From the NCBI GenBank assembly GCA_905480225.1, contig CAJQPO010000021.1, positions 1 through 57,446 of the forward strand: a DNA stretch of 57,446 nucleotides. The letters run 5' to 3'. The notes beneath the pieces are model-generated. The model ran no database searches. It was not told the origin of the DNA and was given only the letters and a program-made list of their open reading frames with translations. Below, one piece after another: positions 1 through 57,446 of the stretch (position 1 is the first letter of the stretch; each line of letters starts with the position of its first letter). This DNA is from an uncultured Flavobacteriales bacterium (GTDB taxonomy: Bacteria > Bacteroidota > Bacteroidia > Flavobacteriales_D > Parvicellaceae). A program made the translations under genes and the position numbers.

Positions 1-631
1 ATGTTGCGTTAGAAGGAACGTAGAAAGTACGGTAGAAATTCACGTAATCTTCTTCTTGAGCTGCGTCTAAGTGCTCCATACTTCCAATCGGAACCCAGTT
101 GTATGGGTGCTTTTTGAACATGCGAGAGAACATTTCTGTAATGAACGATGCGTAAGGTTGATTGTCAACTCGTTGACGTTTTTCTTCCTTTACAACGCTT
201 CTCTGTGTTTCAATTCCCTCAATATCAACGTTTGCATGAAGCATACGCTCACTTTCTAACCAGATTCCTAACTCTAGTTGATTGGAGGGAAGAATTTCAT
301 AGTAGAAGGTTCTGTCTTGCGAAGTATTTGCGTTCAGAGCTCCACCATTCTTTTCAACCAGTTCACTGTATTCACCTCGTTTGATGTTCGTCGATCCTTC
401 GAACAACAGGTGCTCAAAAAAGTGTGCAAATCCTGTTCTATCTGGATTTTCATTTTTTGAACCAACATGGTACATGACACTAACAGTAACAATTGGCGTA
501 CTATGATCTTCGTGGAGAATAACATGTAAACCATTGTCCAAATCGTATTCAACAAATTCAATTTTATTTTGAGCTTGGCAACTTAAACCAATAAATAGCG
601 ACCCAATATATAGCGCAAGTGATATCTTCAT
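1..631 (-). CDS. M16 family zinc metallopeptidase, 3' end cut by window edge
   Basis: An open frame runs from ATG at 631 off the left edge, giving the first 210 residues. The protein starts with a signal peptide (hydrophobic to about residue 17, then S-C-Q-A-Q). The inverted zinc motif HFFEH lies at residues 70-74 (H70 and H74 ligands, E73 catalytic). E150 in the VVKEEKRQR stretch sits 76 residues after H74, where the third ligand of this family is expected. The usual NPDRTGFAHFFEH and RxVVxEE contexts are present, so the N-terminal catalytic half looks intact. An in-frame ATG at 640 would add three residues before the signal peptide. The product is probably an exported, periplasmic or outer-membrane-associated processing peptidase. 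The C-terminal domains lie outside the window, so I cannot tell a single-unit from a double-unit M16 protein. Confidence 0.9.
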   Translation of the reverse strand, partial: MKISLALYIGSLFIGLSCQAQNKIEFVEYDLDNGLHVILHEDHSTPIVTVSVMYHVGSKNENPDRTGFAHFFEHLLFEGSTNIKRGEYSELVEKNGGALNANTSQDRTFYYEILPSNQLELGIWLESERMLHANVDIEGIETQRSVVKEEKRQRVDNQPYASFITEMFSRMFKKHPYNWVPIGSMEHLDAAQEEDYVNFYRTFYVPSNAT

Positions 632-799
632 GTAGTACATTTTTTACGAAGGTAAAAGTAGTATTGTTTGGAACATATTAAAAAAGATATCGTACCAACG
701 GAATGAAATGTGCATGAATGGTTAAATATTTGTAAGGAATATATTATTAGTTAATTCTGAGAAGTATTTTTATAACTTTAACACAAAATTTAAGTCGAA

Positions 800-1162
800 A
801 TGAAAAAAATTATTTTAGTAATAACTGTGATTTGTGCAGTTGGCGCATTGAATGCGCAGGAAATATCACCAAAAGTGAAGCAGAAGGTAGATCAAAAGAT
901 AGCCAAATGGGCCGTTCAAATTGATGCTTCAGAAGAACAGAAAAATGCCATCTCATCTGTTATGATTAAGTATGAATCACTTATTTTGAGTAAGCAAAAG
1001 GATTTATCAAAAGATCGAACCAACCTAACAGAAGTGGAAACGAGCATCAAAGCTTACAAAGAAAACATGCAAAAAGAAGTGGAAGCACTTTTAACTGCTG
1101 ATCAATTAGAGAAATTAAACGGAATTAAAGCCAAAGGAGTCGAAAAGCAAATTTCTAAGTAG
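800..1162 (+). CDS. small exported protein with LTxxQ-like motif
   Basis: The 120-residue product has a clear signal peptide (residues 1-19, ending A-L-N-A-Q). The mature part is almost wholly helical and charged (KVKQKVDQKIAKW, SKQKDLSKDRTN, then EVEALLTADQLEKL near residue 95). Its size, periplasmic address and the LTADQ element recall Spy/CpxP-like LTxxQ periplasmic chaperones, but this is resemblance only. The ATG at 800 follows an A/T-rich leader with no Shine-Dalgarno sequence. The gene converges on the barrel-protein gene with two bases between stops, and I see no terminator hairpin there. Residues 20-120 could equally be a generic periplasmic helical protein. Confidence 0.75.
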   Translation: MKKIILVITVICAVGALNAQEISPKVKQKVDQKIAKWAVQIDASEEQKNAISSVMIKYESLILSKQKDLSKDRTNLTEVETSIKAYKENMQKEVEALLTADQLEKLNGIKAKGVEKQISK

Positions 1163-1164
1163 CC

Positions 1165-1869
1165 TTAATTTCCCCAGGCGGGGCATGTTCCGCAATCGTT
1201 GGTGTTTCTTATTGAAAACCGAATACCAACAGTGAATTGTTGTGTTCTCCAGGTAAAATTGCTAAGAGTAGTTTCTCTATCGAAAATATTTATTAGGCCT
1301 TGATAGTATTTTGTATGTAGGCTTAGTTTATTTGATAATTTTATAATTATCCCCGCTCGAATACCAAAGTCTGGCAGCAGTATGCTCAGGTTGCCTAGCT
1401 GGTCTTCACTTGATTCAATGCCATTAATTGAGGTAGTTATAGTATTGTCTCTTTTTCCACTAGCCGCTATACCAGCTTGTAGACCCAAATAACAAGAGGT
1501 GTTATTAATAGTTATTCCTGAATATATGGGGAAAGTGATATAGGTTAAGTGTTGGCGACCTTCGGTTGTGCTCACTCCAATTTCATTTCCCAATCCATCT
1601 GTGATGGAGCTTTGATAGTTCCAACGACCTTCAATTTGAGCCACGTAGACTTCTAATCCAAAAAGACCTCTGTTTTTGATTTTGGTAAGGTAAAATAACC
1701 CAGCATTTCCTGTTGGCGATATTTTTTCCTGAAAATCAATGTTTTCTCCTTTCATTGATATGCTACTTAGACCTAACGCGAAATCAAATCCGTAACTGTA
1801 AGTCGATTGACTTGCAGATGTGAGTGCAATCAGAAATGTTGGAATAACAAGTAATTTTTTCAATAACAT
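1165..1869 (-). CDS. outer-membrane beta-barrel protein (PorT-like)
   Basis: The 234-residue product has a signal peptide (about residues 1-20, ending T-S-A-S-Q). Alternating hydrophobic and polar strands with many Gly, Tyr and Thr follow, as in the small outer-membrane barrels common in Bacteroidota. Phrases such as GNAGLFYLTKIKNRGLFGLEV and FGIRAGIIIKLSNKLSLHTKYYQGLINIF fit successive barrel strands, and the near-terminal QFTVGIRFSI resembles a closing strand. After it come about 15 polar residues with two Cys (CGTC). No enzymatic motif is visible. The start is 11 bp downstream of the unknown gene at 1881-2441, so the two are probably one transcript. Its cargo or partner cannot be read from sequence. 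Confidence 0.7.
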   Translation of the reverse strand: MLLKKLLVIPTFLIALTSASQSTYSYGFDFALGLSSISMKGENIDFQEKISPTGNAGLFYLTKIKNRGLFGLEVYVAQIEGRWNYQSSITDGLGNEIGVSTTEGRQHLTYITFPIYSGITINNTSCYLGLQAGIAASGKRDNTITTSINGIESSEDQLGNLSILLPDFGIRAGIIIKLSNKLSLHTKYYQGLINIFDRETTLSNFTWRTQQFTVGIRFSIRNTNDCGTCPAWGN

Positions 1870-1880
1870 GATAACGCAAT

Positions 1881-2441
1881 TTAATCATTTTTCATACTTG
1901 CTTTGATCATTTTAGCATGTGTGAAGCCCAAGTTTTTGGCTTCACTAACAGAAATTGCATTCTTGGGTATTTGTTGCAAGCGTATTTTTTTTCCTGGTAT
2001 AGGATTTCCTGGGAAAAATGTGACGACATTCCAACTTGCAGATTTTCTGGAAATAATAAGCGTGGTAGTGTCAGCTAACAATTCTCGTTGGGATTCTACA
2101 TAAAGATTGGCGTATCCCGTTTTTTTAAAGTCACCAATTTTTAAAATAGAGTCTGGTGCCAATGTGTCGAGATCTAATATTCCAGAAATTCCGGGCATAG
2201 GGGTTGAAAAGCACTTAAATCCCGGGCGCACATTTTCAGAATCGAAAGGAGACCAGTATGCAGCAAGCAGGCTTTTATCAAGTGAGATAGGAGAGTGGTT
2301 TGGATAGTAACTTCCTGCTCTGTTTGGATTAGGTGCACCATTAGGTATTAATCCCGCCCTTTGATTCAATGTATTCGACCAGTATATTTTATTGAAGTAC
2401 TTCGTGTTTTCAAAAGCCTCAATAATTTCAATCCTGGTCAT
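1881..2441 (-). CDS. hypothetical protein, 186 aa
   Basis: I do not recognise this family. The ATG at 2441 opens a 186-residue frame with no signal peptide or membrane segment. The first third is rich in Asn, Pro, Gly and Tyr (NGAPNPNRAGSYYPNHSP), the middle has several Trp/Phe, and the end is basic (AKMIKASMKND). Codon choice looks like the neighbours. It lies just downstream of the gap terminator and 11 bp before the barrel protein, probably in the same transcript. Lack of a secretion signal makes it odd company for an outer-membrane protein. A start further upstream cannot be excluded. Confidence 0.55.
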   Translation of the reverse strand: MTRIEIIEAFENTKYFNKIYWSNTLNQRAGLIPNGAPNPNRAGSYYPNHSPISLDKSLLAAYWSPFDSENVRPGFKCFSTPMPGISGILDLDTLAPDSILKIGDFKKTGYANLYVESQRELLADTTTLIISRKSASWNVVTFFPGNPIPGKKIRLQQIPKNAISVSEAKNLGFTHAKMIKASMKND

Positions 2442-2482
2442 GTAATTTGTAAAAACACCTCTTAATACTAACTCAAAGTACG

Positions 2483-2523
2483 GAAAAAAACAATCCCATT
2501 TCAGTCTTTGTGAAATGGGATTG
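2483..2523 (-). terminator. Rho-independent terminator of gap
   Basis: A perfect 13-bp inverted repeat (2491-2503 with 2511-2523) has a 7-base loop. On the minus strand it is followed directly by seven T residues (A run at 2484-2490 on the plus strand). It lies 24 bp after the gap stop codon. Confidence 0.9.
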
Positions 2524-2546
2524 ACTTATTAAATATGGACGTTCAT

Positions 2547-4007
2547 TCAATAATAAATTAGTCTCCGAACTTGTGCGACATATTTGGCAAGTCTGATAAC
2601 TTGTTTTGTGTATCCAAATTCATTGTCATACCAAACATACAATACAATATTCTTTTTGTCCGGCGAAACAATTGTTGCATTGCTGTCAAAAACAGCGCAA
2701 CAAGTGTTGCCAATAATGTCATTACTCACCAGCTCCTCATTGATGTTGTAATTGATCTGATTAATTAAATCTCCTTCTAAAGCAGATTTTCGCAGATAAT
2801 TATTGACCTCATCAATCGTTGTGACCTTGGAAACTGTAAGGTTCATGATAGCCAGCGAACCATTCGGAGTAGGAACACGAACCGCATTTGCAGTCAATTT
2901 ATCTTTTAAACTCGGTATTACTTTTGTTACAGCTTTACCAGCTCCTGTGGAGGTAATGACCATATTGATTGCTGCAGATCTTCCTCTTCTAGGCTTTTTG
3001 TGCATGTTATCCAGCAAGTTTTGATCATTGGTGTAGGCATGAACGGTTTCAATATGTCCTTTAACAACTCCAAGATTGTCTTCGATTACTTTTAGAACCG
3101 GGGAGATTGCATTTGTGGTGCACGATGCAGCGGAAAAAATGTTTGTTTCTGCTACATCCATTTCCTTATGGTTTATCCCGTATACAATATTGGGAATTTC
3201 CCCTCCAGGTGCTGTAAGTATAACTTTACTAGCACCTTTCGAAGATAAATGCCTACTTAATGCTTCTTTATCTTTAAATACACCAGTATTGTCAATTACA
3301 AGCACATTTTTCATATCATATGCTGTGTAATCAATGTCCTCAGGGTTTTTAGCTTCTATCATTTCAATAATTTGCCCATTAACAATCAGTCGCTTGTTTG
3401 CAAGGTCTGATTGGACGGTTCCGTTGAAAGTACCGTGAACTGAATCATTGCGAAGTAAAGCGGCTCTTTTTATTATTTGTTCGTCACTTGTGTTACGCGT
3501 TACAATTGCTCTAAGTCTAAGTTGTTGACCTTTTCCTGCTTGTTTGATGAGTTCTCTAGCCGCTAGTCGACCAATTCGTCCAAAACCATAAAGAACAACG
3601 TCTCTCGGTTCAAAACGATGTTTGTCTTTTCCAATAAAATTAGACAACGTAGAGCTCAAAAATGCTTCAATATTGGCATGTTCATTTTTTTCCAATAAAT
3701 ATTGCTTGGTGAGCTTTCCAATGTCAATTTTGGACGGGGCTAAATCCATGGAGCGCATTACTTTAGCAACTTTTGCGGCAGTATGTGCATCAATGTGTTT
3801 TAGTACTACGTTGTCAGCATAGTCAAATAAATTCAGTACTTCGTTGACGCCCAAATCGACAAGTTGATTCCTGAAAAATACCAGCTCGACTCCCTGGTCA
3901 TACATTAATGTTCCTACTGAGTTAATTAGACTAACTGTGGCTCTCTCTTTGCTAACCCAGCTTTGCAATTCGGCTTCATAACCGGTTTTTGCTTCCATGA
4001 TTTTCAT
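2547..4007 (-). CDS. gap: glyceraldehyde-3-phosphate dehydrogenase, long form
   Basis: The enzyme catalyses NAD(P)-dependent oxidative phosphorylation of glyceraldehyde 3-phosphate in glycolysis or the reverse step in gluconeogenesis. The GFGRIGR nucleotide loop is at 141-147, the catalytic Cys at C296 in ASCTTN, and the paired His at H323 in TVHAYTND. The substrate-binding stretch STGAGKAVTKVIP and the WYDNEFGY motif near the end are present. At 486 residues it is about 150 longer than standard GAPDH. The extra part is an N-terminal helical extension of about 130 residues before the Rossmann fold. From memory this long form is typical of Bacteroidota. The gene stands alone, downstream of rpoD on the same strand, and ends in a strong terminator. 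Cofactor preference is not clear from sequence. Confidence 0.95.
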   Translation of the reverse strand: MKIMEAKTGYEAELQSWVSKERATVSLINSVGTLMYDQGVELVFFRNQLVDLGVNEVLNLFDYADNVVLKHIDAHTAAKVAKVMRSMDLAPSKIDIGKLTKQYLLEKNEHANIEAFLSSTLSNFIGKDKHRFEPRDVVLYGFGRIGRLAARELIKQAGKGQQLRLRAIVTRNTSDEQIIKRAALLRNDSVHGTFNGTVQSDLANKRLIVNGQIIEMIEAKNPEDIDYTAYDMKNVLVIDNTGVFKDKEALSRHLSSKGASKVILTAPGGEIPNIVYGINHKEMDVAETNIFSAASCTTNAISPVLKVIEDNLGVVKGHIETVHAYTNDQNLLDNMHKKPRRGRSAAINMVITSTGAGKAVTKVIPSLKDKLTANAVRVPTPNGSLAIMNLTVSKVTTIDEVNNYLRKSALEGDLINQINYNINEELVSNDIIGNTCCAVFDSNATIVSPDKKNIVLYVWYDNEFGYTKQVIRLAKYVAQVRRLIYY

Positions 4008-4067
4008 TTAGATTGAAGTGATTTAATAACAAAAACATAGTGCTCTTGTTTTGACTTTTAGATGTAA

Positions 4068-4931
4068 TTATCCTAAATAAGTTTTTAACAGTTTGCTTCT
4101 TGAGGTGTGCCTCAACCTCCTAATTGCTTTCTCTTTAATTTGCCGAACGCGCTCCCGAGTTAAATCAAATTTTGATCCGATCTCTTCTAAGGTAAGCCCG
4201 TGCTGCATTCCAATTCCGAAGAAAAGGCGAATAACGTCTCTTTCTCTATCTGTTAATGTGCTTAATGATCGTTCAATTTCTCTTTGTAAGGATTCTCGCA
4301 TTAAATCTACATCGGCCTTCGGTGAGTCAGAATTAACAAGCACATCTAATAATGAGTTGTTTTCTCCATCTACAAAAGGAGCGTCCACAGATATGTGTCG
4401 CCCAGAAACTTTCAGTGTGTCTGCCACTTTACCTTCAGGAAGATCTAATGCCTTAGCCATTTCTGAAGCTGATGGAGGCCTTTCGTACTCCTGTTCCAGT
4501 TTGGCAAAAGCTTTGTTGATTTTATTTAATGAGCCTACTTGATTTAGGGGTAGCCTAACAATTCTTGATTGTTCTGCCAAAGCTTGTAGAATTGATTGCC
4601 GAATCCACCAAACGGCATAAGAGATGAATTTAAATCCCCTCGTCTCATCAAATCTTTGGGCAGCTTTGATTAGACCTAAATTACCTTCATTAATTAAATC
4701 CGGTAGTGTCAATCCTTGATTCTGATATTGCTTAGCTACAGAAACAACAAATCTCAGATTTGCTTTGGTCATTTTTTCTAAAGCGATTTGATCGCCTTCT
4801 CTAATTTTTTTTGCTAATACAACTTCTTCTTCTGCAGTAATTAAATCTTCTCGACCAATCTCTTGTAAGTATTTATCTAAAGATGCACTTTCACGATTGG
4901 TTATTGATTTCGTGATTTTAAGTTGTCTCAT
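4068..4931 (-). CDS. rpoD: primary RNA polymerase sigma factor RpoD
   Basis: This is the housekeeping sigma-70 factor in the short Bacteroidota form (287 residues, without the long 1.1 and non-conserved regions of E. coli RpoD). Region 1.2 is at the N-terminus (DKYLQEIG). Region 2 carries the core-binding and -10 recognition segment ([41 protein letters not shown]). Region 3 follows, and region 4 holds the helix-turn-helix ([29 protein letters not shown]). The ATG at 4931 gives the usual [15 protein letters not shown] start seen in this group. A good promoter lies 50-80 bp upstream. The altered region 2/4 chemistry of this group goes with the TTG/TAnnTTTG promoters found elsewhere in this window. 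Confidence 0.97.
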
Positions 4932-4982
4932 TCGTTTTTAAAGGTTTTTTAGGTAAAGGAATTGCCTATGCTGACAAGTGTG

Positions 4983-5013
4983 CAAACATAGATTATTTAC
5001 CAACGCTAGTCAA
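4983..5013 (-). promoter_or_regulatory. Bacteroidota-type promoter of rpoD
   Basis: On the minus strand, TTG (5013-5011) is separated by 20 bases from TATGTTTG (4990-4983). This matches the TTTG / TAnnTTTG consensus of Bacteroidota primary sigma factors and leaves a leader of about 45 bases before rpoD. Confidence 0.6.
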
Positions 5014-5121
5014 CTGTTTTTGGGCAATTTGAAAATGGTTTTTCAACATGTTGTTAATAAATTTTTGGGCATTAATTTTCTATTAATTAGCGGTGTGATT
5101 AATCGCAATATGACATCAATG

Positions 5122-6600
5122 TCATAAGCCGAATCCAAAATAGGCCTTTCCACCATTAGCAGTAATTCCTTCAATTAAGATTCCACCTTTTTTTGAATTT
5201 AAAAGATTTACTAATTCTTCTGGATTAGAAATGGGCTTTTGATCTACTTTGGTTATGATAATTCCTTCTTTAATCCCTGCACTTCGTAATTTACCAGGGC
5301 CAATTGTTGCTACCTTGACTCCATTTTTTATCTTAAGTAACCTCATGTCTTCCGCATTGATTTTCTTAAAAGTTGCACCCAAAGCGGTGAGCTTATTAAT
5401 TTCAACTTTATCCATCATTTTTGTTTTTCCTTCTTTATTTCGCAGGGTTATGTGGATTAATTTTTCCGCATTACCTCGCTTAATGGTTAAAGAAATTTTG
5501 TCTCCAGGTCTAAACTTACCAACCTGTTCTTGAAGTGCTGGAACTGAGTTAATGGTTAATGATCCAATTTTTGTAATTACATCACCCTCTTGAACACCTG
5601 CGTCGGCAGCGGCTCCGTCTGTAATTAATCCCGTCACAAGAACGCCATCTGTGTTATTTAACTCTTTCTCATTGGCAATTTCCTGGCTAATATCGGCCAG
5701 TGCAACTCCGATAAATGCGCGTTGAACCAACCCAAATTTTAATAAATCATCAGTAACTTTTTTCACAATGTCTGCTGGAACTGCAAATGAATAGCCTGAA
5801 TATGAACCTGTTCTTGAGGCAATGGCCGTATTTATACCGATTAATTCACCTCGAACATTAACGAGGGCACCACCACTATTACCTGGATTGACAGCAGCAT
5901 CTGTTTGAATAAATGATTCTAATGGAAATATCTCTTTATTCTCATCGTATTGTAACAAATCAATATCTCTTGCTTTGGCGCTAACAATACCGGCCGTAAC
6001 TGTAGAATTTAAGTTAAATGGATTTCCAACGGCAAGAACCCATTCTCCAATTCTTACGTTGTCGGAATTACCAAATGAAATAAATGGAAGTCCGGTTTCC
6101 TCAATTTTCAATAATGCAATATCCGTACTTGGATCAGCACCAACTAACTTGGCTTTATAGCTTTTATCATTGTCTAAAGTGATTTGAATATTATCGGCGT
6201 CATCGATTACGTGATTATTGGTTACGATATAACCGTCTTCAGAAATAATGACACCAGAACCTGTTGCTTGCTGTTTTCTGTTTCCTTCCCCTGGTCCGTA
6301 AAAAAATTCATAAAATGGATCTCGCCTGAATTCTTGGGTAAATTCGTTGGTCACATGAACGACTGCATTCAGTGTGACTTCTGCAGCATAGGTAAAATCC
6401 ATTGCCAATTCTGGAGAGGAACTGGTTCGAATGCCCACTGTTTGTGTTGGCTCAGAAACTATTTCTTGATCTAAAATCTTCGTAATTTCAGAAGATTTAG
6501 TATTTTTATTGGAATCAAAAGAGTTAGAAATAGTCATTGCAAAAGCCACCATTATCCCTCCTGTAATTCCTGCTAAAATTGTCTTTCCTAATGTTTTCAT
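5122..6600 (-). CDS. HtrA/DegP-family periplasmic serine protease
   Basis: This is an envelope quality-control protease and chaperone of the trypsin-like S1C family. An N-terminal membrane or signal segment spans residues 8-26. The protease domain carries the full triad: H130 (TNNHVIDD), D160 (PSTDIALL) and S242 (NPGNSGGAL). The LA loop and GNPFNL oxyanion region are recognisable. Two PDZ domains follow at about 290-385 and 400-490. The length (492) and two-PDZ layout match DegP/DegQ rather than single-PDZ DegS. The gene is monocistronic and divergent from the dapF operon. A short inverted repeat (ATGACAT-CA-ATGTCAT, 5110-5125) straddles its stop codon but lacks a T-run. No RpoE-like or Cpx-like site is recognisable. 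Confidence 0.95.
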   Translation of the reverse strand: MKTLGKTILAGITGGIMVAFAMTISNSFDSNKNTKSSEITKILDQEIVSEPTQTVGIRTSSSPELAMDFTYAAEVTLNAVVHVTNEFTQEFRRDPFYEFFYGPGEGNRKQQATGSGVIISEDGYIVTNNHVIDDADNIQITLDNDKSYKAKLVGADPSTDIALLKIEETGLPFISFGNSDNVRIGEWVLAVGNPFNLNSTVTAGIVSAKARDIDLLQYDENKEIFPLESFIQTDAAVNPGNSGGALVNVRGELIGINTAIASRTGSYSGYSFAVPADIVKKVTDDLLKFGLVQRAFIGVALADISQEIANEKELNNTDGVLVTGLITDGAAADAGVQEGDVITKIGSLTINSVPALQEQVGKFRPGDKISLTIKRGNAEKLIHITLRNKEGKTKMMDKVEINKLTALGATFKKINAEDMRLLKIKNGVKVATIGPGKLRSAGIKEGIIITKVDQKPISNPEELVNLLNSKKGGILIEGITANGGKAYFGFGL

Positions 6601-6666
6601 TGATGTTGCTAATTATTTTTTATTAAAATAAATTCATAACCGCTTAAAACTGTAGTTTAAGTTGGC

Positions 6667-6674
6667 TAAATTTG
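6667..6674 (+). promoter_or_regulatory. candidate -7 element of the dapF operon
   Basis: TAAATTTG matches TAnnTTTG and lies 57 bp before the first start codon of the run. No TTG is visible at the proper upstream distance, so the call is tentative. Confidence 0.35.
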
Positions 6675-6731
6675 TTCTTATGTGAATAACGCTTGAAAAA
6701 GCGACTTGTTTCACCAATGTCTTGTTAAAAG

Positions 6732-7454
6732 TTGTTAACGTTGAGAGCCTTGAAATACATACTGGTTTTTTTTGTAGGAGTTAGCATAGGTGTTGCCATC
6801 TTATTGTTGGCAGGTTATGATAAGCAAGCGGACAATCAGCAGCAATTAAAAACAACATCAATAATTAAGGTTGTTAAACCAGCAGAAGGTATTGAACCAA
6901 AACTAGAGCGTAATGTGGTGTCGAAACCTGAACAAATAGTCAACAGCCAATTGAATCGGAAGATTAATCGATTAGCAGATTCACTACTGTCATTAAAAAC
7001 AAGAGTAGATAGCTTAAGTAATTTTCAAAATAGTGACACGATTATATTTGCTGATTCTGCAAAATTGGTTCTTGATTCTATTGATATCCTTGGGGAAGAG
7101 ATAGTTGTGCAACGAGATGTGTTGTTATCTACAGAGTTGGTAAAAATAGATTTTATAGGTTTGGAAAACGAATTTGACTCAAGTAATGTCTTGATTGATT
7201 CTTTAAAAAGGACCTTAAACATTATGGATGAGCCCACGGTGGAGTTTCTGAAAATCGAGCTTTGGAAATCGCCATTGAATTACCGAGGGTATAAAATGTC
7301 GAAATCAACACTGGTGATATATGGTCTCATGAATGAATTGGTTCTTAAGGTATATGCAGATCATGAATGTATCTTCTTAACAACTAATGAAGCTAATTAT
7401 CAATTTGAACAAACCGTTGATTTTAAGGAACTTTGTATTGTTGCAAAACCATGA
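6732..7454 (+). CDS. single-span membrane protein with coiled-coil domain, unknown function
   Basis: I do not recognise the family. The 240-residue product has one N-terminal membrane segment (about residues 8-27, GVSIGVAILLLAG). A polar, heptad-like stretch (residues 70-160, LNRKINRLADSLLSLKTRVDSL and similar) likely forms a coiled coil. A small C-terminal part with mixed strands follows (YKMSKSTLVIYGL, EANYQFEQTVDF). The topology predicts a short cytoplasmic tail and a periplasmic body. No ATG fits the start: TTG at 6732 or TTG at 6741 are the only candidates. The stop overlaps the dapF ATG (ATGA), implying translational coupling. Its place at the head of a run containing dapF and mltG suggests an envelope role, but that is guilt by association. 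Confidence 0.65.
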   Translation: MLTLRALKYILVFFVGVSIGVAILLLAGYDKQADNQQQLKTTSIIKVVKPAEGIEPKLERNVVSKPEQIVNSQLNRKINRLADSLLSLKTRVDSLSNFQNSDTIIFADSAKLVLDSIDILGEEIVVQRDVLLSTELVKIDFIGLENEFDSSNVLIDSLKRTLNIMDEPTVEFLKIELWKSPLNYRGYKMSKSTLVIYGLMNELVLKVYADHECIFLTTNEANYQFEQTVDFKELCIVAKP

Positions 7455-8224
7455 TAAAATTTCATAAATACCAAGGTACAGGAAACGACTTTATTGTTTT
7501 TGACAATCGCAAAGGGAAAGTAGCTAATGATAATGCTGCGTTTGTGAAGAAATGGTGTGATAGAAAATTCGGTATTGGGGCTGATGGTATGATTTTTATT
7601 GTAAATCATCCAGAATGTGATTTTGAAATGATTTATTTTAATGCTGATGGTTCTCAAAGCTTTTGTGGAAATGGGAGTAGATGTGCTGTTTTATTTGCTA
7701 AGTCTTTAGGGATTATTAACTCGAATACAACCTTTGCTGCAATTGATGGTATGCACTCTGCGCAAATAGATGAAAATGACTTGGTACATTTGAGGATGAA
7801 GGATGTTGATGTAGTGGAAGAAGAAGAAGGACGATTCTTTATTGACACGGGTTCTCCACATTACATAGAATACGTGAACGATATAAAATCAGTGGATGTA
7901 GTAAAAAAAGGAAAAGAGATTAGGTATTCGAGTCGATTTAAAGAGCTTGGAACCAACGTGAATTTTGTAGGAGTAGGAGAAGATCGTTTACTGGTGCGAA
8001 CCTATGAACGCGGGGTGGAAGATGAAACGTTGAGTTGTGGAACGGGTGTTACGGCCGTGGCTATTAGTGCAGCTCGAGAAGAATTAGGGATTTATGAAGT
8101 TCTTATTCAAACGATGGGGGGAACCTTAGAGGTTTCTTATGAAAAAACTGCGCCAATGAGATATACGAATATCAGTTTGATTGGCCCGGCATTGAAGGTG
8201 TTTGATGGAGTTATCAATGAGTAG
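7451..8224 (+). CDS. dapF: diaminopimelate epimerase
   Basis: DapF interconverts LL- and meso-diaminopimelate, the last epimerisation before meso-DAP enters lysine and peptidoglycan synthesis in the cytoplasm. The two-base cysteine mechanism is visible: C72 in FCGNGSRC and C196 in LSCGTGVTAV. The N-terminal FHKYQGTGNDFIVFD signature fixes the start at ATG 7451 (257 residues); an earlier in-frame start would add six residues with no family match. The start overlaps the previous stop as ATGA. Length is close to the family norm (about 275). The gene belongs to the plus-strand run that also carries mltG. Confidence 0.97.
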   Translation: MIKFHKYQGTGNDFIVFDNRKGKVANDNAAFVKKWCDRKFGIGADGMIFIVNHPECDFEMIYFNADGSQSFCGNGSRCAVLFAKSLGIINSNTTFAAIDGMHSAQIDENDLVHLRMKDVDVVEEEEGRFFIDTGSPHYIEYVNDIKSVDVVKKGKEIRYSSRFKELGTNVNFVGVGEDRLLVRTYERGVEDETLSCGTGVTAVAISAAREELGIYEVLIQTMGGTLEVSYEKTAPMRYTNISLIGPALKVFDGVINE

Positions 8225-8744
8225 AGAAACATTAACCAATATCGTGGAAATGAACGAGTCATTCTTGAGTGATGGCTTTTTTATTGTTTTATTTCATGCG
8301 AATAAAATTCCACCTCACTTAGGACTAATTGCCTCTAGCAAATATTTTAGTCTAACGGCTACCGAAACTCAAATAGGTATAGATATTGAACCAATCTGGA
8401 GAGTCATTAGAAGCAAGTCAATAGAAACTATTTTTATTCAAATTGATTGCAACCCAAATATGAAGCATTTATCTGTAATTTTCGATGCTTATGAAAATGT
8501 TGTAGAAAGGGAATTTACTTGTTTACAACCCATAAAAGAATTTTTCGAAAAGGAATGCCTACTAAATGTTGAGGAAGTTAACTTTGTATTTGATTTAATA
8601 AAAAAGCTCAAAGAAAAAGAAATGATAATGCAAAGTTTTCATTTAAATATGGGTAATCACATTAACGAAGGGGATTTTCAATTGCAAGAATACACATTAG
8701 ACGATATTTATAAGAGAATTTCTGCTATTCAACGCACGTGCTAA
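8217..8744 (+). CDS. hypothetical protein, 175 aa
   Basis: I do not recognise a named domain. The frame starts at ATG 8217 inside the end of dapF (8-base overlap); ATG 8205 and ATG 8250 are alternatives. The protein is soluble, with no signal peptide. An early beta-rich stretch (GFFIVLFHANKIPPHLGLI, then YFSLTATETQIGIDIEP) precedes a helical second half with an acidic/basic patch (FDLIKKLKEKEMIMQSFHLN). The N-terminal part faintly recalls conserved hypothetical proteins I remember from flavobacterial genomes, but I cannot attach a function. Its stop is followed immediately by the start of the acetyltransferase (TAAATG), so it is co-translated with its neighbours. Coupling to dapF on one side suggests a conserved operon member rather than a chance frame. 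Confidence 0.7.
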   Translation: MSRETLTNIVEMNESFLSDGFFIVLFHANKIPPHLGLIASSKYFSLTATETQIGIDIEPIWRVIRSKSIETIFIQIDCNPNMKHLSVIFDAYENVVEREFTCLQPIKEFFEKECLLNVEEVNFVFDLIKKLKEKEMIMQSFHLNMGNHINEGDFQLQEYTLDDIYKRISAIQRTC

Positions 8745-9260
8745 ATGCTAGTTGGGGACAACATAAAATTGCTGGCATTAGAGCCTGAACACATAGACCT
8801 TTTGTATGAATGGGAAAATGACACTAATATTTGGAGAATTAGTCAAACAGTAGTTCCTTATTCAAAAGAGATACTTCAGCAATACATCAATTCTGCACAA
8901 GATATTCAAATTCATGGTCAAATTCGTTTTGTTATTTCACATAACGACAAGCCCGTAGGGACAATTGAACTCTTTGATTATGACCCAGTAAATGCAAGAG
9001 CTGGAGTCGGAATTATGCTGGATAAATCGCATAGAAGAGAAGGTATTGCTTCAAAATCGTTGCAAATAATTGTTAAATATTCCAAAGAGGTGCTTCTTCT
9101 GAATCAACTCTATTGTAATATTATAGATGAGAACACCATAAGTAAAAAGCTGTTTGAAGGTGCTGGATTTATACATACCGGTAAAAAGTTAGATTGGATC
9201 AGGGGGCAAAATGGATATCAATCCTTGGTGTTTTATCAGCTTTTATTGAATCAAGAATAA
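8745..9260 (+). CDS. GNAT-family N-acetyltransferase (RimJ/RimL-like)
   Basis: The 171-residue protein shows the RimJ/RimL-type GNAT layout. It opens with IKLLALEPEHIDLLYEWENDTNIW, has a central strand VGTIELFDYDPVNARAGVGIML, then the acetyl-CoA loop HRREGIASKSLQIIVKYSKE (R/Q-x-x-G-x-A type). It ends with CNIIDENTISKKLFEGAGFIHTGK, typical of motif B. Such enzymes acetylate protein N-termini, small molecules or antibiotics; the substrate cannot be read here. The ATG directly abuts the previous stop. The stop is three bases from the mltG TTG, so it is inside the same transcript. Confidence 0.9.
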   Translation: MLVGDNIKLLALEPEHIDLLYEWENDTNIWRISQTVVPYSKEILQQYINSAQDIQIHGQIRFVISHNDKPVGTIELFDYDPVNARAGVGIMLDKSHRREGIASKSLQIIVKYSKEVLLLNQLYCNIIDENTISKKLFEGAGFIHTGKKLDWIRGQNGYQSLVFYQLLLNQE

Positions 9261-9263
9261 AGT

Positions 9264-10349
9264 TTGAACGAGATAGTGAAAAAGTCAAAAAGAACAAGGT
9301 CTATTTTAGTGTTGATGATTACTGGTATAGTCGCATTGAGTTCGATTTTTTTGTACCCTTATTATACTCTTTATAAAGCCGGTAATTTAGAAAACATCAC
9401 TGGTGATTCGGATCAGTTAAGCATATTTATCTCTGAAAAGATTCAATTTAAAGACCTGGGCGTGTATATGAAAAATAACGGTTGGATTCGAGATGACGTT
9501 AGTTTCAATAAAGTGATAAAGCACAAAGACAAAGGTAATGAGTGGATACTTCCAGGGATTCAGTTGATAAGGAAAGAATGGGATAACAAAACATTGGTAA
9601 ACCAGTTGTATCTGGGGCGCAATTTAGGAGAAGTTGAAATTACCTTCAATCACGTGCGTTTGAAGAATGAGCTGGCCGAAAGGATGTGTTCTCTTGTTTC
9701 AGCGTCAAAAGAGGAATTCGAAGCGTTATTGAATGATTCCCAATTTTGTAGTCAATATGGCTTCAACAATGAGACGATCATGACCATGTTTTTACCTGAT
9801 ACATATCGAGTTAAATACGATATGACTGCCAAAGAATTGTTTGACCGAATGGCACAGGAATATAAAAAGTTTTGGACCGAATCTAATTTGGCAAAAGCAA
9901 AATCAGTTGGTTTGTCACAAAGTGAAACTTCTATTTTGGCTTCATTGGTACAGGCTGAACAAAGTAGAAAAGTTGATGAGCAACCCATAATAGCTGGCTT
10001 ATACCTCAATAGATTAAGTCAAGGCATGCGTTTAGAGAGCGACCCTACTTTAGTGTTTGCTCATGGTGACTTTACAATTACATGGGTTAAGAATGAGCAC
10101 AAAGAAATTATTTCTCCTTATAATACATATCTCAATGCCGGCTTGCCACCTGGACCGATTAATCTACCCGAAAAATCAGCGATAATCAGCGTGTTGAATC
10201 CTGCCCGTCACGATTACATTTTCATGTGTGCAAAACCAGAGACGGGTGGCTATCATAATTTCGCTAAAACCTATAATCAGCATCTAGTCTATGCAAGACA
10301 ATACCAAAAATGGAACCGAGAGTTCCATAGAAATAAGGATTCGAATTAA
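9264..10349 (+). CDS. mltG: endolytic murein transglycosylase MltG
   Basis: MltG cleaves nascent glycan strands in the inner membrane and so sets strand length. A basic cytoplasmic tail (KKSKRTR, residues 6-12) is followed by one membrane span (about 13-33), a LysM-like segment, and the YceG catalytic domain. The catalytic Glu is E232 (SLVQAEQSRKVDEQP), and the AGLYLNRLSQGMRLESDPT and YNTYLNAGLPPGPI motifs are present. The start is TTG 9264, three bases after the previous stop. The next ATG (9315) would remove the basic tail and begin inside the membrane span, so TTG is preferred. Length 361 fits the family. The gene closes the run and converges on a minus-strand lipoprotein gene. Confidence 0.95.
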   Translation: MNEIVKKSKRTRSILVLMITGIVALSSIFLYPYYTLYKAGNLENITGDSDQLSIFISEKIQFKDLGVYMKNNGWIRDDVSFNKVIKHKDKGNEWILPGIQLIRKEWDNKTLVNQLYLGRNLGEVEITFNHVRLKNELAERMCSLVSASKEEFEALLNDSQFCSQYGFNNETIMTMFLPDTYRVKYDMTAKELFDRMAQEYKKFWTESNLAKAKSVGLSQSETSILASLVQAEQSRKVDEQPIIAGLYLNRLSQGMRLESDPTLVFAHGDFTITWVKNEHKEIISPYNTYLNAGLPPGPINLPEKSAIISVLNPARHDYIFMCAKPETGGYHNFAKTYNQHLVYARQYQKWNREFHRNKDSN

Positions 10350-10362
10350 GGCAGTTTATACC

Positions 10363-11493
10363 TTACTCTTGAATGTATAAACACATATTTGCCATGCCGG
10401 TATGGACGGTTGTGGAATCGCAACAGTTGTAGTACGAACGTAAAGCATATTGATGATTTTTTTCAAGATAAATTTCCAATTCATTTGTGTATTCTATAGC
10501 TGATAGCCCTATTCTGTTTGGATAATTTGATGCACCCAGTTCATGTATTTTTTGGTTTTCGGACAAGTCCCACAATTCTAATCTTTCAGCATATGGATGC
10601 ATGTGGCTTCCAGCAGCAACCACGACACTGTTTTTCGTTAGGTTCAGCATATTGGTAATATTGGTTGTCCAGACTTCATTATTATTGCTTAAATTCCAGT
10701 GTCCCGTGTACGTTCTTCCGTAATCATCAACATATGGATTGTATTTTGCATTTGGGGGATAAGAGATGTGACAAGAACTGCTAGAATCAATACCGCAAAT
10801 TAGGGTAGGGCTATACAAATCATCATTAGGGACATTGAAACCACCTGCAGGTCCGCCGATTTGTGTTGTTACAAATGGTGTTTGTGGGTAAAGAGCCTTT
10901 ATTTCTTTGGGGACACAATTATTTCGATAAAAGAAAATGGTAATTTCTTGATAGGTGTCTATGTTGATGGGCAAAGTGTTATGATTCAAAGCCTGAGAAA
11001 AGAATGCTAAATTGTTCGGTGTATAAATTGGTATGCCAGTTCCTTTAGGCAAAGTAATGCTTGTTTGGCCTGAAGTAAGTGTGAAAATTCTTTTTTCGCT
11101 TCCTAAAGTTTTGATGTCCCAAGGATATGATTCCGGCTCACCGTAATTCAAATTGTTGTGGCATAAATAGTCGTCCAAAATTTGCTGGTTATTCCTAGCA
11201 TTGAAAACTTTACATTGGTATCCAGTCAGCCAAATCACCTTATCTTTGATGTCTGATAAATCGACAAGAGTGAAGGCACTATAAGGTCCTCTCATAGATC
11301 GATAAATTGTGTCGATTTTTAATAAATCGGATTTAACAACTACTGAATCTAATCTTGGTTCAAAGGTGACTTTAGAATTTGATAAGTTCTGCTTTTGCCA
11401 ATCTTCAAAGTCTGGCTTATTATCAATATCAGAGCAACCCACAATGGCTATTGCAAAAAGAAAGAAAATAAAATAATTAAGCATGTACAACAA
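10363..11493 (-). CDS. lipoprotein resembling copper type II monooxygenases (PHM/DBM-like)
   Basis: The 376-residue product starts with a lipoprotein signal: hydrophobic residues 6-17, lipobox AIVGC with Cys20. The body is beta-rich. Late in the protein SHMHPYAERLELWD carries a His-x-His pair (H297, H299). The C-terminus, HTGMANMCLYI, has M370 in a context like the Met-Cys element that supplies the CuB methionine of peptidylglycine and dopamine monooxygenases. Earlier, YLCHNNL (H112) and SQALNHNT (H171) sit where the CuA histidines would be expected. This is my motif reading, not a search result. The protein would be anchored on the periplasmic or outer surface. There is no obvious electron donor or partner gene nearby. 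An internal ATG nine bases in (11484) is an alternative start. Confidence 0.6.
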   Translation of the reverse strand: MLYMLNYFIFFLFAIAIVGCSDIDNKPDFEDWQKQNLSNSKVTFEPRLDSVVVKSDLLKIDTIYRSMRGPYSAFTLVDLSDIKDKVIWLTGYQCKVFNARNNQQILDDYLCHNNLNYGEPESYPWDIKTLGSEKRIFTLTSGQTSITLPKGTGIPIYTPNNLAFFSQALNHNTLPINIDTYQEITIFFYRNNCVPKEIKALYPQTPFVTTQIGGPAGGFNVPNDDLYSPTLICGIDSSSSCHISYPPNAKYNPYVDDYGRTYTGHWNLSNNNEVWTTNITNMLNLTKNSVVVAAGSHMHPYAERLELWDLSENQKIHELGASNYPNRIGLSAIEYTNELEIYLEKNHQYALRSYYNCCDSTTVHTGMANMCLYIQE

Positions 11494-11548
11494 AGTTATA
11501 AAAACCGTGAGAAACTAATGGTTAGTTGCAAATGGTTTTAACGAAAAA

Positions 11549-12442
11549 TTATAGGTTACTGTTGATGAAATTTACAATTTCGGTTTGGCTTGAAGCATTA
11601 AACCAATGTATTTCAGTGTCTTTTTTGAACCAGGTCATTTGTCGTTTAGCAAACCTGCGTGTATTCATCTTTATTTTTTCAATAGCTTTTTCTAGGCTAC
11701 ACTGGCCCTCAAAGAACTCGAATAACTCTCTATATCCAACTGTTTGAAGCGCATTTAAGTGTTTTTTTGACTGAAGATTTTGTACTTCACTTACAAGTCC
11801 AGATTCTATCATCTGATCTACTCTTCGATTAATTCGAGCATAAATAATTTCACGTTTTTCATATAGACCTATTTTAATGATGTTGAAGGGTCTTGTCAAC
11901 TTAGGTTTTGTTCTAAAAGATGAATAGGTCTTACCTGTTAATCTGCAAACTTCAACGGCCCGAATTAATCTTTGTGGATTGTCAATGTCCATTAGCTGAT
12001 AATGAATAGGATCCGCATTTTTTAGCTCATCTTGCAATTTCTTGAGACCATTTTTTTTGTAATCCGAAATTACCTCTTGCCGAATTTCATCATTGGATGG
12101 GATGTTATCAATTCCATTGTGAACCGCATTAATGTATAACCCAGAGCCACCAGTTAGTATTGCTAAATTGTTATTCAAATATAGTTGGTCGAGTATGCCT
12201 AAAACATGCTGTTCAAATTTCCCAACAGAGAACGATTCGTCCACGGAAAGAAAGTCAATCAAGTGATGACGAATACCTCTCATTTCATTTTCTGTTGGCT
12301 TTGCCGTTCCAACCGACATTTCCTGATAGAATTGTCTAGAATCTGCCGAAATTATTTCGCAATTAAATTGCTGTGCTATTTCAACCGCCAATTTAGTTTT
12401 TCCAATGGCTGTTGGGCCTACTATTGAAATTAGGTGATTCAA
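11549..12442 (-). CDS. miaA: tRNA dimethylallyltransferase
   Basis: MiaA transfers a dimethylallyl group to A37 of tRNAs reading UNN codons. The P-loop GPTAIGKT is at residues 9-16. It is followed by the ISADSRQFYQEMSVGTAKP segment, which holds the tRNA-contacting Asp and substrate-channel residues. Later landmarks are HHLIDF, TGGSGLYINAV, and a C-terminal QTVGYRELFEFFEG with the RRFAKRQMTWFK element. Length 297 is normal. The start is TTG 12442, placed directly after the TAA of the upstream MBL hydrolase gene. No ATG gives a complete P-loop strand, so TTG is real. Co-transcription with the hydrolase is likely. Confidence 0.96.
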   Translation of the reverse strand: MNHLISIVGPTAIGKTKLAVEIAQQFNCEIISADSRQFYQEMSVGTAKPTENEMRGIRHHLIDFLSVDESFSVGKFEQHVLGILDQLYLNNNLAILTGGSGLYINAVHNGIDNIPSNDEIRQEVISDYKKNGLKKLQDELKNADPIHYQLMDIDNPQRLIRAVEVCRLTGKTYSSFRTKPKLTRPFNIIKIGLYEKREIIYARINRRVDQMIESGLVSEVQNLQSKKHLNALQTVGYRELFEFFEGQCSLEKAIEKIKMNTRRFAKRQMTWFKKDTEIHWFNASSQTEIVNFINSNL

Positions 12443-13294
12443 TTAGATGTCATCAATAGAAAATGTTCTGTCTAAACGTACACCTTTTTCTGTTTGTTTT
12501 ACCGTGCAACATTCGTTAATTGGATCATGTTCGAGAAATAAAATGAACTCATTTTCAGCGGCAAGATTTAAGAAATCGCTTTTCTCATCTAACGTTAAAA
12601 GTGGTCTGGTGTCATATCCCATGACGTATGGTAACGGAATGTGACCAACACTTGGTAAAAGATCTGCCATAAAGGCAATGGTTTTTCCTTTGTAATTAAT
12701 CATTGGAATCATTTGACTTTCTGTATGGCCATCAGCAAAAAAGAAATTAATGCCTGGTATGCCATCTTGCGTAATGCGACCACTTCTGACCACATGCATT
12801 AATTGTCCACTTTCTTCAATGGGTTTAATGTTTTCACTTAGAAAAGATGCTTTTTCTCTTGGATTGGGTTGTGTAGCCCATTTCCAATGATGTTTATTGC
12901 TCCAAAAAGTCGCATTTTTAAACGCAGGTTCTAACAATGTTTTGTCGGCATTCCAACAAATGGCTCCACCGCAGTGATCGAAGTGCAAGTGAGTAAGAAT
13001 TACGTCTGTTATGTCATTTCTTTCAAATCCATATTTTGCTAGTGATTTATCCAATGAATCTTCACCGAATAAGTAATAGTGTCTAAAAAAATTATTGCTT
13101 TGTTTATTGCCAATACCGCAATCGATAAGGATGAGTTTTTTGCCGTCTTCTATTAACATGCATCGGAGAGCCCAATTACACATGTTATTCGCATCGCTAG
13201 GATTAGTCTTACCCCAAATAGATTTTGGCACAACACCGAACATAGCACCTCCATCTAATTTAAAATATCCCGTATTTATTGAATAAATTTTCAT
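12443..13294 (-). CDS. metallo-beta-lactamase-fold hydrolase
   Basis: The 283-residue cytoplasmic protein has the MBL-fold zinc motif HLHFDH at 102-107, preceded by the LILIDCGIG strand (D59). Later metal-ligand segments are visible (FFADGHTESQM, AFMADLLPS, FLEHDP). It lacks a signal peptide. The overall pattern resembles the quorum-quenching lactonase / N-acyl homoserine lactonase-like branch of the superfamily, but substrate cannot be set from sequence. Its stop codon touches the miaA start (TAA then TTG), so the two are one operon. Confidence 0.88.
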   Translation of the reverse strand: MKIYSINTGYFKLDGGAMFGVVPKSIWGKTNPSDANNMCNWALRCMLIEDGKKLILIDCGIGNKQSNNFFRHYYLFGEDSLDKSLAKYGFERNDITDVILTHLHFDHCGGAICWNADKTLLEPAFKNATFWSNKHHWKWATQPNPREKASFLSENIKPIEESGQLMHVVRSGRITQDGIPGINFFFADGHTESQMIPMINYKGKTIAFMADLLPSVGHIPLPYVMGYDTRPLLTLDEKSDFLNLAAENEFILFLEHDPINECCTVKQTEKGVRLDRTFSIDDI

Positions 13295-13467
13295 CGATTA
13301 CAACGGTTAGGTTTGATGACTTAAGGTTTTGAAAATAATTTTGACAGCCAAAAATCATTATGTCGACGTAATAATACAGATTATTCGGTAAAAATTGAAC
13401 ATAGTTTTGTGTATAAGCTTGAAAGTAAATCAGCATGTAGCTGCATTTCTATCTATATTTTAGTAGC

Positions 13468-14826
13468 ATGTTAAAAGTTCACTTTATTGCTATTGGGGGC
13501 AGTGCAATGCACAACTTAGCAATAGCGCTTCATCACAAAGGTTATTTAGTGACAGGCTCAGATGATGAAATATTTAATCCTTCTAAAGAAAGGTTAGCAA
13601 AATATGGTCTTTTACCTGAAAAGATTGGTTGGAATACATCAAAGGTTGATATAGAATTAGATGCGGTAATCGTGGGGATGCATGCTCGAGAAGACAATGT
13701 TGAATTACAGAAGGCTCAAGATCTAGGTTTAAAAATATTTTCATACCCTGAATTTATCTACGAACAAACCAAGAGTAAAAAAAGAGTAGTAATTGGAGGA
13801 AGTCACGGCAAGACTACGATTACGTCAATGATTCTTCATGTATTAGACTATCACGAATTAGATGCGGATTATCTAGTAGGGGCCCAGCTGACTGGATTTG
13901 ATTGTATGGTGAGACTTTCGGATTCAGCCTCAATTGCGATTATCGAGGGGGATGAATATTTGTCATCTCCTATAGATAGACGTCCAAAATTCCACTTATA
14001 TCAACCAGATATTGCTCTTCTAAGTGGAATTGCTTGGGATCATGTCAATGTGTTCCCAACATTTTCAAATTATGTGGAACAATTTGACACGTTTATTGAT
14101 AAAATAACGTTAGACGGAGCTTTAATTTATTTTGATGGGGATAAAGAGGTAGTTAGCGTAGCTGAAAGGGCACGCAAGGAAATTAGAAAATATACATATG
14201 GCACTCATGATCATTTTATTGAAGAAGGAGTTACGTGTTTGAAAACAGATGTAGGGGACGTGCGTATTGCTATTTTTGGAGATCATAATTTGCAGAATTT
14301 AAATGGTGCAAAATTAGTTTGTAGAGAATTGGGTATTTCCGAAGATCAATTTTACGTTGCAATAGCTACATTTAAGGGGGCGTCAAAACGCTTAGAATTG
14401 GTTAAGAGAACTAATAGCGCAGTGATGTATAAAGATTTTGCTCATTCACCAAGTAAATTAAAAGCAACAACGAATGCATTGAAACAACAATATCCTAAAA
14501 GGGAATTAATCGCCTGTATGGAACTGCATACTTTCAGTTCATTGAACAAAGAGTTTTTGACTCAATATAATGGAGCGATGCGTGCAGCTGATAGGGCTTT
14601 GGTGTATTATGATCCTAAGGTTCTAAAACATAAAAAGCTGAGCCCTTTAAGTAAGGAAGAAGTCATGGAGGCTTTTGCTACTTCTAATGTGGAAGTTTAT
14701 ATAGAGTCCGAATCAATCATTGATGAACTTCGAAAACTAAGTTGGAAGGACAAAAACTTATTAATGATGAGCTCAGGAAATTTCAACGGTGTTAATTTTG
14801 GGAAATTAGCAGATGAGCTCATGTAA
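13468..14826 (+). CDS. mpl: Mur ligase family peptidoglycan synthetase (Mpl-type)
   Basis: This Mur ligase probably re-attaches murein tripeptide to UDP-MurNAc (Mpl reaction), so recycling cell-wall peptide. The N-terminal HFIAIGGSAMHNLAIALHHKGYLVTGSDDE stretch matches the UDP-binding domain of MurC/Mpl. The ATP loop is GGSHGKTT (110-117). The central domain has EGDEYLSSPIDRRPKF and DIALLSGIAWDHVNVFPT, and the C-terminal domain DFAHSPSKLKATTNAL. The EGDEYLSSPIDRRPKF region is what points to Mpl rather than MurC. At 452 residues it is typical. The gene stands alone before rpsA. A TAGTTTTG at 13402-13409 could be its -7 element. Confidence 0.88.
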   Translation: MLKVHFIAIGGSAMHNLAIALHHKGYLVTGSDDEIFNPSKERLAKYGLLPEKIGWNTSKVDIELDAVIVGMHAREDNVELQKAQDLGLKIFSYPEFIYEQTKSKKRVVIGGSHGKTTITSMILHVLDYHELDADYLVGAQLTGFDCMVRLSDSASIAIIEGDEYLSSPIDRRPKFHLYQPDIALLSGIAWDHVNVFPTFSNYVEQFDTFIDKITLDGALIYFDGDKEVVSVAERARKEIRKYTYGTHDHFIEEGVTCLKTDVGDVRIAIFGDHNLQNLNGAKLVCRELGISEDQFYVAIATFKGASKRLELVKRTNSAVMYKDFAHSPSKLKATTNALKQQYPKRELIACMELHTFSSLNKEFLTQYNGAMRAADRALVYYDPKVLKHKKLSPLSKEEVMEAFATSNVEVYIESESIIDELRKLSWKDKNLLMMSSGNFNGVNFGKLADELM

Positions 14827-14894
14827 TACGAGTTCTAATTCTTTAATCAATTAAAATAATCAAAATCAATTTTAGCTAATCGAACATAAATTAC

Positions 14895-14902
14895 TACATT
14901 TG
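14895..14902 (+). promoter_or_regulatory. candidate -7 element of rpsA
   Basis: TACATTTG fits TAnnTTTG and leaves a leader of about 80 bases before the rpsA ATG. The region at the -33 distance is T-rich (TTTTAG) without a clean TTG. Confidence 0.45.
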
Positions 14903-14987
14903 CACCCCTTAAGTAAAGCCTAGCGGTAAAGGCGATGTTTAATTCCTCTCACAATTACCGATAAGTGAGATACAAATTGAAAGCCAT

Positions 14988-17129
14988 ATGGCAGACGAGA
15001 AAAAAATCGCTAAAAACGAAGAAGCGAAATCAGAAAAGGTGCAAGAAGTAGCCGCAGAAGCACCAAGTCAAGTTGCGGAAAAAGAAATTTCAGAAGAAAC
15101 CCCTAACGAAAAAGAGGCACCAGAAGTTGTTGTTGAAGAAGCGACAGCGGAATCTGTAGTAGCGGAAGATGCACCAGAAGCTGTTGTTGAAGAGGCGACA
15201 GCGGAATCTGTAGTAGCGGAAGAAGCTCCAGAAGTTGTTGTTGAAGAGACGACAGCAGAACCTGTAGTAGCAGAAGAAGCTCCAGAAGTTGTTGTTGAAG
15301 AAGCAACAGCAGAAGCTGAGTCAGAGGAAGAACCTGTAATATTGGCTGAAGCACCAGCAGATGAAAATGTTGCCCCAGAGGATTTTGATTGGGATGCTTT
15401 TGAAGCTGGAATTGAAGGATATTCAAAAGAAGACATCGTGAAATACGATGAGATGTACGATGGTACGCTTACATCTATAACAGAAAAAGAAGTAGTGAGT
15501 GGATCTGTTGTTGCAATTACCAAAAAAGAAGTAGTTGTTAATATAGGATACAAGTCTGAAGGTGTAGTACCAATTAACGAGTTCAGATATAATCCTGAAC
15601 TTAAGATAGGAGACCCTGTAGATCTTTTTATTGAAAAACAGGAAGATAAAACAGGACAATTAGTCGTATCGCATAAAAGAGCAAGAACTCACAAGGCTTG
15701 GGATAGAGTTAATGAAGTTTTAAAAACTGGAGAAGTAATTACTGGATTTGTTAAATGCAGAACAAAAGGTGGTTTAATTGCTGATGTTTTTGGAATAGAA
15801 GCATTTTTGCCGGGCTCACAAATTGATGTTAAGCCAATAAGGGATTACGATTTATATGTTGGAAAGAACATGGAGTTCAAGGTGGTTAAAATAAACCATG
15901 AATTTAGAAATGTAGTTGTTTCGCACAAAGCATTGATTGAAGCTGAACTTGAGCAACAAAAGAAACTAATCATTGGAACGCTTGAAAAAGGTCAAGTTCT
16001 TGAAGGAACTGTTAAAAACATCACATCATACGGTGTATTTATTGATCTTGGTGGTGTAGATGGACTTGTTCATATTACAGATCTTTCTTGGGGTAGAGTG
16101 AATCATCCAGAGGAAATTGTTGAACTAGATCAAAAATTGAATGTGGTTATTCTGGATTTTGATAATGACAAGAAAAGGATAGCATTAGGCTTAAAACAAT
16201 TACAGGAGCATCCTTGGGAAGCACTTCAAACAGAACTAAAAGTAGGTGATTCTGTCAAAGGTAAAGTAGTTGTAATTGCTGATTATGGTGCTTTCATTGA
16301 GATTGCACCTGGAGTGGAAGGATTGGTACATGTTTCCGAAATGAGCTGGTCACAGCATTTAAGAAGTGCACAAGATTTCTTGAAAGTTGGAGATGAAGTG
16401 GAAACGCAAGTATTAACTTTAGACAGAGAAGAAAGAAAAATGTCCTTAGGAATTAAGCAACTTATGCCAGATCCTTGGGCTGAAATCGAATCAAAGTATC
16501 CAATTGAATCTAAGCATAAAGCGAGAGTTAAAAACTTTACAAATTTTGGTGTGTTTGTTGAGCTAGAAGAAGGTATTGATGGATTAATTCACATATCTGA
16601 CCTTTCTTGGGCCAAAAAAATCAAGCACCCATCAGAGTTTTGTAATGTCGACGACGAATTAGATGTTCTTGTATTGGAACTTGATAAAGAAGGACGTAGA
16701 TTGTCTCTAGGTCATAAACAACTTGAAGAGAATCCATGGGATGTTTTCGAGTCTGTTTTTGTTGATGGTTCTGTGCATCAAGGTACAGTAATTAAACTTC
16801 AAGATAAGACTGGAATTATTTCTTTGCCTTATGGCGTTGAAGGATATGCACCGGCTAAACACATGAAAAAGGAGGACGGTTCAAAAGTTGAGGCAGAAGA
16901 TGTACTTGATTTTAAAGTGTTAGAGTTCAATAAAGATTCGAAAAAAATCATTGTTTCTCACACATTAACCTACTCTAATGAAGTTGAAAGTGGAGGAAGT
17001 AAGAAGAAGAAAGATGGTGGAGGTGCTTCAAAGGCAGTGAAAGATTTAAATTCTAAGCAAGAGAAAACAACGCTTGGTGATTTAGATGCATTGTCTGCTT
17101 TAAAAGAGAAAATGGAAAAAGGTAAATAA
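14988..17129 (+). CDS. rpsA: 30S ribosomal protein S1 with acidic repeat extension
   Basis: S1 binds mRNA on the 30S subunit. Six S1-type OB repeats are visible between about residues 155 and 660. Examples are VKNITSYGVFIDLGGVDGLVHI, VVVIADYGAFIEIAPGVEGLVHV and VKNFTNFGVFVELEEGIDGLIHI; the first, second and sixth are more divergent. The C-terminus is basic and low-complexity (KKKKDGGG) and ends in a short helix. What is unusual is the N-terminal arm of about 140 residues made largely of Glu, Ala, Val and Pro, including an 18-residue repeat in about 3.7 copies. The protein is therefore 713 residues, against about 560-600 for a typical S1. In a phylum that largely lacks Shine-Dalgarno sequences, S1 variation may bear on start-site choice; that is inference. 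A strong terminator follows. Confidence 0.96.
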   Translation: MADEKKIAKNEEAKSEKVQEVAAEAPSQVAEKEISEETPNEKEAPEVVVEEATAESVVAEDAPEAVVEEATAESVVAEEAPEVVVEETTAEPVVAEEAPEVVVEEATAEAESEEEPVILAEAPADENVAPEDFDWDAFEAGIEGYSKEDIVKYDEMYDGTLTSITEKEVVSGSVVAITKKEVVVNIGYKSEGVVPINEFRYNPELKIGDPVDLFIEKQEDKTGQLVVSHKRARTHKAWDRVNEVLKTGEVITGFVKCRTKGGLIADVFGIEAFLPGSQIDVKPIRDYDLYVGKNMEFKVVKINHEFRNVVVSHKALIEAELEQQKKLIIGTLEKGQVLEGTVKNITSYGVFIDLGGVDGLVHITDLSWGRVNHPEEIVELDQKLNVVILDFDNDKKRIALGLKQLQEHPWEALQTELKVGDSVKGKVVVIADYGAFIEIAPGVEGLVHVSEMSWSQHLRSAQDFLKVGDEVETQVLTLDREERKMSLGIKQLMPDPWAEIESKYPIESKHKARVKNFTNFGVFVELEEGIDGLIHISDLSWAKKIKHPSEFCNVDDELDVLVLELDKEGRRLSLGHKQLEENPWDVFESVFVDGSVHQGTVIKLQDKTGIISLPYGVEGYAPAKHMKKEDGSKVEAEDVLDFKVLEFNKDSKKIIVSHTLTYSNEVESGGSKKKKDGGGASKAVKDLNSKQEKTTLGDLDALSALKEKMEKGK
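15117..15317 (+). repeat. 54-bp in-frame tandem repeat in rpsA, about 3.7 copies
   Basis: Three full units (15117-15170, 15171-15224, 15225-15278) and a partial fourth encode APE-x-VVEE-x-TAE-x-VVAE-x. The units are nearly identical at DNA level, differing at a few positions, which suggests recent duplication or slippage. The repeat keeps the reading frame and creates long antisense open frames that are not genes. Confidence 0.92.
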
Positions 17130-17147
17130 CCTTTTACTACTCATATT

Positions 17148-17177
17148 AAAGCCCCAGTAAAGCTGGGGCTTTTTTTT
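17148..17177 (+). terminator. Rho-independent terminator of rpsA
   Basis: AAAGCCCCAG (17148-17157) pairs with CTGGGGCTTT (17163-17172) across a 5-base loop and runs into eight T residues. It lies 19 bp after the rpsA stop. Confidence 0.93.
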
Positions 17178-17266
17178 GCCATATTTTTTAGAATTGAATT
17201 TGGTTTTGATGGAATACAACAGTAAATAGGAGAAAATCCCGAGAAATCATAAAATGGGAAGTAGAA

Positions 17267-18031
17267 TTAAAAATCTTCAAAAACACCTAATCCGAAAAGT
17301 GCAAAATCATATTTCACAGGGTCATTTGCATCCATTTTTCGTAAATTAGTATCTAGCTCTTGAACGGCTTTCCAGTCGTTTTGTTTTCTATTGAGCAATC
17401 CTAAATGTCTAGCTACTCGTCCTGAATGAACATCCAATGGACAGGATAAGAGAGAGGGAGAAATAGACCACATACCCAAGTCCACTCCTTGTTGATCTTT
17501 TCTGCACATCCACCGCAAAAACATGTTCAATCGTTTAGACGCACTTCCTGTTTCAGGATTAGCAACATGTTTACTTGTTCGGGTATTCGCTGGTATTAGA
17601 AACCTTTTTCTAAATTCAATTAAGGCATGAAACAAATCCTTATCAACGTCTCGAATTCCCATCTTAAAAGCAATTTCAAGAGAATCAAATTCTTTATAAA
17701 TTGATCGCAGAGCTTGAATAAAAAAAACAGCATCTTGACCGTTAAAAGTTCTGTGTTTGAAATCACGAAAGCGATCCAGCTGCTTATCAGATGCCGTCAT
17801 GGTAAAGTCATGTGGAGAATCGCCCATAATTCGCATCCATTTTTTGGCGTTCTTTATAATTGTCGTCCTTTGTCCCCATGAAATTGTTGCAGTGCAAAAC
17901 CCAGCGATAGCAATGTCTTCGGGGTCTGAGAACTGATGAGGAATCTGAATAGGATCCTTTTCAATAAAGCTGGATTGATTGTATTGATTCACTTTTTCTT
18001 CAAGAAAAAGTGTAAGCTCTTGTTGATTCAT
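17267..18031 (-). CDS. TIGR02757-family protein (DUF2400)
   Basis: The 254-residue protein matches my memory of the TIGR02757 family, a conserved bacterial group of unknown function. Its landmarks are QFSDPEDIAIAGFCTATISWGQRTTIIKNAKKWM near residue 35-70 and SASKRLNMFLRWMCRKDQQGVDLGMW near 165-190. A segment with LSCPLDVHSGRVARHLGLL follows. The C-terminal ending DPVKYDFALFGLGVFE is characteristic. The CPLDVHSGRVAR part is reminiscent of helix-hairpin-helix DNA glycosylase folds, though I cannot confirm a catalytic residue. There is no signal peptide. The gene is 20 bp downstream of the LolD-like ATPase gene and shares its strand. Confidence 0.85.
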   Translation of the reverse strand: MNQQELTLFLEEKVNQYNQSSFIEKDPIQIPHQFSDPEDIAIAGFCTATISWGQRTTIIKNAKKWMRIMGDSPHDFTMTASDKQLDRFRDFKHRTFNGQDAVFFIQALRSIYKEFDSLEIAFKMGIRDVDKDLFHALIEFRKRFLIPANTRTSKHVANPETGSASKRLNMFLRWMCRKDQQGVDLGMWSISPSLLSCPLDVHSGRVARHLGLLNRKQNDWKAVQELDTNLRKMDANDPVKYDFALFGLGVFEDF

Positions 18032-18051
18032 ATCGCGATTAAAGTAGCGGC

Positions 18052-18705
18052 TTAATTAACCATGATTCCGTCCTTCATTTTAATGGTCCTATCGGCTAGA
18101 TGAGCAAATTCTTCATTGTGGGTTACAATTACAAAGGTTTGTTGGAAATCGTTTCTAAGTACTTTAAACAAGTCGTAAAGATCTCTTGCATTTTGTGAGT
18201 CTAAATTACCGGAAGGTTCGTCAGCTAGAATTAAATCAGGATCATTAATCAGTGCTCTTGCAACTGCAACACGCTGTTGTTCTCCACCTGATAGTTCCGA
18301 AGGTTTATGATTTAATCGGTCGTTTAACCCCAGATGCTGTAAAAGTGAGGTAGCTTTTTCTTGAACTTTTTTCTTTTGTCTTTTACCAATAAAACCAGGC
18401 ATACATACATTTTCCAAAGCAGTAAATTCAGGTAGAAGGTTGTGAAACTGGAAAACAAAACCGATGTGTTGGTTCCTGAATTTAGCTAATTCCTTTTTTC
18501 CCATCAAAGCGATATTTGTATCGTTGAAAATAATTTCGCCAGAATCCGGCTTGTCTAGGGTTCCCAGAATCTGTAGAAAAGTTGTTTTACCAGCACCAGA
18601 AGCACCAACAATGGCTAAAATTTCTCCTTTGTTAACCTGGAAGTTAACACCTTTTAAAACGGCTAAAGGCCCAAATGACTTGAAAATATTTCGGGTTTCA
18701 ATCAT
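18052..18705 (-). CDS. LolD-like ABC transporter ATP-binding protein
   Basis: The 217-residue ATPase has Walker [10 protein letters not shown] (34-42), the Q-loop [16 protein letters not shown], signature LSGGEQQ (138-144), Walker B LILADEP (158-164) and the H-loop FVIVTHNEE. The pattern [17 protein letters not shown] with NLDSQN fits the LolD/MacB branch that works with FtsX-like permeases, either releasing lipoproteins or driving envelope processes. No permease gene lies beside it, so it must pair with one encoded elsewhere. It sits between the alpha/beta hydrolase gene (15 bp gap) and the TIGR02757 gene. Confidence 0.9.
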
Positions 18706-18720
18706 ACGATCTAAATATAG

Positions 18721-19608
18721 TCAATGAAAACGCGTAAACCATTCTACAACAGCTGGAAAATGATCGAATGGGGCTTTTGGGTGGGTGAGCATATCAATGT
18801 GACCATAGTTTGCTAGGTTTCCATGTCTTTTTCCGATTAGCAAGGTTTGTGTATTTTGATTTGCACCTGTTTCAGCAATAAGCGCTTGAACATCTGAATG
18901 ATTACCTAATATGAAATCTTTAATGCCATTAATGTAAAGGGTTGGGGGTAAATTAAGTCCGAGGATTGATTCTTTGTAATTAAAGCCATCAACGGAATCA
19001 ATCCAATCGTTACTTTTTAGCCAAATGTCTGTTTGTAAATAAAATTGTTTTGGTTCATTTTCTGCTCCCAACTTCCAATCTTTTGCTGGAAAGTATCCTT
19101 TCTTATGGATGGCAAACCGGCCCAGCCAACTCCAACCAAAATCAATGAATAACTTTTTTCGCAATGTTTTTAAGTAGATTTTACGTTTAGTTCCAAAAAA
19201 CACCATAGAACAAACTCTGGCATCATTAAATCGAGCTAAATAGGCCAATAGTAGCACCCCTCCCCAGCTGTGTGCACCAAAATGAATTTTAGTGAAAGGT
19301 CTGATGTTTTGTATTTTTTCAAGATATTTTGGAATGTCCACAGTGATTTGTTCGAATTGAGAATGGTTGTGTTTGGAAGATATCTTGGGTACACTTTCCC
19401 CTTTTCCTCTCATGTCAGGAACATAAACATCGAAGCCCAATTGGCTCAAGTACGGTGCTAAACCTTTTCCTCCTTTAGTAAAGAAAATTTTACCATTTTC
19501 AATAGAACCGTGTAATAGAAGTACAGGAACATCGGTTTTGCAAGTATAAAATCGATGTAAGGCAATTTGGTCTGCACCTATCGGTATGCAGTGTTTTTCA
19601 TAGATCAT
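18721..19608 (-). CDS. alpha/beta hydrolase
   Basis: The 295-residue protein has the alpha/beta-hydrolase order. The oxyanion strand VLLLHGSIENG is near residue 30 and DMRGKGES near 65-72. The nucleophile elbow is AHSWGG with S114, and a late Asp/His pair lies in NGIKDFILGNHSD and ANYGHIDMLTH. There is no signal peptide or membrane span, so it is cytoplasmic. The nearest general class is esterase/lipase of the AB hydrolase-1 group; substrate is unknown. It is the first gene of a three-gene minus-strand set with the LolD-like ATPase and the TIGR02757 protein, divergent from sucC. Confidence 0.88.
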   Translation of the reverse strand: MIYEKHCIPIGADQIALHRFYTCKTDVPVLLLHGSIENGKIFFTKGGKGLAPYLSQLGFDVYVPDMRGKGESVPKISSKHNHSQFEQITVDIPKYLEKIQNIRPFTKIHFGAHSWGGVLLLAYLARFNDARVCSMVFFGTKRKIYLKTLRKKLFIDFGWSWLGRFAIHKKGYFPAKDWKLGAENEPKQFYLQTDIWLKSNDWIDSVDGFNYKESILGLNLPPTLYINGIKDFILGNHSDVQALIAETGANQNTQTLLIGKRHGNLANYGHIDMLTHPKAPFDHFPAVVEWFTRFH

Positions 19609-19649
19609 ATTTCTTCAAATATCAAGGACATAAACATAACTGAAATAAT

Positions 19650-19679
19650 TTTGAATTTGATTTATTAAAATTACTTTTG
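19650..19679 (+). promoter_or_regulatory. Bacteroidota-type promoter of sucC
   Basis: TTTG (19650-19653) is followed by 18 bases and then TACTTTTG (19672-19679), a full TTTG/TAnnTTTG match. It leaves a leader of roughly 13-15 bases before ATG 19700. Confidence 0.65.
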
Positions 19680-19699
19680 AAAAAACTAAATCGGAATAA

Positions 19700-20917
19700 A
19701 TGAATTTACACGAGTACCAAGGTAAATCTATACTTTCAAGTTATGGAGTTGCGATTCAAAGAGGAGAAGTTGCGGCTTCAGCGGAAGAGGCGATGATTGT
19801 TGCCAAAAAATTGAATGAAGAAACAGGAACGGAGTGGTTCATTGTTAAAGCGCAAATTCATGCTGGAGGTAGAGGGAAAGGTGCCGTAAAGGAATCAGGC
19901 TCTAGCGGAGTTGTTATTGCCAAGGGGTTGAATGAAGTTTCCGAAAAGGTAAAAGGAATCGTCGGAGGACACTTGGTTACTGCTCAAACGTCAAAAAGTG
20001 GCAAGCTGGTGCGAAAAGTCCTCATTGCAGAAGATGTTTACTATCCCGGAGATGAAGAGCCTGAAGAATATTATATGTCTGTTTTACTGAATAGGGAAAC
20101 AAGCAAGAATATCATTATGTACTCTCCAGAAGGAGGAATGAACATAGAGGAAGTGGCCGAAAAAACACCAGAGCTTATTTTTAAGGAGGAGATAGATCCT
20201 AAAGTTGGTATTCAGGGTTTTCAATGTAGAAAAGTTGCATTTAATTTGGGCTTATCTGGGAAAGCAATGAAAGAAATGGCAAAGTTTGTAAAAGCTTTGT
20301 ATAGTGCCTATGAAGGTTGTGATGCTTCAATGTTCGAAATTAACCCGGTGCTTAAGACCTCTGATTCTCGAATTATTGCTGTGGATTCAAAAGTGAGCTT
20401 AGATGGCAATGCGTTGTATAGACACCCGGATTATGCGGCTTTAAGAGACACTTCAGAAGAAGATCCCATTGACGTGGAAGCGGGGGAGGCAGGACTAAAT
20501 TATGTCAATCTTGATGGTAATGTAGGTTGTATGGTAAATGGAGCAGGATTAGCCATGGCGACAATGGACATTATTAAACTTTCAGGAGGTAATCCAGCAA
20601 ATTTTTTGGATGTAGGTGGAACGGCGGATGCCGAAAGAGTTGAAACAGCGTTTAAAATAATTTTAAGAGACCCGAATGTAAAGGCAATACTGGTTAACAT
20701 TTTTGGTGGTATTGTTCGGTGTGATCGGGTAGCGAATGGCGTAGTTCAAGCATATAAAAACATTGGAAATATACCCGTACCAATCATTGTAAGGTTGCAA
20801 GGAACTAATGCAGTTGAAGCGAAGGAAATAATAGATAAGTCAGGCCTTAATGTACATTCAGCAATCACACTTCAGGAGGCAGCTGATTGCGTAAAACAGG
20901 TCGTTGCGAAAAATTGA
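19700..20917 (+). CDS. sucC: succinate-CoA ligase (ADP-forming) subunit beta
   Basis: SucC with SucD makes the TCA-cycle enzyme that couples succinyl-CoA breakdown to ATP formation. The N-terminal [17 protein letters not shown] and the ATP-grasp segment [15 protein letters not shown] are diagnostic. The C-terminal CoA-ligase domain shows [35 protein letters not shown] and [17 protein letters not shown]. Length 405 is slightly above the E. coli form (388), with the extra residues in the middle. sucD is not beside it. The gene is monocistronic between a good promoter and the convergent msrB gene; I see no hairpin at its end. Confidence 0.97.
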
Positions 20918-20941
20918 GATTTATCAGGGTACTTCGTAAGC

Positions 20942-21349
20942 TTAAGGTGTTTTTTTGAAATCAAGTGAGAGTGAGTTCACGCAGTACCTCAGTCCTGTTG
21001 AGGTTGGACCGTCATTAAAAAGATGTCCTAAGTGTGAGCCGCATTTTTTACACAAGATTTCTGTTCTTGTCATTCCGTGCGTATTGTCTTCTTCTTTCTG
21101 CACTTTGTCTCCAATAATCTCATCATCAAAACTCGGCCAACCACAACCGCTTTCAAATTTGTTTTCACTATTGAATAATTCTTCTCCACAGCCTTTGCAG
21201 CAATAATTCCCTGATTCGAAGTGGACATTATATTTTCCAGAAAACGGTCGTTCAGTACCTTTGTTTCTCAAAACATGAAACTCGTCCTGGGTTAATTGAG
21301 TTTCCCATTCCTTTTCGGTTTTACGAATAATAAATTTCTTTTCCTTCAT
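20942..21349 (-). CDS. msrB: peptide-methionine (R)-S-oxide reductase
   Basis: MsrB reduces methionine-R-sulfoxide in proteins. The zinc-binding pairs are C51-x-x-C54 (CKGC) and C100-x-x-C103 (CKKC). The SGCGWPSFDD motif, HLGHLFNDGP and the catalytic C123 in RYCVNS are all in place. C69 in GCGWPSF is the candidate resolving cysteine. With no signal peptide, the 135-residue enzyme is cytoplasmic. It is not fused to MsrA, and no msrA lies nearby. The gene is divergent from the membrane protein gene at 21388 with a 38-bp gap. Confidence 0.96.
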   Translation of the reverse strand: MKEKKFIIRKTEKEWETQLTQDEFHVLRNKGTERPFSGKYNVHFESGNYCCKGCGEELFNSENKFESGCGWPSFDDEIIGDKVQKEEDNTHGMTRTEILCKKCGSHLGHLFNDGPTSTGLRYCVNSLSLDFKKTP

Positions 21350-21387
21350 ATGATAACGAAGTTTATCTTTAAAACGTTATAAAGGTA

Positions 21388-22386
21388 TTGCAAATAAAAC
21401 TTATTGTGAGCAAAAACAGAATTCAACGGTGGTATAAGAACATTTTGACCCAAAATGAGTCTACTTCAACATTTCTAATTGCGGTAATTACAGCAATATT
21501 GTCTTTGCCAGTTTTTATATTGGCATATGCTTATGTGCCCGAAATTTCTCTTCCATTTGGAGAAGGTACTAGGATTGATCATGTTTTAACTTTTGTATTT
21601 GTATTCGCCATCGTTTACTTCTTGGTTAAGAAGCTTCGTTTAATTGTTTATGGTCTGTCTATTGTTGGATTATTGGTATTAACTTATACTAACTTTAATG
21701 GTATATATGGGTTGAAGGATTTGTATCATGACTATTCAACTATGCTATATAGTATTCAAGCGCAGCACGAAAAAACCAGTTTTGAAATTTGGCAGGATGT
21801 TCAATTTAGAAATGCACAAGGCATTTTAGATGCGGTGGATTATAAAAATGAAGGAGTTCGAAATTTAGGAGCGAATTATGCTATTTCTAATTTCCAAGAT
21901 TATCAATACCTGCATCGCCACAGAAAAATGATACAATATTTTAGTATTTTTAAAGAAGTCAGGTCTAGATGGAACTATGTATTTGACCCATATGGAGAGG
22001 ATTATTTTTCGTCAGTAAGTGAGACCATTGATCAATTAAATTACGATGATCAATTTAAAGGCGATTGCGATGATTATTCTATTTTAATTGGAGGACTTAT
22101 TCGATCAATTGGTGGAGAAGTCAGACTTGTTAGAACTAAAGTAACCATGAAGGATTCGTCTATCGTTGGACACTTGTATCCTGAAGTTAAAATTGGTGAT
22201 TCAAAATCTTTGGAAGCTGCCATATACATAATAAAGGCAGAATTGTTTCATAAAGAGTCAAAAGACAATGCAGTGCACTATTTTAAGGATGCGGATGGTT
22301 ATATTTGGTTGAATTTTGATTACAATGCATACTATCCTGGTGGGCGTTATCAAAGTTTGATAAGAGAAAGTGTTTTAGTTTTGTAA
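21388..22386 (+). CDS. membrane protein with transglutaminase-like domain
   Basis: The protein has an N-terminal basic stretch and about three membrane spans (roughly residues 28-48, 58-75 and 80-97). A soluble C-terminal part carries the transglutaminase-like core FKGDCDDYSILIGGLIRSIGG, whose Cys would be the nucleophile. GHLYPEV supplies the matching His, and Asp lies in the DADGYIWLNFDY region. Such membrane-linked transglutaminase-like proteins are usually cysteine proteases or peptidoglycan/peptide-modifying enzymes; the role here is unknown. No ATG is available near the start: TTG 21388 (332 residues) or GTG 21406 (326 residues) are the choices. Two hairpins follow the stop. Confidence 0.8.
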   Translation: MQIKLIVSKNRIQRWYKNILTQNESTSTFLIAVITAILSLPVFILAYAYVPEISLPFGEGTRIDHVLTFVFVFAIVYFLVKKLRLIVYGLSIVGLLVLTYTNFNGIYGLKDLYHDYSTMLYSIQAQHEKTSFEIWQDVQFRNAQGILDAVDYKNEGVRNLGANYAISNFQDYQYLHRHRKMIQYFSIFKEVRSRWNYVFDPYGEDYFSSVSETIDQLNYDDQFKGDCDDYSILIGGLIRSIGGEVRLVRTKVTMKDSSIVGHLYPEVKIGDSKSLEAAIYIIKAELFHKESKDNAVHYFKDADGYIWLNFDYNAYYPGGRYQSLIRESVLVL

Positions 22387-22452
22387 TCCATAACTTAAAA
22401 AGCATCATTCGTTTAAGTTAATGGATGATCGTAGACTGGGAATGGACGATCA
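22386..22452. other. two successive stem-loops without T-tract
   Basis: ATCCATAACTTAAA (22386-22399) pairs with TTTAAGTTAATGGAT (22412-22426) with one bulged A. TGATCGT (22426-22432) then pairs with ACGATCA (22446-22452). They fill the spacer between the transglutaminase-like gene and yaaA. With no T-run they do not look like a simple intrinsic terminator. Confidence 0.5.
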
Positions 22453-22487
22453 GTAGTTTATTTAAAAAAAAGACATATTTTAATTCA

Positions 22488-23249
22488 ATGATTCTATTAT
22501 TATCTCCTGCCAAAACCTTAGACTTTGAATCCAAACCTCATATTGCGATAAATAGTCAACCAGAATTTCTCAATGATTCTAATTATCTCGTAAAGAAGTT
22601 GAAAAAATTATCGGCCAAACAATTAAGTTCGTTAATGAGTATAAGTGCAGATTTATCAGATCTAAATCATCAACGATTTCAAGAATGGTCAGTTCCATTT
22701 TCTTCGGAAAACTCAAAACAAGCCGTGTTGTCTTTTACAGGTGAGGTTTATCGAGGCTTGGATGCTAATTCGTTGAGTGAATCGGATTTAAATTTTGCTC
22801 AAAATCATGTCCGTATTTTATCTGGTTTGTATGGGGTTTTAAAGCCCCTAGATCTAATTCAGCCCTACCGTCTGGAAATGGGGACTCGGTATGCTATAAC
22901 ACCTAATGTTAAAAATCTCTATGCTTTTTGGCAAGAAAAACTAACTGCTTCCTTGAAATCAGACCTAGCTGGCAGACCGTTAGTCAATTTGGCTTCAGTG
23001 GAATATGCTAAAGCCATTCAATTAAAAAAAGTGAAAGCAGAGGTGGTGACACCTATTTTTAAAGAGTGGAAAAATGGTCAATTAAAAACAATAATGACCT
23101 ATGCAAAAAAGGCTAGGGGGTTAATGGCTCGATTTGCGATCACCAATCAACTGCAAGATATTGAACATTTAAAGTTGTTCAATGACGAGGGTTATGAATA
23201 TAATCAGGGAGAATCTTCAGAACTGAATTGGACGTTTACTAGAGGATAA
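22488..23249 (+). CDS. yaaA: peroxide stress protein YaaA (UPF0246/DUF328)
   Basis: YaaA-family proteins limit iron-driven damage under peroxide stress in E. coli. The family signature MILLLSPAKTLDF sets the start at ATG 22488; the longer frame from 22425 adds 21 residues with no family match and overlaps a hairpin. Other landmarks are FTGEVYRGLDANSL, VRILSGLYGVLKPLDLIQPYRLEMGTR, NLASVEYAKAI and the C-terminal YAKKARGLMARF. Length 253 matches the family (about 258). It is followed by 220 bp without a gene, which holds A/T-rich sequence and a possible weak promoter (TTTG 23427-23430, TAACTTTA 23447-23454). Confidence 0.95.
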   Translation: MILLLSPAKTLDFESKPHIAINSQPEFLNDSNYLVKKLKKLSAKQLSSLMSISADLSDLNHQRFQEWSVPFSSENSKQAVLSFTGEVYRGLDANSLSESDLNFAQNHVRILSGLYGVLKPLDLIQPYRLEMGTRYAITPNVKNLYAFWQEKLTASLKSDLAGRPLVNLASVEYAKAIQLKKVKAEVVTPIFKEWKNGQLKTIMTYAKKARGLMARFAITNQLQDIEHLKLFNDEGYEYNQGESSELNWTFTRG

Positions 23250-23469
23250 AAATAATTCTTTCATTTTCTTATTATTTGACATTTGAGTATTTGAACTTAA
23301 TAAGTTCTAAAGTTTATCTTTTCCCAAATAATTGATATCACAATGAAGAGAGTTCGACAATTTCATTAGTAGTTAAAATTAAATTGTTAATAGATATATT
23401 ACGGCTAATTGTCGATAATGTTAAAATTTGACTAAATTGACTTTGATAACTTTAATAAAAAAGAAAATT

Positions 23470-23865
23470 ATGTCAGAAGAAACAACAATGGAAGCTGGTA
23501 GTGCGAAGAGACCAGCGTTTTTAACGGTTTTATGTATATTAACTTTTATAGGTGCAGGTTTAGGTCTTCTAGGCGGTTTTGGCCAGTTTGCGATAGATGC
23601 AACGATGGGGGGGATAACGGTACTTGCTAATGCCTTATGTATTGTCGGAGCGATAATGATGATGAAATTGAAAAAAACAGGATTTTTTCTCTATTTGGTC
23701 GGTGAATTGCTTCCGTTAATATATACTTTTTTAGTTCTTGGTGGTCTCGGTGCAATGAGCATTCCAATGTTGGGTGATGCAATTATTGTGGTGTATATAA
23801 TTGCTTTGGTTATTCCTTTAACCTTCATTATAATGTATGGATTGAACTTGAAGCACATGAAATAA
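23470..23865 (+). CDS. small integral membrane protein
   Basis: I do not recognise a named family. From ATG 23470 the 131-residue protein has a short polar N-terminus (MSEETTMEAGSAKRPA), then about four hydrophobic segments (roughly residues 16-38, 45-65, 70-92 and 100-125). They carry Gly-rich stretches such as LTFIGAGLGLLGGFGQF. An upstream in-frame ATG at 23428 would add 14 residues (TKLTLITLIKKKI), but the 23470 start leaves the polar segment exposed as in similar flavobacterial proteins. A strong terminator follows, so it is a single-gene unit. Function unknown. Confidence 0.75.
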   Translation: MSEETTMEAGSAKRPAFLTVLCILTFIGAGLGLLGGFGQFAIDATMGGITVLANALCIVGAIMMMKLKKTGFFLYLVGELLPLIYTFLVLGGLGAMSIPMLGDAIIVVYIIALVIPLTFIIMYGLNLKHMK

Positions 23866-23888
23866 CACATTCTGTTTCAAACGAATTT

Positions 23889-23917
23889 AAAAGCCTTCTA
23901 TTAGAAGGCTTTTTTTA
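23889..23917 (+). terminator. Rho-independent terminator
   Basis: AAAAGCCTTCT (23889-23899) pairs with AGAAGGCTTTT (23903-23913) over a 3-base loop and continues into a T-run. It ends the transcript of the small membrane protein. Confidence 0.92.
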
Positions 23918-23997
23918 TTTAAATTTTTTTATAATTCCAACTTAAAAAGTTTAGTTAGATTCATTATGCCTGAAGTTGTTCTTATATATTTGCATTT

Positions 23998-24429
23998 ATG
24001 AAAGCAAAAATCAATACAGATAAAGGTACAATGGATGTAGAATTCTATGAGAAGGACGCTCCGAATACAGTTGCTAACTTCGTTAAGTTGGCTAAAGATG
24101 GGTTTTACAATGGTTTGACATTTCACCGGGTCATACCTGATTTTGTGATTCAAGGTGGATGCCCGGATGGTACAGGAGCAGGCGGTCCTGGTTATGCAAT
24201 TGATTGTGAGTTAGAAGGCGAAAATCAATATCACGACAAGGGAGTGCTTTCCATGGCGCACGCAGGAAGAAATACCGGTGGTTCTCAGTTTTTTATTTGT
24301 CACAGCAGGAACAATACTGCGCATCTAGATCGAAATCATACTTGTTTTGGGAAGGTTGTTGCGGGACAAGACATCATTGATTCCATTAATGGTGGTGATA
24401 AGATTAATTCGATTGAAGTAACCGATTAA
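23998..24429 (+). CDS. cyclophilin-type peptidyl-prolyl cis-trans isomerase
   Basis: A cytoplasmic cyclophilin of 143 residues that isomerises Xaa-Pro bonds. Catalytic and binding motifs are present: [13 protein letters not shown] (residues 42-54, R44 catalytic), then GGSQFFI (94-100), and the closing [14 protein letters not shown]. No signal peptide is present, so it is the PpiB type; it is short compared with E. coli PpiB (164). A TATATTTG box (23985-23992) ends only five bases before the ATG. If that is the promoter, the message would be leaderless or nearly so. A hairpin follows the stop. Confidence 0.95.
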
Positions 24430-24444
24430 AGAATATTCTTTAAT

Positions 24445-24478
24445 AATAGTCGCTATTTATATTGGCGGCTATTTTTTT
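24445..24478 (+). terminator. Rho-independent terminator of the cyclophilin gene
   Basis: AATAGTCGC (24445-24453) pairs with GCGGCTATT (24465-24473) with one G-U pair and an 11-base loop, followed by a run of T (24472-24478). Confidence 0.65.
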
Positions 24479-24515
24479 GCTAAATTTACTTTGTAATTCA
24501 AAGTACTTTAATCAA

Positions 24516-25166
24516 ATGGAAAACAAGACTAAAGAACAACTAGAGCAGCTTTCAGAGATCAGAGATATGATGAAAGAATCAACTCAGTTTCTCTCATTAA
24601 GTGGTATGTCAGGTGTGTTTGCTGGTTTATTTGCACTTATTGGTGCAGCATTGGTTTGGACCGATTTCTTTCAAATGTTGGAACCTGGCTATTTTGATGA
24701 TATTTCGGTAAAAGATGGTTCGTTGAACTGGAAAATGCTGATTAAAGTCGGGTATCTATTAACTGTTGGGTGCGGTGTATTACTATTGTCACTTGTCGTT
24801 GGCTTTGTTCTGACAGCTAAAAAAGCCAGAAAGCATGGTCGAAAATTGTTTGACTTTGCCGCAAAAAAGCTACTGCTTAACTTATTTATTCCTTTGTTAT
24901 TAGGTGGCGTGTTTTGTGTAGCATTGGTATTGAATGGATATGTAGGTGCGGTAGCGCCAGCTACACTTATGTTTTATGGATTGGCACTACTGAATGCGGG
25001 TAAGTATACTTATAGAGATATTCGATACCTAGGAATTTGTGAAATGACTTTAGGCGTTATTGCCATGATTTTTATGGGAAATGGGTTGTATTTCTGGGCA
25101 TGTGGTTTTGGAATTTTCCATGTGATTTATGGATTAGCCATGTTTATCAAATACGATAGGTCATAA
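24516..25166 (+). CDS. multi-span membrane protein, partner of winged-helix regulator
   Basis: From ATG 24516 the 216-residue protein has a charged N-terminal helix (MENKTKEQLEQLSEIRDMMKES) followed by about six membrane spans (roughly 30-49, 77-100, 118-138, 142-160, 170-187 and 189-208). A longer frame beginning at 24462 would start inside the upstream terminator and is not believable. I recall this kind of protein (MEN-x-LEQL-x-x-IRxMMExSS-x-FLSLSG) beside a small winged-helix regulator in many Bacteroidota; its function is unknown to me. The regulator starts 14 bp downstream. Confidence 0.82.
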   Translation: MENKTKEQLEQLSEIRDMMKESTQFLSLSGMSGVFAGLFALIGAALVWTDFFQMLEPGYFDDISVKDGSLNWKMLIKVGYLLTVGCGVLLLSLVVGFVLTAKKARKHGRKLFDFAAKKLLLNLFIPLLLGGVFCVALVLNGYVGAVAPATLMFYGLALLNAGKYTYRDIRYLGICEMTLGVIAMIFMGNGLYFWACGFGIFHVIYGLAMFIKYDRS

Positions 25167-25180
25167 AACGATAGGTTCTT

Positions 25181-25474
25181 TTGAAAGGATTTGAAAAATT
25201 AAATAAAGCTTTTGATAGTCGTGTTAGGCTAGGAGTAATGTCCATATTGGTCGTGAATGATTGGGTTCGTTACGGAGAATTGAAGAAGCGGTTATCCCTG
25301 ACTGATGGTAATTTAGCAAGTCATATAAGTGCTTTAGAGAAATTGATGTATTTAGAGATTCAAAAAGAATTTGTTGGAAAACGACCTCAAACTAGTTACA
25401 GACTAACGGGTAAAGGTCGTGAGGCCTTTGAAGATCATTTGAATGGATTGGAATTAATGTTGAGGGGCAAATAA
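25181..25474 (+). CDS. winged-helix DNA-binding regulator (HTH_34 type)
   Basis: A 97-residue protein that is essentially one winged helix. Residues about 5-40 hold FDSRVRLGVMSILVVNDWVRYGELKKRL, the recognition-helix region is DGNLASHISALEKLMYLEI, and the wing is KEFVGKRPQTSYRLTGKGREAF. This fits the MarR/ArsR-related HTH_34 family. The start must be TTG 25181: the next ATG falls at residue 20 and would cut the first helix. With the membrane protein gene 14 bp upstream it forms a two-gene unit, and it may control that unit. No operator repeat is evident. Confidence 0.88.
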   Translation: MKGFEKLNKAFDSRVRLGVMSILVVNDWVRYGELKKRLSLTDGNLASHISALEKLMYLEIQKEFVGKRPQTSYRLTGKGREAFEDHLNGLELMLRGK

Positions 25475-25596
25475 TAATTCAAATTTTAGTATAATTTTCA
25501 ACTGCAATTATTTTTTGATTTACAATTAAGTGATTTAGCTATTATAACCCCTTGTCTAAATCCTGTTAATACCTAGGAATTGTTTACAAACCAGCC

Positions 25597-26727
25597 TTAA
25601 TGGGCTATTGAGGAACTTGCAGTTGCTGTTAATTTATTATCCATTATTTGTTGAACCGATAGTTTTAATTCCTCGTAGTTGAAATCTGCTTCAAAACTAA
25701 CTTGGTAAGTCGAGTGTACATTTCCTTGGGTCTTACCCAGGATGTATTTTGCTTTGCCTAACTCTATAGATATGGGTGAATTTTCTGTATGAACGCTATA
25801 GTCAATATCACCTTTATTATCCAAAATATAAAAAACATGTTTATAATAAATTTGTCCAGTAGGCTTGTCAAATTTTTCGTATGCCTTGACTTGTTTACCA
25901 TCATATTCAAATTGATCAAAACAAAACATGGTTTCTAAGGTCCCTTTACCTTTATATCTTGCATGTGCAGCATAAAGCCTTCTTTTCAAAGGCTTCACTT
26001 TTTCATATTTTTTTTGACCGTAATAAGCTTGAATTAGTTTGGTCAATGTTTCCTGGTCATTGGGTTCAATTTCTATCAATTCTGTAAGTGCTATTTCTGC
26101 TTTGACAAAGTCTCTAAGTAGTAGCTCATGCAAGCCAATATTGAAAAGGCAATTGAGGTAAGACCTTGATTCCTTTGCAATTTTTTCTCGTGCTACATAA
26201 TAGCCAACAAGCGCTTCTCTAGGTTGATTTAAGTCATTATATACTTGCGGTATCATTAAATAGGACCTATCTGGGGAATTTAATTTTCCTGCAGAAGTAG
26301 TGTAGGCAAATAGTGCTTTCTTTAGCTTGTTCTGATTGTAAAAGGAATCCCCAAGACCGCAATAAGAATTTCCATTATTCGGATCTAATTCGATAGATTT
26401 TTGAAACGATTTACATCCTTTAACAAAATCTCCCATATAATTTTGGGTCATGCCTTTTATAAAAAAAGCTTTTGGATTTGTATTGTCTTTAGCAATTGAT
26501 TGATTCATGTATTTTAGGCAATTTGTATCGTCTTGCCTCATGTAATAGCACATCGCCAGATAATATAAATCTTCAGCGTCATATGTGTTTTCTTCCTTAG
26601 CGTATTTGCTTATGATCTCCTCAAATTGATCTTGGGAATAAAGTTCCTTTAAGTCAATTGATGTTGTGTTTTGACCAAATGCAATGCTGTTTATTATGAG
26701 AAATATAATGGAAGCAATATTTTTCAT
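25597..26727 (-). CDS. exported tetratricopeptide-repeat protein
   Basis: The 376-residue product has a signal peptide (residues 1-18, ending IAFGQ). A row of TPR units follows at about residues 50-240 (for example EDLYYLAMCYYMRQDDTNCLKYMNQSI, NSYCGLGDSFYNQNKLKKALFAYTTS, ALTELIEIEPNDQETLTKLIQAYYGQ). The last 120 residues are a beta-rich domain with a Lys/Tyr-rich surface and no motif I can name. TPR proteins of this type act as scaffolds in the periplasm or outer membrane. The small CxxC gene ends 24 bp upstream of its start. Confidence 0.85.
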   Translation of the reverse strand: MKNIASIIFLIINSIAFGQNTTSIDLKELYSQDQFEEIISKYAKEENTYDAEDLYYLAMCYYMRQDDTNCLKYMNQSIAKDNTNPKAFFIKGMTQNYMGDFVKGCKSFQKSIELDPNNGNSYCGLGDSFYNQNKLKKALFAYTTSAGKLNSPDRSYLMIPQVYNDLNQPREALVGYYVAREKIAKESRSYLNCLFNIGLHELLLRDFVKAEIALTELIEIEPNDQETLTKLIQAYYGQKKYEKVKPLKRRLYAAHARYKGKGTLETMFCFDQFEYDGKQVKAYEKFDKPTGQIYYKHVFYILDNKGDIDYSVHTENSPISIELGKAKYILGKTQGNVHSTYQVSFEADFNYEELKLSVQQIMDNKLTATASSSIAH

Positions 26728-26751
26728 GAAATCATTATTTGTTCTAAATAT

Positions 26752-27105
26752 TCATTTAACATCTACAATTGACTTTAATTTACGGGTTAGCTCATTAACA
26801 TCATTCAGTTTAGCAATTTCTTTGGCATTTAATAAAGGTTTTAGAGAATCTGATGTGCGCGTGTATATAATCGGGTATTCATCCTTTAGACCATATTTTT
26901 GCTCAAAGTCTTCTATGTGATGAAATTCGATTTTGAAATTTGATTCTTGTAAAAAAGTGGTCCAATCTTCCCGCTCTCCAAAGTGTCCGTGTGTTAGAGC
27001 ACATAGATCACAAGGGTAGGTTGCGGGGCTGATAATTTTATGCGCGAAATCGAACATTTTATGGATGCGATTTGCCTTGGCATTATATACAAATACAAGT
27101 TGCAA
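26752..27105 (-). CDS. conserved hypothetical protein with CDLC motif, 117 aa
   Basis: The protein starts LVFVYNAKANRIHKMFDFAHKIISPATYPCDLCALTHGHFGERE and continues with WTTFLQESNFKIEFHHIEDFEQKYG. The N-terminal YNA-x-(n)-DFAHKI-S-P-x-TY-x-CDLCALT-x-G pattern is one I remember from small uncharacterised proteins in several phyla, but I know no function. The CxxC pair and nearby His residues could bind a metal or act as a redox pair. There is no signal peptide, so it is cytoplasmic and not an obvious thioredoxin. It probably shares a transcript with the TPR gene. Confidence 0.7.
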   Translation of the reverse strand: MQLVFVYNAKANRIHKMFDFAHKIISPATYPCDLCALTHGHFGEREDWTTFLQESNFKIEFHHIEDFEQKYGLKDEYPIIYTRTSDSLKPLLNAKEIAKLNDVNELTRKLKSIVDVK

Positions 27106-27205
27106 GATGCGTTTAAGTTAGCTCATCAATTCTACATCGCCAATTTTTTCTTTGTAAAGAAAGGTGAAATAGGAAAGAGCGTGAATGATTCAAGTAGAAA
27201 GGGGA

Positions 27206-28939
27206 CTAATTAGGAATTCTTTTTAAGGCTACAAAACCTCCTTTTTGCATTACTTTTTGAAAGTGATTGTATTTTTCTGGAGTATAAAAATTTGATTTCA
27301 TTACAAAATAAACAGGTTTATCAATGGGGCCATCAATAAGCCATTTTTGTATGTTCATCTGATACGTTAACCTACTTTCATTCTTTAATTCACTGATTTT
27401 AGTATACCCGAGATTGCGCAACACCTGTTTTTTGTGTGTATATAAAGCCGCTGTAGAATCCAACGGTTGCGTTTTTGCATAAAAATAATGTGCATAGCTT
27501 TTGTGGTGAAGTGGCCAGATATAGACATCTTTGTCTTGTAGAGATTTATAAAAATCAATAGCTGGTTTTTGAACATAGCTTTCTATTTTGGGTAACAGTA
27601 TGGTGTTTGAAGCAATCATCATAAATGAAACTCCAATCGCGTTGGTAACAACAAAGTGAATAATCTTTTTTCGAAACAACTGCCGGATAGCCATAATTAC
27701 CAAAATTCCAAAAATAACACCAATCCCTATTTCATATCCACTCCAATTTACTTCTGTAGAAATTCCATCAAGGATGAACGGATCTTTCATGTATGGAAAT
27801 AGCCATGATTCTTTATTCATTGCGGCTATAGGAATTAAAGTGATTACCATTGAGAATAGAATGCCCATTATTGTAATGAACCAGATAATCCATTTACTCA
27901 TTTTCTCTTTTCCCCGATCAACCTGATAGAGGTAATATGCTGCCATAAATGATAATGGCAAATAGGCCATTGATGAATAATGAATAATTTTTGTGGAAAC
28001 CAGTGAGAATAAAACCAAAACGACCCAAAATAGCGTTGTCATCCAGCTTCTAAAATTTAGTTTGTCTTCTAAATACTTACTTCCAAAAAGATTGCCCAAA
28101 GCTAAAAGGGAAATGGGGAAACAGCCTAATAATATTACTACGAAATGGTAATAAAAAGGTTGTTGATGTCCAGCTGAAGCGCCACCTTCGGTTCCCAATA
28201 ATAACTCAATTTGGTAGGCAAGAAATTCACCTAAAAACCAAGGACCATTTTTTATTGTTTCGTAGCCAAACCATAAAAATGAAGTTAAAAATGCAACCAA
28301 AGCAAAGAGAAATAAGCTCTTTATTGATGCGATTGGTTTAAACCGATTAATCGCCCAAAAAATAACAGTTGTTAGGATTAAGATTAATAGCGCAACAGGG
28401 CCTTTTGTGATGATTGCCAGGCCAATAAAAAACCCTGAAATTGCTGCATGGTTTTTTGCAATTTTATGATTGGCTTCCTCCACAGTTCTAATCAAATAAT
28501 AGATTGCAGTAAAAATGAACAGATTGAAAGTCGGGTCGATGATACCACTACGCATATAAAGATGTGGCAGTATCGATCCAATGTAAAGGAGAGTCCAGAT
28601 TAATCCGAACCTCTCGTTGTATAATTTTTTTCCGATAGAGAAAATTAAAAGCAGGGTAATTATACCAATGACTGCATTTGGGAATCTGGCACCAAATTCA
28701 TTTATTCCGAAAAAGGACATGCTGATACTTTGAATCCAAAAAAACAATGGCGGCTTTTCCCAAAATGGTTCAAAATTAATTTGATTTTGGAAATAGTTGC
28801 CTGTGATCATCATTTCTCGTGATGATTCCGCGAAATTAATTTCATCCCAATCAAATAGGTGTACACCTCCTAAAAAAGGCAATAAAATTAAAGCGCCGAG
28901 CACGACGATTAGAATTTGTTTATTGTATTTCGAAATCAA
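27206..28939 (-). CDS. ArnT/PMT-like membrane glycosyltransferase (GT39/GT83 superfamily)
   Basis: The 577-residue protein has about eleven membrane spans and the first-loop catalytic motif FDWDEINFAESSREM, as in polyprenyl-phosphate-sugar transferases such as ArnT and PMT. GARFPNAVIG and EKPPLFFWIQ close to it are also typical. These enzymes take sugar from a lipid-phosphate donor and transfer it to lipid A, protein or glycan on the periplasmic side. The start is TTG 28939, whose last bases overlap the PAP2 stop (TTGA), so translation is coupled. Preceded by PAP2 and GT2, it forms a self-contained lipid-linked sugar module. Acceptor unknown. Confidence 0.9.
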   Translation of the reverse strand: MISKYNKQILIVVLGALILLPFLGGVHLFDWDEINFAESSREMMITGNYFQNQINFEPFWEKPPLFFWIQSISMSFFGINEFGARFPNAVIGIITLLLIFSIGKKLYNERFGLIWTLLYIGSILPHLYMRSGIIDPTFNLFIFTAIYYLIRTVEEANHKIAKNHAAISGFFIGLAIITKGPVALLILILTTVIFWAINRFKPIASIKSLFLFALVAFLTSFLWFGYETIKNGPWFLGEFLAYQIELLLGTEGGASAGHQQPFYYHFVVILLGCFPISLLALGNLFGSKYLEDKLNFRSWMTTLFWVVLVLFSLVSTKIIHYSSMAYLPLSFMAAYYLYQVDRGKEKMSKWIIWFITIMGILFSMVITLIPIAAMNKESWLFPYMKDPFILDGISTEVNWSGYEIGIGVIFGILVIMAIRQLFRKKIIHFVVTNAIGVSFMMIASNTILLPKIESYVQKPAIDFYKSLQDKDVYIWPLHHKSYAHYFYAKTQPLDSTAALYTHKKQVLRNLGYTKISELKNESRLTYQMNIQKWLIDGPIDKPVYFVMKSNFYTPEKYNHFQKVMQKGGFVALKRIPN

Positions 28940-29595
28940 AGTGATTGTTTCAATAATGATTGATTACCCCATTTCCCGAATTGTTTATCCTTGAGCCAGG
29001 CATAAAATAACAAAGAGCAAACGGTACCTATTGCAGCTCCAACTAATATATCTGTTGGAAAATGTTGACACAAATAGGCTCGGCTATACCCAATTATAAT
29101 CGCCATAAAACAAAAGAGAAAGCCCAGGTATTTTTTTTCAAGCCAAATTAAACTCAACAAACAGAACACGGCAAAAGCAGCAGTAGAATGACCTGATGGA
29201 AAAGAAAAACTACTATGGAGATCAACACCGTCGACCAGGTTTAATTGATTTATTGAGTCTTGGAATACAACACTCGGCCTGGGGTAGTTAAAAACCCATC
29301 TTTTTAATATTTGAGTTATGGCTGCAGAGCTTAAAAAACTAAAAGCAGCGATGAAGCCCCATTTAAATCTAAATCCAAATAACAGAATAGCTATACCAAA
29401 TGCAAACCATCCTCCACCAATATGAGTTGCATATTTGAAAACGACATCAAAAGTAGGATTGTGAGAAGCATTTATCATTTTAAAAAGACCTGAATCACCG
29501 TGGTTGTAAATTAAATAAAACCATGAAAAGGTAAATACGATGAAGACTCTAAAAAATAGAGAAATAGCGAGGATCTGTTTGAGGTTGTTTAGCAT
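28936..29595 (-). CDS. PAP2-family membrane phosphatase
   Basis: A PAP2-superfamily lipid phosphatase with all three motifs: C1 KRWVFNYPRPS, C2 SFPSGHS, C3 SRAYLCQHFPTD. About six membrane spans are visible. It probably removes phosphate from a polyprenyl or lipid phosphate on the periplasmic face. I chose ATG 29595, which overlaps the GT2 stop by one base (TAATG). A GTG at 29616 would add seven residues (MAIIKKV) and overlap GT2 by 22 bases. The gene lies between GT2 and the ArnT-like transferase with overlaps on both sides. Its likely task is recycling the lipid carrier of those enzymes, though it could also dephosphorylate lipid A. Confidence 0.9.
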   Translation of the reverse strand: MLNNLKQILAISLFFRVFIVFTFSWFYLIYNHGDSGLFKMINASHNPTFDVVFKYATHIGGGWFAFGIAILLFGFRFKWGFIAAFSFLSSAAITQILKRWVFNYPRPSVVFQDSINQLNLVDGVDLHSSFSFPSGHSTAAFAVFCLLSLIWLEKKYLGFLFCFMAIIIGYSRAYLCQHFPTDILVGAAIGTVCSLLFYAWLKDKQFGKWGNQSLLKQSL

Positions 29596-30338
29596 TACTT
29601 TTTTAATAATCGCCACTTCATTAGGCCAATCCTTGTTAGGAAGTGTCTTACCGAAGTACTTAGGACGCCTAGGCCATAAGTAACACTTCTACTAAAATTA
29701 ATTGAGGACGCTTCTTCAAAATATTTGGTTGGACAGGTAACCTCTGCAATATCGAAATTAGCATATACAATTTGAGACAACATTTGATTGTCAAAAACGA
29801 AATCGTCAGAATTATCATTGAACTTAATGTACTCTAAAACTTCCTTCGAAAAAGCCCTATAACCAGTATGGTATTCTGATAACTTTTGTCCAATTAAAAT
29901 ATTTTGGGTTAGCGTTAACAATCGATTCGCGATGTATTTGTATTTAGGCATGCCTCCTTTTAAGGCTCCCTTTCCGAGTATCCTAGAACCAAGAACGACA
30001 GGGTAGACGTCGTTTGCAATTAAAAAAGACATACTTTCAATTAGCTTGGGGGTATATTGGTAGTCTGGATGAAGCATAATGACAATGTCAGCGCCAATTT
30101 CCAGTGCTTTGTTGTAGCATGTTTTTTGATTCCCACCATATCCTCTGTTTTCTTGGTGACGAATTACATGATTAACACCAATCTTATTTGCCAAAGAAGC
30201 TGTATTGTCTGTTCCATGATCATCTACAAGGATAACTTCGTCTACAATATCGAAAGGAATTTCATTGTAGGTCTTCTCTAATGTTTCTTCAGCATTATAA
30301 GCAGGCATTACGACGACGAGTTTTTTTCCTTTAATCAT
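29595..30338 (-). CDS. family 2 glycosyltransferase (polyprenyl-phosphate sugar synthase-like)
   Basis: The GT-A enzyme of 247 residues starts MIKGKKLVVVMPAYNAEETL at ATG 30338; a frame from 30389 would add 17 unmatched residues. Key features are the DEVILVDDHGTDNT nucleotide-binding loop (D39, D40), VNHVIRHQENRGYGGNQKTCYNKAL and the second acidic site IVIMLHPDYQY. The SEYHTGYRAFSKEVLEYI and DDFVFDNQML patterns match dolichyl/polyprenyl-phosphate hexose synthases. No long membrane anchor is seen, so it works at the cytoplasmic face. Overlap with PAP2 (TAATG) means coupled translation. Confidence 0.92.
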   Translation of the reverse strand: MIKGKKLVVVMPAYNAEETLEKTYNEIPFDIVDEVILVDDHGTDNTASLANKIGVNHVIRHQENRGYGGNQKTCYNKALEIGADIVIMLHPDYQYTPKLIESMSFLIANDVYPVVLGSRILGKGALKGGMPKYKYIANRLLTLTQNILIGQKLSEYHTGYRAFSKEVLEYIKFNDNSDDFVFDNQMLSQIVYANFDIAEVTCPTKYFEEASSINFSRSVTYGLGVLSTSVRHFLTRIGLMKWRLLKK

Positions 30339-30434
30339 GGCAATTTTCAATAAATAATGAAATCTATTTTTGATTGATTCGAAGCGCAAAGGTAGTATTT
30401 CGGTGCAGAATAGTGCAATAAAATCTAACCTTCG

Positions 30435-30442
30435 TATCTTTG
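30435..30442 (+). promoter_or_regulatory. -7 element of rnpB
   Basis: TATCTTTG is a perfect TAnnTTTG box located 2-5 bases before the 5' end of the predicted RNA. No clear TTG is seen at the -33 distance. Confidence 0.55.
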
Positions 30443-30444
30443 CA

Positions 30445-30820
30445 ATGCAAACTGGCTTATCGCGTTATGAAGTAAATTTTTAATGAGGAAAGTCCGGGCA
30501 GCAAAGAGCAACATACTTCCTAACGGGAAGGGGCTTATTGAATATTCAATAAGTTACAGATAGTGCCACAGAGAATAGACTGCCTATGTTGAGTTTTCTC
30601 AACAGGCGAGCGTGAAACGGTGAGGTAAGAGCTCACCAGTACAATTGGTGACAATTGTAGCTAGGTAAACCTTATGTGCTGAAAAACCAAATATACCAGG
30701 GCTTGAAGATTGCTCGTTTGATCCTGGAGGGTAGGTTGCTTGAGGTTATCAGTAATGGTAATCCTAGATAAATGATAAGCATTTCGAAAGAAAAACAGAA
30801 CCCGGCTTATAGGTTTGTGT
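30445..30820 (+). ncRNA. rnpB: RNase P RNA (class A)
   Basis: The catalytic RNA of RNase P, which trims the 5' leader from tRNA precursors. The conserved block GAGGAAAGTCCGGGC lies at 30485-30499 and its partner ACAGAACCCGGC at 30795-30806. The outer P1 helix can be drawn by pairing 30445-30453 with 30812-30820. The internal GAGCGTGAAACGGTGAGGTAAGAGCTCACC region is also typical. No protein frame of any length crosses it. A TAnnTTTG box is directly upstream and a terminator stem follows. End points are set by P1 and may be off by a few bases. Confidence 0.95.
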
Positions 30821-30825
30821 AAAAT

Positions 30826-30851
30826 GAAGGGCTTCCGAATGGAAGCCCTTC
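30826..30851. terminator. bidirectional terminator, rnpB / serine-hydrolase-like gene
   Basis: A perfect 11-bp stem (30826-30836 with 30841-30851) with a GAAT loop. It lies between the 3' end of rnpB and the stop codon of the convergent gene. The flanking T content is moderate in both directions, better on the minus strand. Confidence 0.75.
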
Positions 30852-30852
30852 G

Positions 30853-32514
30853 TCATTTCATGCGTTCAAAACGAATGTTGTTAGCCCTTTTTTTGTTAAT
30901 GAATAAACTTTCATTAGTAAATTCGATAACCATTGCTTCACTTGAGTTCCAAAAATAATTTCTGTTTAACTTTTCTAACTTTTGTTTTTGAAACCATCCA
31001 GTTTTAATAAGTAAATCAGGAGTTTCAGAGATTTCTCGTATCCGAATTTTTTTTCTTAATTCTTTACTAAAATAATTTCCGCACCAAATGCTGCTTGCTT
31101 CGGAGAGGCTTGTGTCTGTCTTCATTTTGATATAAATGGTCGGTGATTTACGCCATTGATATCGAATTGGATCTCCACGGTTATCAGTTCTGAATACAAC
31201 ATCACCGTTATTCTCAGTGCCAAATTGAATTTGATTCGCCTTTAATCTTTCTGGATTATAGAGTTTTACATCCTTTTGACCATTCTTAATCATGGAAATG
31301 CAATATAAATCTTCTTCTAATTCTATGATTTTCTGTATGATAGACTTGGTATGCAAATCGATGAAAATATTTTCAAATTGTTGCAACGAAATGCTGGTAT
31401 CTCGTTGTAAGTGCCTTTTTTTCGTTGGTGCAGTTTGGGAAAGAAGTTCAGTTTGTATTTTTTTGGCCATTGCTTTAGCTTGGTATTGGTCAGAATTAGA
31501 CCAAACAAGGATTGACAGGTTAATAGCAGGCATCCGAATATAAAACGAGCTAAAATTATCCCAATAACCAAAGTGCTCAAAAGAAGTAATTTCGTTGATG
31601 TATTTTTTTTGTAATCCCTTACTATAGAATGATTTCCTTCCGTTATTTAGGTAGTACTCAGCTTGTAAATCAGTTATAAGATTTGGATTGCGGTTGCCAA
31701 GCTGATTATTGTAAAAATTCTGATCCCATTTGTATAGATCGTTTAGTGTAGTCCAAAGTTGGCCATCACCAATCAGTTCACTTGGACTATGAGTTTTTGT
31801 ATAGCGGTTCTTCTTTTTTACCCACTTATAGGAATAGGCGTTTTCTAAAGGTCCTTTAGAGATTGAACAACCGAAAGTAGTATTATGCATAGCTAAAGGT
31901 TCGAATATATTAGCGTGTGCAAAATCTTTCAAAGATTTCCCGCTTACATTCTCTACAATTTCCGCCAGTAATACATAACCCGAGTTGATATTGGCAAAGC
32001 CATCTCCTGGGTAAAACCCCAATTGCTTTTGATTGTTTAGGTCTGCCCAAAATTGTTTTTTTGTAAAGTATCTAGGCTTGTATTTATTTTTAATTAAAAG
32101 CAAACCTAGATAGTCTCTAATACCGCTTTGGTGACTCAATAAATGATTTATTGTGATTTTGGTGCGCAGTTTTGGAAAACTTGGCAAATATTGAGTAATT
32201 GAATCAGATAGTGCTAATTTTCCTTGCTCCTTCAGTATAAGAATACACATTGCTGTGAACTGTTTGGCTAAATCACATGCGTTGAAAACAGTTTCTGGTG
32301 AAATACGAATGCGTTTTTTTACATTGGCATATCCTTTACTTGCTTCATAAATTATATTTCCATTGTGAATGATGCTGGCACCGAAACCAGGTGTATTGTA
32401 ACTTTTATCTAGTTTCAATATTTGGTCTAGCATTGCTGGCTGGCAATTTATTTGCCCCGTTACGCCTGATATCGAAAGGAAGATAAAACTACTCAGAGAT
32501 AAAAAACACCTCAT
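30853..32514 (-). CDS. beta-lactamase-fold serine hydrolase homologue, catalytic Ser lost
   Basis: The 553-residue protein has a signal peptide (residues 1-20, ending SISGVTGQ) and the class C beta-lactamase / penicillin-binding-protein fold. Markers are GFGASIIHNGNIIYEASKGYANV, INHLLSHQSGIRDY and DGQLWTTLNDLYKWDQ. Yet the SxxK nucleophile site reads D81-L-A-K84 (in FNACDLAKQFTA), and the Y-x-N site reads N175-I-N177 (PGDGFANINSGY). The HxG element (H314, G316) survives. Loss of both Ser and Tyr suggests a non-catalytic binding or scaffold protein, or a changed chemistry. The codons are unambiguous (GAT for D81). After the fold, about 220 residues form a beta-rich domain as in other members. 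It is convergent with rnpB. Confidence 0.85.
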   Translation of the reverse strand: MRCFLSLSSFIFLSISGVTGQINCQPAMLDQILKLDKSYNTPGFGASIIHNGNIIYEASKGYANVKKRIRISPETVFNACDLAKQFTAMCILILKEQGKLALSDSITQYLPSFPKLRTKITINHLLSHQSGIRDYLGLLLIKNKYKPRYFTKKQFWADLNNQKQLGFYPGDGFANINSGYVLLAEIVENVSGKSLKDFAHANIFEPLAMHNTTFGCSISKGPLENAYSYKWVKKKNRYTKTHSPSELIGDGQLWTTLNDLYKWDQNFYNNQLGNRNPNLITDLQAEYYLNNGRKSFYSKGLQKKYINEITSFEHFGYWDNFSSFYIRMPAINLSILVWSNSDQYQAKAMAKKIQTELLSQTAPTKKRHLQRDTSISLQQFENIFIDLHTKSIIQKIIELEEDLYCISMIKNGQKDVKLYNPERLKANQIQFGTENNGDVVFRTDNRGDPIRYQWRKSPTIYIKMKTDTSLSEASSIWCGNYFSKELRKKIRIREISETPDLLIKTGWFQKQKLEKLNRNYFWNSSEAMVIEFTNESLFINKKRANNIRFERMK

Positions 32515-32676
32515 AAATCAGTAAAGATTTTTGGTTAAAATAAGCAGGAAAAATCCGTTAAAGAGTACAATCGAAAAATCCAAGGCCAATGTAATTAATT
32601 ATTAGACTATTTTATCTTTATTAAGATGATTTTGTGACAAGTACATTGGGTTTACATCAATCAATAATGATGTCTG

Positions 32677-32708
32677 TTGATTCAGTTAAATTAATTGAAC
32701 TACCTTTG
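32677..32708 (+). promoter_or_regulatory. Bacteroidota-type promoter of the DEAD-box helicase gene
   Basis: TTG (32677-32679) is followed by 21 bases and then TACCTTTG (32701-32708), a perfect TAnnTTTG box. It leaves a leader of about 38 bases before ATG 32751. Confidence 0.6.
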
Positions 32709-32750
32709 CAGCCGCTGTTAAAGTCCGAACGACAGTTTAAATAGAAAGAG

Positions 32751-34478
32751 ATGACATTTAGTGAATTAGGTTTGAGCAGCGAGGTGCTACAAGCCTTAAG
32801 TGAGTTAGGATTCGAAAGTCCTACGCCAATTCAAGAAAAAGCAATTCCCAATTTATTGGATGAAGGTGCTGATTTAGTTGGTTTAGCCCAGACCGGTACA
32901 GGTAAAACAGCTGCCTTTGGTATCCCTATGATAGAACGCGTTGACCTGGATGTCCGTTCAGTGCAGGGACTCGTGATTTGTCCTACTAGGGAGCTTTGCA
33001 TGCAAATCACCGATGATATTCGTAAATATGCTAAGTACAAAAATCTTAGGATCACGGCCATTTATGGTGGTGCTAGTATTGATAGACAAGCGAAAGACAT
33101 TAAAAAGGGTACCCATATTGTTGTTGCTACGCCAGGCCGTTTGATTGATATGATAGGAAGGCGTTTGGTGAAAATTAAAGATGTAAATACCGTTGTTCTT
33201 GATGAAGCCGATGAGATGCTCAATATGGGTTTCAAAGAGGATATTGACAAAATTCTTGAGAATACTCCAATAGAAAGAAATACTTGGTTGTTTTCTGCAA
33301 CAATGCCAAAAGAGGTGGCTAGAATTGCAAAGAACTACATGAATCAGCCACTTGAAATTTCTGTTGGAAATAAAAATGAAAGCGCGGCAAACGTAACGCA
33401 TGCATATTACATTGTTAATGAGCGGGACCGTTATTATGCGTTGAAAAGACTATTGGACTATAATCCAGATATTTTTGGATTGGTATTTTGCCGTACACGA
33501 AGAGAGACGCAACAGGTCGCATCTAACTTGATTAGAGACGGATATAACGCCGAAGCATTGCATGGCGAGTTATCTCAGCAACAGCGTGATAGTGTAATGG
33601 GGAAATTTCGAGAGAGAGTAACTCAGATTTTGGTTGCAACTGACGTGGCTGCGCGGGGTATTGACGTGAGTGACATAACGCACGTAATTAATTACAACCT
33701 ACCTGATGAAGTGGAGAACTACACGCACAGGTCCGGCAGAACGGCAAGAGCTGGTAAGTATGGAGAGTCCTTGGTGCTGATTAATACTCGAGAATCGGGC
33801 AAAATAAATCGGATTGAAAAAATCATTGGAAAAAAATTCGAAAAGAGAAACATTCCAGAAGGTGAAGACATTTGTGAAAAACAGTTGATGAAGCTGGTAG
33901 ATGAAGTAGTTGCTACTGAAATCAATAAAAAAGCGATGTCTAAATATGAGGAAATCATATATGAAAAACTAGGAGGGATGGAGATTGAAGATTTGGTCCA
34001 TAAATTTTTAAGTATGGAGTTCAATCGATTCTTGGATTATTATAAAAATTCAAAAGATCTAAACGCGAAAGCGGGAAAAGCATCGGACAGAGGTTCTAGA
34101 AAGGGAGATCGAAACATCAAAGGAGACACGCAACGATTTTTCATTAACAAGGGCCGTATGGATAATATCAATCCTGGAGCATTGGTTCGAGCTATTTGTG
34201 ATCATGCAAAAATCTCTTCTGGTCAAATTGGAGAAATAGATATCATGCGAGAATTTTCATTTTTTGAAATTGAAAAAGATTCTGCAGCTTCTGTTCTTTC
34301 GAAAATGAATGGCGTTGAAATAGATGGGGATGCGGTTAAAGTAGAATTGGCAGGACCAAGAAAAGGTGGTGACCGATCAAGACAGCGACGATCAAATAAT
34401 AGTGGTCCTTCAGGACATAATAGAAGAAACAGTGGTGGAGGTCGTCGGGATGGTGGCCATGGAAGAAGAAGAAGATAG
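32751..34478 (+). CDS. deaD: DEAD-box RNA helicase (DeaD/CsdA type)
   Basis: ATP-dependent RNA helicase that acts in ribosome assembly and RNA turnover, often induced by cold. The Q motif is near residues 18-30 (GFESPTPIQ), motif I AQTGTGKT at 46-53, DEAD at 151-154, SAT in FSATMPKEV, and motif VI HRSGRTARAG. A C-terminal DbpA-type RNA-binding domain spans about 455-530 (FFINKGRMDNINPGALVRAI). The tail is rich in Arg, Gly and Ser (GGDRSRQRRSNNSGPSGHNR), as often in DeaD. Length 575 is average. It has its own promoter and ends 11 bp before the convergent beta-mannosidase gene, with no terminator seen. Confidence 0.95.
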   Translation: MTFSELGLSSEVLQALSELGFESPTPIQEKAIPNLLDEGADLVGLAQTGTGKTAAFGIPMIERVDLDVRSVQGLVICPTRELCMQITDDIRKYAKYKNLRITAIYGGASIDRQAKDIKKGTHIVVATPGRLIDMIGRRLVKIKDVNTVVLDEADEMLNMGFKEDIDKILENTPIERNTWLFSATMPKEVARIAKNYMNQPLEISVGNKNESAANVTHAYYIVNERDRYYALKRLLDYNPDIFGLVFCRTRRETQQVASNLIRDGYNAEALHGELSQQQRDSVMGKFRERVTQILVATDVAARGIDVSDITHVINYNLPDEVENYTHRSGRTARAGKYGESLVLINTRESGKINRIEKIIGKKFEKRNIPEGEDICEKQLMKLVDEVVATEINKKAMSKYEEIIYEKLGGMEIEDLVHKFLSMEFNRFLDYYKNSKDLNAKAGKASDRGSRKGDRNIKGDTQRFFINKGRMDNINPGALVRAICDHAKISSGQIGEIDIMREFSFFEIEKDSAASVLSKMNGVEIDGDAVKVELAGPRKGGDRSRQRRSNNSGPSGHNRRNSGGGRRDGGHGRRRR

Positions 34479-34489
34479 AATCTCCTAAG

Positions 34490-36775
34490 CTATTGGTTCC
34501 AGTCAATTTCGTCAGAAGAATTAAAACCTTCCGCCGTTTTCATTTCAATACGTAATTGATTCAATTTTATATTTGATGTGCTTAATTTTTTGATTTTTTC
34601 GTGAAGAATAATTTGCATTTGGTTAGCATGAACAAGTATTTCTTGTTCCCATAAATCAATTTTCGTGTTGTTTTGAACTCCAATTAATTTAAGCTGAACA
34701 TATATGTCTTTTAAAAGATCAGAGACAACCGAAACTTGAACAGAATCATCAATAATTTCAACAAAAGCAATTACGGGTTGGTATAATTCCTTAATTTTTT
34801 GGTAAGCAATTTTTCCTTTTTTGTGGTAATCAATAACGCTCCATGAAGGGCCTTGCCAACAATCATTAAACTGCCAAAATAGCGTACCCATACAATGACC
34901 CTTCCTCAGTCGGTGCGCTTTTATAGCCATGGCATACGCTTTGGCCTGTGTTTTCTGACTGTTTATTATGTATTCGCTAAATGTATTTGCCTTGCCAAAC
35001 AATGCTTCACTGTGCTTCGTAATCAAGTTGTTTCCGATATAGCTTTTTTGACGTTTATTCATGGCGTCACTTTCTAAGTTCATATTTTCCGAATTAATTG
35101 CGGTTGACAGCGTAATGCTGTCTGGAAAGCTTTGAAAACCATATTCGACCATAAATCTGGGGACGTATTTTTTGAAATTAGCGAATGGCTCTTTACCGTG
35201 CCAAACTCCCCAATAGTGCATAGAGGAATGATTGAAATTGGCTAGTTCACCCCAATTAGATAACGGTGAAGTAGAAACATAAGGTATTTCTGGAGCATAC
35301 TTTGACAACAATTGGGGAATATCGGATTTAAATAACGTATTGTAATCAGTCCAGAGTTGGTCAGAAGCTTCTGCATCCCATCCGTACTGCTTTTGCCAAC
35401 CCCAATTACTCCAAGCAACTTCTATTTCATTGTTTCCGCACCAAATGGCTATTGACGGATGATTTCTTAACCGTTTAACGTTATCCGAAACTTCTTCCAA
35501 AACGGTTTCCGTAAACGCCTTGTTAATGGGGTACATGCTTCCTGCAAACATGAAATCTTGCCAAATTAGAATTCCGTGCTTATCACATAAATCGTAGAAA
35601 TAATCCGATTCATAAATACCGCCACCCCAAACTCTAATCATGTTAAAGTGCGCATTTTTTGCTTTCATAATTAGAGTTTCATAGTCTTGAGGACTAACCC
35701 TGGAAAGAAAAAGATCTTGAGGAATGTAGTTAGCGCCTTTCATAAAGGTTGGTATTCCATTTACATCAAAAGAAAATGAAGTACCAATACTATCTGATTT
35801 TTGAATCAAGTCAATGGTCCGTACGCCAAATTTCATCTGGTAATCATCAACGGTCAAATTATTGTTTCTAATTTCGATGTTGATATTTTGTAGGATTTGT
35901 GCTCCCGAACCGTTAGGCCACCAGAAATCTTCAGCTCTATAATACAAGGTGTCCTGAATTGTAATGGTACCTTTTTTTAATTTAATTTTTCTTGAATGTT
36001 GATTTATCATTAAATCGATGGTCCCGCTGCTGGAGGAAGATTCTATTTCAACAGATACTTTCACTTTGGCTTTTTGCTCGTTCCGACTAATTGTTTGGCA
36101 ATGCACAGAATTGATTTGGCAATTATTCCACATAGATAGGTGAATGGGTCGCCAAATACCACAGGTTACAAACCGGGGGCCCCAGTCCCATCCAAAATGG
36201 TATGCAGCTTTTCTAACAAAGGGGCTTACTTTTATGTTAACATCTTCACAACCAGCAGGAAGCGGATACGGATAATTTTTCAACTTTTCGGAATAGGCAT
36301 GAACCGGTGAGTAAAAGCGTATCAAAAGTTTGTTTTTACCCAAAAGCAATAACGATTTCACATCTAATTTCCAGGTTCTGAACATGTTGTTTGCTTCAAT
36401 AATTAATGAATCATTGAGGTAAACATCTGCTTCGGTGTCTAGTCCATCAAATTGTAATTCGATGTGCTCATTTTTAAATTCTTTTGGACTGATTGAAAAA
36501 GTGTTGTGGTATTCCCAATTTTCCATTTCAATCCAGGCTTGCTTTTCTTCATTGGTTTCAAAGTAAGGGTCGTTGATTATCTGATTATTGAGTAGGTCTA
36601 GGTGCACACAACCAGGAACGGATGCAGGTCTTAATTTCATTTCAGATTGAGACTGAAATTCCCAGCCAGCATCAATAATTCTATCTGTTTTAGAATTGTT
36701 TTGAGCTAGATTATTTTGAAAACAGAATAGTGCTGAAATCAAAAAGATGGAATATTTAATCTGTAATTGAAGCAA
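34490..36775 (-). CDS. glycoside hydrolase family 2 beta-mannosidase
   Basis: The 761-residue exported enzyme has a signal peptide (residues 6-24, ending NNLAQ). The GH2 sugar-binding domain follows (GWEFQSQSEMKLRPASVPGCVHLDLL, NDPYFETNEE), then the catalytic barrel. E450 in IWCGNNE is the acid/base and E544 in FMVEYGFQSFPD is the nucleophile. SFDVNGIPTFMKGANYIPQD and RVWGGGIYESDYFYD confirm the beta-mannosidase branch, which removes Man from beta-1,4 linkage to GlcNAc. The start is TTG 36775 because a stop codon lies just upstream and there is no ATG; it overlaps the cutC end by 20 bases. The C-terminal region seems about 70-100 residues shorter than the usual 820-860. It is last in the GH20-cutC operon. 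Confidence 0.92.
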   Translation of the reverse strand: MLQLQIKYSIFLISALFCFQNNLAQNNSKTDRIIDAGWEFQSQSEMKLRPASVPGCVHLDLLNNQIINDPYFETNEEKQAWIEMENWEYHNTFSISPKEFKNEHIELQFDGLDTEADVYLNDSLIIEANNMFRTWKLDVKSLLLLGKNKLLIRFYSPVHAYSEKLKNYPYPLPAGCEDVNIKVSPFVRKAAYHFGWDWGPRFVTCGIWRPIHLSMWNNCQINSVHCQTISRNEQKAKVKVSVEIESSSSSGTIDLMINQHSRKIKLKKGTITIQDTLYYRAEDFWWPNGSGAQILQNINIEIRNNNLTVDDYQMKFGVRTIDLIQKSDSIGTSFSFDVNGIPTFMKGANYIPQDLFLSRVSPQDYETLIMKAKNAHFNMIRVWGGGIYESDYFYDLCDKHGILIWQDFMFAGSMYPINKAFTETVLEEVSDNVKRLRNHPSIAIWCGNNEIEVAWSNWGWQKQYGWDAEASDQLWTDYNTLFKSDIPQLLSKYAPEIPYVSTSPLSNWGELANFNHSSMHYWGVWHGKEPFANFKKYVPRFMVEYGFQSFPDSITLSTAINSENMNLESDAMNKRQKSYIGNNLITKHSEALFGKANTFSEYIINSQKTQAKAYAMAIKAHRLRKGHCMGTLFWQFNDCWQGPSWSVIDYHKKGKIAYQKIKELYQPVIAFVEIIDDSVQVSVVSDLLKDIYVQLKLIGVQNNTKIDLWEQEILVHANQMQIILHEKIKKLSTSNIKLNQLRIEMKTAEGFNSSDEIDWNQ

Positions 36776-37451
36776 GAATCGAAGTTATTTTTTGATGATC
36801 AATTTCATAAGTGGTGCCCATTTGTTCATTTAATGTTACTGCTTTTCTAATTGAAAAATGAATGGCGTCAACAGGTATGTTTTTTAATTGAAAAGCATTC
36901 GAAGGATTGACACCACTTCCAGCCATCACTTCTATTCTGCCAGTAGCTTTTTTGATTAAGCCAGCAATAATTGGCATGCCGTTGTGAACAGAAGTGCTGC
37001 AGCCTGAAGTTAGAATACGATTCAGTTTAAGCTCAATAAGTTGTTCAAGGAGCTCGAAGCTGTCGTTGGGAATATCGAAAGCTCGATGAAAGGTAGTTTC
37101 TAAATTAAAATGATGTGCGATTTCAATCATTTTTACAATTTGTCTTCGGTTCAAGAGGTGGTCTTCCGTTAGGGCTCCTATAACCACACCCTTGATTCCT
37201 GCCTGTCCAGCTAATTCAATATCTGTAAGCATTACCTCAAGCTCAGCTTCTGAGTAAACAAAGTTTCCTGCTCTTGGCCGAATCATCACATGTATTTCTA
37301 TTTCTAGTTCTTTAGCACACTTTTGAATTAAGCCGATACTTGGTGTTAAACCACCAATATCTAGCGCCGCGCACAGTTCAATACGGTCAATACCGTTACT
37401 TTGTGCTACTGCGGCTTCTGCAAAAGACTCTATGCAAACCTCTGTTTTCAT
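36756..37451 (-). CDS. cutC: CutC family protein
   Basis: The 231-residue TIM-barrel protein matches CutC. It opens MKTEVCIESFAEAAVAQSNGIDRIELCAALDIGGLTPS, continues IHVMIRPRAGNFVYSEAE, and has GVVIGALTEDHLLN and FHRAFD. LTSGCSTSVHNGMPII and IEVMAGSGVNPSN follow. CutC was named for copper tolerance, but its biochemical role is unsettled. Here it overlaps the GH20 gene by four bases (ATGA) and the GH2 gene by 20 bases, so the three are translated together. That favours a role in sugar rather than copper handling. No copper-binding gene or copper regulator is near. Confidence 0.93.
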   Translation of the reverse strand: MKTEVCIESFAEAAVAQSNGIDRIELCAALDIGGLTPSIGLIQKCAKELEIEIHVMIRPRAGNFVYSEAELEVMLTDIELAGQAGIKGVVIGALTEDHLLNRRQIVKMIEIAHHFNLETTFHRAFDIPNDSFELLEQLIELKLNRILTSGCSTSVHNGMPIIAGLIKKATGRIEVMAGSGVNPSNAFQLKNIPVDAIHFSIRKAVTLNEQMGTTYEIDHQKITSILASITD

Positions 37452-39691
37452 TGGATTTTAATTTCATCAATAAAAAGCCAAGCATCTGCACCCGCGGCTT
37501 CGTGCCACCCCGGCACTTGCAACACGCTAAGAGCTTTTATTTTTAGATATTTTGCAAGAAATGGTCGTTTAAAATTTATCGACATTGGTATGATCATTTT
37601 TCCTCTCTTTTTTTTCTGAATTTCTGATTTTATATTCCCCATTGGAATCCAATTTGTTCCATTTTCAGAGACAGAAACTTCCATGCTTTCTGGTCGAAAA
37701 ATCCAAGAATTAATATAGTGGTAGAATTGAGCAGATACTTGATTGATAACCTGCTCGTTTTCAAACGCAATAGTAACTTCTGCGTGCTTGCCCCAAAATC
37801 CCTGCCAATTGCCATCTCGAAAATTTAATGATCCCAATTTCCCATCGAATAGACCATTATTTCCTCCACCAACATAATTTTCGCTAAACATGTTGCGATA
37901 CGATATGGATTGAACATTTTCAGCTCTTTTGCAAAAGTGTTGTTCAATTGTTTCGCCAAAAGGAACCAGATTTTTTACCGACCTAGCCTTTAGCATACCA
38001 TCCATATTCATGTAAATAGGTTCTTTATACGGCTGAAATTTCGCGGTGCAATCCGCAGTTTCTATTAGGTATTGTAAATCAATATTTCTATTGTTTTTAA
38101 TGATGTATGTTGAATCTCCTTTAGTAATCAAGCGAATTGGAATAGCTTCTGCACCATAAGCAACACCCAACGAATCCAGTACATCAAAATGATTATAAAC
38201 CCTGTTTCTGAAATTTTCGTATCGAGAAGTGTCGGTTCCAGACCACAACACTTCTGACAAGGCTAGCATCCTTGGAAATACTTTACTGTCTAGGTTCTTT
38301 TCGTCCGGCACGTGCTCTGTCCACATATTTACTTCTCCACCTAAAATGTAATGTTGCTTGTCTGGTGACAGTGAATCTGGAATGGGATTGAACGAATAAA
38401 CTTTTTTCAAATCAATTGCATCTAAAGGGTAGTCGATGTAACAATGAGAAGTTGGGCTCATAATTGCATAATGTTCGTTTTTGGCAGCACGCATGCCTCC
38501 GTCGATTCCTCTCCAGCTTTGAACTGTAGCATTAGGGGACAATCCACCTTCCAAAATTTCATCCCATCCAATTAGCTTTTTGTCGTGTGCATTTAAAAAT
38601 GTTTCAATTCGTTGAATGAAATAACTTTGTAATTCGTGTTCGTCTTTCAAGTTTTCAGAAACCAATCTTTTTTGACACTTATCACATTTTTCCCATCGAT
38701 ACTTTGGTGCTTCGTCACCACCAATATGGATGTATTGGTAGGGGAATAATTCCATAACTTCTTTTAAAACATTTTCAATGAATTCAAAAGTAGAATCGTT
38801 TCCAGCGCAGTATATTTCTTTGAATACACCCCAGTCATTGGCTACTGCCACATTCTCTTGTTTGCACGACAAATAAGGATAGGAGGAAATTGCGGCCTGT
38901 GAATGTCCAGGAAGTTCAATTTCTGGAATTATATTGACTTGGTGCTTTGTTGCGAAAGCAACGATCTCTTGAATGTCTTCTTTTGTGTAATATCCGCCGT
39001 ACCTGATTCCATCAGCATCTATTCTCCATGCACCGTGCTGTGTCAATTCAGGATATTTTTCAATTTCAATTCGCCATCCTTGGTCCTCAGTCAAATGCCA
39101 GTGCAATACATTCATTTTATAATAGGACAAAAGCTCAATGTATTTTTTAACAACATCTTTAGAGAAAAAGTGCCTACAACAATCTAACAGTAAACCGCGA
39201 TGCCTGAATTTGGGTTGGTCTAATATTTTGAGGCCTTGGATTCGTGCTGCATATCCATCTTGATGATCGGTCTGATTAAAAACTTGATGTAGTGATTGAA
39301 TACCCCAGAAAAGTCCTTGATTGGAATGACCATTTATTGTAATTAGACTGGGCTCAATAATTAAATGATAGGCTTCGGCACCCTGATGCGTGCTGTCTGA
39401 TATTTGGTTAGTTGTGAGTTTTATACAATTAGATTCACATTCCGTTGACTGAATCGAAACAGTAAATTCAAATTCATTTTTAATTAACATTTGAAGGAAT
39501 TCGGCTTCAACTAGACATTCTTGCGGTGCATAAATTTTAGTGTCTGGGTTAAGAACAAATGAGTTGGTCGAATAGGTAAATGAATTAGGAATTGGAATGA
39601 TTGATACCGTTTCGATCATTTCCACCTTTTCTTTTCTACCTGTGCATGACATTATTAAAGACATAATTGCCAGATGAATCATGTATTTCAT
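37448..39691 (-). CDS. GH20 beta-N-acetylhexosaminidase lipoprotein
   Basis: The 747-residue product begins with a lipoprotein-type signal (LIMSC, Cys16). An N-terminal GH20b domain reaches about residue 150, followed by the GH20 catalytic barrel. The catalytic pair is D326-E327 in HIGGDEAPK. NVLHWHLTEDQGWRIEI, IIPEIELPGHSQAAISSYP and the late GWDEILEGGLSPNATVQSWRG are all typical. A C-terminal region of about 130 residues (WQGFWGKHAEVTIAFENEQ, SWIFRPESMEVSVSENGTNW) looks like an F5/8-type (discoidin) carbohydrate-binding domain. It would release terminal GlcNAc or GalNAc. It is the first gene of the GH20-cutC-GH2 operon; the ATGA overlap with cutC couples translation. Confidence 0.94.
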   Translation of the reverse strand: MKYMIHLAIMSLIMSCTGRKEKVEMIETVSIIPIPNSFTYSTNSFVLNPDTKIYAPQECLVEAEFLQMLIKNEFEFTVSIQSTECESNCIKLTTNQISDSTHQGAEAYHLIIEPSLITINGHSNQGLFWGIQSLHQVFNQTDHQDGYAARIQGLKILDQPKFRHRGLLLDCCRHFFSKDVVKKYIELLSYYKMNVLHWHLTEDQGWRIEIEKYPELTQHGAWRIDADGIRYGGYYTKEDIQEIVAFATKHQVNIIPEIELPGHSQAAISSYPYLSCKQENVAVANDWGVFKEIYCAGNDSTFEFIENVLKEVMELFPYQYIHIGGDEAPKYRWEKCDKCQKRLVSENLKDEHELQSYFIQRIETFLNAHDKKLIGWDEILEGGLSPNATVQSWRGIDGGMRAAKNEHYAIMSPTSHCYIDYPLDAIDLKKVYSFNPIPDSLSPDKQHYILGGEVNMWTEHVPDEKNLDSKVFPRMLALSEVLWSGTDTSRYENFRNRVYNHFDVLDSLGVAYGAEAIPIRLITKGDSTYIIKNNRNIDLQYLIETADCTAKFQPYKEPIYMNMDGMLKARSVKNLVPFGETIEQHFCKRAENVQSISYRNMFSENYVGGGNNGLFDGKLGSLNFRDGNWQGFWGKHAEVTIAFENEQVINQVSAQFYHYINSWIFRPESMEVSVSENGTNWIPMGNIKSEIQKKKRGKMIIPMSINFKRPFLAKYLKIKALSVLQVPGWHEAAGADAWLFIDEIKIQ

Positions 39692-39847
39692 AGCCTTAAA
39701 GATGGCATAAAATCTTGAATTGAATTTTAATTTTTTGTGGAGAGAGAAATTTCATGAGAATATTGTCAACTTGTGAATATCTTACTGTTTAGATTCAGTG
39801 GTAATTTGTATTTATGCCTTAATTTTATTTCAAAATAAGAACAAGAA

Positions 39848-42800
39848 TTGTATTTAATATTTGATACGGAAACAACGGGTCTGCCAAGAAACTTTAAGGC
39901 ACCCATTAGTGACACAGATAATTGGCCGAGATTGGTTCAGTTGGCGTGGCAGGTTCACGATGATTGGGGTAACCTAATTAGTCATAAAGATTTTCTTATT
40001 TCACCTGATGGTTTTTCAATCCCTTATAAATCAGAAGAAATACACGGTATTTCTACTGAATTAGCGCAAGAAAAGGGTATTCCTTTGATAGAAGGACTTG
40101 AATTGTTTAAGCAGGCTTTAAATGATGCCAAGTTTATTGTTGGTCAGAACTTGCGTTTTGATATTAATGTAATGGGATGTGAGTTTTATCGCTTAGGCAT
40201 AGATTCAAAGCTCAGTGCGCTTCCGGTTCTAGATACGTGTACAGAATCAAGTGCAGAATTATGTCAAATTCCAGGTGGTAGAGGAGGTAAATTTAAATTA
40301 CCAAGTTTAACTGAGCTGCATGATTTTTTATTCCAAGAACCTTTTGGCGAAGCACATAATGCGACAGCAGATGTTGAGGCAACCTCGAGGTGTTTTCTTG
40401 AGTTAATTCGTAGAAATCACTTTTCGACCGAGGAATTAAATGCAGAGGCAACTTATCTTGGATTGTATCAGCAAAAGAACGTGGATGCTTTCCATCCAGT
40501 AGGGTTATCGCATTTAAATCTGAAAAAGGAAAGTGCTAAAATAAAAGCGAAAACAGATGATTCACAAATAGATGAGGTGATTTCATCTTCAGATACTGCA
40601 CAAAATCTAGAGGAATTAAAAGATGTCAGCTATTCACATCTGCACAATCATACGCAGTTTTCGATACTACAATCAACCACGAAAGTAAAGACCTTAATCA
40701 GGAAGGCGGTAGAAAACAATATGCCTGCTGTTGCCCTTACGGATTCTGGAAATATGATGGCCGCATTTCATTTTGTAAGTGCGGCTGAAAAGCACAATGG
40801 TCCATTTGATAAAAAAATTCAAGCCATAAAAGAATCCCTTAAGCATTGTCAAGATACGGATGAAGAAATAGATTTAAACCTAGAAATTAATGCTCTTGAT
40901 CGCAAAAGAATCAAGCCTATAATTGGCTGTGAGCTGAATGTGTGCAAAGATCGATTTGATCGAACGTATAAGGATAACGGTGGGCAAGTAGTTTTTTTAG
41001 CAAAAAACAAGAATGGTTATAGAAACCTGGCGAAATTGTCTTCACTCGGATATGTTGAAGGCTTTTACTATGTGCCGCGGGTTGACAAAACTATTCTTAA
41101 AGAATTAAAGAATGATTTAATTGTAACCACGGGTGGTCTGCGTGGGGAGATACCTGATTTAATATTGAATGTGGGTAAAGAACAGGCCGAAGTAGCATTT
41201 AAATGGTGGTTGGATGAGTTTGGTGAGGATTTTTATGTTGAGTTACTTAGGCACAATTTGGAAGAAGAAAAACGGGTAAACGAGGTGTTAATCCATTTTG
41301 CGGATAAATACAACGTGAAGTATTTCGCTTCTAATAATACCTTCTATCCTGAAAAGAAAGAAGCTTACGCCCATGATATATTACTTTGTGTAAAAGACGG
41401 GGAAAAGAAAGAGACACCTAAAGGCAAAGGCAGGGGGTTTCGGTATGGTTTTCCGAATGATCAGTTTTATTTTAAGTCTCAAGATGAGATGAAAAGCTTG
41501 TTTAAAGAATTGCCTGATGCTATTCGAAATATCGAAGAAATCATCGATAAATGTGAGCAATATAGCTTGGCAAGTGACGTGTTACTTCCAGAGTTTGACA
41601 TACCCGAACAATTCCTTCATAAAGAGGATAAAGAAGACAACGGTAAACGTGGAGAAAATGCTTATTTACGGGATTTGACTTATAAAGGCGCTGCTCAGCG
41701 TTATGGTGACATTTCTCCTGAAATTACAGAACGACTTGATTTTGAGCTTTCAGTTATCGCAAATACCGGCTATCCAGGTTATTTTCTTATTGTACAAGAT
41801 TTTATAGCTGAAGCCCGCAAAATGGGTGTTTCTGTTGGTCCTGGAAGAGGTTCTGCTGCTGGCTCTGCAGTTGCCTATTGTACAGGAATCACCAATATAG
41901 ATCCTATTAAATACGATTTACTTTTTGAGCGATTTTTAAATCCAGACAGGGTTTCTATGCCGGATATCGACATTGATTTTGATGATGAGGGACGGGGCAA
42001 GGTAATTCAGTACGTAATTGATAAGTACGGTTCAAGTCAAGTTGCTCAAATCATTACGTATGGCACAATGGCTGCAAAGTCTAGCATTCGAGATACTGGA
42101 AGGGTACTTGATCTACCGTTGCCGGATACGGATAGACTAGCAAAGCTTGTTCCAGATATAAAATTGGGTAAACTTTTTGGTCTTGAAGAAGATAAACTGA
42201 AGGAAGAGCTCAATGCAGAGCAATTAATTAATGCGAATCAGCTAAAACAAATATCCACTGGGAGTGGATTAGAAGCGAATGTTGTAAATCAAGCCAGAGT
42301 TTTGGAAGGGTCCATTAGAAATGTTGGGATTCATGCGTGCGGGGTAATAATAACTCCCTCAGATATAAGGGAGTATGTTCCTGTAGCTATTTCAAAGGAT
42401 GCTAACCTTTGGTGTACGCAGTTTGATAATAGCGTGGTAGAAAATGCTGGCCTCCTTAAAATGGATTTTTTAGGTTTAAAGACCTTGACACTAATCAAGG
42501 ATACGCTAAAAATAATTAAAGCGAGAGATGGAAAGACCATTGATATTGAGGCCATACCACTTGATGACTCAAAAACATACGAATTGTTTCAAAGAGGAGA
42601 AACTGTTGGCATTTTTCAGTATGAATCTCCGGGAATGCAAAAGCATTTGAAATCACTCAAACCTACGGTTTTTGCCGATTTGATTGCGATGAATGCATTG
42701 TACCGACCAGGACCTTTGGAATACATCCCTTCCTTTATCAAAAGAAAGCACGGCCTCGAAGAAATTGTTTACGATATAGATGATTGTAAGGAGTATTTAG

Positions 42801-44290
42801 AAGAAACGTATGGTATTACGGTTTATCAAGAACAAGTAATGCTTTTATCGCAGTCGTTAGCGGGTTTTACTAAAGGTGAGGCTGATACACTTCGAAAGGC
42901 AATGGGTAAAAAGAAGTTTGATCTTTTGGCAAAGCTTAAACCTAAATTTTTAGATCAGGGCAACGAAAGGGGACACGACACGAAAGCTTTAGAGAAAATA
43001 TGGACAGATTGGGAAGCTTTCGCTTCGTACGCATTTAATAAATCCCATTCTACTTGTTATGCTTGGATTGCTTACCAGACTGCTTACTTAAAAGCAAATT
43101 ATCCTGCGGCGTATATGGCATCAGTACTTTCCAATAACATGAGCGATATTAAAACAGTGTCGGCATTTATGGAAGAATGCAAAAGAATGGGGTTAGCTGT
43201 ACTGGGTCCAGATGTAAATGAATCGTACTATAAATTTGCTGTGAATAAAGATGGTGCTGTTCGCTTTGGGTTAGGAGCAATAAAGAATGTTGGTGAAAAT
43301 GCGGTTAAAGCAATTACAGAAGAACGAAAGACAAATGGATTGTACCAATCTCTTTTTGATTTGGTTCAAAGGATCGATTTGAAAGCTGCCAATAAGAGAG
43401 CCTTTGAAGGCATTGCACTTGGCGGAGGATTTGATTCTTTTAATGCGTTTCATCGAGCACAATTCATGGTTCAAGATGATCAGGGAGTAAATTTTATTGA
43501 ACGTGTAATGCGTTTCGGCGCTGCGGTTCAAAATAAAAAAGATGCTCCTCCAGATTTGTTTGGAGACAAAATAGAAGTCATGGTTGCAGAACCTACCCCG
43601 GTTCATGTAGATCCGTGGTCAGCTATGGAGAAATTATCCAGAGAAAAAGAAGTAATTGGGATTTATATATCCGGACACCCATTGGATGATTTTGAATTAG
43701 AATTAACCAATTTGTGCAGAGGCACTTTGATGCATTTAAACAGTGATTTGCAAAAAATTGCTAATCAAGAGATGCTAATTGCTGGAATTGTTGTTGGCTC
43801 TGAGCATAGAATGACAAAAAAAGGAAAACCGTTTGGGACACTAGAAATGGAGGATAAAACAGACAGTTACAAATTTTTCTTGTGGGGTGAAGATTATTTG
43901 AAATTGAAGCATTTCCTTGTTGATGGAAGTCTTTTAATGATTAAAGGTAAAGTCCAAAAAAGAAATTGGGCAAAGGACGAAAAAGACCTAGAATTCAAAA
44001 TTAATGGTTTGGAGTTATTGTCTGAGGCAAGACAAAAGATGACCAAGACATTCAATGTTAGACTGGATTCGAATGAAGTAAGTACGGATTTTGTAGAGAA
44101 GTTTCATCAAATCATAGAGGAGCATCCGGGTTCTTGCGCACTTCGCCTCATTTTAGTTGATAATTTAGATAAAATCCAAGTCAAGGTACCGTCAAGAAAG
44201 GGTGGGATAGAGATCTCTAATGAATTCTTAAAAAAGATGAATGAATTGGGTGATTTGCATTATTTTTTGAATGATAGGATGACAAGGTGA
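39848..44290 (+). CDS. dnaE: DNA polymerase III subunit alpha with fused DnaQ-like exonuclease
   Basis: Replicative polymerase of 1480 residues. The first 190 residues are a DEDDh 3'-5' exonuclease like DnaQ: D6 and E8 in FDTETTG, D104 in NLRFDIN, H170 and D175 in HNATAD. A 70-residue linker leads to a PHP domain with H264, H266 and H268 (SHLHNHTQFS). The polymerase core has GPGRGSAAGSAVAYCTGI and catalytic D706 and D708 in MPDIDIDFDDEGR. The finger/thumb segments (SHSTCYAWIAYQTAYLKANYP) and a late OB-fold (IAGIVVGSEHRMTKKGKPFGTLEMED) follow. Exonuclease fusion would give built-in proofreading; I recall this layout from Bacteroidota DnaE. The start is TTG 39848, four codons after an in-frame TAA, and there is no ATG alternative. 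Confidence 0.97.
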   Translation: MYLIFDTETTGLPRNFKAPISDTDNWPRLVQLAWQVHDDWGNLISHKDFLISPDGFSIPYKSEEIHGISTELAQEKGIPLIEGLELFKQALNDAKFIVGQNLRFDINVMGCEFYRLGIDSKLSALPVLDTCTESSAELCQIPGGRGGKFKLPSLTELHDFLFQEPFGEAHNATADVEATSRCFLELIRRNHFSTEELNAEATYLGLYQQKNVDAFHPVGLSHLNLKKESAKIKAKTDDSQIDEVISSSDTAQNLEELKDVSYSHLHNHTQFSILQSTTKVKTLIRKAVENNMPAVALTDSGNMMAAFHFVSAAEKHNGPFDKKIQAIKESLKHCQDTDEEIDLNLEINALDRKRIKPIIGCELNVCKDRFDRTYKDNGGQVVFLAKNKNGYRNLAKLSSLGYVEGFYYVPRVDKTILKELKNDLIVTTGGLRGEIPDLILNVGKEQAEVAFKWWLDEFGEDFYVELLRHNLEEEKRVNEVLIHFADKYNVKYFASNNTFYPEKKEAYAHDILLCVKDGEKKETPKGKGRGFRYGFPNDQFYFKSQDEMKSLFKELPDAIRNIEEIIDKCEQYSLASDVLLPEFDIPEQFLHKEDKEDNGKRGENAYLRDLTYKGAAQRYGDISPEITERLDFELSVIANTGYPGYFLIVQDFIAEARKMGVSVGPGRGSAAGSAVAYCTGITNIDPIKYDLLFERFLNPDRVSMPDIDIDFDDEGRGKVIQYVIDKYGSSQVAQIITYGTMAAKSSIRDTGRVLDLPLPDTDRLAKLVPDIKLGKLFGLEEDKLKEELNAEQLINANQLKQISTGSGLEANVVNQARVLEGSIRNVGIHACGVIITPSDIREYVPVAISKDANLWCTQFDNSVVENAGLLKMDFLGLKTLTLIKDTLKIIKARDGKTIDIEAIPLDDSKTYELFQRGETVGIFQYESPGMQKHLKSLKPTVFADLIAMNALYRPGPLEYIPSFIKRKHGLEEIVYDIDDCKEYLEETYGITVYQEQVMLLSQSLAGFTKGEADTLRKAMGKKKFDLLAKLKPKFLDQGNERGHDTKALEKIWTDWEAFASYAFNKSHSTCYAWIAYQTAYLKANYPAAYMASVLSNNMSDIKTVSAFMEECKRMGLAVLGPDVNESYYKFAVNKDGAVRFGLGAIKNVGENAVKAITEERKTNGLYQSLFDLVQRIDLKAANKRAFEGIALGGGFDSFNAFHRAQFMVQDDQGVNFIERVMRFGAAVQNKKDAPPDLFGDKIEVMVAEPTPVHVDPWSAMEKLSREKEVIGIYISGHPLDDFELELTNLCRGTLMHLNSDLQKIANQEMLIAGIVVGSEHRMTKKGKPFGTLEMEDKTDSYKFFLWGEDYLKLKHFLVDGSLLMIKGKVQKRNWAKDEKDLEFKINGLELLSEARQKMTKTFNVRLDSNEVSTDFVEKFHQIIEEHPGSCALRLILVDNLDKIQVKVPSRKGGIEISNEFLKKMNELGDLHYFLNDRMTR

Positions 44291-44373
44291 CATGCAATTT
44301 TATACGGTACTTTTTTTGATAGTGTAGGTTGTATAAAGTAAATTAGTGTTTGGAAAATAAAAAAACATAAAAA

Positions 44374-44691
44374 ATGGCAGTAGAATTCACAGAAGACAAC
44401 TTTGAGGAGTTGGCATTAAAATCAGATAAACCTGTTTTAGTAGATTTTTGGGCAGAGTGGTGTGGACCATGTAGGATGGTTGGTCCTTTAGTAGATGAAA
44501 TTCATTCTGAATACGATGGTAAAGCGGTTATCGGTAAGGTAAACGTTGATAATAACCAAGCTATTGCCATGAAATATGGTGTTCGTAGTATTCCAACAAT
44601 TATCTTCATGAAAAATGGAGAAGTTGTAGATAAATCTGTTGGTGCAGTTCCAAAGCAAACACTAATTGATAAGCTAGAGGCTGCTATGTAA
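44374..44691 (+). CDS. trxA: thioredoxin
   Basis: The 105-residue cytoplasmic thioredoxin has the redox site WCGPC (C30, C33). The normal framework is present: VLVDFWAEWCGPCRM, KVNVDNN, the cis-Pro loop RSIPTIIFMKNGE and VGAVPKQTL. It donates electrons to ribonucleotide reductase, MsrB and others. It lies 83 bp after dnaE and ends in a good terminator. It may be co-transcribed with dnaE or have its own promoter in the A/T-rich gap; no perfect TAnnTTTG box is seen there. Confidence 0.96.
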   Translation: MAVEFTEDNFEELALKSDKPVLVDFWAEWCGPCRMVGPLVDEIHSEYDGKAVIGKVNVDNNQAIAMKYGVRSIPTIIFMKNGEVVDKSVGAVPKQTLIDKLEAAM

Positions 44692-44714
44692 CCGTGATTT
44701 TTTAAAAGGTACGT

Positions 44715-44748
44715 AAACCCTGTTCCCAAAGGAATAGGGTTTTTTTTA
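44715..44748 (+). terminator. Rho-independent terminator of trxA
   Basis: AAACCCTGTTCC (44715-44726) pairs with GGAATAGGGTTT (44731-44742) with one G-U pair, a CAAA loop and a T-run. Confidence 0.9.
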
Positions 44749-44814
44749 TTAGAACAATCTGGGTTCTAAAGAAAAGATTCTGATTGAATATAAGGTGATT
44801 TGAAGGAGAAAGAA

Positions 44815-44822
44815 TATATTTG
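44815..44822 (+). promoter_or_regulatory. candidate -7 element of pyrR-pyrB
   Basis: TATATTTG fits TAnnTTTG, 15 bp before ATG 44837 and after the trxA terminator. No good -33 is visible. The leader is too short for a PyrR attenuator. Confidence 0.45.
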
Positions 44823-44836
44823 TCTAATCGTTCAAG

Positions 44837-45379
44837 ATGGCGAATGAAATTATCTTAAATAGCAAGCAGTTTGAATTGACAATCAATCGCCTTTGCTATC
44901 AACTCATAGAGAATCACAGTGATTTTTCGAAATCTGCCATTATAGGTCTTCAACCAAGGGGTATCTACCTAGCCAATAGATTGCAGTCTGTTATCCAAGC
45001 AAGAACTGGAATTACTGTGCAAACAGGTGGATTAGACATCACATTTTTTAGGGATGATTTTCGAAGAACAGATCGACCTTTGATTCCAAGTGCTACCAAT
45101 ATGGATTTTACTGTTGAGGGTAAAAAGGTAGTCTTGGTAGATGACGTATTGTATACCGGTAGAACGGTAAGAGCTGGACTGGATGCGACCATGACTTTTG
45201 GTAGGCCAAGTGGAATTGAATTAATGGCCTTAATTGATAGGAGATTTAGCCGTAATTTACCGATAGAACCCAATTACGTTGGTAAATCAGTTGATACAAT
45301 AGAAGCCGAAAGGGTTACGGTTAGCTGGAATGAGATAGATGGTAAAGACGAGGTGACATTACATACGACAAATGAATAA
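44837..45379 (+). CDS. pyrR: PyrR bifunctional regulator / uracil phosphoribosyltransferase
   Basis: The 180-residue protein has the PRPP-binding motif VVLVDDVLYTGRTVR (98-112) and the PyrR-type opening EIILNSKQFELTINRLCYQLIENH. IIGLQPRGIYLANRL and TVQTGGLDITFFRDDFRR follow. In Bacillus PyrR binds pyr mRNA and also makes UMP from uracil. Here no attenuator structure is visible before the gene (leader about 10 bases), so RNA-based control of this operon would have to act elsewhere. The stop overlaps pyrB by eight bases, so the two are translationally linked. Confidence 0.95.
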   Translation: MANEIILNSKQFELTINRLCYQLIENHSDFSKSAIIGLQPRGIYLANRLQSVIQARTGITVQTGGLDITFFRDDFRRTDRPLIPSATNMDFTVEGKKVVLVDDVLYTGRTVRAGLDATMTFGRPSGIELMALIDRRFSRNLPIEPNYVGKSVDTIEAERVTVSWNEIDGKDEVTLHTTNE

Positions 45380-46307
45380 AGGACTTAGTGCGGATCATTT
45401 ATTGGGAATAAAACACATCTCTAAAGAGGATATAGAGGTGATTTTTCAAACTGCTGATTCGTTTAAAGGCGTTATAAACAGACCGATAAAAAAAGTTCCT
45501 GCACTTAGAGATGTCACTATTGCTAATTTATTTTTTGAGAACTCTACAAGAACAAAGCTGTCTTTCGAATTAGCTGAAAAAAGACTATCCGCAGACATTA
45601 TCAATTTTTCGGCAAGCGCATCCTCTGTTTCTAAGGGGGAAACATTGGTGGATACCGTAAACAACATTCTTTCCATGAAGGTAGATATGGTTGTAATGCG
45701 CCATCCGACGCCAGGTGCTGCCATGTTTTTAGCGAACAATGTGAATGCCAAAATTATTAATGCGGGAGATGGTACACATGAACATCCTACTCAGGCGCTA
45801 CTGGACACATACTCAATAAGAGAGCGCTTAGGTGAAGTAGCTGGTAAAAAAGTAGTAATTGTCGGTGACATTAAACATTCTAGAGTTGCGCTGTCTAATA
45901 TTTTTGCACTGCAGAAATTAGGCGCAGAAGTAATGGTTTGTGGGCCAACAACATTGATTCCGAAGCACATTGCACAACTGGGAGTTCGTGTTGAACATAA
46001 TTTAAAGAAAGCTTTGGCTTGGTGTGATGTAGCGAATATGCTAAGGATTCAATTTGAAAGACAAGAGATTAACTATTTTCCTTCAATAAGAGAATATGCC
46101 ATGCAGTATGGATTAACTAGACAAATCTTGAATAGTCTCGATAAGGAAATAGTCATTATGCACCCGGGTCCGATCAACCGAGGTGTGGAGATTACATCAG
46201 AAATTGCTGACTCAGACCAGGCAATAATTTTAGACCAAGTAGAGAATGGAGTTGCGATTAGAATGGCAGTGATTTATCTGTTAGCCGCAAAAATTGATAG
46301 AGTATAA
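45372..46307 (+). CDS. pyrB: aspartate carbamoyltransferase catalytic subunit
   Basis: PyrB joins carbamoyl phosphate and aspartate in pyrimidine synthesis. The carbamoyl-phosphate motif FENSTRTKLSF is at residues 55-65, the HPTQALLDTYSI motif at 138-149, and the late MHPGPINRGVEI loop binds aspartate. Length 311 is standard. It follows pyrR with an eight-base overlap. No pyrI regulatory chain gene is adjacent, so allosteric control is unlikely to be of the E. coli type. The promoter of the next gene lies across the pyrB end. Confidence 0.97.
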   Translation: MNKGLSADHLLGIKHISKEDIEVIFQTADSFKGVINRPIKKVPALRDVTIANLFFENSTRTKLSFELAEKRLSADIINFSASASSVSKGETLVDTVNNILSMKVDMVVMRHPTPGAAMFLANNVNAKIINAGDGTHEHPTQALLDTYSIRERLGEVAGKKVVIVGDIKHSRVALSNIFALQKLGAEVMVCGPTTLIPKHIAQLGVRVEHNLKKALAWCDVANMLRIQFERQEINYFPSIREYAMQYGLTRQILNSLDKEIVIMHPGPINRGVEITSEIADSDQAIILDQVENGVAIRMAVIYLLAAKIDRV

Positions 46308-46324
46308 AAATATTGCTAAATTTG
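46294..46324 (+). promoter_or_regulatory. Bacteroidota-type promoter of the STAS gene
   Basis: TTG (46294-46296), 20 bases, then TAAATTTG (46317-46324). The -33 element lies within the last codons of pyrB. Leader is about 32 bases. Confidence 0.55.
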
Positions 46325-46361
46325 AGCTGTGCTGTTTGAATTAAGATAAAAAGACCAGAAA

Positions 46362-46736
46362 ATGAACTTTGTAGTTGAGAAGAAAGAGAAGCATTCATTA
46401 ATTACTTCTAAGGTGGAGAAATTAAACAATATTGTTGCACCTGAATTGAAAAGTGAAGTAGTTATGTTGGATAAGAATGGAGAAGCTTCAATGATTATTG
46501 ATTTGTCAGAAACGAGATATTGTGATTCATCTGGTTTGAGTGCATTATTGGTTGCTAATAGATTGACAAAAGCAGCTGGTGGAACTTTAGTAATAGCAGG
46601 TTTGCAATCATCTGTAGAGAAGTTGATTCAGATTTCACAATTGCATACTGTTTTAAATATAACCCCTACTGTAAACGAAGCAGTTGATCTATTATCGGTT
46701 AATCAGGTAGAGAACGACATGAACGATGAAGATTGA
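46362..46736 (+). CDS. STAS-domain anti-sigma-factor antagonist-like protein
   Basis: A single STAS domain of 124 residues. The phosphorylation loop IIDLSETRYCDSSGLSALL carries Ser56/Ser57, the site of the SpoIIAA family. AAGGTLVIAGLQSSVEKLIQISQLHTVL completes the fold, and the acidic tail DMNDED ends it. In the family, an anti-sigma kinase binds and phosphorylates the Ser; no kinase or phosphatase gene is adjacent. It has its own promoter. The next gene starts 17 bp after its stop and may be read through. Confidence 0.9.
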   Translation: MNFVVEKKEKHSLITSKVEKLNNIVAPELKSEVVMLDKNGEASMIIDLSETRYCDSSGLSALLVANRLTKAAGGTLVIAGLQSSVEKLIQISQLHTVLNITPTVNEAVDLLSVNQVENDMNDED

Positions 46737-46753
46737 TTGTTAAAAACTTATTT

Positions 46754-47509
46754 ATGAAAAAACATTTACTTTTTACTTTAGCTATCCTTACTTTAAGCAT
46801 TAATGTGAATGCGCAGTCGTGTTCGCCGGATCCGTTTTATATGGACAGTGTTTATGGGGCCTGGCCAGACACGATTACCAATTTTCCAGCAGGACAAGAA
46901 GGAGTATTCTACAGCCAAGTCTTGGATTTTAAATTACCCACTGATGCTGGTGATATAGATCCAACTTATCCTGGAGTGCCCATAGACTCGGCAGTTTTAA
47001 CAGATGTAACTGGACTTCCTCCAGGGTTATCTTATGTCTGTAATAATTCGAGTTGTACTTGGATGGGAGGAGATCAAGGATGCGCATCCATTTATGGAAC
47101 TCCAACTACTCCGGGAACGTATGACGTGGTAATTGAATTGGACGGATGGGTGACCGTAATCTTTGTTGGAGCAGTTTCACAACCTTCTGTTTTTACGGGA
47201 TATGTGATTGAAGTGACACCGGCTCTTGATGTATTAGTTTACCAAAAGAATAAGTTTTCTTCAAAGCAAAATTCACCTAATCCATTTTCTGAAGAAACGA
47301 GGATTCATTTTACTACTGGGCAAAATGCAAACGTTGATTTAAGAGTGATGGATATTCTGGGTAATATTGTGCACAAACAAACGGTTCAGGCTAGTGCTGG
47401 TGAAAACTCGATTCGGTTTAGAAACAATGCATTATCAGATGGGATTTATGTCTATACGCTCTCTAATGGAGAACGGTCCATCACTAATAAAATGACAGTC
47501 AGAAGATAA
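46754..47509 (+). CDS. secreted protein with Ig-like domain and T9SS type A sorting domain
   Basis: From ATG 46754 the 251-residue product has a signal peptide (residues 1-20, MKKHLLFTL to VNAQ). It then has a Pro/Gly/Asp-rich domain: FPAGQEGVFYSQVLDF and VTGLPPGLSYVCNNSSC, with GTPTTPGTYDVVIELDG last. This looks like one putative Ig / cadherin-type fold (He_PIG-like) with a Cys pair. The last 75 residues (SPNPFSEETRIHF, VMDILGNIVHKQTV, GIYVYTLSNGERSITNKMTVRR) are a type IX secretion C-terminal sorting domain. It should be exported and attached to the cell surface. A longer TTG start (46733) would add seven residues before the signal peptide and is less likely. Function beyond surface display is unknown. 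Confidence 0.93.
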   Translation: MKKHLLFTLAILTLSINVNAQSCSPDPFYMDSVYGAWPDTITNFPAGQEGVFYSQVLDFKLPTDAGDIDPTYPGVPIDSAVLTDVTGLPPGLSYVCNNSSCTWMGGDQGCASIYGTPTTPGTYDVVIELDGWVTVIFVGAVSQPSVFTGYVIEVTPALDVLVYQKNKFSSKQNSPNPFSEETRIHFTTGQNANVDLRVMDILGNIVHKQTVQASAGENSIRFRNNALSDGIYVYTLSNGERSITNKMTVRR

Positions 47510-47529
47510 TTGAGCAGTATTGCTTTTTA

Positions 47530-47560
47530 AGCCCTGCATTATTGTGCAGGGTTTTTTTTT
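47530..47560 (+). terminator. Rho-independent terminator
   Basis: CCCTGCA (47532-47538) pairs with TGCAGGG (47545-47551) across a 6-base loop and is followed by nine T residues. It ends the STAS/secreted protein transcript. Confidence 0.88.
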
Positions 47561-47586
47561 ACACGAAAAGTCGATATTCGGTATAG

Positions 47587-48498
47587 ATGCGATTTGAAAT
47601 TACAATTCTAGGTTGTGGCAGTGCTGTGCCGACCTTATCAAGGTCGGCAAGTTCCCAGTATGTTAATGTCTTGGAAAGGCACTTATTACTGGATTGTGGT
47701 GAAGGAACGCAGGTCCAGTTGCGCAAGTTTAAAACTAAATTTCAAAAAATTGACCACGTTTTTATAAGTCATTTGCATGGCGATCATTTCCTAGGATTAA
47801 TCGGACTCTTGTCATCTTTTCACTTATTAGGCAGAACACGACCTTTGCACATATATGCGCCGTCATCTTTGAGAGAGATAATTGACGTGACTATGAAAGC
47901 TTCTCATACTTATCTCAACTACAGATGGGTTCTTCGTGAACTGAATTTTTATAAAAAAGAAGTTGTTTTTGAAGACAAACTCATCCAGGTAGAGAGTTTT
48001 CCTTTAAAACACAGAATAGATTGTTGCGGATTTCTAATTAAAGAAAAAGAGAGAGAATTGAATGTGCTAAAAGACAAGATTAATGAGTTTTCAATTCCAC
48101 TAGATCAAATTCCAGCAATAAAAAAAGGCAAAGACCTTATTCGACAAGATGGTACGATTATTAAAAATAAAATTCTAACCCGAGAGCCATTACCTGCAAG
48201 AGCTTATGCCTATTGTTCGGATACGGCTTATAGTGATAAAGTAATTGAAGCCGTGCGCGAAGTCGATGTGTTGTATCATGAAGCCACGTTTACAGAAGAA
48301 AAAAGGGCAAGAGCAAAAGAAACATTTCACTCAACGGCTTTGCAGGCGGCAACGGTTGCATCTCATTCAAAAGTAGGTAAATTAATAGTCGGGCATTATT
48401 CTGCTAGGTATAAGGAGTTAGACGATTTTGAAAAAGAAATTTCGCCTGTTTTTAGTAATTATGAGCTCGCTTACGATGGCATGGTAATTACACTTTGA
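47587..48498 (+). CDS. rnz: ribonuclease Z
   Basis: Rnz is the tRNA 3'-end endonuclease. The zinc motif HLHGDH is at 62-67 and is preceded by LLLDCGEGTQVQL. LGLIGLLSSFHLLGRTRPLHIYAPS, the downstream SDTAY, HEATFTEE, HSTALQAATVASHSKVGKLIVGHYSARY all match ElaC-type RNase Z. Length 303 is standard. The ATG at 47587 gives the normal MRFEITILGCGSAVPT start. The gene converges on tsaD with six bases between stops. Confidence 0.97.
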   Translation: MRFEITILGCGSAVPTLSRSASSQYVNVLERHLLLDCGEGTQVQLRKFKTKFQKIDHVFISHLHGDHFLGLIGLLSSFHLLGRTRPLHIYAPSSLREIIDVTMKASHTYLNYRWVLRELNFYKKEVVFEDKLIQVESFPLKHRIDCCGFLIKEKERELNVLKDKINEFSIPLDQIPAIKKGKDLIRQDGTIIKNKILTREPLPARAYAYCSDTAYSDKVIEAVREVDVLYHEATFTEEKRARAKETFHSTALQAATVASHSKVGKLIVGHYSARYKELDDFEKEISPVFSNYELAYDGMVITL

Positions 48499-48504
48499 TT
48501 AAGG

Positions 48505-49539
48505 TTAGAATTTCATTCTTGCCGTTGGTACAATATCTAGATCTGAAAAATCGTTTCCGACAAATTTATAATGAGCGACCATAGCAATCATTGCTGCATT
48601 GTCCGTGCAATATTCAAAGTCAGGAAGAAAATAATTCCATTTTTCAGTAATGCTTGTTTCTTTAAGTCTTAAACGGAGAGCGGAATTTGCAGAAACACCA
48701 CCAGCAATTGCAATAGAAGAAATATGATATTGCTTAGCAGCTTTTGTCAACTTGCTGAAAAGTACCGTGACCAGGTGTTTTTGCCATGAAGCACAAATGT
48801 CTGCGAGATTTTCTGAAATAAAATTAGAATTCTCTTGACAACCTTTTTGAATAAAGTATAAAAATTGTGTTTTTAAACCGGAGAAACTATAATTTAAACC
48901 TTTTACAGAAGGTTCAGAAAATTCAAATCGATCTGGATTTCCAGCGACTGCTAATTGGTCAATGATAGGCCCACCTGGGTACTGAAGTCCAAGTACTTTA
49001 GCCGATTTGTCAAAAGCTTCTCCTACAGCATCATCCAATGTTTCACCGATCACCTCCATTTTTAGATGGTCCTTAACTAAAACGAGCTGTGTATGACCTC
49101 CTGAAACAGTGAGGCAAATGAATGGGAAGTCGGGAGCAACCTTGTCTATAGATGGTTTTTTAATAAAATGAGCCAAAACATGTGCCATCATGTGATTCAC
49201 CTCAATTAAGGGAATTCTAAGCGACATGGCCAAACTTTTCGAAAATGAAGTGCCAACAAGCAAGGAACCAAGTAATCCAGGACCACGGGTGAATCCAATT
49301 GCACTTAATTCATTTTTAGAAATACCTGCAGCTTTCAAAGCTTCAGCAACAACTGGTAAAATATTTTTCTGATGTGCCCTGGAGGCAAGCTCAGGTACAA
49401 CGCCACCATATTGCTCATGAATTATTTGACTGGCAATAATATTGGATAATACTTCTCCGTTTTTAATGATGGAGGCAGAGGTATCGTCACAAGACGATTC
49501 AATACCGAGAATGATTATATCTTTGTTGGGATTTACCAT
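48505..49539 (-). CDS. tsaD: tRNA threonylcarbamoyladenosine transferase TsaD
   Basis: TsaD places the threonylcarbamoyl group on A37 of ANN-decoding tRNA. The ASKHA-fold motifs are ILGIESSCDDTSASI at the N-terminus, the metal-binding H116-x-x-x-H120 (NHMMAH), LTVSGGHTQLVLV, GEAFDKSAKVLGL and the late SIAIAGGVSANSALR. Length 344 is close to E. coli (337). The ATG at 49539 lies nine bases from the divergent GTG of tamB, so its promoter must sit inside the 5' end of tamB. Its other partners (TsaB, TsaE) are not in this window. Confidence 0.97.
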   Translation of the reverse strand: MVNPNKDIIILGIESSCDDTSASIIKNGEVLSNIIASQIIHEQYGGVVPELASRAHQKNILPVVAEALKAAGISKNELSAIGFTRGPGLLGSLLVGTSFSKSLAMSLRIPLIEVNHMMAHVLAHFIKKPSIDKVAPDFPFICLTVSGGHTQLVLVKDHLKMEVIGETLDDAVGEAFDKSAKVLGLQYPGGPIIDQLAVAGNPDRFEFSEPSVKGLNYSFSGLKTQFLYFIQKGCQENSNFISENLADICASWQKHLVTVLFSKLTKAAKQYHISSIAIAGGVSANSALRLRLKETSITEKWNYFLPDFEYCTDNAAMIAMVAHYKFVGNDFSDLDIVPTARMKF

Positions 49540-49548
49540 TATAAATAA

Positions 49549-52500
49549 GTGGCCAAAGTTATCAAAAAACGCTGGAAAATACTCCGACTTTGCATTAGTC
49601 TTCTTTTTGAGTTAGGGATTCTATTAGCTTTCATTTTTGCCTTTGGTATTCGTACGAGTTATGTCCAAACAAAAATGGCTCAAGGCATTGCATCCTATCT
49701 TTCAAAGGAACTAAATGCGCAAATTTCCATACAACATGTCGAAATAGATAACATCCATCAATTTTTGCTGAAAGAGATTTATGTCGAAGATAAAAAAGGT
49801 GATACGTTACTTTTTGTGAAACGATTGCAATTAGATTTGAATGATTTTGATTTAGAAAAAAGAGTAATTGAAATTGGGGAAATTGAAATCGAAAACGCTT
49901 TGTTTACGATGATTAAATATCCAGGAGATGAACAGTTTAGCTATGCGTTTCTTGAAGACTATTTCGGGTCTAAGAAATCGGAAAAATCGTTACCCTATCA
50001 GTTAAATATTGAAGGGGTAGAAATCACAAATTCATCTTTTAGATTAACGGACTTCAATAAAAATGAAAAGGCATTGGGGGTTGATTATTCGCATTTAAAT
50101 TTAACACAAATTGAGGCTTCAATAAAAAACTTTAGTAACCGAGATAATCTATCTGCTCAGATTGATCAATTAGCTTTTTATGAACACTCAGGATTTAAGA
50201 TAGAGCAAATGCAAGCTCTCGTAGCGTACTCGAATAGTCAGGTTTTACTTCAAAATTTGGATTTAATTTCGAATGCTTCAGAAATTAATGCCAATCAACT
50301 CTCTTTAAGCTATTCGGATCCAAAACAATTTAAAAATTTCTTAGAGCGTGTTAAACTATCTGCAGATTTTGAAAAAAGTATCATTAACACAAAAGATTTA
50401 GCGTATTTCGCTTCATTTTTTGAGGGCATTCAAGAACCACTGGATTTTCAAGGTAAAGTGGCAGGTACTATTAGTGATTTGACTGTAAATGAGCTAAAAC
50501 TGGGTTTTGGCCAGTCATCCACAATTACCGGTAGTTTGGCTGTAAAAGGTTTGCCAGATTTTAACGAGGCTTATTTAGAGGCTGAATTGGATGGGATTAA
50601 CTTGACTATTAATGACATTCAAAAATTAAAAAGTATTCCATTTAAAGATAATAACCCTGTTGATGTCCCGTCTCAATTATCCAAGTTACAATATGTAAAT
50701 GGTAAAGCTTCTTTTACGGGAACTCTTCAAGAATTTAATTTAACAAGCAGCTTCACCTCAGGGGTGGGTAAATTACAAACAAATCTTGAAGTGAATTATG
50801 ATTCCATTACAAAAGGGTTTAATTATTTCGGGGAAATAGAATCCGACAAATTTGATGTTGGCTTAGTGGCTGGAGTCCAGGATTTAGGCAAAGTTTCTAC
50901 CCGTTTAGCATTCAATTCAAATACGAATGAGCCATTTAGTTTCAATTCTTTTGCTTCCGATTTTACTGCAAATTTTCGTGAGTTCGAATTTATGGGGTAT
51001 TTGTATACGAATATTGAGATGCGTGGTGCACTTACTTCAGAAAGTTTTGATGGAACATTATCCGTGGAAGATGAGAACATTGATTTACTCTTTGATGGAA
51101 TGGTAGACTTCGGATCTGTTTTGCCAAGGTATAATTTTACAGCAACGATTCGGAAAGCGCATCTTTTTGATTTAAACATCGAAAAATCAGATAAGTCCCA
51201 AATAATATGTTCTACAATAGAAGTGGATGGTATAGGATCGAATGCTGATAATTTCAACGGTTCTATAGTAGCGAAAGACCTCTCTTATTATTTACGTGGG
51301 AAAGATTACTTTTTTGACTCCATTAATTTAGTTTCTACTTTGGATTCTGGAAGTCATGCATTGTCAATTTACAGTAATTTTATAGATCTTTTTATCGATG
51401 GAAGTTTTAGTATTCAGGAACTACCAGCTGCCTTTTATTCTCTTGCCCAATCTATTTTGCCTTCCATTTTTGAATCGAAAGATGCTATTCTATTGAATAA
51501 GGAAGATTTTTCATTTTTTGTTGATGTTAAGGACCTTACCATTCTTACAGAATTGTTTGTTAAGGATTTGGAAGTGGCTCCAAATACACAACTTAATGGA
51601 AGCTATCAAACAGGAATGCAGGATTTGAATCTGTTTTTTAATTCAAAGTGGTTAAAATACAAAGACTACCAATTGATTAATACGCACATGGAAATTGATA
51701 AGTTTTCAAGCATGTATGAGTTCACTATTAAATCGGATAGATTGTACATCAATGACAGTGTCTATTTGGATGATTTTCGGTTGGTAACAGGCTTGTTTGC
51801 TGATAATATCGATGCCAATTTGTCTTGGCAGAACGCAGACAGTTCTAGTTCGGGAAATGTTGATATGGATGGATATTGGATGGCTCGAGATCAATTTCAT
51901 TTAAGTATGGAGCCGTCCATTATTTATGTAGGCGATGAGCTTTGGAATATCAATGAAGATGCAGAAATTATTATTGACTCGACAGCCATCCTCCTTTCAA
52001 ATATTAGAGCAATTAATGGCGATCAGATAATTGATGTTAATGGAGTAATCTCGGAGGATCCAACAAAAAGACTAGAATATGTTTTTAGCCAATTTGAATT
52101 GTCAAATCTCAATGCGCTTTTAACGGGTAATACGGTGCTTTTAGATGGGCAAATATCGGCTAATGGAAATTTAAGAGACTTTTATGGACATCCTGTTTTT
52201 CAATTAGAATATGACATCAATGAATGTAATCTAAATGGAAAACTATTGGGTGATGTTTGGGGAACAGTTAAACCTTACTGGCAAAATGTTTCCAGTAAAA
52301 ATATGTTGGATCAGTCTGTTGCACAAGAAAAAATAATAGGATTGGACATCATGGGTAATGTCGTTAAAGAAGGAAATTACCAGTTTGATTATCTTGGAAA
52401 GTACTTTTTAGATCAGCGTTCATCTCCACTTGATTTTGTATTTAATTTGAATGATATGAATTTAGACGTTGCTAATGGTTTTATTCCGAATGGTGTTTCC

Positions 52501-54108
52501 GATATAAAGGGAAGAATGGATGGGAGTATTCGCATGACTGGAAGTTCAGATAGTGTTTTGTTTGATGGGTTTGTTGAGCTTAAGGATGCTGGAGCGCATA
52601 TCGATTTACTCAACACAGATTATACGCTTACAGGTAAAGTTAGTATTGAAAATGACGGGTTTTACATGTCTGGAATTTCAGTCAAAGATAAATTTGGAAA
52701 AACAGCAACGTTATGGGATGGTTCGTTTTATCATATAAATTTTAAAGAATATTCTTACAACTTCCAAATGGGTGTTACAGAACCGTTTTTGGTAATGAAT
52801 ACTACTAAACAGATGAGCTCTTTGTACTATGGAGATGCATTTATTACAGGGGATGTTGCCATTTCATACGATAAGTACAATGAATTGGAAATTCAAGTTG
52901 CAGCAAGATCAGAGAAGGGTACGAATGTGGTATTGCCATTAGATGGTGCAGATGAGGTGGAATTGCCCAATTTCATCAGCTTTAAAGATAGAAGCAATCC
53001 AAACAAAATAGAAGACAATGAATTAGATCTCAGTGGTATTAAAATGAATTTTGACATGGAATTAACACCTGAGGCACAGATCAGTATAGTATTTGATGAA
53101 GTTGTTGGTGATGTGATGTCGGGCAATGGTTCTGGCAATATAAATATGGAGATTGATGAATTTGAGCAGTTTGGTATGTATGGTTTCTATGAAGTGAATG
53201 AGGGCAATTATTTATTTACGATGTTCGATTTTATTAAGAAGCCATTTTCGGTAAGAAAAGGAGGGTCAATTAGTTGGTATGGAGACCCTTATAACGCGGA
53301 TATTAATTTAGCTGCTGCCTATGAGACAAAAGCATCTTTGTATGATATTATGCCTGTTAATGAGCGAGAACAGTACAAAACCAATACGGAAGTCAACTGC
53401 CTAATAAAATTGACGGATAACCTATTTAATCCGGATTTGAAGTTTGAAATTGAATTACCTCGTTCAGACGATAATGCTAGAGCGGTTCTAAGGAATGTAA
53501 TTAGCTCCGATGAAGAATTGAATAAGCAAGTTTTTTCCTTGATGGTATTAAATAAATTCTTACCTCGAACAAATGCAATATCAAGTGCAAGCAGCAGTGC
53601 GTTAAATGCGGGCGTAGGTGCCACCACATCCGATTTGTTAAGTAGCCAGATTGGCAACTGGTTGAATGGATTGTCAGATGATATTGAGATTGGTGTCAAT
53701 GCCAAATTTGGTGACAAGGTTGGTGAAGATGAGGTAGCAGTTGCTATGTCTAAAGCCTTTTTAAATGATCGATTAGAAATATCTGGAAACTTTGGTGTTG
53801 TAAAAGGTGAAAATGCGGATAACCAAGAAAGTAGATTGGTGGGCGATGTAAATGTCGAGTATAAATTAAATGACAATGGGAATTTGCGGGTAAGGGCTTT
53901 CAATGCAGCCAATAAGTACGATTTTATAAATAATACGCAAAGTTCTACTCAAGGTGTAGGCATTTATTACAAAGAGAATTTTGAAAATTGGTGGGAATTA
54001 AAACAGAAGTTAGGCAACTTATTTCGGCCAGAAAGTTCGGACGTGTTACACTATAAGGGAGTGGGTAGAAGACGGGATTCAGATTACATAGAAGGGTCAC
54101 CTTTTTAG
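49549..54108 (+). CDS. tamB: TamB / translocation and assembly module homologue (DUF490)
   Basis: The 1519-residue protein has an N-terminal membrane anchor (about 12-34), AsmA-like repeats of beta-rich sequence (EIEIENALFTMIKYP and so on), and the C-terminal DUF490/TamB domain. That domain runs from about residue 1050 to 1450 (GEFEQFGMYGFYEVNEGNYLFTMFD, DPYNADINLAAAYETKASLYDI, GDKVGEDEVAVAMSKAF). It forms a lipid-carrying tube between inner and outer membrane in related proteins. The start is GTG 49549, nine bases from the tsaD start. It ends by overlapping the hutI stop by four bases. No tamA-like gene is adjacent. Confidence 0.93.
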   Translation: MAKVIKKRWKILRLCISLLFELGILLAFIFAFGIRTSYVQTKMAQGIASYLSKELNAQISIQHVEIDNIHQFLLKEIYVEDKKGDTLLFVKRLQLDLNDFDLEKRVIEIGEIEIENALFTMIKYPGDEQFSYAFLEDYFGSKKSEKSLPYQLNIEGVEITNSSFRLTDFNKNEKALGVDYSHLNLTQIEASIKNFSNRDNLSAQIDQLAFYEHSGFKIEQMQALVAYSNSQVLLQNLDLISNASEINANQLSLSYSDPKQFKNFLERVKLSADFEKSIINTKDLAYFASFFEGIQEPLDFQGKVAGTISDLTVNELKLGFGQSSTITGSLAVKGLPDFNEAYLEAELDGINLTINDIQKLKSIPFKDNNPVDVPSQLSKLQYVNGKASFTGTLQEFNLTSSFTSGVGKLQTNLEVNYDSITKGFNYFGEIESDKFDVGLVAGVQDLGKVSTRLAFNSNTNEPFSFNSFASDFTANFREFEFMGYLYTNIEMRGALTSESFDGTLSVEDENIDLLFDGMVDFGSVLPRYNFTATIRKAHLFDLNIEKSDKSQIICSTIEVDGIGSNADNFNGSIVAKDLSYYLRGKDYFFDSINLVSTLDSGSHALSIYSNFIDLFIDGSFSIQELPAAFYSLAQSILPSIFESKDAILLNKEDFSFFVDVKDLTILTELFVKDLEVAPNTQLNGSYQTGMQDLNLFFNSKWLKYKDYQLINTHMEIDKFSSMYEFTIKSDRLYINDSVYLDDFRLVTGLFADNIDANLSWQNADSSSSGNVDMDGYWMARDQFHLSMEPSIIYVGDELWNINEDAEIIIDSTAILLSNIRAINGDQIIDVNGVISEDPTKRLEYVFSQFELSNLNALLTGNTVLLDGQISANGNLRDFYGHPVFQLEYDINECNLNGKLLGDVWGTVKPYWQNVSSKNMLDQSVAQEKIIGLDIMGNVVKEGNYQFDYLGKYFLDQRSSPLDFVFNLNDMNLDVANGFIPNGVSDIKGRMDGSIRMTGSSDSVLFDGFVELKDAGAHIDLLNTDYTLTGKVSIENDGFYMSGISVKDKFGKTATLWDGSFYHINFKEYSYNFQMGVTEPFLVMNTTKQMSSLYYGDAFITGDVAISYDKYNELEIQVAARSEKGTNVVLPLDGADEVELPNFISFKDRSNPNKIEDNELDLSGIKMNFDMELTPEAQISIVFDEVVGDVMSGNGSGNINMEIDEFEQFGMYGFYEVNEGNYLFTMFDFIKKPFSVRKGGSISWYGDPYNADINLAAAYETKASLYDIMPVNEREQYKTNTEVNCLIKLTDNLFNPDLKFEIELPRSDDNARAVLRNVISSDEELNKQVFSLMVLNKFLPRTNAISSASSSALNAGVGATTSDLLSSQIGNWLNGLSDDIEIGVNAKFGDKVGEDEVAVAMSKAFLNDRLEISGNFGVVKGENADNQESRLVGDVNVEYKLNDNGNLRVRAFNAANKYDFINNTQSSTQGVGIYYKENFENWWELKQKLGNLFRPESSDVLHYKGVGRRRDSDYIEGSPF

Positions 54109-55352
54109 TTGACAAGATTTCCATTTAAAATGGTCGTTTCAATAACGTTTTGGCCAAAAGAATAGGGTAAAAAAGCATACGATGGAATCTCTTTGGTAAT
54201 AAATACGTTGGCTTTTTTTCCAATTGCAATTGAACCCATTTCTTCACTCAATCCCATGGCATAAGCGGTGTTAATTGTGGCTGCATTAATTGCTTGCTCT
54301 GGCGAAAGCCCCATTTTAATGCAACCTAAAGAAACTACGAAATTCATATTTCCTGAAGGGGTAGAGCCCGGATTGTAATCTGAAGCAAGCGCCAATGGAA
54401 GTCCTGCCCCAATAATATCTTTTCCAGGTGCATAGGGTATTCCTAAGAAAAAAGAGCAAGAAGGAAGCGCTGTTGGCATCGTTTCCGTACCTTTTAACGT
54501 GGCTATGTCCTCAGGCCTCATAACCTCTAGGTGATCAACGGAGAGCGCGTTATGCTCAACACCAACTTGAACTCCACCTATGGCATTGAATTGGTTCACA
54601 TGAATTTTTGGAATTAAACCAATTTTTTTTCCTTCGCTTAAAATCAAGGCAGTTTCACTGGGAGTGTAGTAGTTCTTTTCACAAAAAACATCAATGTAAT
54701 CAGCCAAGTTTTCTTTCTGAATAATAGGTAACATTTCATTAATAACCAGATCGATATATCCTTTTCGATTCTCTTTGAATTCATTCGGTATGGCATGAGC
54801 ACCCAGAAACGTAGCTTTAATGGTTACTGGAGAATTGTTTTTTAGTTTTTTAATTACTCGAAGCATTTTTAGCTCTGCAGATACAGAAAGGCCATATCCA
54901 CTTTTAATTTCAATAGCTCCCGTTCCTAATGCCATCACTTCTTTTAATCGAATTTGTGCGCATTCATAAAGAGATTCTTCGTCCATCTGCTCAAGTTTTT
55001 CGGCAGAATTTAATATTCCGCCTCCTTTTAGCGCAATTTCCTCATAGGTTAAGCCATTAATTCTGTCTACAAATTCTCCCTCTCGACTTGATGCAAATAC
55101 GAGGTGACTGTGAGAGTCGCACCAGGATGGGAAAACCATTTTACCAGTAGCATCGATTACATCAGAATCTGACCAGCTCGTGCTATTAGGTGCATCTTCC
55201 ATTTTTCCAAAGGATGTGATTGTTCCATTTCTAATTTCCAAGTAGGCATTTTGAACCGTATTTAGTTGGTTCATTTCTGTACCATTTCGCTTAGAAACGG
55301 GGTTGAATTCTACTTGAACCAGTTCTTTGATATTTGTAATTAATAGATTCAT
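54105..55352 (-). CDS. hutI: imidazolonepropionase
   Basis: HutI hydrolyses 4-imidazolone-5-propanoate in histidine breakdown. The metal-binding pair H81-x-H83 lies in SWCDSHSHLVFA, and IKSGYGLS plus HVNQFNAIGG and VDHLE supply the other ligands. The LPLALASDYNPGSTPSGNM region and the late AYAMGLSEEMGSIAIGKKAN stretch match the family. Length 415 is typical. It is not next to hutH or hutU here. Its stop codon overlaps the convergent tamB stop, so neither gene has room for a terminator. Confidence 0.95.
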   Translation of the reverse strand: MNLLITNIKELVQVEFNPVSKRNGTEMNQLNTVQNAYLEIRNGTITSFGKMEDAPNSTSWSDSDVIDATGKMVFPSWCDSHSHLVFASSREGEFVDRINGLTYEEIALKGGGILNSAEKLEQMDEESLYECAQIRLKEVMALGTGAIEIKSGYGLSVSAELKMLRVIKKLKNNSPVTIKATFLGAHAIPNEFKENRKGYIDLVINEMLPIIQKENLADYIDVFCEKNYYTPSETALILSEGKKIGLIPKIHVNQFNAIGGVQVGVEHNALSVDHLEVMRPEDIATLKGTETMPTALPSCSFFLGIPYAPGKDIIGAGLPLALASDYNPGSTPSGNMNFVVSLGCIKMGLSPEQAINAATINTAYAMGLSEEMGSIAIGKKANVFITKEIPSYAFLPYSFGQNVIETTILNGNLVN

Positions 55353-55580
55353 AATTAAAAAGGTCTAAATGACTTTGTGAGGCTCGAAGGTAGAGTATTA
55401 ATGAAAAATTTACAACGGTAATGATAGTTAGAAGGAGTGTCGTAGTAATATTAATTGTTGAATCTGAATTGTTTTATAATTGAAATATTTCAGTTTGGGT
55501 ATCTTTAAACCTACAGATGCCCAATAAGGATTGAACGAATCAAAGATATGCGTGTACATAAACTTGAAAACAAATTAATA

Positions 55581-56714
55581 ATGAGATTGAAGTGGTATTT
55601 AATGGTCGTATTTTTAATACTAGGCTCGGTCTTTCAGCCTTTTGCTCAGACCGAAAAAGATCTTCGTAAAAAATCGAAGTTATTTCAAGCTCCTGAATCC
55701 AATAAATCAAGTTTAAATAGTCTAAATGATTCATATAGTCAGGAATCACAGCGTATAAGAGCGAAAGCTTTTCAGAGAGAGTTCACTCAAGCTCGTGAAT
55801 CTGGAATGGATATTGAAACCAAATTGATTTCCAAGTCTGGACAAGAGAAAATGAACAGAATTCTGGTTAAAATGGCAAAGGAAGTTTCATGGTCAGAGGA
55901 ATACCATTATGCGAATTTTGTGAACAGTAATTATGCGACTACTGAAATTGCGGAACTAGACAAAGCGTACCAATTAGCCGAAGATAAATCGGTTTATTAT
56001 GCCGATTATATCGCACACTTTGAATTGGTCGGGAATGAAGCCAAGAAATCAGAATTCTGCGATTTGTTGAAGAAATCAGGGATTGTTTCGGAAGGAGTTT
56101 TAGCATATAACTACAATGTGCTCATGTCTATTGAAGAGAACGGAATATTGTTCGTTAATGGTTCGGACGATACATATCCGATTTGGATTCACCAGCGGCA
56201 TAAAATAAGAACAGATGTAACGATTTTAAATACGGATTTACTCGGTGACGATACGTATCGAATTAAAAAAATGCGTGAGCTCGGTATCACAGAGAAATTA
56301 AATTACAATGCAGATCGAAAAGCTTACATGAAGTCCATTGCTAAAAATAATCCGCAAAAACCCATTTATTTTGGATTAACAGTAAGTCCCGTTCTAATCA
56401 AAGAATTAAAAGGGGAATTGTATTTAACAGGACTTGCACTTAAATACAGTCGAAATGCAATGGAGAACATACCTATTCTTCAAGGCAATTGGGAGAATAA
56501 ATTTAACACGCTGTCCTTAAATAAGGAACATACGAATTCTACGGTTCGAAAAATGAACATGAATTACATGCTCCCTTTGCTTTTACTCTCAGAAATTTAC
56601 AAGGTACAAGGAAACAGCAGCGAGGCTGTTTTGTGCAATAACTTGGCGAGAAACCTGGCAAAAGAGGGAGGGAAAGAAAAAGTAATTAAGCAATATTTAG
56701 ATAAGCGGGAGTAG
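55581..56714 (+). CDS. exported protein of unknown function with NGxxDTYP motif
   Basis: From ATG 55581 the 377-residue protein has a signal peptide (residues 1-23, ending FQPFAQ); a frame from 55548 would only lengthen it. A helical charged region (residues 25-170) follows. A distinct stretch ENGILFVNGSDDTYPIWIHQ (about 187-205) with KIRTDVTILNTDLL comes after it. That stretch recalls the NGDNDTFPLWY segment I remember in the soluble domain of Bacteroidota DUF2723 membrane proteins, but here there are no membrane spans. The last 70 residues are TPR-like (LLLLSEIYKVQGNSSEAVLCNNLARNLA). It lies 15 bp before the ECF sigma gene and probably shares its transcript. Function unknown. Confidence 0.8.
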   Translation: MRLKWYLMVVFLILGSVFQPFAQTEKDLRKKSKLFQAPESNKSSLNSLNDSYSQESQRIRAKAFQREFTQARESGMDIETKLISKSGQEKMNRILVKMAKEVSWSEEYHYANFVNSNYATTEIAELDKAYQLAEDKSVYYADYIAHFELVGNEAKKSEFCDLLKKSGIVSEGVLAYNYNVLMSIEENGILFVNGSDDTYPIWIHQRHKIRTDVTILNTDLLGDDTYRIKKMRELGITEKLNYNADRKAYMKSIAKNNPQKPIYFGLTVSPVLIKELKGELYLTGLALKYSRNAMENIPILQGNWENKFNTLSLNKEHTNSTVRKMNMNYMLPLLLLSEIYKVQGNSSEAVLCNNLARNLAKEGGKEKVIKQYLDKRE

Positions 56715-56729
56715 CTGAACTATCCCTGA

Positions 56730-57368
56730 ATGAGTACTACGCGAGCAAACTATATAGAATTAGATGACGAGCTTTTAATGGTGAAAGTAGCGGATGGAGA
56801 TAGTGCGGCCTTTAGTGAGATCTATGACCGGTATTCTACGCTCTTAATCAATTATTTTTATCGGATGCTTTGGAGAGATAGAGAAAGAGCAGAAGATTTT
56901 ATGCAGGAACTATTCACCAAATTGATACATAAGCCGCACCTCTACAATCCAGATAGGAGATTTAAAACTTGGATGTATAGCATTGCGAATAATATGTGTA
57001 AAAACGAATATCGGCGAATGGAGGTGCGAAAAAATACAAGTAGTGGATTAGCAGACCGAGAAGACATAATTGATAGGGGAGTTTTATCGGATAAGCTTAC
57101 TGATATGGAATTATTTAAGGAGAAATTGGACAATGAGTTAATGGAGTTGAGTGAAAATCATAAAATTGTTTTCGAATTGAGATACAAAGAAGAACTAAGT
57201 ATCAAAGAAATTGCAGAAATTCTCGAGTGTTCTGAGGGAACGGTTAAATCCAGGTTGTTCTATACGATTAAAAATTTGTCAGGAAAGCTCCAGGCTTACA
57301 ATCCAAAGTTGATTTCATTGGGGTTTTTAGCCTTTTCGGAAATAATCTTTAAAACATTAAACTTTTAA
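56730..57368 (+). CDS. ECF-type RNA polymerase sigma factor
   Basis: The 212-residue protein has sigma region 2 (about 30-95: AFSEIYDRYSTLLINYFYRML, EDFMQELFTKLIH, FKTWMYSIANNMCKNEYRR). It also has region 4 (about 135-195: MELSENHKIVFELRYKEELSIKEIAEILECSEGTVKSRLF). This is the extracytoplasmic-function layout. A C-terminal tail of about 25 hydrophobic residues (LISLGFLAFSEIIF) is longer than usual and could contact a membrane partner. The next frame starts one base after the stop, as expected if an anti-sigma factor follows. It is preceded by the exported protein gene. Its target promoters are not known. Confidence 0.92.
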   Translation: MSTTRANYIELDDELLMVKVADGDSAAFSEIYDRYSTLLINYFYRMLWRDRERAEDFMQELFTKLIHKPHLYNPDRRFKTWMYSIANNMCKNEYRRMEVRKNTSSGLADREDIIDRGVLSDKLTDMELFKEKLDNELMELSENHKIVFELRYKEELSIKEIAEILECSEGTVKSRLFYTIKNLSGKLQAYNPKLISLGFLAFSEIIFKTLNF

Positions 57369-57369
57369 T

Positions 57370-57446
57370 ATGAATCAAGATTCTAAATATCTACCTGAAG
57401 ACATAGAGTTTATTTTGTTGAATTGTGATTATAAAGATCTCGACAC
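57370..57446 (+). CDS. start of gene after the ECF sigma factor, cut by window edge
   Basis: ATG 57370 lies one base after the sigma-factor stop and opens a frame (MNQDSKYLPEDIEFILLNCD...) that runs off the right edge with 25 codons visible. By position it is a candidate anti-sigma factor or membrane regulator of the sigma factor. The visible part is an acidic soluble segment and gives no direct proof. Confidence 0.5.
   Translation, partial: MNQDSKYLPEDIEFILLNCDYKDLD

Follow-up and report, generated by a model that had tools for sequence, protein, structure and literature searches.

A predicted PHM-fold protein family of Bacteroidota with CuM ligands retained and CuH histidines replaced

The closest described counterparts of the protein considered here are the copper monooxygenases PHM (peptidylglycine alpha-hydroxylating monooxygenase) and DBH (dopamine beta-hydroxylase), with which animals produce peptide hormones and noradrenaline. 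In the accessible text of the structural studies, the CuH ligands are given as H107, H108 and H172 in PHM (PMC6123673) and as H262, H263 and H333 in DBH, where the CuM methionine is M487 (PMC4846438). The rat PHM mutants H107A, H108A and H172A are each inactive, and whether the two coppers of PHM come together or stay apart is disputed (PMC6123673). Closed one-copper structures have been described for both enzymes: in 6ALA, which is H108A-PHM with citrate, H107 joins the CuM copper together with H242 and H244 and M314 has left it (PMC6123673), and chain A of the DBH structure 4ZEL also has this form (PMC4846438). The wider fold clan is described as having PNGase F for its bacterial and PHM for its eukaryotic branch (PMC8812541).

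Here, we analyse a gene carried on 57,446 nucleotides of DNA from an uncultured Flavobacteriales bacterium (GCA_905480225.1, contig CAJQPO010000021.1; this whole stretch is called the window). A preliminary description had taken its product for a lipoprotein remotely similar to the PHM/DBM copper monooxygenases and possibly a secreted two-copper oxygenase. The features discussed below are as follows, in residue order; domain boundaries are approximate.

10363..11493, minus strand: gene for the PHM-fold protein, an open frame of 376 amino acids with its stop at 10363-10365
11434..11436, minus strand: C20, putative lipidated cysteine at the end of a lipobox-like AIVGC, recognised by eye
10879..11364, minus strand: N-terminal jelly roll of the model, about residues 44-205, corresponding to the CuH domain
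11158..11163, minus strand: C111-H112, at the place of PHM H107-H108 (CuH), aligned to HH through the outgroup protein L016
10993..10995, minus strand: Q167, at the place of PHM H172 (CuH) in the truncated-model register and several profile alignments
10981..10983, minus strand: H171, earlier CuA candidate, out of register with PHM
10711..10878, minus strand: interdomain insertion relative to PHM, about residues 206-261, modelled at low confidence
10771..10773, minus strand: C241, within the insertion, likely disulfide partner of C111, in 53/53 rows
10366..10710, minus strand: C-terminal jelly roll of the model, about residues 262-376, corresponding to the CuM domain
10699..10701, minus strand: H265 of the family GHW motif, in 53/53 rows
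10597..10605, minus strand: H297-M-H299, CuM histidine pair (PHM H242/H244, DBH H412/H414), from profile alignments and conservation
10393..10395, minus strand: M367, CuM methionine (PHM M314, DBH M487), from structural pairing and conservation
10384..10386, minus strand: M370, earlier methionine candidate, at PHM position 317 by structural pairing

The open frame is a real gene. Compared with an ortholog of 82% identity (L002), it shows purifying selection (dN 0.092, dS 0.685, Nei-Gojobori), with 39, 25 and 117 differences at the three codon positions. The preliminary description had placed the feature correctly and given no strand; its residue numbers fit when the count begins at the TTG at 11493 on the minus strand, which puts H112 in LCHNN, H171 in LNHN, H297 and H299 in SHMHPYAE and M370 in GMANMCLYI. 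Translation more likely begins at residue 4, an ATG at 11484. The N-terminus has the look of a lipoprotein, as had been proposed, with a signal peptide, lipobox and cysteine (AIVGC20) recognised by eye only; several relatives have a lipobox-like motif, and others an N-terminal membrane anchor without a clear lipobox. On either side of the gene are what we take, from reading the sequence, to be mltG, on the plus strand at 9264-10349, and miaA, on the minus strand at 11549-12442; both also border it in two congeners. Elsewhere in the window, about four copies of a 54-base repeat (15112-15332) occur early in a gene for a ribosomal protein S1-like product (14988-17129), whose N-terminal part they make acidic and rich in valine. 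At the gathering threshold, Rfam matched a single element, a class A RNase P RNA at 30444-30825 (RF00010, 263.7 bits), and ARAGORN found no tRNA in the window.

An AlphaFold2 model of the protein (pLDDT 77.5, pTM 0.79) was built from seven aligned sequences taken from the window or related loci, so that its domain orientation is weakly supported. In a Foldseek search with this model, the best 29 rows were all PHM or DBH (E 2.3e-8 to 2.1e-6). VIA-align gave Z 17.2 for PHM 6ALA_A (3.3 A over 233 residues, 9% identity) and Z 16.9 for DBH 4ZEL_A (3.4 A over 248 residues), followed by the remaining PHM entries (Z 15.3 down to 12.4, 4.1-5.9 A) and, as the next fold, PNGase F (Z 8.9). The two-domain PHM/DBH jelly roll is thus a well-supported prediction, and the earlier guess of a PHM/DBM-like protein is borne out: structure prediction, the check that had been proposed, returned this fold and not another. 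Most of the insertion has a pLDDT under 60, and Q167 and H297 are 130 residues apart, compared with 70 between H172 and H242 of PHM.

Conservation was read from an alignment of 53 rows, the window protein and 52 open reading frames, among them three duplicates and five fragments or repeats of fragments; profile work used 48 rows, leaving out the five fragments or fragment repeats and one duplicate. The CuM side of the protein appears complete. H297 is kept in all 53 rows and H299 in 52, the remaining row having X, and the pair aligns with H242/H244 of PHM, as the preliminary description had supposed for its CuB histidines. The methionine it had chosen fared otherwise. Model residue 376, at the end of the structural alignment, pairs with PHM 323 and DBH 496, which, assuming a gapless last strand, sets M367 on PHM M314 and DBH M487; M367 is methionine in 52/52 rows with a readable letter. 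M370 falls at PHM position 317 and is replaced by leucine in four of 52 rows with a letter (methionine in 48), and was rejected as a copper ligand. These correspondences are supported by a comparison of the 48-row profile with ten bacterial PHM-like proteins, rat PHM and human DBH, in which the HxH and the methionine were matched: the local score was 39.3 against 20.2 for the best of 40 decoys (one reversed, 39 column-shuffled), and the global score 28.4 against 7.5. The His-x-His and methionine of the PHM/DBH monooxygenases are therefore represented by H297, H299 and M367.

The CuH side is different. C111 and H112, each present in 49/49 rows with a letter, align with the HH of L016 (E 1.5e-6 and 2.9e-8), whose HH aligns in turn with that of the PHM-like set (E 1.8e-5); a fragment of L016 kin in genome G810 also has LHHF. 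Pairing of CH directly with HH is seen in one global alignment (E 0.63) and not in two other comparisons: the N-domain alone scores poorly (E 0.026 and 0.27) and does not place CH on HH, and in the deepest global profile alignment (48 rows) CH is off HH and Q167 is off H172. For the third ligand, the register was read from a separate fold of residues 41-170 (pLDDT 77.8). Seven of the 50 matches listed for this truncated model are PHM entries, and in each of them residue 170 sits on PHM 175; this places Q167 at H172 and H171 at PHM 176, in a weak match (Z 6.4) tied with unrelated sandwiches. Three profile alignments likewise pair Q167 with the ligand histidine of bacterial PHM-like proteins. 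Of the 51 rows with a letter at position 167, 40 read Q and the other 11 read E. H171 is histidine in 36 of 51, with L, V, Q or D in 14 and X in one, and both register and conservation led us to reject it as a ligand; of the two CuA candidates proposed earlier, only the invariant H112 stands at the CuH place. No register gives three conserved histidines, the residues being C111, H112 and Q or E167. Judged from these alignments, a canonical CuH site is absent family-wide, C-H and Q/E replacing the H-H and H of PHM.

Other residues are equally invariant. W266 accompanies H265 in all 53 rows, whereas the residue aligned with H265 is Q in the PHM-like reference L035 and no histidine in L016. H265 precedes H297 by 32 residues, and spacing and alignment put it on a strand that lines the substrate cleft in PHM. 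The substrate residues of peptide-amidating PHM, R240 and N316, are not kept: the R240 place holds G (5), A (3) or S (2) and no R in a ten-row alignment, and the N316 place holds N in just 3/52 rows. C111 and C241 co-occur in 49/49 rows covering both, 13 of which have no further cysteine past residue 45, and the outgroup L016 has no cysteine. Although cysteine-count parity (33 rows even, 16 odd) does not decide the matter, two invariant cysteines in an exported protein are most simply read as a disulfide, and a C111-C241 bond is the most likely interpretation of the sequences.

The two best structural matches, 6ALA_A and 4ZEL_A, are both closed one-copper structures. The PHM H107A structure with citrate, 5WJA_D, not described as closed, is fairly near (Z 15.3, 4.1 A), and the other PHM entries range from Z 12.4 to 14.3 at 4.8-5.9 A; Foldseek TM scores are 0.47-0.49 for 6ALA, 0.49 for 4ZEL_A, 0.41 for 4ZEL_B and 0.35-0.44 for the remaining PHM rows. 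The model thus resembles closed one-copper PHM/DBH more than the open forms, a likeness that suggests closure and is not strong evidence of it. Since C111 corresponds to H107, which joins CuM in closed PHM, a further, rather improbable arrangement is that the protein is permanently closed, with C111, H297, H299 and M367 forming a Cys-His2-Met copper centre beside a substrate cleft still present. If true, this would be a blue-copper ligand set on an oxygenase scaffold, in a natural one-copper relative of PHM; in the closed H108A mutant, though, M314 is off the copper.

Counting the window's own genome throughout, a protein query found members in 3/60 close relatives. A six-row alignment query found them in at least 3/399 genomes of the order and, at E 0.001, in at least 5/395 genomes of the phylum, counts that are lower bounds because this query was less sensitive than a ten-row alignment; the five include G413, the source of outgroup L016, and G237, whose match (E 7.3e-4) covers profile positions 8-136 only and was set aside as chance. 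The ten-row query gave 16/295 genomes and 13/156 genera of the class, and 23/199 genomes of one genus. The window's genome carries a second copy (L006; G000 C97:17423-18442), about 30% identical and without a clear lipobox, which has V at the H171 place and shares C111, H112, Q167, C241, H265, H297, H299 and M367. Genome G1005 has two family copies about 1 kb apart (L057 and L059), the second matched only from profile position 123 on.

Neighbourhoods were compared for 32 loci, 31 of them with a family member, and no conserved partner gene was found across genera, in agreement with the earlier statement that no partner is known. No electron-donor domain or recurring donor neighbour was seen, and inspection of the 31 by eye did not reveal a copper-handling gene that recurs beside the family. 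A repeat-linked cluster of large exported proteins recurs across groups in six loci: within 263 bases in four (4, 118, 181 and 263), upstream or downstream and on either strand, and 3.4 and 4.4 kb away in two. We read these neighbours as generic, a weak lead at most and not a partner. Three-locus clusters without constant position comprise helicases, regulators, a phosphoesterase, S1, transporters and an acyl-CoA enzyme (named by eye). Seven loci of one genus share an acyltransferase-like gene, a MoxR-like ATPase and others, which is ordinary synteny, and the window has none of these neighbours.

Catalogued models do not recognise the family. The profile check suggested earlier, with the PHM/DBM Pfam models, gave no match of PF01082 or PF03712 to the window protein, and neither model was listed for the 19 family proteins scanned, among them the window protein (scanned twice), or for L016; PF03712 was also not found in the window's genome. 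No convincing Pfam model was obtained for the window protein and five relatives, three further members, ten divergent members or L016, and three members and L016 had no NCBIfam match at E 0.01. Several hits were dismissed as chance: for the window protein, TED_complement in Pfam (0.088), LA3241 in NCBIfam (0.0018, 18.2 bits against a cut-off of 350) and arsenite oxidase in a PDB sequence search (2.1); three weak Pfam models, each in single members; and the PDB sequence matches of L016. A further PDB sequence search gave none. A shallow profile comparison with PHM-like proteins was weak (E 0.011), and deeper ones worked. No account of this family was found in a literature search of listings and abstract openings that mostly covered sources outside subscription.

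The explanation that we favour, and to which we assign about an even chance, is an exported, anchored PHM-fold protein with CuM intact and CuH lost, acting as a one-copper oxygenase or oxidase. Its copper and its activity we infer from a predicted fold, residue correspondences and an invariance that computation supports. The protein would be extracytoplasmic and membrane-anchored, with the PHM/DBH fold, keeping the complete catalytic CuM site (H297, H299 and M367) and not the electron-transfer CuH site. One copper would be bound where the two domains meet, closed over it as in one-copper PHM/DBH, and would activate oxygen, or peroxide, on a substrate that we leave unspecified. Electrons would come from an outside reductant instead of a second copper, the putative C111-C241 disulfide would hold the insertion against what was once the CuH site, and the pocket would be lined by H112 and H265.

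The same invariance allows a second metal site to have been rebuilt from H112, Q/E167, H265 and perhaps C111 or C241, giving a two-metal oxygenase with an unusual electron-transfer site. This is a real, if somewhat unlikely, rival, and draws on a conservation that exceeds what a dead site would require, with H112, H265, C111 and C241 invariant and 167 always Q or E, and on the placement of H265, 32 residues before H297, on what spacing and alignment suggest is the cleft-lining strand. It has to contend with the Q of the PHM-like reference and the lack of a histidine in L016 at the H265 position, with the location of C241 in an insertion, and with the simpler reading of two invariant cysteines in an exported protein as a disulfide. 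As rat PHM without CuH is inactive (PMC6123673), loss of this site could equally mean that oxygenase activity was lost, and a copper-binding, non-catalytic protein, whose CuM ligands would store, carry or sense copper in the periplasm or at the surface, is for that reason a real, if unlikely, rival. Strict retention of the CuM ligands with CuH gone fits such a role, as does the want of a donor domain or recurring donor neighbour, whereas the ten PHM-like proteins examined from the phylum carry a cytochrome-c-type motif; the fixed H112, H265 and position 167 would, however, be unneeded, and no recurring copper-handling neighbour was recognised by eye in 31 loci.

A metal-free double jelly roll, such as a hydrolase resembling PNGase F or a protein for adhesion or glycan binding, is very improbable. 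PNGase F-type entries do come next after PHM/DBH (Z 8.4-8.9), and carbohydrate enzymes are found within the wider fold (PMC8812541), but their Z is about half that of PHM/DBH and the invariance of exactly the CuM ligands would go unexplained. That the protein is a canonical two-copper oxygenase, in which H112 and H171 serve CuA/CuH and M370 serves CuB/CuM, is scarcely credible. H112 is invariant, H171 is histidine in 36/51 rows, and both profile alignments with L016 place H171, not Q167, on the histidine of its LHN; that histidine, however, is off the ligand position in the PHM-profile alignment, H171 gives way to L, V, Q or D in 14/51 rows and registers with PHM 176, not 172, and M370 is L in 4/52 at PHM 317. 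Since neither H171 nor M370 is supported as a ligand, the two-copper part of the earlier proposal loses its support, and its exported, anchored character remains. A natural family in which CuM is strict and the CuH histidines are absent offers a ready-made way to test what purpose the second copper serves and whether a closed form with one copper can function.

Compared with known systems, the window protein shares with rat PHM (PF01082/PF03712) a double jelly roll over model residues 44-376 and the CuM H-x-H and methionine in matching places. It differs in its low identity (about 9% in the structural alignment), in having no Pfam match, in its membrane anchor, in the change of CuH H107/H108/H172 to C111/H112/Q167, and in an insertion of about 60 residues with C241, plus the GHW motif. 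With human DBH (4ZEL) it shares the catalytic core fold (Z 16.9) and M367 on M487, the model being nearer to the closed chain A (TM 0.49) than to chain B (0.41); it has no DOMON domain, and His262/263/333 of CuH are not kept.

Bacterial PHM-like proteins are known from the same phylum, where PF03712 exceeds its cut-off in 15/148 sampled genomes. The ten examined (L026-L035) carry an N-terminal cytochrome-c-type motif, CxxCH in eight and CX4CH in two, and all six ligands of complete CuH and CuM sites; L028 ends in a secretion sorting tail (Pfam). The window family resembles them in being bacterial, in its H-x-H and EM sites and in being remotely alignable, and differs in lacking the three CuH histidines and the CxxCH/CX4CH motif; five genomes with such cytochrome-motif proteins gave no member of it. 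The L016-type protein of G413, with fragments in G810, matches over 265 profile columns (E 2.9e-8) and shares HLHP and GGM, but keeps HH, has no cysteine and has V or M at the place of the third CuH histidine. This rare relative (L016:1354-2379, minus strand; L024, L025) occurs in 2/244 genomes of its class, in one of them in pieces. The double jelly-roll proteins of the PNGase F and GH172 type, which are not known to have copper ligands, share the overall architecture at lower structural scores (Z 5.4-8.9; PNGase F is listed at 8.4-8.9, below PHM/DBH). To the PNGase F/PHM fold clan, the window family adds an uncatalogued exported branch.
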